This document shows positions 1 through 38,133 of a stretch of 38,133 nucleotides of DNA, piece after piece. The DNA is taken from positions 1-38,133 of the forward strand of contig JAHEMF010000028.1 of the NCBI GenBank assembly GCA_024643795.1. The letters run 5' to 3'. Within the stretch, counting starts at the first letter, position 1; every line of letters begins with the position of its first letter. Both the position numbers and the translations under genes were made by a program. Source of the DNA: Bacteroidota bacterium. GTDB taxonomy: Bacteria > Bacteroidota > Bacteroidia > AKYH767-A > OLB10. The notes below the pieces were generated by a model. That model was not told where the DNA came from. It searched no databases and was given only the letters and a program-made list of their open reading frames with translations.

Positions 1-453
1 CAACAGGGCGATGTTTTGGGCGACCTGTTGATCCTCATCAACAGCATTTCTTTCGGCATTTTTCTGATCATCGTTAAACCACTGATGCAAAAATATCCAC
101 CCATCACAGTCATGAAATATGTTTTTGTTTTTGGAAGCTTGTTTGTGATCCCGTTCGGATATGATGAATTCAATCGTATAGAATTTAAAGATTTTCCAAC
201 CCACATTTGGCTTGCGGTCAGTTATGTGGTTATCATTACTACTGTTATTGTTTACCTGCTTAATACATTTGCACTGAAAAACCTGAGTCCTACAAGTGTG
301 AGCTCCTACATATATCTTCAACCTGTGTTTGCCACCATGTTTGCTATTTTGCTTGGCAAAGACTCATTACACCTGATGCATATTATTTCATCCGTATTGA
401 TCTTTACAGGTGTTTATCTGGTAACAAGTACTCCGTTAGTGCGAAAGGTTTAA
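1..453 (+). CDS. DMT-superfamily permease (EamA), 3' part
   Basis: The reading frame is open from the first base, so the N-terminal part lies outside the window. The 150 visible residues hold about five hydrophobic segments. They match the second EamA repeat: a KYVFVFGSLFVIP helix pair, the SYIYLQPVFATMFAILLGKD segment typical of this family, and a closing helix before a short basic tail. EamA carriers are inner-membrane exporters or importers of small metabolites. The substrate cannot be read from this fragment. The TTG at 16 is internal and not a likely start. A separate promoter lies between this gene and yicC. Family assignment is good, specific function unknown. Confidence 0.85.
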   Translation, partial: QQGDVLGDLLILINSISFGIFLIIVKPLMQKYPPITVMKYVFVFGSLFVIPFGYDEFNRIEFKDFPTHIWLAVSYVVIITTVIVYLLNTFALKNLSPTSVSSYIYLQPVFATMFAILLGKDSLHLMHIISSVLIFTGVYLVTSTPLVRKV

Positions 454-466
454 AAAACTAACTTTG
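436..466 (+). promoter_or_regulatory. Bacteroidota-type promoter for yicC-gmk-nadD
   Basis: A TAACTTTG box at 459-466 fits the Bacteroidota -7 consensus TAnnTTTG. A TTA at 436-438, 20 bp upstream, is a near match to the TTG -33 element and lies inside the end of the permease gene. The ATG of yicC follows at 492, giving a leader of about 20 nt. Confidence 0.55.
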
Positions 467-491
467 TGAACAGCTTTCTAAAGTAAAGAAC

Positions 492-1364
492 ATGATAAGA
501 TCTATGACCGGATACGGTAAATCTACCGGATCATCCTCTGCTAACCTGATCACTATAGAAGTTCGCTCGCTTAACAGCAAATTTCTTGAACTAGGAATCA
601 GACTACCCTCAGGTTATAAAGACCGCGAATTAGAGTTGAGATCCAAGGTTGGTAAACTTGCCGAAAGAGGTAAAGTAGATTTTCTTGTTTCCATGGAACC
701 ATTACCAGGCTCTAAAAGGAGTCTGATCAATATGGACACTGTAAAGGTGTATCTGGAAGACATCAGGAAAATTCAAAAGGAAACCGGATTAAAAGTGGCC
801 GACCCGCTGGAAACGGCACTTAGGTTCGCCAACGTTGTTAACAACGAAAAAGTTGAAGCCGACCCTAAAGAATGGAAGATCATTGAGAAACTGAGCATGG
901 ATGCCTTGAAAGATTTTAATTCTTTCAGGGTAAGAGAAGGTAAAGCCTTGCAAAAAGACATCGAGTCACGAACAAAAAAGATAGACTCATTACTCAAGCA
1001 TATTGAAAAGGTTGACCCGGGAAGAATCAAAAATGTAAGATCAAGGTTAAAAAAGAATTTTGAAGATTCGGATGAAACAAAGTCAATTGATCCCAACCGG
1101 TTTGAGCAGGAATTGATATACTATTTAGAAAAAATGGATATAAATGAAGAGAAGGTACGACTTCGTTCCCATTTGTCATTTTTATTGGAGACCATTAAAT
1201 CAACGGAATCAAACGGAAAGAAGATCGGTTTCATTCTGCAGGAAGTGGGTCGTGAGATCAATACAATAGGTTCAAAGGCAAACGACGCCAAAATGCAACG
1301 TATGGTAGTTGAGATGAAGGATGAGCTTGAAAAGATGAAAGAACAAACGGCAAATATCATTTAA
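492..1364 (+). CDS. yicC: YicC family endoribonuclease / adaptor
   Basis: A 290-residue cytosolic protein that opens with the family signature MIRSMTGYGK. It continues through the YicC N-terminal domain (about 1-150) and ends in the DUF1732 domain (about 205-290), which contains FEQELIYYLEKMDINEE and the LQEVGREINTIGSKAND block. Length is normal. The E. coli homologue is an endoribonuclease acting on small RNAs. A role in this phylum has not been shown as far as I know. It starts a three-gene run with gmk (3-nt gap) and nadD, and yicC-gmk adjacency is common in bacteria. A good TAnnTTTG promoter precedes it. Confidence 0.93.
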   Translation: MIRSMTGYGKSTGSSSANLITIEVRSLNSKFLELGIRLPSGYKDRELELRSKVGKLAERGKVDFLVSMEPLPGSKRSLINMDTVKVYLEDIRKIQKETGLKVADPLETALRFANVVNNEKVEADPKEWKIIEKLSMDALKDFNSFRVREGKALQKDIESRTKKIDSLLKHIEKVDPGRIKNVRSRLKKNFEDSDETKSIDPNRFEQELIYYLEKMDINEEKVRLRSHLSFLLETIKSTESNGKKIGFILQEVGREINTIGSKANDAKMQRMVVEMKDELEKMKEQTANII

Positions 1365-1367
1365 TTC

Positions 1368-1943
1368 ATGGATGCTAAGCTCATCCTCTTTTGTGGCCCC
1401 TCCGGTAGTGGTAAAACAACTATTGTAAAACATTTACTATCCACCTTTCCTGTCCTCAGTTTTTCTGTGTCTGCAACAACTCGGTCAAAGAGAAACAATG
1501 AAACAGATGGCAAAGATTACTACTTTATAAGTGTGGATGAGTTCACAGAGAAGATCTCTGAAGGCGCTTTTCTGGAATGGGAAGAAGTCTATGAAAATGG
1601 TTTTTATGGAACCCTGGCTTCAGAGGTTTCAAGAATTAATAAAGAAGGAAAGGTTGCAATTTTTGATGTGGATGTAGAAGGTGGTTTGCATATAAAAGAA
1701 CGTTTTGGGAAAAACTTGCTGGATGTAATGGTGGTTCCTCCTTCAATAACCGCTTTAAGGGAAAGACTTATTGCCCGTGAATCAGAAACTCAGGAAACCC
1801 TTGAAAAGCGTATAGGTAAAGCTGGTATTGAAATGGGTTACCGGAACAGGTTTACTAACGTCATTGTAAATACGAAGCTGCAGGAGGCGCTCGCTGAAGC
1901 AGAAAAGATTGTGTCGGAATTTCTGAATAACAAAGAGGGATGA
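1368..1943 (+). CDS. gmk: Guanylate kinase
   Basis: A 191-residue P-loop kinase converting GMP and ATP to GDP and ADP in guanine nucleotide synthesis. The Walker A loop GPSGSGKT is at 10-17. It is followed by the GMP-binding region with SVSATTRSKR and DGKDYYFIS, and then the acidic FDVDVEGG motif. Length is typical. The ATG sits 3 nt after the yicC stop. The stop overlaps the nadD start in an ATGA arrangement at 1940-1943, which suggests translational coupling. Confidence 0.96.
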   Translation: MDAKLILFCGPSGSGKTTIVKHLLSTFPVLSFSVSATTRSKRNNETDGKDYYFISVDEFTEKISEGAFLEWEEVYENGFYGTLASEVSRINKEGKVAIFDVDVEGGLHIKERFGKNLLDVMVVPPSITALRERLIARESETQETLEKRIGKAGIEMGYRNRFTNVIVNTKLQEALAEAEKIVSEFLNNKEG

Positions 1944-2515
1944 AAATAGGTCTATTCTTTGGTACGTTTAATCCTGTGCATGTAGGCCATATGGCAATTG
2001 CAGGCCATATGGCAGAGTTCACGGACCTTGAGCAAGTGTGGATGGTGGTCACGCCCCACAACCCTCACAAGCCAGCGGGAGCATTGTTACAGGATCATCA
2101 CAGGTTTGAATTGGTGAGGCTTGCCATTGGCGATTACAGAAAATTAAAACCATCGAAGGTGGAATTTTCGCTCCCCAAACCATCATACACAATCAACACC
2201 CTTACTCATTTGAGTGAAGAATTTCCTGATCATCAATTCAACCTTATTATGGGCTCGGACAACCTAACTACGTTTATGAAATGGAAGAACTGGGAAGAGA
2301 TCATAAAGTACCACTCCCTTTACGTTTATCCCCGTCCGGGACATGAAGGTGGCGAGTTAAAAAATCATCCCAAGGTTGTTATGGTAGACGCACCCAGAAT
2401 GGATGTGTCATCTACCTTTATACGAGAGGCAATCAAAAACAAAAAAGACATTCGTTTTTTATTACCTGAATCGGTGTACAGTTACATTGATGAAATGAAC
2501 TTTTATAAGAAGTGA
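1940..2515 (+). CDS. nadD: Nicotinate-nucleotide adenylyltransferase
   Basis: A 191-residue enzyme that adenylates nicotinic acid mononucleotide to deamido-NAD in NAD synthesis. The nucleotidyltransferase motif GTFNPVHVGH is at residues 8-17 with its two histidines intact. The C-terminal SSTFIR motif, matching the SxTxIR signature, is also present. Length is standard. The start overlaps the end of gmk by four bases, so the two are probably co-translated. The gene ends 22 bp before the convergent purQ stop codon. Confidence 0.96.
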   Translation: MKIGLFFGTFNPVHVGHMAIAGHMAEFTDLEQVWMVVTPHNPHKPAGALLQDHHRFELVRLAIGDYRKLKPSKVEFSLPKPSYTINTLTHLSEEFPDHQFNLIMGSDNLTTFMKWKNWEEIIKYHSLYVYPRPGHEGGELKNHPKVVMVDAPRMDVSSTFIREAIKNKKDIRFLLPESVYSYIDEMNFYKK

Positions 2516-2537
2516 CATTCCCTTATGGGATAGATTT

Positions 2538-3230
2538 TCAGGCGTTAACGATGTTGAGGATAGATTCGAAAATAACTTTCCCATCTTCATTACCCTGAAT
2601 AAAATCAGCTGCTCTTTCGGGGTGCGGCATCATACCAAAAACGTTTCTTTGTTTATTGCAGATACCTGCAATGTTCTCTAGTGAGCCATTCGGATTTGAG
2701 TCTGCTGTTATTTCTCCATTGCTATTGCAATAGCGGAACAATACCTGATCATTGCCATTAAGTTCTCTGATCACATCGTCATTTGCAAAGTAGTTTCCTT
2801 CACCATGTGCGATAGGGATTTTCATGGCCTTGTTTTCAGATATGCCGGAAGTTAATAATGAGTTTTTTGTAGAAGGGGTAATATAAACATTCTTGCAAAT
2901 GAACTGCCGGTTATTGTTATGCAATAACGCTCCGGGCAGCAGGTGTGCTTCAGTAAGGATCTGAAAACCGTTACAGATACCCAATACAAAACCTCCTTTA
3001 TCCGCAAAATCGAGAACCTCCTGCATAATGGGAGAGAACCGGGCAATTGCACCTGAGCGTAGGTAATCGCCGTACGAAAAGCCTCCCGGTAATACTATAA
3101 AGTCGCAACCTTTCAGGTCATGCTCTTTATGCCAAAGCATCTCAACTTTCTGATCCATAACATTTCCGAGTACATGTTCCATGTCTCTGTCGCAATTGGA
3201 TCCGGGAAAAACTACTACACCAAATTTCAT
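2538..3230 (-). CDS. purQ: Phosphoribosylformylglycinamidine synthase subunit I (glutaminase)
   Basis: A 230-residue class I glutamine amidotransferase that supplies ammonia to PurL in step four of purine synthesis. The nucleophile is Cys86 in GICNGFQ. The oxyanion region [14 protein letters not shown] is at about 47-60. The catalytic His/Glu pair lies in the C-terminal HPERAAD motif. The N-terminal FPGSNCDRD is typical of PurQ. Its partner PurL is not in the window. A TACTTTTG box lies 16 bp upstream of the ATG, inside a 39-bp gap, so it may be transcribed separately from the upstream membrane protein gene. It converges on nadD. Confidence 0.95.
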
Positions 3231-3246
3231 TAGAAATTGCTTTTCG

Positions 3247-3254
3247 CAAAAGTA
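3247..3254 (-). promoter_or_regulatory. -7 promoter box for purQ
   Basis: Read on the minus strand this is TACTTTTG, a full match to TAnnTTTG. It ends 16 bp before the purQ ATG. No convincing -33 TTG is visible at the expected distance, which would fall inside the end of the next gene. Confidence 0.4.
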
Positions 3255-3269
3255 CTCAAAATGTCTGTT

Positions 3270-4262
3270 TTATGAGATCATTGGGTAAATATAGTTGACC
3301 AATAAAACAATGAAAAGCAGCCCGAACAGTACTTCAGTCAACCATTCTTTGCGTATAGCCAGAAAGTAATATGCGATCAACAATGCTACTGGAGGTACAA
3401 GTATGGCAAACCTGTATGGATCTTCAGATGGTGAAATGGCCATGGTACAAAAACCTATGAGTAAATACATGAGCATTACCTGTTGGTACCTGCGTATGCG
3501 GATCACATTTTTAAAGTAATTTGCCCGAAGCTTCCATAGAGCTAGTAAAAACAAAATAACTACAACAATAATAGTTGCCCGATAGCCTTCAAGCAGCAAC
3601 CCCTCAGTATTCCAAAGGTTGGTAAGGGGTCGGTACGTCAGCTTTGAGATGAACTCGTCCATTGTGCCGGTGAAGAAATACCAAACCAGGATAAGAAGGT
3701 AGGGTATCAATAATCCGGCAAAACCGATGATCCACTCACGGAGGTTGAAAGTTTTGATCACCAGCAGACTTGCTGCCAGAAACACAAAGAATAAAACTGA
3801 TGGCAGGTAGAACAAAGATGCCAGACTGAACAATAGTCCTGCATCAAAGATCAGGGCTTGCGGATTTGGATTTTTATAGATCCTGAAAATCTTATCCAGC
3901 GCAAACAGGGAGATAGTGTTGGCAAAAAGAATTGGATGGAATGAGACGAATGAAGGAATCAAAATGCTGAATATCAGATAAAACCAACCAGGCAGGTATG
4001 AATTTTTATAAAGGATCTCATGTTTTTCGATCAGCTTGTTGAAGTGAAAGACCTGCAGCAATACCATTAACAGCGCAATAACGCCCAGGCTCCAGATGGG
4101 TAGCGGCGAAACCATCCATAGAAACAGGTTGTAAAAAGGCATAGGGTTGATGATCACCAGTCCGCTGTCGCCCATCCAGCCCAAAATGAAGAATATTAGG
4201 GCCGTAACCGGAACCAGAAGGAAGCTGGCAGGTCTGGATTTTTTGAAAATGCTGAGGATCAT
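3270..4262 (-). CDS. DUF6427-family polytopic membrane protein
   Basis: A 330-residue protein made almost entirely of hydrophobic helices, about ten, with short basic loops such as IRIRRYQQ and an ILSIFKKSRP start. Composition, length and its place between purQ and purD fit the Bacteroidota family annotated as DUF6427; this is recognised from memory. No catalytic motif is visible and the function is unknown. It is divergent from the 63-residue membrane protein gene at 4344, with an 81-bp shared upstream region. Purine-gene neighbours hint at a nucleotide- or base-related role, but that is only proximity. Confidence 0.7.
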   Translation of the reverse strand: MILSIFKKSRPASFLLVPVTALIFFILGWMGDSGLVIINPMPFYNLFLWMVSPLPIWSLGVIALLMVLLQVFHFNKLIEKHEILYKNSYLPGWFYLIFSILIPSFVSFHPILFANTISLFALDKIFRIYKNPNPQALIFDAGLLFSLASLFYLPSVLFFVFLAASLLVIKTFNLREWIIGFAGLLIPYLLILVWYFFTGTMDEFISKLTYRPLTNLWNTEGLLLEGYRATIIVVVILFLLALWKLRANYFKNVIRIRRYQQVMLMYLLIGFCTMAISPSEDPYRFAILVPPVALLIAYYFLAIRKEWLTEVLFGLLFIVLLVNYIYPMIS

Positions 4263-4293
4263 GACTTTCCGAGTTACCTCAAAGGAATAAAAA

Positions 4294-4323
4294 TTGCATC
4301 AGTTAGAAAAATGTATATTTTTG
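4294..4323 (+). promoter_or_regulatory. Bacteroidota-type promoter for the 63-residue membrane protein
   Basis: TTG at 4294-4296 is followed after 19 bp by TATTTTTG at 4316-4323, which matches the consensus TTG-n19-21-TAnnTTTG. The ATG at 4344 gives a leader of roughly 15-20 nt. This is one of the clearest vegetative promoters in the window. Confidence 0.65.
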
Positions 4324-4343
4324 CAATCTAATCTGATAATCAC

Positions 4344-4535
4344 ATGGATGCTATTTGGTACGGTTTGCAGGCAACTTTTGAATTCATTTTTGATCTGGCG
4401 AAGCCTCTTGGCAGAGGAATAAATGTTCTATTTATTCTAGCCGGTTTCATAGGTGCCATTTACTGGCTTTGGTATGATAAGCGCACCGGCAAAGGGCATG
4501 CGAATTATATGTCAGATCCTGCCAAAGGAAAATAA
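4344..4535 (+). CDS. Small single-span membrane protein (DUF6341-like)
   Basis: A 63-residue protein with an amphipathic N-terminus and one clear membrane helix at about 26-43 (GINVLFILAGFIGAIYW). The short hydrophilic tail contains YDKRTGKGH. It resembles the small Bacteroidota proteins now called DUF6341, many of which were mislabelled uracil phosphoribosyltransferase; there is no PRPP-binding motif here. It has its own promoter and stands divergent to the DUF6427 gene, with which I recall it being paired in flavobacterial genomes. It converges on purD with a 5-bp gap. Function unknown. Coding status is supported by the promoter and the clean helix. Confidence 0.7.
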   Translation: MDAIWYGLQATFEFIFDLAKPLGRGINVLFILAGFIGAIYWLWYDKRTGKGHANYMSDPAKGK

Positions 4536-4540
4536 CCGGA

Positions 4541-5818
4541 TCAGTTTATCAGGTCCGAACCGATATCTTTTCTGTAATATTTCCCGTCGAACTTCACCAG
4601 TTCAGCATAACGTAACGACTTATCCCTTGCATCGCTGATCTTATCTCCAAAAGAAGTTATAGCCAGCACCCTACCGCCTGCAGTAACAATTTCTTCATTA
4701 TCTTTTGTAGTTCCGGCATGAAATAACAACGACTCCGTTACTTCATTTAGCCGGTAGATGGTTTTGCCTTTAGTGTAATCTCCGGGATACCCGCCCGACA
4801 CCAGCATAACGGTCACGGCTGTACGATCTTCAATCTCAATTTTGTGTTCATTGAGGGTGCGGTCTTTCAGCGACAAGAATAATTTTACCAGATCATTCTT
4901 TATCCGCGGTATCACCACTTCTGTCTCGGGGTCGCCCATCCTAACATTATATTCAATTACAAAAGGTTCGCCATTCACATTCATTAGTCCAATGAAAATA
5001 AAGCCGGTGTAATCAATACCTTCAGAAGCCAGGCCGTTTATAGTGGGGAGAATGATCTTATCATGCACTTTTTGTTTAAATGTTTCCCCGGCAAAAGGAA
5101 CTGGCGACACGGCTCCCATACCACCTGTGTTGAGACCGGTGTCATTTTCACCTATACGTTTATAATCTTTGGCCTCAGGTAAAATGAGATAGTTTGTGCC
5201 ATCTGTTAAAACGAACATACTCAGCTCAATTCCATCCAGAAACTCTTCAATTACAACAGTTGTTCCTGCCTCCCCGAATTTGTTTTCGTTGAGCATCGAA
5301 CGCAATTCCTGCTTGGCTATAGCAAGATCATCAATAATGAGTACTCCTTTGCCTGCTGCAAGTCCGTCGGCTTTCAAAACATAAGGGGGTTTCAATGATT
5401 CAAGAAACTCATACCCTTCGTTAATGGTTGTTGCTGTGAATGTGGCGTAAGCTGCCGTAGGTACACCGTACTTTTGCATGAACCTTTTGGAAAAATCTTT
5501 GCTCCCTTCCAGTTGTGCTCCTATTTTATCAGGACCAACTAACTGGATATTTTTTAATTGATCATCGTTAAGAAAAAAATCATGGATGCCATTCACCAAA
5601 GGATCTTCGGGTCCCACTACAACCATACTGATATTTGATTCAACGACGAATTTTTTTACAGACTCAAAATCAGTTGCCTGAATATTTATGTTGGTGCCAT
5701 AATCTGAAGTTCCGGCATTTCCCGGAGCTATGAAAAGTTTTTTACAAAGCGGACTCTGGGCGATCTTCCAGGCAAAAGTACATTCGCGACCTCCGGAGCC
5801 AAGGAGTAAGATGTTCAT
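4541..5818 (-). CDS. purD: Phosphoribosylamine-glycine ligase (GAR synthetase)
   Basis: A 425-residue ATP-grasp enzyme joining glycine to 5-phosphoribosylamine, step two of purine synthesis. The N-domain starts MNILLLGSGGRE. The PGNAGT motif follows, then the ATP-grasp core with LKADGLAAGKGV and EEFLDGIELS. The signature YNVRMGDPETE carries the metal-binding residues. The C-domain ends after the HAGT and GGRVLA segments. Length is normal. It shares the minus strand with purQ, but two other genes separate them. The carboxylase gene upstream ends 16 bp before its ATG, so the two may be co-transcribed. Confidence 0.96.
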   Translation of the reverse strand: MNILLLGSGGRECTFAWKIAQSPLCKKLFIAPGNAGTSDYGTNINIQATDFESVKKFVVESNISMVVVGPEDPLVNGIHDFFLNDDQLKNIQLVGPDKIGAQLEGSKDFSKRFMQKYGVPTAAYATFTATTINEGYEFLESLKPPYVLKADGLAAGKGVLIIDDLAIAKQELRSMLNENKFGEAGTTVVIEEFLDGIELSMFVLTDGTNYLILPEAKDYKRIGENDTGLNTGGMGAVSPVPFAGETFKQKVHDKIILPTINGLASEGIDYTGFIFIGLMNVNGEPFVIEYNVRMGDPETEVVIPRIKNDLVKLFLSLKDRTLNEHKIEIEDRTAVTVMLVSGGYPGDYTKGKTIYRLNEVTESLLFHAGTTKDNEEIVTAGGRVLAITSFGDKISDARDKSLRYAELVKFDGKYYRKDIGSDLIN

Positions 5819-5834
5819 GAAATCAATTGTTTAA

Positions 5835-7376
5835 TTATAAGGGTATGTTACCATGTTTTTTTCTCGGCAACTTAACCGCCTTGTTCTCTAGCATGGTAAA
5901 AGCTTTCATTAGCTTAATGCGTGTTTCTTCGGGGTTTATAACCTCATCAACGTATCCACGTGCTGCTGCTTTATAAGGATTGGCAAAAAGGTCGGTATAC
6001 TCCTTCTCTTTCTCCGAGAGTTTTGCCGCAGGATCTTTTGCTGATGCTATCTCTTTCTTAAAGATTATTTCTGCAGCACCCTTTGCACCCATCACTGCGA
6101 TCTCTGCCGAAGGCCAGGCGAAGTTCATGTCGGCACCAATATGTTTTGAGTTCATCACATCATAAGCTCCACCATAAGCTTTGCGCGTGATAACCGTGAT
6201 GCGGGGAACCGTTGCCTCTGAAAAAGCATAAAGTAATTTTGCTCCATTAGTTATGATGGCATTCCACTCCTGATCAGTACCAGGTAAAAATCCCGGAACA
6301 TCTTCAAATACCAAAATGGGCACATTGAAGGAGTCGCAGAACCTTACAAACCTCGCCGCTTTTGTTGATGCATGAATATCAAGAACACCAGCAAGATGTG
6401 CCGGTTGATTGGCAATAATGCCGATGCTGCGGCCACCGATTCTTGCAAATCCTACAACAATATTTTCTGCGAAAGCTTTATGTACCTCAAAAAATGATTC
6501 CGTATCGATCACCTCTTCAATCACTTCTCTGATATCATAAGGTTGATTAGGATTTTGAGGAATTATTGTATTCAGCTTTGGTCTTTTTTCGTTTGCAGGA
6601 GTATATTCAACATGAGGGGGAGTGTCTTCGCAATTGGAAGGCACATAACTGAGAAGTTGTTTAATATTATTTATACACTCGATCTCATTGGCACAAGCGA
6701 AATGTGTAACACCAGACTTGGTTGAATGTGTTGATGCACCTCCTAGCTCTTCGGATGTAACTTCTTCGTGGGTCACTGTTTTAACTACGTTGGGACCGGT
6801 GACGAACATATAAGAAGTGTTCTCAACCATCAGGATGAAATCAGTGATAGCCGGTGAGTATACAGCGCCACCAGCGCAGGGTCCCATGATCGCACTTATC
6901 TGAGGGATGACTCCGGAAGCAAGGGTGTTACGGTAAAAGATATCCGCGTAACCACCCAACGATACAACTCCTTCCTGTATACGTGCTCCACCTGAATCAT
7001 TCAAGCCTATGACCGGTGCGCCGTTCTCCATGGCAAGGTCCATTATGCGGCATATTTTTTCGGCGTGCGTTTCGGACAACGAGCCTCCAAACACTGTGAA
7101 GTCTTGAGAGAATACATAAACTAACCGGTCATTGATTGTTCCGTACCCGGTAACCACTCCATCGCCCAGATATAACTCCTTTTCCAATCCGAAATCTACC
7201 GCACGGTGCGTGACCAACATTCCGATCTCTTCAAATGAGCCTTCATCGAGGAGAAAATGCAGTCTTTCCCTTGCGGTTAATTTTCCTTTCTTATGTTGTG
7301 ATTCAATTCTTTTATCACCACCACCCTTCTGGGCTTCCTCAATCTTACTCCTGAGAATGTCTAGCTTCTTATCCAT
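5835..7376 (-). CDS. Acyl-CoA carboxylase, carboxyltransferase (beta) subunit
   Basis: A 513-residue crotonase-fold carboxyltransferase that moves CO2 from biotin to an acyl-CoA, most likely propionyl-CoA. The N-half carries [13 protein letters not shown] and the oxyanion-forming [12 protein letters not shown]. The C-half carries the second acyl-binding region with EDVPGFLPG and [11 protein letters not shown]. The ATG at 7376 starts [16 protein letters not shown], a normal beginning. An upstream in-frame start at 7469 would add 31 hydrophobic residues that look untranslated. No biotin carboxylase or biotin carrier gene is adjacent, so the alpha subunit must be elsewhere. Propionyl versus methylmalonyl preference cannot be settled from sequence alone. 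Confidence 0.93.
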
Positions 7377-7498
7377 CAGTTTTTTTGCTGTTACAGCAAA
7401 GAAACGAAAAAGAGCACAATAGGCCACTGTTAGAGCCACGATGGTTGAATACTGTGGCCAAATTCCCAATTTGGGTTATCAGTCTGCTAATATTGACT

Positions 7499-7506
7499 TA
7501 AATTTG
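7499..7506 (+). promoter_or_regulatory. -7 promoter box immediately upstream of the sugar-phosphate isomerase start
   Basis: TAAATTTG matches TAnnTTTG. A TTA at 7476-7478, 20 bp upstream, is a near match to the -33 element. The ATG of the gene at 7512 begins only six bases after the box, so the transcript would have almost no leader. Confidence 0.55.
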
Positions 7507-7511
7507 CGGTT

Positions 7512-8507
7512 ATGGAAAAATCAATGAAAGATCTGGTAGCATCCTTTGCTGATCAGCTTAAAGAGGCTATGGCAATTGGCCGTGGCGCAAAATTCAGTTC
7601 ACCTGATAAAGAGATCAGAAATGTTGTTATAACAGGACTGGGGGGGTCGGGTATTGGAGGCACTATAATCTCGCAAGCCATTGAAAGTAATTGCTCGGTG
7701 CCTGTTATTGTAAACAAGGATTATTTTTTACCGGAGTTTGTCAATGAAAACACACTGGTTATCGTTTCTTCATATTCAGGAAATACGGAAGAAACGCTTA
7801 ATGCGATGAACATAGCACTTGATAAAAATGCAAAGATCGTATGTGTTAGTTCAGGTGGGAATGTCATTGCAATTGCGAACGAGAAAGGGTTAGATCATAT
7901 TATTATTCCTGGTGGGATGCCCCCAAGGGCATGCATTGCCTTCTCACTAACCCAATTGTTCTTTATCATGAATGGATTTAAACTGATAGGTGATTGGTTC
8001 ATTCAGGATTTTGAAAGTGCTATCACACTATTGATAAACGAAGAAGAACACATACGTTCAGAAGCATATTATCTGGCTGAGAAACTTCATAAGAAAGTTG
8101 CAGTGATCTATAGCCAGTCGAACTACGAAGGTGTTTGTATCAGGTTCAGGCAACAGATTAATGAAAATGGAAAAATGTTGTGCTGGCATCATGCTCTTCC
8201 GGAGATGAATCATAATGAGCTTGTAGGGTGGACGATTCCCAATGATAAGCTCGCAGTGGTGATCTTCAGGAACGAAACCGATTTTGACCGCACACAAACG
8301 CGAATGGAGCTTACCAAGCAGATCATCTCAAACTATACACCTCATATTTACGAAGTGCATTCAAAAGGTGACTCAACAATTGAGCGGTTCTTGTATTTCA
8401 TCCACTTTGGTGATTGGGTTTCCTGGTATCTGTCGGAGATCAGAGGAATTGATGCAACCGAAGTAAAGGTGATCGACTTTTTGAAAGGTGAACTTTCAAA
8501 GGTTTAA
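7512..8507 (+). CDS. Bifunctional phosphoglucose/phosphomannose isomerase
   Basis: A 331-residue sugar-phosphate isomerase of the PGI/PMI type, interconverting glucose-6-P or mannose-6-P with fructose-6-P. The N-terminal SIS domain has GLGGSGIGG (about 44-52) and the phosphate-binding SSYSGNTEETL (about 94-104). The C-terminal bact-PGI domain contains LPEMNHNELVGW, with the conserved glutamate and histidine. Length fits the family. The promoter box lies six bases before the ATG. The gene is divergent from the carboxylase beta subunit with a 135-bp gap. Assignment rests on motifs; substrate balance is not determined. Confidence 0.9.
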   Translation: MEKSMKDLVASFADQLKEAMAIGRGAKFSSPDKEIRNVVITGLGGSGIGGTIISQAIESNCSVPVIVNKDYFLPEFVNENTLVIVSSYSGNTEETLNAMNIALDKNAKIVCVSSGGNVIAIANEKGLDHIIIPGGMPPRACIAFSLTQLFFIMNGFKLIGDWFIQDFESAITLLINEEEHIRSEAYYLAEKLHKKVAVIYSQSNYEGVCIRFRQQINENGKMLCWHHALPEMNHNELVGWTIPNDKLAVVIFRNETDFDRTQTRMELTKQIISNYTPHIYEVHSKGDSTIERFLYFIHFGDWVSWYLSEIRGIDATEVKVIDFLKGELSKV

Positions 8508-8569
8508 CTAATCAGCCCTCTTACTTGTTACAGGAGGATCGTATTTTTATTAAATCAAACTTTCAAATA

Positions 8570-9553
8570 ATGGAATATAGAAAACTTGGCAGTTCAGGTT
8601 TACAAGTCAGCGCCTTATCACTAGGTAGCTGGCTAACGTTTGGTAAACAGGTGGCTGATTCTGTTGCCGAAGAGCTGATGATAGCGGCGTATGAAAATGG
8701 CATAAACTTTTTTGATAATGCTGAGATCTATGCAAGAGGTGAGTCGGAAAAAGTTATGGGTAGGATCCTAAAAAAACTTAATTGGGACCGGTCGTCATAC
8801 GTTGTGTCCAGTAAAGTTTTTTTTGGATTGGGTAATGCCCTGCCAAATCAGAGGGGGCTGTCACGCAAGCATTTGGTTGAAGGCTGTAACGGTGCCCTGA
8901 AACGTTTGCAGGTTGATTATGTTGATCTGCTTTTTTGCCACCGGCCTGATAAGAACACCCCTATTGAGGAAACGGTGTATACCATGGACAATCTTATCAG
9001 ACAGGGAAAGGTTTTATACTGGGGAACCTCGGAGTGGGATGCTTCAGAAATAATGGAAGCGCATTTAGTGGCCAAACAAAATCACCTGATAGGTCCGGCA
9101 ATGGAACAGCCACAATACAATATGTTCACCCGTACCAAAATGGAAAAAGATTATCTCCATCTTTTCAAATATCATGGTATGGGTACTACAATATGGTCAC
9201 CATTGGGATCAGGTATATTGACCGGAAAATATTTGGATGGATTTCCTGACAGTACTCGTTTAGGTATTGATGGACTTGAATGGTTAAAGGACAGGGTATT
9301 GCGGGACGAATATTTAGCTAAGATCAGGAAGCTGAAATCAATTGCAGATTCCTTACAGGTAAGTATGGCTCAACTTGCGCTTGCCTGGTGTTTAAAGAAT
9401 CCTCATGTAAGCACTGTGATACTTGGTGCTTCCAAAATTATTCAGCTCAAAGAAAATATTGGATCTATTGAAGTGGTCAATATGTTAACAGATGACATCA
9501 TGTTGCAGATTGATGAAATATGGGCCAACAAACCTGCGCTTCCGGAGTTTTAA
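8570..9553 (+). CDS. Aldo/keto reductase (potassium-channel beta-subunit-like)
   Basis: A 327-residue NADPH-dependent TIM-barrel oxidoreductase. It opens MEYRKLGSSGLQVSALSLGSW. The active site residues are in FFDNAEIYARGESE (Asp, Tyr), KVFFG (Lys) and LLFCHRPD (His). The NADPH-binding end has CLKNPHVSTVILGASK. The overall pattern is that of the YghZ / voltage-gated channel beta-subunit group. The ATG at 8570 gives the normal family N-terminus. An in-frame TTG at 8525 would add 15 residues and is less likely. The physiological substrate is unknown. Shortly after the stop, a weak hairpin (9556-9575) precedes lipB. Confidence 0.9.
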   Translation: MEYRKLGSSGLQVSALSLGSWLTFGKQVADSVAEELMIAAYENGINFFDNAEIYARGESEKVMGRILKKLNWDRSSYVVSSKVFFGLGNALPNQRGLSRKHLVEGCNGALKRLQVDYVDLLFCHRPDKNTPIEETVYTMDNLIRQGKVLYWGTSEWDASEIMEAHLVAKQNHLIGPAMEQPQYNMFTRTKMEKDYLHLFKYHGMGTTIWSPLGSGILTGKYLDGFPDSTRLGIDGLEWLKDRVLRDEYLAKIRKLKSIADSLQVSMAQLALAWCLKNPHVSTVILGASKIIQLKENIGSIEVVNMLTDDIMLQIDEIWANKPALPEF

Positions 9554-9602
9554 GCAACCCATCCCCGCAAGGGTTATATAAATTACCTTAACTTTACAGG
9601 TA

Positions 9603-10322
9603 ATGCAGAAAGTTGATTTTCGTGACCTTGGAGTTATTGATTTTAAAATTGCCTGGGAGTACCAAGAGCATTTACTCACTGCCATTACTCAACGCAAAAA
9701 AGAGCTAGGGAGCCCCTTGAAAGACCCCCGGCATCATCTTTTGTTTTGCGAGCACCCACATGTTTACACACTTGGCAAAAGTGGCAAGGAAGATCATTTA
9801 CTTATTGATCTAGACCAGCTGAACAAACAGGAAGCGGTTTTTTATAAGATCAACAGAGGCGGTGACATAACATATCATGGCCCCGGTCAATTAGTTGGAT
9901 ATCCTATACTTGATCTGGATGCCTTTTTTCACGACATACATAAATACCTCAGGTTGCTGGAAGAATCCATTATCAGAACATTACTACAATTCGGAATTTC
10001 ATCTGGGAGAATTGAGGGATTAACAGGTGTATGGGTAGGTCATGAACACCCTGAAAGTGCAAGAAAAATATGTGCATTTGGAGTCAGGTGCAGCAGGTGG
10101 GTTACTATGCATGGGTTTGCATTGAACATAAATACTGACCTTTCATATTTCGGAAATATTGTTCCTTGTGGGATCGATGATAAAGAGGTTACATCTATGC
10201 AAAAGGAGTTAGGTAATAGACAGGATATAACAAAGGTGAAAGAAGTTCTGAAAACCAATCTTTCTGAGATATTTAATTTTGAATATACTCAGGAGACTCA
10301 ATCTTCAAATATCAATGAGTAG
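9603..10322 (+). CDS. lipB: Octanoyltransferase (lipoate biosynthesis)
   Basis: A 239-residue LipB that transfers octanoyl from acyl carrier protein to lipoyl domains of 2-oxoacid dehydrogenases and the glycine cleavage H protein. The signature GGDITYHGPGQLVGYPI is complete. The conserved lysine lies in ARKICAFGVR and is followed by RWVTMHGFALNI. The catalytic cysteine is in NIVPCGI near residue 189. Length is normal. A TAACTTTA box at 9589-9596, one mismatch from TAnnTTTG, lies just before the ATG. The stop overlaps the start of the serine hydrolase by eight bases. No lipA is in the window. Confidence 0.95.
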   Translation: MQKVDFRDLGVIDFKIAWEYQEHLLTAITQRKKELGSPLKDPRHHLLFCEHPHVYTLGKSGKEDHLLIDLDQLNKQEAVFYKINRGGDITYHGPGQLVGYPILDLDAFFHDIHKYLRLLEESIIRTLLQFGISSGRIEGLTGVWVGHEHPESARKICAFGVRCSRWVTMHGFALNINTDLSYFGNIVPCGIDDKEVTSMQKELGNRQDITKVKEVLKTNLSEIFNFEYTQETQSSNINE

Positions 10323-11469
10323 CAGAGCCCGGAATTTTTGGATCACTTTTGTTGTGTTGTTCAGTATTTTGAACATAGCATTACTCGCTACCGGCAGGAT
10401 CTATTATTATAAAGCATTGGTTTATAATTATGTTAATATAGATGATAATGACCTTTTTCCTGTGAGGTATATAAAGGCAGGAATTCCTGAGCCATGGAAT
10501 ATCGGAAATGATTATAATGAACAAGTATTGTCAGATACATTGAATTCGACTCTGGAACAATACAGATCGGTGGCATATCTGGTGATAAGAGATGACTCTA
10601 TCCGTTATGAACGGTATTGGGATGATTATGGACCTAACTCGCATTCCAATTCTTTTTCCATGGCCAAGAGTTACATAAGTACTCTGGTTGGCATAGCAAT
10701 TGATCAGGGGCTTATCAGGTCAGTTGATGATCAAGTATGCGATTACCTGGAGGGATTTTGTGGTATGGGAAGAGACAACATTACAATAAAGAATTTGCTG
10801 ACCATGAGCAGTGGACTTGATTGGGATGAAGGATATGCTACATTGTTCAGCGGCGTCACCAGAGCTTATTACGACCGGGATCTGCCTGGTCAGATGTATA
10901 ATATTGAAGGGTTGAACAAACCGGGAATGGACTTTAATTATATGAGCTGTAATACCCAGTTGTTAGCAATGGTGGTTGAAAAAGTAAGCGGAATGCATAT
11001 AGCAGATTTTGCATCAACATATTTTTGGAAAAAAATAGGAGCGGAGCGTGATGCATATTGGAGCCTTGATGAAGCTGACGGTATTGAAAAGGCTTATTGT
11101 TGTATCTATTCGAATGCGAGGGACTTTGCGCGTATCGGTAAATTATATTTGAACAACGGGCGTTGGAACGGTGAGCTGGTGATCTCACCGGGTTATGTAA
11201 AAGCAGCCATATCACCCGCTTCATTAAATTTTGGTAATTTGAAGAACACGCGTTACGGATATCAATGGTGGCTTACTTCATACAATGAGATGGATATTTT
11301 TTATGCCCGAGGTATTTTAGGGCAGTATGTATTTGTTGTGCCTGATATAAATCTGATATTTGTAAGGCTGGGTCATACCCGGGGTGAGGCTAATGCTGAT
11401 GGAGACCTTCAGGATGTTAAGGTTTATATTAGTGAGACCATCTCTCTTTTTAACAAACACGTACATTAA
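10315..11469 (+). CDS. Membrane-anchored beta-lactamase-family serine hydrolase
   Basis: A 384-residue protein with a basic N-terminus and a signal-anchor helix at about 7-28 (FWITFVVLFSILNIALLATG), so the catalytic domain is probably periplasmic. The penicillin-binding fold motifs are present. SxxK is SMAK at 115-118, YxN is YSN at about 265-267, and the KTG-like triad is HTR at 354-356. This set is typical of class C beta-lactamase-like esterases or peptidases, not of true antibiotic-resistance enzymes. The start was taken as the ATG at 10315, which overlaps lipB by eight bases. An ATG at 10279 overlaps further and adds 12 residues. Substrate unknown. Confidence 0.88.
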   Translation: MSSRARNFWITFVVLFSILNIALLATGRIYYYKALVYNYVNIDDNDLFPVRYIKAGIPEPWNIGNDYNEQVLSDTLNSTLEQYRSVAYLVIRDDSIRYERYWDDYGPNSHSNSFSMAKSYISTLVGIAIDQGLIRSVDDQVCDYLEGFCGMGRDNITIKNLLTMSSGLDWDEGYATLFSGVTRAYYDRDLPGQMYNIEGLNKPGMDFNYMSCNTQLLAMVVEKVSGMHIADFASTYFWKKIGAERDAYWSLDEADGIEKAYCCIYSNARDFARIGKLYLNNGRWNGELVISPGYVKAAISPASLNFGNLKNTRYGYQWWLTSYNEMDIFYARGILGQYVFVVPDINLIFVRLGHTRGEANADGDLQDVKVYISETISLFNKHVH

Positions 11470-11496
11470 CAAGATGACATTCACTTTATCAGCATT

Positions 11497-11913
11497 ATGT
11501 TAAAAGATATTCCGGAATTAAAAGTAAAGGATGTTGCATTGGCGATTATTCCGTCAGAACCCGTGGACAGTGTAGATGACCCTTCGGCAACCTGGAAAGT
11601 ATACATATTAAACTTGAAGCAAGAGCCTATTATTGGTGTTCTGGTAGCTTCAAAGGGGTATGGAGAAGTGGGAGGTGAACCTGTTAAAACGAGTGTTTTA
11701 AGACATTTTATTGACCGTATAGACCCAATGAGTTATGCAGTGGTTGAGCCTATTGATCAAAGTGTATTTCACTTAAGCAATGAATACTGGGTCAGCTTTT
11801 ATATTAACCGAACCATTTATGATAAAAAATACCTGTTTGTGCCGGGTAGTATTTTAAAAGAGAATTTTTCTACAATTCCACTCATAAATAAGAGCGGAGT
11901 CATGATAAGATAA
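11497..11913 (+). CDS. Conserved Bacteroidota protein of unknown function
   Basis: A 138-residue soluble protein without a signal peptide or membrane segment. It has a mixed alpha/beta appearance with the blocks TWKVYILNLK, GVLVASKGYGE, TSVLRHFID, NEYWVSFYINR and YDKKYLFVPGSI. I remember very similar short proteins in many Bacteroidota genomes, some mislabelled as phenylalanyl-tRNA synthetase alpha subunit. Nothing here resembles an aminoacyl-tRNA synthetase. It lies 27 bp after the serine hydrolase and 50 bp before the exonuclease, possibly in one transcript. No function is proposed. Confidence 0.8.
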   Translation: MLKDIPELKVKDVALAIIPSEPVDSVDDPSATWKVYILNLKQEPIIGVLVASKGYGEVGGEPVKTSVLRHFIDRIDPMSYAVVEPIDQSVFHLSNEYWVSFYINRTIYDKKYLFVPGSILKENFSTIPLINKSGVMIR

Positions 11914-11963
11914 ATCAATATATTTACTTTATTCTTTTTCACTTTTCAAAACTTTTCTACATC

Positions 11964-12683
11964 ATGAATGCAACCGATTTAAGTTCCATCTTATTCTTAG
12001 ACATTGAAACAGTCCCTCAGTATAACGCTTTTGATAGCTGCCCTGAGGAGTTAAAAAAATTATGGGAACGTAAAGCAACGAACCTAAAAAGGGAAGAGCA
12101 TGAGCTTCCTAAAGATATTTATAATAGAGCAGGAATATATGCTGAGTTTGGTAAGATAGTTTGTGTTTCTACAGGAGTTGTTCGATATGGGCAAGGAGGG
12201 GCAATGAAGATGTACATCAAGTCGTATTATTCAGATGACGAGAAGGAACTGCTGGAGCAATTTGCCGCACTTTTGAATGAAAATTTTAACCGTCCCGAAC
12301 ATAAACTTTGTGCTCACAATGGAAAGGAATTTGATTTCCCTTACCTGTCGAGAAGAATGATAATTCAAGGTATTCCAGTGCCTGATATCTTGAATAACCA
12401 AGGTAAAAAGCCGTGGGAAATAGCACATCTTGATACTATGGAGTTATGGAAGTTCGGCGACTTTAAAAGCTATACACCTTTGAACCTTTTAACCTATTCA
12501 ATGGGTATACCTAGTCCTAAGGATGATATTGATGGAAGTCAAGTGTGGTCAGTGTACTGGGTAGATGGCGACCTCGACCGCATCATGACCTATTGCCAGA
12601 AGGATGTATCGGCACTGATAAATGTATTTTTGAGGCTTAAAGGGATGAGTATTATACCACCCGAAATGGTTGAGTATAAATAG
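11964..12683 (+). CDS. Predicted PolB-like 3'-5' exonuclease (DEDD fold)
   Basis: A 239-residue protein with the three exonuclease motifs of the RNase H-like DEDD superfamily. Motif I is FLDIET with Asp13 and Glu15. Motif II is in AHNGKEFDFPYL near residue 117. Motif III is YCQKDV near residue 211. The arrangement matches the stand-alone family described as predicted 3'-5' exonuclease related to the PolB exonuclease domain (PF10108), common in Bacteroidota. It acts on nucleic acid ends in the cytosol by family inference; the substrate is not known. The ATG at 11964 gives the normal beginning MNATDLSSILFLDIET. Confidence 0.88.
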   Translation: MNATDLSSILFLDIETVPQYNAFDSCPEELKKLWERKATNLKREEHELPKDIYNRAGIYAEFGKIVCVSTGVVRYGQGGAMKMYIKSYYSDDEKELLEQFAALLNENFNRPEHKLCAHNGKEFDFPYLSRRMIIQGIPVPDILNNQGKKPWEIAHLDTMELWKFGDFKSYTPLNLLTYSMGIPSPKDDIDGSQVWSVYWVDGDLDRIMTYCQKDVSALINVFLRLKGMSIIPPEMVEYK

Positions 12684-12699
12684 CTGCAAATCAGCAGCT
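12682..12699 (+). terminator. Possible hairpin terminator after the exonuclease gene
   Basis: AGCTGC (12682-12687) pairs with GCAGCT (12694-12699) around a six-base loop, starting within the exonuclease stop codon. There is no proper U-tract after it, so termination is uncertain. Confidence 0.3.
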
Positions 12700-12731
12700 T
12701 ATAATCATGTCTATTCTGTTTGTGTAAAGGC

Positions 12732-12758
12732 TGTAACAAATGGGATAGTGTGTGCGTC
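12732..12758 (+). promoter_or_regulatory. Putative ECF sigma promoter upstream of GIN-domain gene
   Basis: TGTAACA at 12732-12738 is followed after exactly 16 bp by CGTC at 12755-12758, then ATACTTTC. The same two boxes with the same spacing occur upstream of the ECF sigma gene (31159-31185) and the GIN/beta-barrel gene (32846-32872). An AAC-containing -35 and a CGTC -10 are typical of group 4 sigma factors. The ATG follows 32 bp later, at 12791. Confidence 0.65.
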
Positions 12759-12790
12759 ATACTTTCTATAATCACTAAAGTCAGAAAAGC

Positions 12791-13516
12791 ATGAAAACTA
12801 TCTCAAATTCATTAGTAAAAGGGTTATTGTTTGTGGCCCTTATCACAGCGGTTTCAATCTTTAATACTTATGCTCAAAAGATAAAGGGTAGTGGCACTCT
12901 AACATCACAGGATCGCGATGTTGCATCATTTAATAAAATTTCAGCCGGAGGAGTACTGAAGTTGATTCTCATACAAAGTGTGAAAGAGAGTGTAACTATA
13001 AAAGCTGAAGATAATATCATTGATCATATTACCACAAAAGTTTCCGGTCATGAGCTGGTTATTGGAATGAATGAAAACTTGAGTCCATCCGAAGATATAA
13101 CAGTAACTATATATGCAAAAAATGTAAAGGGGCTTGATATTTCCGGAGTAGTTGATTTCGAAACACAGGGAACTTTAAAAACAGATGAGTTGGAGATCGA
13201 TTGCAGTGGCGCTTCTACTATGCATGCCGATATTTCTGTTAACAACCTTGAAGGTGATATCAGCGGTAGTTCAAAGATCACTTTGAGTGGCAATGCCGGT
13301 AGTGTTGATATGGATATAAGCGGCGCTGTTGTTTTAAATGCTTTTGACTTGAAAACAGGTAAATGTGAATTTGAAGTTTCAGGTGCTGCCAAATGCGAGA
13401 TCAGCTGTGACGAAGAGCTTGAGGTTGAAGTGTCAGGTGCTGCCACGTTGGTTTACAAGGGAGATCCTAAAGTTGAAAAGTCGGTTAGTGGCGTGGCTAC
13501 TATCAGCAAAAAATAA
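12791..13516 (+). CDS. Secreted head-GIN-domain (DUF2807) protein
   Basis: A 241-residue protein with a signal peptide at about 1-29 ending NTYAQ. One GIN-type auto-transporter head domain (DUF2807) fills the rest. Its imperfect repeats centre on the motif (D/E)(I/V)SG(A/S), seen as LDISGVV, IDCSGAS, GDISGSS, MDISGAV, FEVSGAA, VEVSGAA and SVSGVA. Each repeat probably forms one turn of a right-handed beta-solenoid. There is no barrel, so it is probably periplasmic or surface-exposed. Family function is unknown. It shares an ECF-type promoter element with the sigma-factor locus some 18 kb away, which suggests co-regulation with the second GIN protein at 32892. It converges on the DUF3570 gene with a nine-base gap. 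Confidence 0.85.
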   Translation: MKTISNSLVKGLLFVALITAVSIFNTYAQKIKGSGTLTSQDRDVASFNKISAGGVLKLILIQSVKESVTIKAEDNIIDHITTKVSGHELVIGMNENLSPSEDITVTIYAKNVKGLDISGVVDFETQGTLKTDELEIDCSGASTMHADISVNNLEGDISGSSKITLSGNAGSVDMDISGAVVLNAFDLKTGKCEFEVSGAAKCEISCDEELEVEVSGAATLVYKGDPKVEKSVSGVATISKK

Positions 13517-13525
13517 GGTCGGCTG

Positions 13526-14845
13526 TCAATCCATCACGAATTTAAATCCGAGAGATATCATGTTGGCTTCAAATGATATGTTTCTGTCGTATCGCATATA
13601 CTTGACGTCAATACTCTTTAGTCCGAACAACCAAATGTGAAACTGGGCAAAGATATCAGTGTATGCTACTCCAAACCCATACTGATTGGCACTGAAACCT
13701 GACAAGTCATAATCTGAAGTATAATATTTTTCGGATGTATGATGTTTGTTATATGGCTTAAAATATTTGGCGGCCTTCTGATCATAGTATCTGTATGATG
13801 GTAACAATGTAAATTTGGAGGAGATCTTTACAGGCACTTCAATACTGGCCGTATGTGAAGATATGTTCCAGTCGTCGAAATAATAACGGTAGTATAATCG
13901 GAGTACAAATATCTGGTTGATGTAATAGTGAAGCCTTCCGCCTATAGCCGTTTTAGTGCGTGAATCCGGTAACCGTTCAATATCATCTGCTAAATGGAAA
14001 TTCTGGATATAAGAGTCGGCTATATCTTCAAAGTAAACTCTTTGGAACGGTGTAGAAAGTAAGCCGCTTTGCATAACATAATCCAAAGCCAGAGAAGTCT
14101 GTAGTTTTCTTGAAAGTATTTGCGAGAATCCGATGCCTAAAGAAACAGAGTTTCGGCCTTTGTTGTTGAATTCCTTGAATAACGGACTATAATCAGGGTT
14201 ACCCGTTATGGCATTATTTTGGAAGAGAAAGTCATTAATGCCAGACCCACCGGATTCAAAGGGACGGAGTTCGATAGGGTATATAGCGCTCCACTGATCA
14301 AAATAAGCTTCACCATGAAAACTCAGTTCAGTGTTTTTATCATTGAATAACATTGAATAACTACCTCCAAAACCTGCTGAGAAATAGTCGAACTCAGATG
14401 ACACAGAAATTTTTGCAGACCATATTCTGTTTCTGTTATCGGAACTATGTGTATAGGTGCCGTTGAAGTTGGCCCATACATCGGATGAGGAAGCACCTGT
14501 TGAAGCCTGAAACGGATCGGCATCACCTTTTCCGTCAAATGGGTCTATGTTGGAAGAAGATGCGGAAGAATATGCTGATATTCCTGCATCAATGGTCAAC
14601 ACATCATCATCATTTAATGGAACAGCAACAACAAATGTTGGAGTTACATCTTGTAACTTCTCTGTTCCTACGCCACCTGAAACCGCAGCATGGTCACCTT
14701 TCTGGGAATAATAGCTGGCAAGAAAATCTATTTCGGTTGATTCTAGCACTCTCTTTTTATAAACGGTGGCGCTATCAGCAGGAGTATTATCAGCAAGAGC
14801 TGAAAATGTAGCAAGTGAAAAAAGTATTACACAGAGCGTTTTCAT
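13526..14845 (-). CDS. DUF3570 outer-membrane beta-barrel protein
   Basis: A 439-residue protein with a signal peptide (MKTLCVILFSLATFSALA). Alternating aromatic/polar strands follow to the C-terminus, which ends ISLGFKFVMD. The profile fits an outer-membrane beta-barrel and the DUF3570 family. It is last of four tightly packed minus-strand genes (thioredoxin, apbE, DUF4266, DUF3570), eight bases after the DUF4266 stop. Residues 116-119 are TGAS, which matches the core of the ApbE flavinylation motif (S/T)GA(S/T), although the usual Asp three residues earlier is Gln. It may be a surface partner or conduit for the redox proteins of the cluster; that role is inferred. Confidence 0.87.
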   Translation of the reverse strand: MKTLCVILFSLATFSALADNTPADSATVYKKRVLESTEIDFLASYYSQKGDHAAVSGGVGTEKLQDVTPTFVVAVPLNDDDVLTIDAGISAYSSASSSNIDPFDGKGDADPFQASTGASSSDVWANFNGTYTHSSDNRNRIWSAKISVSSEFDYFSAGFGGSYSMLFNDKNTELSFHGEAYFDQWSAIYPIELRPFESGGSGINDFLFQNNAITGNPDYSPLFKEFNNKGRNSVSLGIGFSQILSRKLQTSLALDYVMQSGLLSTPFQRVYFEDIADSYIQNFHLADDIERLPDSRTKTAIGGRLHYYINQIFVLRLYYRYYFDDWNISSHTASIEVPVKISSKFTLLPSYRYYDQKAAKYFKPYNKHHTSEKYYTSDYDLSGFSANQYGFGVAYTDIFAQFHIWLFGLKSIDVKYMRYDRNISFEANMISLGFKFVMD

Positions 14846-14853
14846 AGATAGGG

Positions 14854-15063
14854 TTAGTTACAACCACAGCCTCCGCCTGTTTTACCACCATTGGCACCGG
14901 ATGAAGATTCTCTGTACGATTGAAAATTCAGTTCAAACCGGTCAACTTTTCTGGTGGATAATTCCATATCCGGGTCATTCAGGTTTACTTTCTGATATTC
15001 TTTCACCACCTGGCATGATGACATGAGAAACAAGGCGACAATCAAAACATACAATCGTTTCAT
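14854..15063 (-). CDS. DUF4266 small lipoprotein with C-terminal CGC
   Basis: A 69-residue lipoprotein. The signal peptide ends in the lipobox MSSC, with Cys17 as the lipidated residue. The middle DPDMELSTRKVDRFE is polar. The tail is glycine-rich and ends GGGCGCN, with Cys66 and Cys68. From memory this ending is shared by DUF4266 proteins. Residues 52-58 read ESSSGAN, close to the flavinylation motif DxxSGAT, but the acceptor threonine is replaced by Asn. The ATG overlaps the apbE stop (ATGA) and the DUF3570 gene follows after eight bases, so the three are probably translated together. It is likely anchored in the envelope facing the periplasm. Function unknown; a cofactor- or metal-carrying peptide is a fair guess. 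Confidence 0.87.
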   Translation of the reverse strand: MKRLYVLIVALFLMSSCQVVKEYQKVNLNDPDMELSTRKVDRFELNFQSYRESSSGANGGKTGGGCGCN

Positions 15064-16046
15064 AGTTTACTATCTAGTTTAATATTTTCAGATATATGAA
15101 TTTTTCCATTGTTGTCGATCATTATACATTCAATTTCCGGCAACTGGTTTACCCTGTCGATCCCGGCTTCTACCCCCATTACAAAAACGGAGGTAGCTAG
15201 CGCGTCAGCGAGCTCTGCGCTGGGTGCGAAAACCGTTGCACTGACCACTTCAGTGACCGGATAACCGGTTCGCGGATCTATTATGTGGGTATATCGCTTG
15301 CCACCTATTATCACGTACTTTTCATAGTTGCCGGAAGTAACCACAGCACGGTTATACAATGGCAGCAACGCAAATACTTTATTCTTGTTCATTGGATTTG
15401 TGATGGCCACCTTCCATTCAGTACCATCCGGCTGAACACCCCAGGTGTTCATATCACCTGAAGCATTGATGATCCCTGATTTCACATCATTTTCAATTAA
15501 AAGTGCTTTGGCTTTATCTGCTGCATATCCTTTGCCAATCGCGCCAAATCCGATCTTCATTCCTTTGTTTGGTAAATAAACAGAATGGTCTGTTTTATTC
15601 ATCATTACCCTCTTATATCCTACCTGCTTTACTGAAGCAGCTACCAGTTCCGGCGAAGGTAGGTCAGTCATGCTTCCATCAAATTTCCAGATCTTATCCA
15701 TGGCCGCGTAAGTGATGTCGAATGCCCCGTCTGTAAGATTGGAGATCCTGATCGACCGTTCAATAAGATCATATAACTCAGGATCGACCTTAACCGGACC
15801 AATACCAGCACTAAGATTGATAAGAGACGTTTGAGAAGCACTATCCCATGAAGAAATCAAAGTTTCTATTCTCCTGATCTCTGTTACCGCCAAAGCAACA
15901 AACTCTGCAGCTTGAGATGAATCATTGGCAACCACCGTTATTTCAAAACGGCTACCCATCAACTTCAGTGTTTCTTTATAAATGATATCTGGAAAAGCAA
16001 AGTTTGCAAGGCAGCTGAAAAGGACCAAAAGGATGCACTTTTTCAT
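15060..16046 (-). CDS. apbE: FAD:protein FMN transferase
   Basis: A 328-residue exported enzyme (signal peptide of about 19 residues) that attaches FMN from FAD to Ser/Thr of periplasmic or membrane redox proteins. Family motifs seen are MGSRFEITV near the start and the flavin-binding AIGKGYAADKA. SGNYEKY, HIIDPRTGYPV and the metal-site block AELADALATSVFVMG complete the set. Length is standard. It lies between a thioredoxin gene (six-base gap) and the DUF4266 gene (ATGA overlap). This suggests a dedicated substrate in the same cluster and not a general housekeeping role. No Nqr or Rnf genes, the classical targets, are in the window. Confidence 0.93.
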   Translation of the reverse strand: MKKCILLVLFSCLANFAFPDIIYKETLKLMGSRFEITVVANDSSQAAEFVALAVTEIRRIETLISSWDSASQTSLINLSAGIGPVKVDPELYDLIERSIRISNLTDGAFDITYAAMDKIWKFDGSMTDLPSPELVAASVKQVGYKRVMMNKTDHSVYLPNKGMKIGFGAIGKGYAADKAKALLIENDVKSGIINASGDMNTWGVQPDGTEWKVAITNPMNKNKVFALLPLYNRAVVTSGNYEKYVIIGGKRYTHIIDPRTGYPVTEVVSATVFAPSAELADALATSVFVMGVEAGIDRVNQLPEIECIMIDNNGKIHISENIKLDSKL

Positions 16047-16052
16047 GGTTGC

Positions 16053-16487
16053 TTAGAAGGACGTCAGTAATATGATATATTCAGCCGGGGATATTTTTTT
16101 ATAACCTGACTCACCCAGTACCTTGCCTGATCCATCAAGCACAACTACAAATGGGAAGTACCCATCGCGGTTATATTTTTCGGCCAAACCTTCATTGTGC
16201 TCTTGCTGATCGGGGGAAAGGGCATTTTGCTTTTTTCTCGGAAAATCCGCTTTTAACATCACAAAATGGTCTTTTGCATATGCTTGAAACTCCTGCGAAC
16301 TCCATATTTCCTTTTCTAACTTGATACATGGTGCACACCAGTCTGAGCCTTGAAAAACGAGTATAATGTTACGATCAAGTTCCGAAGCCTGTTTTTTGGC
16401 TTCATCTATATTTGTCAGCCAGTCCTGTGCAGGTGTGTGCATTGAGATGCCCATCAGGATCAGTATAAACAAAACAAGTTTCTTCAT
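16053..16487 (-). CDS. Periplasmic thioredoxin-fold protein
   Basis: A 144-residue protein with a cleavable signal peptide (about 1-20, ending HTPAQ) and a thioredoxin fold of the thioredoxin_7 / DsbD-gamma type. The active site WCAPC is at residues 50-54. The cis-proline region is YFPFVVVLD. It is the first gene of the four-gene cluster. It could keep the cysteines of the DUF4266 protein (Cys66 and Cys68) in the right redox state; this is inferred from neighbours. No TAnnTTTG or ECF-type box is obvious in the 206 bp upstream. Confidence 0.88.
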   Translation of the reverse strand: MKKLVLFILILMGISMHTPAQDWLTNIDEAKKQASELDRNIILVFQGSDWCAPCIKLEKEIWSSQEFQAYAKDHFVMLKADFPRKKQNALSPDQQEHNEGLAEKYNRDGYFPFVVVLDGSGKVLGESGYKKISPAEYIILLTSF

Positions 16488-16693
16488 AAAAATAATTGAG
16501 TTCTAACGAAGGAGCAGGGTAATAGAAGGTGGATAGGTATCAGATGTGATCGTTATAGCACACGAATTTAATAACACATCCCAGAATGCGGTATGAGAAA
16601 TGTCAGTTAACATATTACTGATCAGATTAAGTCTGCCTTGCCTTTTTTATTCAATTACCTAAGTTGATCATGCCACATGACAAAACGGAATCA

Positions 16694-17683
16694 TCACTTT
16701 TTTATTTCAAGGACTTCCAATAATTCATCATAATTTGGTGTGAGAATTATTTCGATCCGGCGGTTCTTTTTCCGTGCTTCAACTGTTTTAGCCGGGTCAA
16801 TTGGGGTGAATTCACCTTTTCCTGCAGGTGTGAGTCGGATAGGAGCTACACCGTCATTTTTTAGCAACACTCTCACTACAGAAGTTGCACGCAAAACGCT
16901 GAGATCCCAGTTATCTTTAACAGGGCCGCCCTTGATAGGAACATCATCGGTATGACCTTCGATCTGAACATTAATATCCTTTTCTTTTGCCAACACTCCC
17001 GCCAGCTTACTCAGAGCTTCTTCGCCTCTGAAATCAATAGCGGTTGAGCCGGATGCAAACAGTAATTTTTCCTCCAGGGAAATATAAACCCTGCCATTCT
17101 TTTGTTCAACAGTAAGTCCATCATTTGCAAACCCTATGAGTGCTTTAGTTACCTTATCTTTTAACGCTTTGGTGGAACTATCTTTTTCAGCGATGATTCG
17201 TTCCAGTTCATGTACCCGCATTTCTCTTGATTTGAGCTGTGTGGTAAGATCATTCATAACTGCTTCGCGTCTTAAAAGGGAATCTTCTTTCCTCAAAAGC
17301 TTCTCTTGTGTTTGTTGTAATTCAACAATAAGTTTACGTGACTCAGATTGGTTTTCTGAAAGCAGCTGATCATTATTAGCTACCAGCTTTTCATATGATA
17401 TGGATAGGTCATTGTATAATCCGGTTAGCCGCCTGTTGGCCGTGCCCAAAGCAGTCGTGTCTTTAAGTAAATAACTTATTTCATGACTCATGTCAGTAGC
17501 TTTTTGCTGACACTCATCGTTGCTGGTGGTAAGTTTTAAATTATTGTTTTTGAGTTTCTCAAGCTCATCTTCACAGTTAGTGTTACGTGATTTAAGATCA
17601 TCATACATTCTGGATGGAACACATGAAACCATAATGCTGCTTATTATGAATATAAACAGTGCTAATTTTATAGGTTTATACAT
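16694..17683 (-). CDS. OmpA-family peptidoglycan-binding lipoprotein
   Basis: A 329-residue lipoprotein with lipobox IMVSC (Cys21). A long coiled coil follows (about 25-170) with heptads such as LQQTQEKLLRKEDSLLRREAV. The C-terminal OmpA domain (about 200-315) contains IEGHTDDVPI and DLSVLRATSVVRVLL, the residues that grip diaminopimelate in peptidoglycan. It probably tethers the outer membrane to the cell wall, with the coiled coil as spacer. It is monocistronic by layout and divergent from the gene at 17825 across a 141-bp AT-rich gap. The 206 bp downstream, before the thioredoxin gene, hold no feature I can support. Confidence 0.92.
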   Translation of the reverse strand: MYKPIKLALFIFIISSIMVSCVPSRMYDDLKSRNTNCEDELEKLKNNNLKLTTSNDECQQKATDMSHEISYLLKDTTALGTANRRLTGLYNDLSISYEKLVANNDQLLSENQSESRKLIVELQQTQEKLLRKEDSLLRREAVMNDLTTQLKSREMRVHELERIIAEKDSSTKALKDKVTKALIGFANDGLTVEQKNGRVYISLEEKLLFASGSTAIDFRGEEALSKLAGVLAKEKDINVQIEGHTDDVPIKGGPVKDNWDLSVLRATSVVRVLLKNDGVAPIRLTPAGKGEFTPIDPAKTVEARKKNRRIEIILTPNYDELLEVLEIKK

Positions 17684-17824
17684 AAGGCTGAATTGGAGTT
17701 TTTGACAATAAATTGGTCAATAAAATTGTTAATATATATGAGAGGCAATTGTAATATTTAGGGCAAAATTGCACAATCTTTGTTACATTGATCAGGTATA
17801 ATTATTAAAACTGTTAACAAAGCT

Positions 17825-18559
17825 ATGGGGAAATTAAACTATAACTGGGTGACAGAAAGCCACATCGACTTCGAGTATAAGAAGTATGTGCTTTTGGGAT
17901 ATTTGAAGCAGGTAAGTGATGAGTTCACAGAATCCAAATTATACCCAAGTCTGGCCGAACTGGTAACTCACTACCGAAACCTGCTAGAGCTTAGAAACAA
18001 CAAAGAGTCTATTGAAGGAGGATTTCCCGGGATAGTGAAAGGTGTAGATCTAAAGAATTTCAAAGTGCTTTATGAGCAAATGCTCGAAGATGACCAGCTA
18101 ATGAGGGAGATAGAAAGTATCATAGACTTTTCCATCCCTCAATTTGAAAAGCATTTATCTGAGGGGAAGCGCATTTATGAATTCATAGAGTCAAGGATCA
18201 ATATTTTACCTGTCGGGATAATGCCTTTACATAATACGGAAGGGTATATCCTATTGAAATATAATCCGGGAAGTGAAACCATGGCATATGAGTACCAAAT
18301 AACAATTTTCGAAAACCCGGAAGAGAAGTACAGGGCGCTTTCAACACGTTATATGGGATCTTTTCAGCAATCGGTCTACAATACTTTTGAAAATATCAAA
18401 CATGAATTGATCAGATATCATAAGAAAATGCCTAATCCGGCTACATTTCTGATAGAGTCTGACCTAAAGATCCCATTTGAGGAATCCTTGTTCCCTATCG
18501 CTAAAAGAGCACTTGTCAGATATGTGTCGGAGCAAAACAACAGCTTACCAAATCAATAA
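17825..18559 (+). CDS. Conserved Bacteroidota protein of unknown function
   Basis: A 244-residue soluble protein, no signal peptide, predominantly helical in the first half. The start MGKLNYNWVTESHIDFEYKK is followed by YVLLGYLKQV and a helical stretch to about 140. A more beta-like part follows (MPLHNTEGYILLKY, YEYQITIFEN), then a helix ending HELIRYHKKMPNP. I recall homologues only as hypothetical proteins of Bacteroidota and do not recognise a fold. It has its own upstream region and stands 43 bp before the large outer-membrane protein, so the two could be co-transcribed. No function is proposed. Confidence 0.8.
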   Translation: MGKLNYNWVTESHIDFEYKKYVLLGYLKQVSDEFTESKLYPSLAELVTHYRNLLELRNNKESIEGGFPGIVKGVDLKNFKVLYEQMLEDDQLMREIESIIDFSIPQFEKHLSEGKRIYEFIESRINILPVGIMPLHNTEGYILLKYNPGSETMAYEYQITIFENPEEKYRALSTRYMGSFQQSVYNTFENIKHELIRYHKKMPNPATFLIESDLKIPFEESLFPIAKRALVRYVSEQNNSLPNQ

Positions 18560-18602
18560 CGGGCACATTTTATCATTATTTTCACGTTCTTAGGTTAGAA
18601 CG

Positions 18603-21600
18603 GTGAGGTCAGTCTGTGCTAAAGTGTCTGATCTGACCTTAACTCCAGTCAGTTTGATTATAAGAGCTTTTTTCGGCAAATGTGCATTCTGTTTTGCAAT
18701 AGTAATTGCTTTATGCAATGCGACTGTTGTAAAGGCTCAGGGGCTTTCTAATTTGCGCAAGAAAACAATTGCTTTTACTCCTGGCGACACTATTTCACTG
18801 GACACCCTTTCTATTTTGCCTGGTACTTTTCATGTATTTCAGCCATCAGGCGCTTCCATTCCGGATCCGGGGTGGATCGAAGTTGATTTTCCAAATGCAA
18901 CAATGCTTTTCCGCCAGCCAACCGACTTGCCCACGCCTGACAGTATAGTGGTCATGTATCGTGTATTCCCGATCTTACTTACCAAGCCGGTGATCAATCG
19001 AAGCCGTGAAATCATAGAGAAAGATTATCAAGGCCTTTACAATCCTTATGCATATTCTTCACAATCCACCAGAGAAAGTTTTTTTCAAACAGATGGGTTG
19101 AGCAAGAATGGGAATATATCCCGGGGCATCAGTTTTGGCAATAATCAGGATGTTGTTGTAAATTCAAGTTTCAACCTTCAGCTGTCTGGGAAGCTCAGTG
19201 ATGATGTTGAGATACTCGCAGCTATTACCGATAATAATATCCCGGTACAACCGGATGGGAATACACAGCAGATACAGGATTTCGACAAGGTTTTTATCCA
19301 GCTATCCCGCAACAAAAGCAAGCTTATCGCAGGTGATTTTGAAATACAGAAACCGCCAGGGTACTTTATGAATTATTTCAAAAAAGGGCAAGGCGCGTTA
19401 GTCTCATCTGAATATTCAGTTTCAAAAAAAAGTAAAGCGGAGATGTCAACTATGGTAAGTGGTGCAGTATCGAAAGGCAAGTATGCAAGGAATGTTATTG
19501 CTGGTATTGAGGCCAACCAAGGACCTTACCGATTAACCGGTTCAGAAAATGAAACATTCATCATTGTTTTGTCCAACACAGAAAAGGTCTTCATTGATGG
19601 TGTGGAATTAAAAAGAGGCGAAAATTTCGATTATGTAATTGACTACAATACTGCTGAATTAACGTTTATGCCTAAGGTTCCGATAACAAAGGATAAGCGG
19701 ATCGTTGTTGAGTTTCAATATTCTGATAAAAATTATGCACGCACCATGTTCGTGCTTAACCAACAATTCAAAAGTGAAAAGCTTCAACTGAATGCAAATG
19801 TTTATTCCGAACAGGATAGTAAAAACCAGCCACTATTGCAGGATCTTCGTGAAACAGACAAGCTATTACTAGCTTCGGTTGGCGACAGTATTAATGACGC
19901 AGTAGTTCCGAATATTGATAGCGTAGCATTTAGCGACTCAGAAGTGTTATATGAGAAACTCGACTCTTTAGGTTTCACGGTTTATAAATACTCCACGGAC
20001 TCCACTAAAGCTCATTTTAGATTGGGTTTCAGTTATGTTGGGCCTGGAAGAGGGAACTACATACCCGAAAGCAGTAGTGCCAACGGAAGAGTATATAAAT
20101 GGGTTGCACCGGTATCAGGAATACTGCAAGGAAGTTATGAGCCGGTTATTCAGCTTATCGCACCCAGAAGGCAGCGTATGGTGACTCTTGGCGGGAAAAT
20201 GGACATCAATAAAAACAATACTGTATTCCTTGAAACTGCATACACCAACTATGATGTTAATTTATTCAGTTCTAAAGATAAGGCTAACGATAACGGTTAT
20301 GCAGTATACGCAGGATATGATAACAATTTAGATCTAAACTCCTCTGAAAAGAAAAAGATATCTCTAACAACAGGAGTTAAATTTGAGCATATAAGTGAAA
20401 ATTTCATCCCGATTGAACAATACAGGCCTATAGAATTTACGCGAGATTGGAATCTAGGTACCGGAAATTATACTGGACAGGAAGACCTTGGGTCTATAAA
20501 GCTTTCACTGATAAATGCCGGATTTTATAATATTTCATACACTTTTAAAACGTTTCTGAAAGGAAGTGACTATACCGGGCTTATGAATATGCTGGACAGT
20601 AGAGTTTCAACAAAAACATTTTCCCTTATATCAAGAGCCAGCTACTTGTCTACGGATGCTATCGCATCAAAAACGAATTTCATTAGATCTTTTACAGACC
20701 TCTCAAATAAGTTTGGCGCTGCCCGAATAGGAATAATATACGATCAGGAATATAATTTGATAAAGGACGCAACTACTGATGATATTCAATTGAACAGTTA
20801 TTCATACGACAAGATGCAGGTATATGTAAGCTCATCAGATACATCAAAAATCAGATACAGGTTAGAGACTGGCCGCAGATATGACAGCAATGCGCTGGCA
20901 GGAAAACTTAAAGGATCAACCGTAGCTGATGAGGCCGGTGGCCAGGCAGAGTTTATCATCAATCCAAGAAACAGGTTGAAGCTGACCGCCAGTTACAGGA
21001 ACCTTACGGTGACAGATACTGCAGTGACAAAGATTTTACCTGAGGAAACATTCCTGAGTAGACTAGAATACAATACAGTTTTATTAAAAGGAATGATAAG
21101 CTCTCAGACTATATATGAAGTTGGTACTGGGCAAGAACTTAAGAGAGAGTATGCATTTGTGGAAGTTGCCCCCGGTACAGGCACACACACTTATGCCGGC
21201 GATTATAATGGTAATGGAGTTAAAGACCTGGATGAATTTGAAATAGCTGCTTTCTCCGACCAGGCCGATTATATCAAAGTATACATACCTACCAACGAAT
21301 ATGTAAAATCCCGCACCAATCAATTCGGAGAGGTCCTTACGTTAAACCCGGCAGCATTTCTTGACCAGTCGGTTAAACTCAACAAATTCATAAGTAGATT
21401 TTCAAATACTACGACATACAGGGTTGAGAATAAAACACTGGATGACGATATAGCACGATCATTGAATCCATTCAGAGAAAATATAGAAGATACATCATTG
21501 ATCTCCACAAACTCAGCGTTTAGAAACACTCTTGCATTCAATCGCAGCGCATCTAAATTCGGAATAGATTTTACTATTCTGAATAATCGCAACAAAGCAT

Positions 21601-22154
21601 TGCTGACCAATGGTTATGAAGCCAGAAAACTAGGAAGTTATATTTTTAATACCCGATGGAATATCACGAAAGTTTATAGCATACAATTGCGTAATGAGTT
21701 TGGTGAAAAATCCAACAGGTCTGATTTCTTTTCATCGCGTGATTATGTGATAAAGTATCAGGAATTAGAACCACGATTCAGTATTCAGCCCGGAATATCT
21801 TTCAGAGCAACCTTGTCTTACAAACTCTCAATCAAAGAGAACACCTTCAGTGATCTTGAAGAAAAGGCTACGCAAAACAATGGAGGAATAGAATTAAAGT
21901 ACAGTTCTGTAAAAAAAGGAATAGCACTTGCCAGGTTCAATCTGATAAATATTGATTACAACGCATCTGAAAACACTTCGATTGCTTACGAAATGCTTGA
22001 CGGATTAAGAAAAGGCACGAATCTCACCTGGGGGCTTTCCTTTCAAAGAAATCTGGGTAATAATATTCAGATAAACCTGAACTATGACGGAAGAAAATCA
22101 GAAGGAACTTCACCCGTACATATAGGCAGTGTACAGGCAAGAGCATATTTTTGA
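18603..22154 (+). CDS. Very large outer-membrane beta-barrel protein
   Basis: A protein of up to 1183 residues without a usable ATG near the front. GTG at 18603 gives the longest form. TTG at 18654 would give a compact signal peptide starting IIRAFFGK and ending VVKAQ, and may be the true start. The body has a repeat-like region with VFIDGVELKRGENFDYVIDY and ITFMP-like strands (about 325-370), a pattern also seen in SprA-type gliding/type IX proteins. Long aromatic/polar strands then run to a terminal Phe (QARAYF), the outer-membrane barrel signature. Contains EFEIAAF after a DYNGNGVKDLDE calcium-loop-like segment. Function unknown; related to Bacteroidota surface proteins. Confidence 0.82.
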   Translation: MRSVCAKVSDLTLTPVSLIIRAFFGKCAFCFAIVIALCNATVVKAQGLSNLRKKTIAFTPGDTISLDTLSILPGTFHVFQPSGASIPDPGWIEVDFPNATMLFRQPTDLPTPDSIVVMYRVFPILLTKPVINRSREIIEKDYQGLYNPYAYSSQSTRESFFQTDGLSKNGNISRGISFGNNQDVVVNSSFNLQLSGKLSDDVEILAAITDNNIPVQPDGNTQQIQDFDKVFIQLSRNKSKLIAGDFEIQKPPGYFMNYFKKGQGALVSSEYSVSKKSKAEMSTMVSGAVSKGKYARNVIAGIEANQGPYRLTGSENETFIIVLSNTEKVFIDGVELKRGENFDYVIDYNTAELTFMPKVPITKDKRIVVEFQYSDKNYARTMFVLNQQFKSEKLQLNANVYSEQDSKNQPLLQDLRETDKLLLASVGDSINDAVVPNIDSVAFSDSEVLYEKLDSLGFTVYKYSTDSTKAHFRLGFSYVGPGRGNYIPESSSANGRVYKWVAPVSGILQGSYEPVIQLIAPRRQRMVTLGGKMDINKNNTVFLETAYTNYDVNLFSSKDKANDNGYAVYAGYDNNLDLNSSEKKKISLTTGVKFEHISENFIPIEQYRPIEFTRDWNLGTGNYTGQEDLGSIKLSLINAGFYNISYTFKTFLKGSDYTGLMNMLDSRVSTKTFSLISRASYLSTDAIASKTNFIRSFTDLSNKFGAARIGIIYDQEYNLIKDATTDDIQLNSYSYDKMQVYVSSSDTSKIRYRLETGRRYDSNALAGKLKGSTVADEAGGQAEFIINPRNRLKLTASYRNLTVTDTAVTKILPEETFLSRLEYNTVLLKGMISSQTIYEVGTGQELKREYAFVEVAPGTGTHTYAGDYNGNGVKDLDEFEIAAFSDQADYIKVYIPTNEYVKSRTNQFGEVLTLNPAAFLDQSVKLNKFISRFSNTTTYRVENKTLDDDIARSLNPFRENIEDTSLISTNSAFRNTLAFNRSASKFGIDFTILNNRNKALLTNGYEARKLGSYIFNTRWNITKVYSIQLRNEFGEKSNRSDFFSSRDYVIKYQELEPRFSIQPGISFRATLSYKLSIKENTFSDLEEKATQNNGGIELKYSSVKKGIALARFNLINIDYNASENTSIAYEMLDGLRKGTNLTWGLSFQRNLGNNIQINLNYDGRKSEGTSPVHIGSVQARAYF
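18606..18639. repeat. Inverted repeat at the 5' end of the large outer-membrane protein gene
   Basis: AGGTCAG at 18606-18612 and CTGACCT at 18633-18639 form a perfect seven-base inverted repeat with a 20-bp spacer. It lies between the GTG and TTG start candidates, which suggests this segment may be leader or operator sequence and not coding. Confidence 0.4.
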
Positions 22155-23090
22155 TCACTTCAAAGAAAGTGAAGTTGATCCTATCAGATTGCCTTCACAG
22201 TAAATTTCAATGGTATAATTACCTTTTGAGTACTGCGAGCCTTTAGACCAATAAAAGCAGATCTCCATGTCCTTGTTCTCATAATCGAAAGGCTCTTTTA
22301 ACGTATAGAGAGTTGCCTGATTATTATAAAGAAATGTCTCAGATGATGTAGACATAACTGCACCATCTGGGCTAAGAACTCTTAAGTAAGCATTCTTTCG
22401 TCCAGGTTCAGTAACAAGGTTCTGAAGTATAGTACAGCAGGTTCGTATTTTATCCACTGAGGAGGCCTTTTTTGTTTCAACCTCTTTACCACTAGAACGG
22501 AATTTAACGCCTATAGCATTCATGTTCGAAGCTTTGAGAGCAGCACCAATAGCTACTTTATTTGCAAGAGCCGAATTCTCTTTGGTCAGGTTCTGCACCC
22601 GGTCTTGTTCAGTTATCAAAGAAGAGTTGAGATCAGAATTTAACTTGTTCAATTCAGAGTTCACAGTATTCAAAGAATCGATTTGAGCCAAATAACTCTG
22701 ATTAAGTTCCTTCAATCGGTTCAACTCATTTCTGGCTTTCCGCAGTTGTGCAGCATCACCTGATTTTATCAACCTGTCTATTTCTTCCATTTTGTTGCGG
22801 ATCTCTTCATCCTTAATGCTCATCTGGGATTGAAATGACGCATTTTCAGAACTCACCCGTTCGTAATCAACCTTTAACTGTTCCAGTTCAGCTGAAAGAG
22901 ATGCCTTCTCATCCAGAGCAGTCTTTAGAGTGATGTTCACTCTCTCAAGAGAGTGTTTATTGCTGAAGAATTGCCATAGCAACAAACCATTTACTGCAAG
23001 TAAAATGGAAATAACGGCTACAACTATACTCTTTTTAGAATCCCTTTGACCTTGCCCGCTAGGTTTGTCAGGGTTGGATTTGTCATCCAT
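22155..23090 (-). CDS. Single-span coiled-coil protein with beta-rich C-terminal domain
   Basis: A 311-residue protein with a basic cytosolic N-terminus and one membrane helix at about 25-45 (IVVAVISILLAVNGLLLWQFF). A coiled coil follows (about 50-180) rich in Leu/Glu/Lys heptads and Ser/Asn. The C-terminal domain of about 110 residues has GRKNAYLRVLSPDGAV, FDYENKDMEICFYW and YTIEIYCEGNLIG, apparently an immunoglobulin-like beta sandwich. I do not recognise the family. The C-domain should face the periplasm. Its stop codon directly abuts the stop of the large outer-membrane gene with no spacer (TGATCA). Confidence 0.8.
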   Translation of the reverse strand: MDDKSNPDKPSGQGQRDSKKSIVVAVISILLAVNGLLLWQFFSNKHSLERVNITLKTALDEKASLSAELEQLKVDYERVSSENASFQSQMSIKDEEIRNKMEEIDRLIKSGDAAQLRKARNELNRLKELNQSYLAQIDSLNTVNSELNKLNSDLNSSLITEQDRVQNLTKENSALANKVAIGAALKASNMNAIGVKFRSSGKEVETKKASSVDKIRTCCTILQNLVTEPGRKNAYLRVLSPDGAVMSTSSETFLYNNQATLYTLKEPFDYENKDMEICFYWSKGSQYSKGNYTIEIYCEGNLIGSTSLSLK

Positions 23091-23138
23091 AATAAGTACC
23101 TGAATTGGTTATTGATTATATTTGAGGTAATTAAGTCA

Positions 23139-23169
23139 CGAAAATAGGATTTGTTTTTATCACCATCAA
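23139..23169 (-). promoter_or_regulatory. Likely promoter for the coiled-coil protein gene
   Basis: On the minus strand TTG (23167-23169) is followed after 20 bp by TATTTTCG (23139-23146), one base off TAnnTTTG. The ATG is at 23090, leaving a leader of about 40 nt. Confidence 0.4.
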
Positions 23170-23215
23170 ATGACCTTTTCAATCCTTTTGAGACTTCAGG
23201 CTAAATCCTGCTTTT

Positions 23216-23905
23216 ATGTCATATCTAATTTCAGACCTTATATCATTAATATATCCTGATGTTTGCACCATATGCAGCAATGCGTTGGTGCAAAATGAGC
23301 GAGTGATCTGCTTAACATGTTTATATGATATACCTTTAACTAATTATGTTTCAGCCACTAACAATGAAATGATTGCCCAACTTTACGGCGTGTCCCCCAT
23401 AAAAGCAGCGTTGGCGTATTGCCATTATTCCGACACGGGCATGGTTAAAAACGCCATCCACAACTTAAAATACAATAACAAGCATGAAGTGGGGACATTT
23501 CTGGGCAGGCTTTTAGGGCAATTGGTTGCAAAAATGCCTCCTTTGAACAGTGCGGATATTCTTGTGCCGGTTCCAATTCACCCTAAAAAGTTAAAGTTAA
23601 GAGGGTATAATCAAAGTGAATTTATAGCAAAAGGAATCTCAGAAGTGACAGGAATCCCAGTGAACAACAAACTGCTGACCAGAGAGATACATTCTTTATC
23701 ACAAACAAAGAAGGATCAATGGGAAAGGTTGGGTCAGCAAAAGGATGCTTATGTTCTCCATGAAGAAGAATTTTGTCCGGGTTCAATTTTAATAGTTGAT
23801 GATGTGATGACAACCGGAGGCACACTTACGGCATGCTCAAAAGCATTTGACAACAAAGATAATGTCAGGCTATTTGCGGCTACCGTTGCTTTTACTCTCA
23901 AGTAA
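23216..23905 (+). CDS. comF: ComF-family phosphoribosyltransferase-like protein
   Basis: A 229-residue protein of the ComF/GntX family. A four-cysteine zinc site at Cys17, Cys20, Cys32 and Cys35 opens the protein. It is followed by a type I phosphoribosyltransferase fold. DILVPVPIHPKKLKLRGYNQSE is typical, and the PRPP loop is ILIVDDVMTTGGTL near the C-terminus. Family members help single-stranded DNA handling during natural transformation in some bacteria; a role in this organism is not shown. It sits 25 bp before msrC, but msrC has its own promoter. Confidence 0.9.
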   Translation: MSYLISDLISLIYPDVCTICSNALVQNERVICLTCLYDIPLTNYVSATNNEMIAQLYGVSPIKAALAYCHYSDTGMVKNAIHNLKYNNKHEVGTFLGRLLGQLVAKMPPLNSADILVPVPIHPKKLKLRGYNQSEFIAKGISEVTGIPVNNKLLTREIHSLSQTKKDQWERLGQQKDAYVLHEEEFCPGSILIVDDVMTTGGTLTACSKAFDNKDNVRLFAATVAFTLK

Positions 23906-23917
23906 AATGTAGTTTTG
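23886..23917 (+). promoter_or_regulatory. Bacteroidota-type promoter for msrC
   Basis: TTG at 23886-23888 and TAGTTTTG at 23910-23917 are separated by 21 bp, within the consensus range. The -33 element lies in the 3' end of comF. The ATG is at 23931. Confidence 0.6.
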
Positions 23918-23930
23918 TGCACTATTATTC

Positions 23931-24425
23931 ATGGAAATAGATCAAAATATTGTTGCCGGACTTACTGATAAAAAGCAGAAATATGAATTGCTTGTTACTC
24001 AGGTATCCTCACTAATTGAAGGAGAGTCAAATATGATTGCAAATCTTGCTAATGTCACGGCTTTACTGCATCATGGTTTGCAATTCTTCTGGACCGGATT
24101 TTATTTGCCACAGGGCGAAGAACTAATATTAGGACCTTTTCAGGGCCCGGTTGCGTGTACCAGGATCAGATATGGACGAGGGGTTTGTGGTACCGCATGG
24201 AAGAATTCAAAAACTATAATTGTAGATGATGTAGATAAATTTCCTGACCATATTGCCTGCAGTCAGGAATCAAGATCCGAAATAGTAGTCCCGGCTTTCG
24301 TAAAAAAAGATTTAATTTTTGTGTTAGATATTGACAGTGATAAACTGAATAATTTTGATGAAATAGATAAGGAATATCTACAGCATATAACCGGACTGTT
24401 ATTAAATCAATTATCAAAAAAATGA
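23931..24425 (+). CDS. msrC: Free methionine-(R)-sulfoxide reductase (GAF domain)
   Basis: A 164-residue single-GAF protein. The three cysteines expected for fRMsr are present: Cys76 in GPVACTRI, Cys86 in GRGVCGTA and Cys110 in HIACSQES. WTGFYLP, the IVVPAF strand and DIDSD complete the family pattern. The enzyme reduces free methionine-R-sulfoxide with thioredoxin as electron donor in the cytosol. It has its own promoter, and its stop overlaps the next gene's ATG (ATGA at 24422-24425), so the lipoprotein that follows is probably translationally coupled. Confidence 0.93.
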   Translation: MEIDQNIVAGLTDKKQKYELLVTQVSSLIEGESNMIANLANVTALLHHGLQFFWTGFYLPQGEELILGPFQGPVACTRIRYGRGVCGTAWKNSKTIIVDDVDKFPDHIACSQESRSEIVVPAFVKKDLIFVLDIDSDKLNNFDEIDKEYLQHITGLLLNQLSKK

Positions 24426-26002
24426 TCCGGAAACTTTTATATATAATGATCACTTTTTTGGTTGTTTCATGTGCCAACAAGGTTGCACCAACAGGTGGAA
24501 TGGTTGATACAGAACCCCCTAAGGTGCTATCAATCACCCCGCCGGATAAAAGCATTCTTTTTTCATCAGATAAGGTCGAATTTGAGTTTGATGAGTTTAT
24601 AGAACTAAAAGAGCCGGACAAGCAGATCTTCATATCTCCACCTCTGGACGCAAAGCCCAAGTACACAGTATTAAAAAAGAAGCTGATCATTGAATTCACA
24701 AAACCATTGAAGCCAAATCTCACATATACCATCAATTTTGGAGGGGCTTTGCGAGATATCCATGAAGGAAATGCAATAGAAGGATTCAAGTATATTTTTT
24801 CAACAGGAGAATATATCGATTCATTAAAAATTACCGGTACAGTTGTAAGAGCTGACAATACTAGGCCTGAAAAAAACACCATTGCCCTACTTTACCCCGC
24901 CAGCTATAGCGATTCACTGATTTTCAATTCTATCCCTGAGTATTATTGTTTGGTCGATGAATCAGGTAATTTCACTTTAGAGAATCTAAGAAATGATGAG
25001 TACCTGTTGGTTTGTATAAATGATAAGAATAATAATTACAATGCAGAGTTGCCAGAAGAATGGGTAGGATATAATGATGCTCCGGTCATTGTTAAAGATC
25101 AGCTTAATTATAAGATCAGATTATTCCCACAATACCCTGTAAAATCTGTAGTTGTCAATGCTAAGAAAATCGGACATGGAGCAGTGCGCGTATCTTTTAA
25201 GGGAGATGGCAATAAGGGAAATTTAGGAATTGTTGGAGGAAGAGTCATTTATAAAAAGTGGTCAGCTTTTGCAGATACGGTTGATATATATAGTGATGTA
25301 TTAACTGATTCCATAGCTGTAGTTTATCAGGTTGAAAACAAAGCGGACACACTTTGGGCATATAAGGCCGATTCAAAAAACAAGACTGTTAACAGTTCGG
25401 GCATGCTGCAGATAGAAAATGTTAAAAGAGATGGGCTTGACTCTTTAAGGCTAGCTTTTAATTACCCTGTAAAGTTCACATCAGGTGGTGCTGAGCGGAA
25501 TCAAAGGTCCAAACTCATGCTTACGCCTATTTTATATGCGGATAGTGAATTTGGTAAAGAGTTTTTATTTAAAAGACCAGACTCAACATGTTTATTAGAA
25601 ATTATACCAGGGGATTTTGAAAACCCAATAGGCATATCAAATGATACACTTATAAAAGAGATTGCTGTTTTAGGAGAAAGGGGGTCGGGTATCATCGAAC
25701 TCAACATCATCCCCGAAAGGGAACAAAACATAATTATTCAGTTGCTTGACAAGAATGAAGAAATTGTAACTTCGTTCAAGATCAATTCCCCAAATAAATT
25801 AGAGATATCAGAAATTGCTCCGGGTGAATACAACCTTCGGGCGGTAGCCGACAAGAATAAAAATGGAAAATGGGATACGGGAAATTATTATGAAAGGATA
25901 CAACCGGAAAGAGTGTATTATTATCCTGAGAAAATTACAGTTCGTGCTAGCTGGTCAATACAGCTTGATTGGAAATTAAATAACATTGAAAATGGAAACT
26001 AA
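24422..26002 (+). CDS. Ig-like (Big_5) domain lipoprotein
   Basis: A 526-residue lipoprotein. The signal peptide ends in the lipobox VVSC (about Cys17), followed by ANKVAPTGG, a start I associate with this Bacteroidota family. The Ig-like Big_5 domain (about 35-130) contains EPPKVLSITPPDKS and FEFDEFIELKEPDKQ. The remainder is beta-rich with repeated Asp/Asn turns. ADKNKNGKWDTGNYYERIQPE near the C-terminus resembles a calcium-binding loop. It is probably anchored in the outer membrane. Function unknown. It overlaps msrC by four bases and the RidA gene by 11 bases, so the three form a tight transcription unit. Confidence 0.87.
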   Translation: MIRKLLYIMITFLVVSCANKVAPTGGMVDTEPPKVLSITPPDKSILFSSDKVEFEFDEFIELKEPDKQIFISPPLDAKPKYTVLKKKLIIEFTKPLKPNLTYTINFGGALRDIHEGNAIEGFKYIFSTGEYIDSLKITGTVVRADNTRPEKNTIALLYPASYSDSLIFNSIPEYYCLVDESGNFTLENLRNDEYLLVCINDKNNNYNAELPEEWVGYNDAPVIVKDQLNYKIRLFPQYPVKSVVVNAKKIGHGAVRVSFKGDGNKGNLGIVGGRVIYKKWSAFADTVDIYSDVLTDSIAVVYQVENKADTLWAYKADSKNKTVNSSGMLQIENVKRDGLDSLRLAFNYPVKFTSGGAERNQRSKLMLTPILYADSEFGKEFLFKRPDSTCLLEIIPGDFENPIGISNDTLIKEIAVLGERGSGIIELNIIPEREQNIIIQLLDKNEEIVTSFKINSPNKLEISEIAPGEYNLRAVADKNKNGKWDTGNYYERIQPERVYYYPEKITVRASWSIQLDWKLNNIENGN

Positions 26003-26408
26003 AGGAATTAACTCTTCAAAAGCACCAGAGCCTGTAGGGCTTTACCCTCATGCTCGCAGAGTTGGGAATTTATTGTTTTTATCAGGGGTGGGGCCACGAG
26101 AAAGAGGCACAAAGAAAATTCCGGGAGTGGAACTGGATGAGGATGGTAATATAATAAGTTATGATATAGAGAAACAGTGCCATTCAGTGTTCGGAAATAT
26201 TAAAGCGATACTAGAAGATGCCGGTTCGAAATGGGAGAATATGATTGATGTAACCGTTTTTCTCACAAATATGAAAGATGACTTCCCAATTTATAACCGG
26301 GTTTATGCTGAATATTTTAAGGATGCTAACCCTTGCAGGACCACTGTGGAGATAAACTGCCTCCCAACTCCTATAGCAATTGAACTTAAAGTAATTGCAA
26401 CAATTTGA
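25992..26408 (+). CDS. RidA-family protein (2-aminomuconate deaminase-like)
   Basis: A 138-residue protein of the RidA/YjgF family. It contains LLFLSGVGPRERGTKKIPG, the insertion that resembles 2-aminomuconate deaminase more than classical RidA. YNRVYAEYF and the PCRTTVEINCLPTPIAIELKVIA tail are normal, with the conserved Arg and the Glu near the end. Family members hydrolyse enamine/imine intermediates or 2-aminomuconate in tryptophan degradation; no kynurenine-pathway gene is in the window, so the substrate is open. The ATG at 25992 is preferred. It overlaps the lipoprotein gene by 11 bases. The TTTG at its stop may serve as the -33 element of the rimP promoter. Confidence 0.87.
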   Translation: METKGINSSKAPEPVGLYPHARRVGNLLFLSGVGPRERGTKKIPGVELDEDGNIISYDIEKQCHSVFGNIKAILEDAGSKWENMIDVTVFLTNMKDDFPIYNRVYAEYFKDANPCRTTVEINCLPTPIAIELKVIATI

Positions 26409-26437
26409 CGGAACCTACTGAAAATTAACTATATTTG
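26404..26437 (+). promoter_or_regulatory. Promoter of the rimP-nusA-infB operon
   Basis: TATATTTG at 26430-26437 is a full match to the -7 consensus. TTTG at 26404-26407, 22 bp upstream, could be the -33 element, slightly beyond the usual 19-21 bp. It overlaps the stop of the RidA gene. Confidence 0.6.
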
Positions 26438-26458
26438 CACCATCAAAGCGGTGAAAGA

Positions 26459-26480
26459 GGGGACAGAGGTCCCCTTTTTT
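26459..26480 (+). terminator. Terminator-like hairpin directly before the rimP start (putative attenuator)
   Basis: GGGGAC (26459-26464) pairs perfectly with GTCCCC (26469-26474) around an AGAG loop, and six T follow (26475-26480). The rimP ATG begins two bases later, at 26482. The position between the operon promoter and the start codon argues for a leader attenuator and not the end of the RidA transcript alone. Confidence 0.7.
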
Positions 26481-26481
26481 A

Positions 26482-26958
26482 ATGATGAAAAATTTAGAAA
26501 ATAACATACAATCACTTGTAAATCAATGGATTGAAAAAACCGACATTTTTGTTGTTGAGATAAAAGTGACAGGTTCAAAGACCTGGGTTTATATTGATAA
26601 ACCGGAAGGTATTACCATCGAAGAATGCTCGTCATTATCAAGGCATTTAATGAATGAATTAGAAGGGGATGTGGAATTTGAGGCTCGTGAGCTTGAAGTT
26701 TCCTCTCCTGGAATGGATCAACCACTTAAAGTTGTTGACCAGTACAAAAGAAGAATTGGAAGAGAGCTCGACCTGAAGTTGATTGACGGAACCAGTGCAA
26801 AAGGATTGTTGAAGGCAGTGAATGTAGATGGGATCGAGATCTTACAAAAGACAGTACTAAAACAAAATAAAAAAAAGATAACACAGGAAGATCAGCGCAA
26901 ATTGCTCTTCAATGATATCAAAGAAGCAAAACTCGTATTGACATTTAAATTTAAATAA
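26482..26958 (+). CDS. rimP: Ribosome maturation factor RimP
   Basis: A 158-residue RimP, needed for 30S subunit assembly. The N-terminal domain includes VYIDKPEGITIEECSSLSRHL. The ELEVSSPGMDQPL segment matches the family signature (E)VSSPGxxRPL, with Gln for Arg. The C-terminal SH3-like domain carries LKLIDGTSAKGLLKAV. ATG at 26482 and 26485 are adjacent, and either may be used. It is the first gene of the conserved rimP-nusA-infB operon, three bases before nusA. Its start codon lies beside a terminator-like hairpin, so its translation may depend on unfolding of the leader. Confidence 0.93.
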   Translation: MMKNLENNIQSLVNQWIEKTDIFVVEIKVTGSKTWVYIDKPEGITIEECSSLSRHLMNELEGDVEFEARELEVSSPGMDQPLKVVDQYKRRIGRELDLKLIDGTSAKGLLKAVNVDGIEILQKTVLKQNKKKITQEDQRKLLFNDIKEAKLVLTFKFK

Positions 26959-26961
26959 GCA

Positions 26962-28212
26962 ATGAGCCAGACATTGGATCACACAAACTTGATCGAATCC
27001 TTCTCGGAATTTAAGGAATTCAAGAATATTGACAGGGCTACAATGATGAGCATACTTGATGACGTATTCAAAAGTATGGTTAGAAAGAAGTTTGGGTCAG
27101 ATGAGAACATTGAGGTTATCATCAACATTGATAAGGGAGACCTTGAGATATATCGGACGCGTGCTATCGTTGAAGATGGTGAAGTAGAAGATACATTCAC
27201 TCAGATATCTATAACGGATGCGCTACAGATAGACCCTGAGGTGGAAGTTGGAGAAGATATTGTTGACAGTATGAAGCTGCATGATTTTGGAAGAAGGGCA
27301 GTATTGACAGCAAGACAGAATCTTCAATCGAGGATCCTGGAATTAGAAAAAGGTAATATCTACAGAAAATACAAAGATCGTGTAGGTGAAATAATTACCG
27401 GTGAAGTTTATCAGGTTTGGAAGAAAGAAGCTTTGATTCTGGATGATGAAGGAAACGAACTTATTCTCCCTAAAACTGAGCAAATACCTTCAGATTTTTT
27501 CAGAAAAGGGGATTCAGTAAGAGCAGTTATTCTGAGAGTAGAAATGCTCAATGGAAATCCTAAGATCATTTTATCCAGAACCTCTCCGATTTTCCTTGAA
27601 AGGTTGTTCGAACAAGAAGTTCCAGAAGTTTTTGATGGACTGATAACTATAAAGAATATTGTTCGTGAACCAGGTGAAAGGGCAAAAGTAGCTGTTGAGT
27701 CTTATGATGACAGAATTGATCCGGTAGGAGCTTGTGTTGGCATGAAAGGCTCAAGGATTCATGGTATTGTTCGTGAATTGAAAAATGAGAACATTGATGT
27801 TATTAATTATACCAACAATGCAAATCTTTACATTACAAGGGCTCTTTCGCCAGCTAAGATCACATCAATCAAGCTTGATGATGAGAATATGAGAGCTTCT
27901 GTTTACATGAAGCCTGACCAGGTGTCACTTGCAATTGGAAAAGGCGGGCATAACATTCGCTTAGCAGGTCGCCTAACAGGATATGAGGTTGATGTTTACA
28001 GGGATTCTGATGATGAAGTTGAGGAGGATGTTGACCTGGATGAATTTAATGATGAAATAGATGAGTGGATCATCGAAGAACTTAAAGGTATTGGTTGTGA
28101 TACGGCTAAGAGTGTGCTTGAACTAAATGTTGAAGACCTTGTAAAAAGAACAGACCTTGAAGAAGAAACAATTAAAGAAGTTATAAGAATTCTGAGAACA
28201 GAGTTTGAATAA
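26962..28212 (+). CDS. nusA: Transcription termination/antitermination factor NusA
   Basis: A 416-residue NusA that binds RNA polymerase and nascent RNA and modulates pausing, termination and antitermination. The N-terminal domain spans about 1-130, followed by S1 (GEIITGEVYQVWKKEALIL). KH1 contains IDPVGACVGMKGSRI and KH2 contains AIGKGGHNIRLA. An acidic segment, DDEVEEDVDLDEFNDEIDEW, leads to one C-terminal helix-hairpin repeat. Length fits Bacteroidota NusA. It is co-transcribed with rimP and infB. E. coli NusA represses its own operon, so the rimP hairpin is a natural candidate target here; that link is inferred. Confidence 0.96.
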   Translation: MSQTLDHTNLIESFSEFKEFKNIDRATMMSILDDVFKSMVRKKFGSDENIEVIINIDKGDLEIYRTRAIVEDGEVEDTFTQISITDALQIDPEVEVGEDIVDSMKLHDFGRRAVLTARQNLQSRILELEKGNIYRKYKDRVGEIITGEVYQVWKKEALILDDEGNELILPKTEQIPSDFFRKGDSVRAVILRVEMLNGNPKIILSRTSPIFLERLFEQEVPEVFDGLITIKNIVREPGERAKVAVESYDDRIDPVGACVGMKGSRIHGIVRELKNENIDVINYTNNANLYITRALSPAKITSIKLDDENMRASVYMKPDQVSLAIGKGGHNIRLAGRLTGYEVDVYRDSDDEVEEDVDLDEFNDEIDEWIIEELKGIGCDTAKSVLELNVEDLVKRTDLEEETIKEVIRILRTEFE

Positions 28213-28243
28213 GCGTATAAATTAACTGACATTAATTAAAACT

Positions 28244-28250
28244 AAGGAGG
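28244..28250 (+). promoter_or_regulatory. Strong Shine-Dalgarno upstream of infB
   Basis: AAGGAGG, a perfect complement of the 16S anti-SD core, lies 10 bases before the infB ATG. None of the neighbouring genes has a comparable site, and Bacteroidota mRNAs generally lack one. Confidence 0.75.
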
Positions 28251-28260
28251 ATTATTCGGA

Positions 28261-31107
28261 ATGCCCGAAACAAGCAAACAAGTAAAATTGATTAAAGTGC
28301 TTAAGGAATTAAGCATTGGGATGGATACTGCTATTGAATTCCTAGGGAAACATGGATTTGAAATAGACAAAAATCCTAATGTGAGAATTACTGTCGAGGC
28401 ATATGACATACTCCAGAATGAGTTTCAGGGAGATAAAAAGCTCAAGCAAGATGCTGAGGAAATTACTACCACCAAGTTTAAAAAAGATTCCATAGTAATT
28501 GAGGCAAAGCCGGCGACAGGTGAGCCTGTGGTAGAAAAAGATCCTGCTGAAGCTATTGATGATAAGCTTGAGCGTGATCTTATTCAGATCAAACAGGAAG
28601 CCGCGGAAAAAGAGCAGCCTGTTAAAAAAGCTGCAAAGAAAAAGACAAAAGCAAAAGAAGAGCCCGCTTTAGAAGAAGCAGATACAGTAAAAAGTAAAGT
28701 TAAAAGTCGTGAGCCTAAAGTTGTTGGAAAAATTGAATTAGAAGAAAAACCCAAAAAGAAAACAACGAACAAGACTGAAAAAGTTGCCGAAAAATCTGAG
28801 GATGTTATAGCTGAAGATGAGAAGGGGAAGCAAAAAGAAGTAGACACCCCAACGGATACTCCTAAGGAAATTGAAGAAAAGGAAGTGCCTGCAGTTGAGG
28901 CAAAAAATGAAAGCAAGGAAGTTACAGAAACACCCGCAGCTGATGTTGAGCCTCAGGGTCCTTATCGAGTAGATAGGGATAAGCTGTCAGGACCTACTAT
29001 TGTTGGTAAGATTGATCTTCCTGAAAAGGCAAAGAAAAAGCCAGTAGCGTCCTCGTCAATGTCTGGAGAAGACCGCAGAAAAAAGAAGAGAAAGCGCACA
29101 GAAAAGAAAGTAAATATTGACGAAACTATAAGTCAAAAACAAGCACCGGGACAATATCGTAAAACCACTGCCAAGCCTAAACGTTCAGATAAAACGGCCA
29201 GGGTTGAGCCAACAGATAAGGAGATCCAGGATCAGATCAAAGCAACACTTGCCCGTTTAAGCGGCGGAGGTTCAAAAACCAAGTCTTCTAAATACAGAAA
29301 GGAAAAACGAGAGGCCAGGCAACGTGAGGAGGAGGAAGCAACAACCACTACAGAAAAGCTGATCAAGGTTACAGAATTTGTTTCAGCTAATGAACTTGCG
29401 AAAATGATGAACGTTAATGTAACGGAGATCATTGCAAAATGTATGGAGCTAGGTTTGTTTGTAAGTATAAACCAACGACTTGATGCGGAAACTATAACTA
29501 TTGTTGCTGAAGAATTTGGCTATAAAACAGAGTTTGTTTCTGTAGATGTTCAGGAAGCAATTCAGGAAGGTCCAGATGATCCTGATGCTCTTATTTCAAG
29601 AGCACCGATTGTAACTGTTATGGGTCACGTAGACCACGGTAAAACATCATTACTTGACTACGTTAGGAAATCTAATGTAATTGCAGGGGAAGCCGGTGGA
29701 ATTACCCAGCACATTGGTGCTTATGAAGTTACACTTGAAGGTGGTAAAAAGATTACATTCCTTGACACTCCAGGTCACGAAGCTTTTACAGCGATGCGTG
29801 CAAGAGGAGCTAAAGTTACGGATGTCGCAATCATTGTAATTTCAGCAGATGATAGTGTGATGCCTCAAACAGTTGAAGCCATAAATCACGCACAAGCTGC
29901 TGGAGTACCTATTGTTTTTGCTATTAACAAGATTGATAAACCCGGTGCTCAACCCGAAAAAATAAAAGAACAATTATCTAATATGAATATCCTTGTTGAG
30001 GATTGGGGAGGTAAATACCAATGTCAAGAGATCTCAGCAAAACAAGGATTGAATATTGATCAGCTTCTGGAAAAAGTATTGCTTGAAGCAGAGTTGTTGG
30101 ACCTTAAAGCAAATCCAAATAAAAATGCAGTGGGTACAGTAATTGAATCTACACTTGATAAAGGAAGAGGATATGTAACTACCATGCTAGTGCAGGCAGG
30201 TACTATTAATGTTGGTGATATTGTATTAGCTGGATGTTATTCGGGCCGGGTAAAAGCACTTACCAATGAAAGGGGTAATAGGCTTCAGCAGGCAGGTCCG
30301 TCACAACCAGTGATCATGCTCGGAATGTCAGGTGCACCTCAGGCAGGAGACCAGTTCAATGTGATGGATGATGAGAGAGAGACGCGTGATATTGCCAACA
30401 AGAGATTACAGCTTCAGCGTGAGCAGGGAATACGTACTCATAAGCATATAACACTTGATGAGATCGGTCGCCGACTTGCAGTTGGTAATTTTAAAGAACT
30501 GAATCTTATAGTGAAAGGAGATGTTGATGGAAGTATTGAGGCACTTTCTGATTCATTACTAAAACTATCAACTGAAGAAATACAGGTTAATGTAATACAT
30601 AAATCTGTAGGAGCAATATCTGAATCAGATGTATTGCTTGCGTCAGCTTCTGAAGCTATTATCATAGGTTTCCAGGTGAGACCTTCTGTTAGTGCAAGAA
30701 AACTTGCCGAGCATGAACAGATTGATATAAGACTGTATTCTATTATATACGACGCTATCAATGAGGTTAAAGATGCAATGGAAGGAATGCTTGCACCTGA
30801 ATATGAAGAAAAGATCATCTGTAACATTGAAGTCAGGGATGTATTTAAAATTCCTAAAGCCGGAACAATTGCCGGTTGCATGGTTTTGGATGGTAAAGTA
30901 AACAGGAATACAAAAGTGAGAGTGATACGCGATGGTATCGTTACCTATACAGGCGAGCTTGCATCTTTGAAGCGTTTTAAGGATGATGTTAAAGAAGTAG
31001 CTAGCGGGTATGAGTGTGGACTGGCAATTGCAAATTTCAATGATATCAAAGTTGGTGATATCGTTGAAGGGTACGAGCAAGTAGCTGTGAAAAGAACTCT
31101 AGCCTAA
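28261..31107 (+). CDS. infB: Translation initiation factor IF-2
   Basis: A 948-residue initiation GTPase that brings fMet-tRNA to the 30S subunit. The N-terminus has an IF2_N-type module (residues 1-55) and then a Lys/Glu-rich, low-complexity linker to about 340. A second IF2_N module ([14 protein letters not shown] region) follows. The G domain carries GHVDHGKT at 455-462, DTPGHE at 502-507 and NKID at 556-559. Domains II, III and C2 complete the protein. Length and long linker are normal for this phylum. A strong Shine-Dalgarno precedes the ATG. A hairpin terminator follows the stop. Confidence 0.97.
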
Positions 31108-31149
31108 GCGTCTGTAAATCAACCACATAATAGACTTATTGCCAAATTA

Positions 31150-31193
31150 ACGGGCATCTGTAACATCTAGGTACAGGTGCCCGTCTTATTTTT
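31150..31193 (+). terminator. Intrinsic terminator after infB, overlapping the ECF sigma gene promoter
   Basis: A 13-bp stem (31150-31162 with 31172-31184, one G-U pair) with a nine-base loop is followed by CTTATTTTT. It is the strongest intrinsic terminator in the window. The putative ECF promoter of the next gene lies inside the same bases: TGTAACA at 31159-31165 and CGTC at 31182-31185. Confidence 0.85.
31159..31185 (+). promoter_or_regulatory. Putative autoregulated ECF promoter of the sigma factor gene
   Basis: TGTAACA (31159-31165), 16 bp, CGTC (31182-31185), then TTATTT. Identical boxes and spacing occur before both GIN-domain genes. The sigma gene ATG is 41 bases downstream at 31226. 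Confidence 0.65.
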
Positions 31194-31225
31194 AATCTAA
31201 GGCAATTGAGATTACCTTCGAATTC

Positions 31226-31711
31226 ATGACTCCGGCAGAATACAATAAATGTGTTGACCTTTTTTCAGATGGGGTGTACAGATTTATCCTTCATAACCTG
31301 AAAGATAGAGATGACTCACATGATGTTGTGCAGGACACATACGAGAAATTGTGGATTCACCATGAGTCTGTGAATTTCGAAAAGGCAAAGTCGTACATCT
31401 TCACAACAGCGTATCGTACTATGATCGACAGAATCAGAAAAAATAAGCGGATAGAAAAGATGGAGGACCATCACTTAGATATGCTGACAAATAATCAAGA
31501 ATATAAAGGGTTAAAAAAAATATTGCAGGAAGCTCTGAAAAAACTACCTGAGATTCAGAGGGTATCGATCATGCTAAGAGATTACGAGGGATATAGCTAT
31601 AAAGAGATTGGTGACATAACCGGACTCAATGAATCACAGGTTAAAGTGTATATATACAGAGCAAGACTTTCAATGAAAAACTTTATTGGGTCACTTGAAA
31701 ATGTTATTTAA
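31226..31711 (+). CDS. ECF-type RNA polymerase sigma factor
   Basis: A 161-residue group 4 sigma factor. Region 2 contains DVVQDTYEKLWIHHE, with the YIFTTAYRTMIDRIRK helix that reads the -10 element. Region 4 contains RVSIMLRDYEGYSYKEIGDITGLNESQVKVYIYRARLSMK, the helix-turn-helix that reads the -35. There is no extra domain. The anti-sigma gene follows after five bases, then a GIN/barrel gene. An ECF-type promoter element shared with the two GIN genes lies upstream, so it probably activates its own transcription. It is distinct from the FecI-type sigma factors, as no TonB receptor is adjacent. Confidence 0.93.
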   Translation: MTPAEYNKCVDLFSDGVYRFILHNLKDRDDSHDVVQDTYEKLWIHHESVNFEKAKSYIFTTAYRTMIDRIRKNKRIEKMEDHHLDMLTNNQEYKGLKKILQEALKKLPEIQRVSIMLRDYEGYSYKEIGDITGLNESQVKVYIYRARLSMKNFIGSLENVI

Positions 31712-31716
31712 AGCTC

Positions 31717-32838
31717 ATGAACATCAACAGAAATAATTATGAAAGCTGGTTGTTAGATTATCTCGATGATAATTTAACTGCTGAAGAAAAGCACTGTGTT
31801 GAGGAGTTCCTGAGTGTTAACCCTGATATACATGAAGAGTTCCAGCAGGTACAAGAGTTCAAAATAGAACCCCCGGAAACAACATTCAAGTTTAAACACT
31901 CATTGAAGAAACAGGAGCTTATAGTTGAGCCGACAGGGATTGACTCACAAATAATTGCTGCAATTGAAAATGATCTTAGTGAAAAGGAAACATTAGAATT
32001 GAAGCAACAAATGATTGCCGATGAGGAAACGCTGAATACATATAAACTATTTCAACTCACGAAGTTGCAAGCCAATGATGAAATCACTTTTTCCGGTAAA
32101 CAAAAATTGAGACAACCGATCCCTTTGAGTTCATATAATAACAATCGAAGGGTGATGTTTGCTGTAGCAGCAGCTCTTATAATTATTTTTATTTCAGTCG
32201 CATTGTTGTCGATATTTAATGCTAACAGGTCGGTTATAGATGTTGCCTCAAATGATTCAAATGAAGAACTTCAAAAGAATGAACTAATCTCGAAACAGGT
32301 AAATAGGAATGAAGCATTGAAGACAGAAATAGAAACCCTATCGAATCTGGGAAAATCCGAAGTTGAGAATGTGTCAAAGGCCGAGCCCGATGCTCCACTA
32401 TCACCTGCTCCTCCTATGAAAACTACCAATGAGATCAAAAGATCGGTGGCTGACAAAGAAATCAGATCAGTTGAAATAGCTGCTTTGCAGCCCAATCAAC
32501 CCGAGTTGATGGATCAGAAGGCGATTTCAAATACAATTTATACTGATCCTCTGAATGTGCAGATACAACCACAAAATCAAGAGTATTTAAGCTTAGGAGA
32601 TGGGTTGGCAACTTTGGCCAAAAAGGAATTGGCAAGATCCATCGAAAATGAAGGGAATGCCGAACTGGCGCTTGAAGATGACAGTTATAAAAAGGTCAGA
32701 TTACTCGATGTTGTAGGGCTTGGCATCGGAAAACTTAGTAAGAATAAAGTAAAATTGAATCCGGCGTATAACGAAAACGGGGAACTGGTTTCATATAAAC
32801 TTAAAGCAGGAGATGTTGGACTTGAGAAAAGAAGATAG
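31717..32838 (+). CDS. Membrane-anchored anti-sigma factor (non-zinc)
   Basis: A 373-residue protein with a cytosolic N-part, one membrane helix at about 147-167 (MFAVAAALIIIFISVALLSIF) and a long periplasmic tail. The first module (about 8-50, YESWLLDYLDDNLTAEEKHCVEEFL) and the second (about 76-117, IENDLSEKETLELKQQMIADEE) have the same helix pattern. They look like tandem anti-sigma domains lacking the zinc-binding His/Cys set. The tail is Gln/Asn-rich, with conserved-looking KVRLLDVVGLGIGKLSKNKV near the end. Position directly behind the ECF gene supports the anti-sigma call. The signal it senses is unknown. Confidence 0.8.
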   Translation: MNINRNNYESWLLDYLDDNLTAEEKHCVEEFLSVNPDIHEEFQQVQEFKIEPPETTFKFKHSLKKQELIVEPTGIDSQIIAAIENDLSEKETLELKQQMIADEETLNTYKLFQLTKLQANDEITFSGKQKLRQPIPLSSYNNNRRVMFAVAAALIIIFISVALLSIFNANRSVIDVASNDSNEELQKNELISKQVNRNEALKTEIETLSNLGKSEVENVSKAEPDAPLSPAPPMKTTNEIKRSVADKEIRSVEIAALQPNQPELMDQKAISNTIYTDPLNVQIQPQNQEYLSLGDGLATLAKKELARSIENEGNAELALEDDSYKKVRLLDVVGLGIGKLSKNKVKLNPAYNENGELVSYKLKAGDVGLEKRR

Positions 32839-32845
32839 GGTCTGT

Positions 32846-32872
32846 TGTAACAAACAAATAAAACCAGGCGTC
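32846..32872 (+). promoter_or_regulatory. Putative ECF promoter upstream of the GIN/beta-barrel gene
   Basis: TGTAACA (32846-32852), 16 bp, CGTC (32869-32872), then TTATTT, the same sequence as at the sigma gene. The ATG follows 19 bp later at 32892. It would allow separate transcription of this gene from the sigma and anti-sigma genes. Confidence 0.65.
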
Positions 32873-32891
32873 TTATTTAGAAAACAGGAAT

Positions 32892-34280
32892 ATGAAAAAT
32901 TATAAAGTAATAACATTAGTATTTGCACTTCTTATTTTATCTCAGTTGGAAGTGTATTCTCAAACAGGAGCTGCAAACATCCGGAAAGTAACGATCAGTA
33001 ATTCAGCAACCGTTGAATATGTAAAAAGTGAGACATCTAAATTGTTGGTTAATGGACTTGAATATGATCAACCATCTTCCAACTACTATAGGATCAAGAA
33101 TGGCGATGAATTAATTGTTCAGGGAAAGGAGGATGTAAAAATTTCTGTTTATGCTCCCTTTTTAGATGAGATCTCCATCCCTGGAACAGGGAAATTCTAT
33201 ACCGATGATATCATCCAGACAGACAATCTTGTTCTTGATGTTTCAGGAGTTGGAAAACTTGACCTTAATGTTATTGTAAAGCGGTTGGATCTTGATATCA
33301 GTGGAAGTGGGAAAGTTGAAATAGAAGGTAAATGTGATGAGCTAAATGCAGAATTATCAGGGGCGGGTAAGCTGTCTGCATCTGATCTTGAAGTAAACAA
33401 GGCAACTTTCAATATTACCGGTGCAGGGAAAGCCGTAGTTGATGTGCGTGAAGAATTGAATGCAAACATCAGCGGTGCAGGTTCTGTAAGCTATGTGACG
33501 AAACCGCCTGTGGTAAACAAAAATGTGACCGGCATTGGTGTGGTTGGTGAAGGAACTGAAATGGGAAATGATACCACCCGGATAATGCTAGGCACCACTC
33601 GGATCCTTATCATCGGTGAGGATGATAAATTTGAGATCAAGCGCGATGACGGCCTGGTTAAAGGGCACTGGGCAGGATTTGAAATGGGAGTTAATATGCT
33701 GGTGGATGACAAGTTTTCCAATGAAGCTCCGCAAGGGTATGATTTTCTTGATCTGAATCTGAATAAATCAGTTGCAGTAAATTTAAATTTGATCGATTAT
33801 GAAGCCAAACTTAGTGGCAGAAATGTGATGCTGATAACTGGACTTGGGGTATCCTGGAACAACTACAGATTCAGATCAGATTTGTACTTGGACCCTGAAT
33901 CAAAGGAGGTTTCAGCAATAAACGATTCACTCTCCTATTCTAAAAATAAACTGGTTGTAAGCTATTTAAATGTACCATTACTCTTTGAATTCAACACAAG
34001 TGAATTCACTAATCGGAGCGTTCATTTGTCTGTCGGAGTAATTGGCGGGTTAAGATTAGGGTCTCATGTAAAGTTGGTCAGATCTGCTGACGGAGACAAA
34101 TACAAGAAGAAGTTGTATGATAACTTTAACTTAAACCCTTTCAAGTTTGATGCTTCAGTGAGATTCGGATATAGAAACTTTACGATATTCGGAACATATT
34201 CGCTGAATAACTTTTTCAAAGACAGCAAAGACCCTGAATTACATCCGGTAACGGTAGGAATAAGGTTAGTAGGCTGGTAA
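32892..34280 (+). CDS. GIN-domain (DUF2807) protein fused to an outer-membrane beta-barrel
   Basis: A 462-residue protein with a signal peptide (about 1-24, ending LEVYSQ). A DUF2807 GIN domain follows (about 27-220) with the repeated I-S/T-G-(A/S)-G motif (LDVSGVGK, LDISGSGK, AELSGAGK, NITGAGK, ANISGAG). A C-terminal region of about 220 residues has barrel-type strands and ends in Trp (GIRLVGW), as in PorT-like proteins. The GIN part resembles the secreted GIN protein at 12791. It follows the anti-sigma gene by 53 bp and carries its own ECF-type promoter, so it is likely an output of the sigma factor. Function unknown; an envelope adhesion or stress role is plausible. Confidence 0.85.
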   Translation: MKNYKVITLVFALLILSQLEVYSQTGAANIRKVTISNSATVEYVKSETSKLLVNGLEYDQPSSNYYRIKNGDELIVQGKEDVKISVYAPFLDEISIPGTGKFYTDDIIQTDNLVLDVSGVGKLDLNVIVKRLDLDISGSGKVEIEGKCDELNAELSGAGKLSASDLEVNKATFNITGAGKAVVDVREELNANISGAGSVSYVTKPPVVNKNVTGIGVVGEGTEMGNDTTRIMLGTTRILIIGEDDKFEIKRDDGLVKGHWAGFEMGVNMLVDDKFSNEAPQGYDFLDLNLNKSVAVNLNLIDYEAKLSGRNVMLITGLGVSWNNYRFRSDLYLDPESKEVSAINDSLSYSKNKLVVSYLNVPLLFEFNTSEFTNRSVHLSVGVIGGLRLGSHVKLVRSADGDKYKKKLYDNFNLNPFKFDASVRFGYRNFTIFGTYSLNNFFKDSKDPELHPVTVGIRLVGW

Positions 34281-34287
34281 GATAATA

Positions 34288-35046
34288 TTACATTCCCGGA
34301 GCCGATATATCCTGTGAAAGCGAACCCCAAACAAGATCTTGCTGAGTAGATTTTGCTTTAGAAGTTCCGGATGTGCCTGATGCAGATGGGCCTCCGAATC
34401 TGAATATTATTCCGCCCTGAAATTCAAGTTGAGTAATTGTTGTGTATCCGCCAAGTGACACGCCACATCCACTACCACCTGTTCCTACGCCACAAGATAG
34501 TCCACCACCACTTCCTTGCATGGGGATGTGTAATTGAGTTTGTAAACGGATACCAATTTTTTCGGAAGGGAAAAGTTTAATACCAATTTTTGGTGCTACA
34601 TCAAACAGCCAAAGGTCAGTGCCTTTGTAATCGCCTGATTGGCCGGTTGCAATTGCTGTACCTAAGGAGATACCTCCAAAAGGAACGGCAATACTTCCGG
34701 GGATCTCTTTGTTATATACAAAGCCCGCTAAAATATAATCCAGAGCAACAGAAATCTTTTCTTCAGTAGTTACAAAATTATAATAGTTCGTTGCTTTTAA
34801 ATCGCCCTCTTGCCTTTCATAACCCAGTTCAATTTGTTTGCCGTAGCCCATATTGAATGCAAGGTTTATCCCCATCGATACGTTGTCTGAGATCTTAGCA
34901 CTTCCATAATAAGTGTCAAATTTATCAGCTAGTGAATAGCCGGCCATGGCAGAAAGTTCAATTTGAGAAAATGCCTTTGGAGTGAAAATCACAAGCAGCA
35001 GTGCGCTTGCAACCAGAGTGCTTTTAAATGGATCTAAGAGTTTCAT
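34288..35046 (-). CDS. Small outer-membrane beta-barrel protein with a Gly/Cys-rich loop
   Basis: A 252-residue protein with a signal peptide (about 1-28, ending KAFSQ) and about ten short barrel-like strands (GYSLADKF, AFNMGYGKQIELGYER, FQGGIIFRFGG). An unusual loop at about 178-200 is rich in glycine and holds the protein's only two cysteines (LSCGVGTGG and SGCGVSLGG). After the last strand there is a low-complexity tail of about 35 residues, SASGTSGTSKAKSTQ and onward. A typical barrel would end at the strand. Family not recognised beyond the barrel type. It converges on the GIN/barrel gene with a seven-base gap. Confidence 0.8.
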   Translation of the reverse strand: MKLLDPFKSTLVASALLLVIFTPKAFSQIELSAMAGYSLADKFDTYYGSAKISDNVSMGINLAFNMGYGKQIELGYERQEGDLKATNYYNFVTTEEKISVALDYILAGFVYNKEIPGSIAVPFGGISLGTAIATGQSGDYKGTDLWLFDVAPKIGIKLFPSEKIGIRLQTQLHIPMQGSGGGLSCGVGTGGSGCGVSLGGYTTITQLEFQGGIIFRFGGPSASGTSGTSKAKSTQQDLVWGSLSQDISAPGM

Positions 35047-35065
35047 TTTTTCTTGGTTTGGTCAG

Positions 35066-35073
35066 CAAATGTA
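35066..35073 (-). promoter_or_regulatory. -7 promoter box for the small beta-barrel gene
   Basis: TACATTTG on the minus strand, full match to TAnnTTTG, 19 bases before the ATG at 35046. No clear -33 TTG at the usual distance. Confidence 0.4.
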
Positions 35074-35207
35074 ATGTTTTTATTGCCATTTCTTACTTTG
35101 TCAGGTATTGAATTGCTGAGAATGAACCTATTAATGAGACGATAACTGTTACGGTCATTTATGGTGCATCGGTTAGTTTGGTTCACTAATAATATTCATG
35201 CCTTTTC

Positions 35208-35215
35208 TATCTTTG
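35208..35215 (+). promoter_or_regulatory. -7 promoter box at the lysS start
   Basis: TATCTTTG matches TAnnTTTG. In-frame ATGs follow at 35217, 35220 and 35226. The transcript probably starts four to seven bases after the box, so only the last ATG is sure to be transcribed. The -33 region is weak. Confidence 0.5.
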
Positions 35216-35225
35216 CATGATGAAA

Positions 35226-36944
35226 ATGAATGAATTAACTGAACAGGAAAAGATAAGATACGAGGCACTTCAGGAACTTAGAAAACTGGGAGTAGATCCT
35301 TATCCGGCAGACCTTTATCCCGTATCCCATCATACTGCTGAAATACTTGTAGGTTTTGAAAAGTCGCCTGATGAATTTAAAAGTGTTTGTCTTGCTGGAA
35401 GGATCATGACCCGTCGGATTATGGGGAATGCTTCTTTTGCCGAAATACAGGATGATAGCGGACGTATTCAGGTTTATATAAGAAGAGATGACATTTGCCC
35501 CGAGGAAGACAAGACCATGTACAATACTGTATTTAAGCGACTGGTTGATATTGGAGACATTATTGGAGTAAAAGGTTATGTTTTTAAAACCCAGACCGGT
35601 GAAACATCAATACATGTATCAGAATTTAAAATATTATCAAAATCATTACGCCCACTACCAATAGTAAAAGAAAAAGACGGGACGATCTATGATGCATTTA
35701 AGGATCCCGAATTAAGATACCGGCAGCGATATGTTGATCTTATCGTAAACCCTGAAGTAAAAGCAACCTTTAGAAAACGTTCGGAACTGGTAAACTCAAT
35801 GAGGTCATTTTTGAGTGCTAAAGGTTACATGGAGGTGGAAACACCGGTTCTCCAACCTTTATATGGTGGCGCTGCTGCAAGGCCATTCAAAACGCACCAC
35901 AACACATTGGATATGACACTCTATCTGCGCATAGCTAATGAGCTGTATCTTAAAAGGCTCATAGTTGGGGGCTTTGAAGGAGTATATGAGTTTGCCAAAG
36001 ATTTTCGGAATGAAGGGATGAGCAGATTTCATAATCCGGAGTTTACACAGATGGAGTTATATGTAGCTTACAAAGATTATGAATGGATGATGGATCTTGT
36101 AGAGGAGATGGTAGAAAAAATTGCAATTGACCTGCATGGTAAAACAGTTGTTAAATATGGTGAGCATGAAATAGATTTTAAAAGACCATGGAAGCGATTT
36201 AGTATGTATGGTGCAATTGAGCATTTCACAGGTGTAGATGTTTCGTCAATGGATGAAGCTAATATGAAAGATCAGGCTATAAAGTTTGGAATCAAGGTGG
36301 ACGATTCAATGGGACGAGCCAAGCTTATTGATGAAATTTTTGGGGAAATGTGTGAGCACAAATTAATTCAGCCAACTTTTATAACTGACTACCCGGTTGA
36401 AATGTCGCCACTTGCAAAAAGTCACCGATCAAAACCAGGATTAGTAGAAAGGTTTGAAGCAGTGGTCAATGGAAAAGAAATTTGTAATGCATTCAGCGAA
36501 CTGAATGATCCTATCGATCAGCGTAAGCGCTTTGAAGAGCAGGTAGAGCTTGGAAAAAGAGGGGATGAAGAAGCAATGACGCTGGATGAAGATTTTTTAA
36601 GAGCCATTGAGCATGGTATGCCACCAACTGCCGGACTAGGAATTGGAATAGATCGCCTAACAATGATCATGACCAATTCACAATCAATTCAAGACGTGTT
36701 GTTTTTTCCACAAATGAGACCGGAGAAACATGCTGCTGCTCAAGGTAATGCACCGCAATCACTTTCTATGGTCCCTCATCCGTGGAATGAACTATTGGCA
36801 AAAATGGGAATAGACTCAGTAGAAAAATTGAGAGAATCGAATCCTAATAAGCTTTTCAACGATCTGGGAGGTATGAGAAAGAAAAATAAAATTCAGGAAC
36901 CCATACCTACTGTTGATGAGATCAGGGCATGGATTTCTGAATAG
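35226..36944 (+). CDS. lysS: Lysyl-tRNA synthetase (class II)
   Basis: About 572 residues. It charges tRNA-Lys with lysine. The N-terminal OB-fold anticodon-binding domain (about 50-150) contains [12 protein letters not shown] and [15 protein letters not shown]. The class II core follows: motif 1 in [17 protein letters not shown], motif 2 in [20 protein letters not shown] and motif 3 in [11 protein letters not shown]. The C-terminal extension after FFPQMRPE is longer than in E. coli but common in Bacteroidota. The start at 35226 ([16 protein letters not shown]) is chosen because the promoter box lies immediately upstream. ATG at 35217 or 35220 would add three or two residues. Confidence 0.96.
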
Positions 36945-36956
36945 ATATTAAAGCCA

Positions 36957-36984
36957 AACCGCCCCCGTTCAACTGAGGGCGGTT
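36957..36984. terminator. Hairpin between lysS and the sensor kinase
   Basis: AACCGCCC (36957-36964) pairs with GGGCGGTT (36977-36984) around a 12-base loop, 13 bases after the lysS stop. A short AT-rich tail follows but no long U-tract. It may end lysS transcripts, or those of the converging kinase. Confidence 0.6.
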
Positions 36985-36998
36985 ATTAGCTTCCCGAA

Positions 36999-37043
36999 AA
37001 GCAGAAACCTGAGAAAAAAAGTGAAAAGCAGGTAACTGAGAAA
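36999..37043. repeat. Two imperfect 18-bp direct repeats
   Basis: 36999-37016 and 37026-37043 share AAGCAG, a variable five-base centre and TGAGAAA, with three differences over 18 bases and a 27-bp period. They lie in the intergenic region between lysS and the kinase. Confidence 0.5.
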
Positions 37044-37089
37044 CGACAAGTCAAAGGAAAGAAACACTGGATACTATACCAATAGGAAT

Positions 37090-37142
37090 TGAGGGAACGG
37101 CAGCTTTCAATGAGGGAACGGCAGGTTTGGTTGAGGGAACGG
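37090..37142. repeat. Three tandem TGAGGGAACGG repeats with 21-bp period
   Basis: The exact 11-base unit TGAGGGAACGG occurs at 37090-37100, 37111-37121 and 37132-37142. The spacing is exactly 21 bp, two helical turns. The last copy touches the kinase stop codon (37143-37145). On the minus strand the unit reads CCGTTCCCTCA. The CCGTT core and the spacing resemble tandem LytTR-regulator sites. Confidence 0.75.
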
Positions 37143-38133
37143 TCATTTTTCGATTTTAAACATTCCTTTAGTCAGTTTGATTTTTATTGTAGTGCCAGGA
37201 CATTTGAGGTCATCAGTGCTGGTGGAGATCTCCAGTGCTGAGTTTGCAAAAGGATCTAATGACAATAATCTTGACATTACAATTTCAGTTCCTTTGGATT
37301 CATGTGTTTTCAGGTTACGCTTGCCAGATTCTTCAATACCAATACCATTGTCTTGAATTTCGATCACAATGGATTCCTGAGATCGCCGAATCTCAATATT
37401 CAGCTTTCCGGCTAATAGAGGTTCGCGAAAACCATACCATATTGAATTTTCAAGAAAAGGCTGTATGATCAAATTTGGAATCCATGTTTTCTTAGGATTA
37501 ATATGCTTGTCTATTTCCAGAACATATTCAAAAGGAATATTGGCGCGTAACTTTTCAAGGTCGAGATAATATTTTATTCGGGTCATTTCATCGGATAGTC
37601 TAATAAGTGATTCAGTAGAATTGGACAAGTTGAGTCGGATGAGTTTTGAGAACTTATCAATATACTCATACGATTCCTCCACGGGATTCCTGCCTAAAAA
37701 CTCTCTTATAGAATTTATTGAATTGTATACAAAATGAGGTTTGAGGTTTGCTGCGGTAAGTCGCCTTTTAAGGTCAATTAAATTATGTTGGGCGCCTATT
37801 TTTATTTTTGAATGACCCTTGAGTGAAAAGAACCTGTACTTGAGTAAATTATATGTGATGCTTATGAAAAGGAATAAGCTTGTGAAGTAAAAGTATTTTG
37901 ACCTCCAGAATGGTGGTGTGATATATACTTCTAATGATGAAGTGGGCCCCCAGCTACCACCATATATAGATGCCTGGATGGTTATTTTGTGATATCCGTA
38001 ACTCAGGTTATAAAAACCTAACTCTCGACTTTTTGTACTAGTCCAAGCCTTGTCATCAACTTTATATTTATATGTGACGGCATTTGGGTTAGGGTGATAA
38101 ATGGATGTAAATTTCAGCTTGAATTCTTTATCT
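37143..38133 (-). CDS. LytS-type sensor histidine kinase with Y_Y_Y domain, C-terminal part
   Basis: The frame stays open to the window edge, so the start and a probable beta-propeller sensor lie outside. The visible 329 residues begin with the end of a Y_Y_Y domain (Tyr/Gly-rich, GFYNLSYGYHKITIQAS, then LEVYITPPFW). One membrane helix follows (YFYFTSLFLFISITYNLL). The His_kinase domain has the H-box LKPHFVYNSINSI, with the phosphorylated His codon near 37735. The ATPase domain has IIQPFLENSIWYGF and IQDNGIGIEES. A GTG at 37682 is internal and not the start. The usual LytTR response regulator does not follow; lysS converges instead. The stop codon abuts three phased repeats. Confidence 0.9.
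   Translation of the reverse strand, partial: DKEFKLKFTSIYHPNPNAVTYKYKVDDKAWTSTKSRELGFYNLSYGYHKITIQASIYGGSWGPTSSLEVYITPPFWRSKYFYFTSLFLFISITYNLLKYRFFSLKGHSKIKIGAQHNLIDLKRRLTAANLKPHFVYNSINSIREFLGRNPVEESYEYIDKFSKLIRLNLSNSTESLIRLSDEMTRIKYYLDLEKLRANIPFEYVLEIDKHINPKKTWIPNLIIQPFLENSIWYGFREPLLAGKLNIEIRRSQESIVIEIQDNGIGIEESGKRNLKTHESKGTEIVMSRLLSLDPFANSALEISTSTDDLKCPGTTIKIKLTKGMFKIEK

Follow-up and report, generated by a model that had tools for sequence, protein, structure and literature searches.

Four genes on the minus strand occupy positions 13526 to 16487 of the window, the whole 38,133-nucleotide stretch of Bacteroidota DNA analysed here, and are separated in order by gaps of +6, −4 (an overlap) and +8 bases (Table 1). 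All four Pfam matches lie far over Pfam's cut-offs; the signal peptide and WCAPC motif of the thioredoxin (Trx) are evident in its translation, and WC[AG]PC is present in most relatives. The gene order, strand and spacing of the initial annotation agree with the open reading frame coordinates, and its protein types (an exported CxxC thioredoxin, an exported ApbE, a lipoprotein ending CGCN and an outer-membrane barrel) were borne out by Pfam, the translations and barrel prediction. The cassette is flanked upstream by an OmpA-family protein and downstream by a convergent DUF2807 gene, with no adjoining metal or respiratory genes. The CXXCH heme motif is absent from all four translations, scanning the window against Rfam and for tRNAs gave no matches, and a viral collection search found no relative. 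DUF2807 genes lie in the window at 12791-13516 and 32892-34280, the second of them as a fusion with an outer-membrane barrel domain, and an open reading frame of 1183 residues (18603-22154) has no Pfam match at 1e-4.

Table 1. Features of the cassette, in window positions.
Feature	Position	Strand	Basis and remarks
Exported thioredoxin-like protein, 144 aa	16053..16487	−	Pfam PF13899 Thioredoxin_7, 2.3e-16; WCAPC at residues 50-54 (C51, C54)
ApbE, FAD:protein FMN transferase, 328 aa	15060..16046	−	Pfam PF02424, 6.7e-84; signal peptide
DUF4266 lipoprotein, 69 aa	14854..15063	−	Pfam PF14086, 5.9e-20; lipobox MSSC; Gly-rich tail, C-terminus CGCN
Codons of C-terminal CGCN of DUF4266 (CxC thiol pair)	14857..14868	−	Translation
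DUF3570 outer-membrane beta-barrel, 439 aa, predicted flavinylation substrate	13526..14845	−	Pfam PF12094, 2e-44
Ser96 of DUF3570, candidate flavinylation site 1 (SSAS)	14558..14560	−	Aligned to Chlorobium [ST]GAS site 1
Ser119 of DUF3570, predicted flavinylation site 2 (TGAS, canonical)	14489..14491	−	Alignment

Hundreds of such clusters were reported by Meheust et al. 2021 (PMC8238504). Their DsbD clusters with ApbE held DUF3570 (227), PF13899 thioredoxin (183) and DUF4266 (221), and 316 more held all four genes with DsbD not linked (PMC8238504). Experimentally, the DUF3570 protein of Chlorobium luteolum was flavinylated by its own ApbE, and flavinylation stopped only if the serines of both [ST]GA[ST] motifs were changed (PMC8238504). 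The words barrel and porin do not occur in the main text of that paper, the only one returned for DUF3570 or DUF4266 by our search, which was limited and is not proof of absence from the literature. The initial annotation had called the cassette one without a known function, which holds for the physiology and fails for the cassette and its flavinylation, both published in 2021 (PMC8238504); its idea that ApbE matures a partner within an envelope redox module is supported. The cassette of the window is a real, conserved and ordinary member of an already described kind of system, with the same four families and the same DUF4266 CxC as the published system and, as in 316 of its clusters, no linked DsbD. 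New here are the proposed surface-flavin topology, the site 1 variant, the split in ApbE location, the thioredoxin-ApbE fusions and a Vibrio operon with DsbD.

Given its repeated order and the matching genomes, the arrangement is not chance. DUF3570 was found in 54 of 198 genomes of the phylum and DUF4266 in exactly the same 54 (Fisher p ~6e-50, ignoring the relatedness of the genomes); ApbE was present in 53 of the 54, versus 131 of 198 overall. The order Trx-ApbE-DUF4266-DUF3570 recurs in 81 of ~110 longer loci. A Chlorobiaceae-like family (f17; family name inferred) has Trx-DUF4266-DUF3570-ApbE, and a megaplasmid of Vibrio sp. THAF191d (L171:3243-8033) carries Trx-DUF4266-DUF3570-ApbE-DsbD as one operon. 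The Vibrio operon is unannotated in the collection's table, and its DUF4266 is longer (154 aa). A Hymenobacter plasmid also carries the cassette, with DUF3570 annotated as two open reading frames (L172:5890-7154), possibly through a frameshift; a plasmid search with a Chlorobium-family DUF4266 query gave no matches. Co-occurrence across genomes, a check suggested together with the pairing of DUF3570 and DUF4266 in other phyla and one whose failure would have refuted the proposal, was strong, and the four families are found together in Bacteroidota, Neomarinimicrobiota and Vibrio. Tandem or extra DUF3570 genes, some without their own DUF4266, occur in L055, L025 and L085, and several are possible per f17 genome. 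Within the window's own family, a search of 24 genomes found DUF3570 in only 2, with 30% identity between the two; identity to marine Flavobacteriaceae reaches 67-68%. The gene tree groups the window with a Bacteroidetes MAG at a support of 88, which is weak. Patchy presence and high identity at a distance suggest spread or repeated loss, and the weakly supported tree favours neither.

The ApbE domain is full length (266/266 profile positions) and retains the motifs GAIGKGYAAD, TSGNY, HIIDP and ADALAT. It is the single ApbE of the window's genome (2.88 Mb, 99.8% complete), in which no FMN_bind protein (NqrC/RnfG type) was found, and because of this pairing of one ApbE with no FMN_bind protein the enzyme very probably serves the DUF3570 barrel, and may also have a further undescribed substrate. 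An ApbE serving only Nqr/Rnf elsewhere in the genome, raised earlier as a second condition that would refute the proposal, was rejected on the same absence. The partner had been given as either the lipoprotein or the barrel: the barrel stands, by experiment on its Chlorobium homologue (PMC8238504), and the lipoprotein falls, having no Ser/Thr acceptor. FMN on DUF4266 was rejected since its sole ApbE-like stretch, SGAN, has Asn at the end, not Ser/Thr. As in Nqr/Rnf (NqrC and RnfG, with FMN_bind), ApbE-dependent covalent FMN is predicted here on Ser/Thr of an envelope protein; the substrate in the window is an outer-membrane barrel, whereas theirs belongs to an inner-membrane complex.

Flavin sites were compared in a sample of 148 DUF3570 homologues weighted to Bacteroidia (effective number of sequences, 38), in which Ala95-Ser96 is invariant. 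Site 1 reads TSAS (83), SSAS (25), SGAS (19), TGAS (18) or ASAS (3), and site 2 mainly SGAS (97), TGAS (14) or SSAS (13); [ST][GS]A[ST] matches 98% of homologues at site 1 and 85% at site 2, where the strict [ST]GA[ST] still matches 75%. At site 1, [ST]SAS (108/148) prevails over [ST]GAS in most Bacteroidia, so that a strict [ST]GA[ST] search misses this site in three quarters of the sample. Against the [ST]GA[ST] of the published system (PMC8238504), site 2 of the window (TGAS) fits and site 1 (SSAS) is a variant with neither the consensus Asp at −6 nor the consensus Gly at −2, which counts against our best reading; a Gly-to-Ala change reduced flavinylation in another target (PMC12052999). 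The invariance of Ser96, a candidate flavinylation site of [ST]SAS type, suggests that it still matters. No Cys occurs past residue 60 in 126 of the 148 homologues, and in a protein so nearly free of Cys the evident redox group is the flavin, not a thiol.

A hydrophobic N-terminal segment was called in ApbE from all 81 members of the window's clade and 3/3 of a Hymenobacter-like family, and from 0/18 Chlorobiaceae-like, 0/10 second Bacteroidia clade and 0/2 deeper members, by a simple hydrophobicity rule applied to the longest possible open reading frame, not by SignalP. The window's ApbE, with its signal peptide, thus differs from those of the Chlorobiaceae-like family of the experimentally tested protein (18/18 without). 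The Vibrio ApbE likewise starts without one, and at L003-L062 (f17) and L063-L087 many ApbE lack one even in the longest frame. Lineages with a signal-less ApbE presumably attach FMN in the cytoplasm, prior to export, which would fit flavins whose final place is beyond the outer membrane.

A Chitinophagales MAG (L114:5260-6762; 500 aa) and a Neomarinimicrobiota MAG (L146:5343-6710; 455 aa) encode thioredoxin and ApbE as a single chain, and such fusions in two distant MAGs support joint action of the two proteins. The fusions and the tight coupling of both genes would also be expected if thioredoxin and DUF4266 served assembly, keeping ApbE or the barrel competent while ApbE works, with no electron flow; we regard this as very improbable, because a nearly Cys-free DUF3570 offers a thiol chaperone few targets and because DsbD is present in the Vibrio operon and in 285 published flavinylation clusters (PMC8238504).

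DUF3570 has a signal peptide and is predicted to form an even-stranded outer-membrane barrel. The AlphaFold2 model is confident (31 homologues; pLDDT, 84; pTM, 0.80) and has 16 strands, counted from the DSSP string; its turns are short where the two termini lie, and its long loops are at the opposite end. Its PDB matches are outer-membrane barrels (Z up to 21) led by BamA, PgaA, PelB and BcsC. The 16-strand export barrels PgaA, PelB and BcsC are among the best whole-barrel matches (Z 19-21), and with PgaA the alignment runs from close to the N-terminus through to the C-terminus; identity is 10-14%, with neither a scaffold domain nor polysaccharide genes, so the fold alone is shared. Long loops of outer-membrane barrels are by convention extracellular, and it is by this convention alone that we take the long-loop end of DUF3570 to face outward. 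Ser96 immediately follows strand 3 and Ser119 immediately precedes strand 4, which would place both at this end, probably close together. Strand residues with conservation above 3 bits make up 31 of the 104 in the half taken as extracellular and 5 of the 111 in that taken as periplasmic (p 7e-7), the halves being drawn from the strands of the predicted model. Residues conserved in at least 95% of homologues are A95, S96, E151, D153, Y154, S156, D183, G261, P293, R296, Y322, D324, R352, Q356 and Y419, those on strands facing the lumen as judged by alternation of hydrophobicity; we read this as a pocket, charged and conserved, in which the flavins would be held at the outer mouth.

The C-terminus of DUF4266 is CGCN in 135 of 138 homologues and CGCG in the other 3. 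In surface lipoproteins of Bacteroidota, an acidic cluster after the lipid cysteine is the surface-export signal; it was found right after the lipid cysteine in 0 of 127 DUF4266 homologues, which suggests that DUF4266 lies on the inner face of the outer membrane. This absence, the periplasmic look of thioredoxin, ApbE and DUF4266, and the nearby genes for VIT1, ferritin and TonB-dependent receptors that some genomes have are consistent with flavins that face the periplasm or lumen only, exchanging electrons with a periplasmic partner or with a pore-imported substrate, e.g., chelated iron, so that none leave the cell. Such an arrangement seems unlikely given the position of the two flavin serines, and of almost every conserved residue, at the long-loop end, opposite the termini.

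DUF3570 being Cys-poor, no redox groups are evident other than its flavins and the thiols that thioredoxin and DUF4266 carry. When DUF4266 and DUF3570 of locus L102 were modelled as one read-through chain (the two in frame, TAA read as Gln; a modelling device that implies nothing about the organism), the DUF4266 body was predicted at ~85 pLDDT and its CGCN tail at <50, i.e., disordered, so that contact between tail and flavin site is neither supported nor excluded. The window's genome has one DsbD (713 aa), whose presence, like the Vibrio operon, favours the reading that follows; its place on another contig, unlinked to the cassette, counts against that reading.

We give a probability of roughly 0.55 to the cassette being an envelope electron-transfer module, in which electrons pass from DsbD to thioredoxin, the DUF4266 thiols, two surface flavins and an external acceptor. 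Flavinylation of a homologous barrel rests on the published experiment, and our computations show the conserved cassette and sites, the apparently dedicated ApbE, the barrel fold with its polarised conservation, the fusions and the operon with DsbD; the sidedness, the acceptor, and the sequence in which and direction in which electrons flow are the parts that we infer. ApbE, exported in the window's lineage, would move FMN from FAD onto Ser119, and probably Ser96, in the periplasm, before or during insertion of the barrel into the outer membrane. The mature barrel would carry two flavins close together, where the adjacent strands 3 and 4 end, at an extracellular mouth above the conserved charged lumen. 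Inner-membrane DsbD would supply electrons to the periplasmic thioredoxin, which would pass them through the CxC thiol pair on the flexible DUF4266 tail to the flavins, and these would pass them to an acceptor on the cell surface or beyond it, for which an oxidised metal, e.g., Fe(III), is the most plausible candidate. That DUF3570 is itself a heme-free trans-outer-membrane conduit, with two covalent flavins at its mouth fed by a DsbD-thioredoxin-DUF4266 thiol relay, is a more tentative proposal, to which we give somewhat less than even odds.

Iron is our best guess for the acceptor, in line with the published link to VIT1 (25 clusters; PMC8238504). Several lineages encode VIT1, ferritin or a Rieske protein immediately upstream of the cassette, and VIT1 lies at most 9 kb from DUF3570 in 8 of the 15 genomes holding both in the window's own class, which contains Flavobacteriaceae; one of these VIT1 genes is broken, and the linked genomes come from three genera, which leaves fewer independent cases than 8/15 implies. 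VIT1 is absent from the window's genome, which, like the absence of an adjoining metal gene, counts against our best reading. The Rieske protein, small and of [2Fe-2S] type, is directly upstream of thioredoxin in L071, L076, L075, L161, L163 and L165, and VIT1 precedes its gene in L071 and L076. In Flavobacterium-type loci L153, L155, L156, L157 and L169, DUF3570 is followed by a response regulator, a histidine kinase, a small His-rich protein (in L157, 132 aa with no Pfam match) and an RND pump.

A role in metal stress would also account for neighbours of this kind: acting together with RND efflux and a CusRS-like two-component system, the module would reduce or in some other way handle a toxic metal, copper or a different one. 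Genes for the pump and for both two-component proteins lie downstream of DUF3570, with that for the small protein, in several Flavobacterium loci, and RND/membrane-fusion genes adjoin DUF3570 in Maribacter. RND and two-component genes recur near DUF3570 but are abundant in these genomes, which counts against this role, and they are absent at the window; we consider the role quite unlikely.

If the electron-transfer reading is right, the system resembles porin-cytochrome conduits (MtrCAB type) in combining a barrel with redox groups that could pass electrons across the outer membrane, and differs from them in using flavins and a thiol pair instead of heme. To our knowledge, the known electron routes across the outer membrane rest on multiheme cytochromes, and covalent flavins placed at the outer mouth of a barrel would, if true, be a different solution. 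From the split in ApbE signal peptides, FMN appears to be attached before export in some lineages and after it in others. Sites, side and partners are now specific enough for testing, and the conduit, if true, would be a flavin-and-thiol counterpart of porin-cytochrome conduits across Chlorobiaceae, Bacteroidia, Neomarinimicrobiota and Vibrio.
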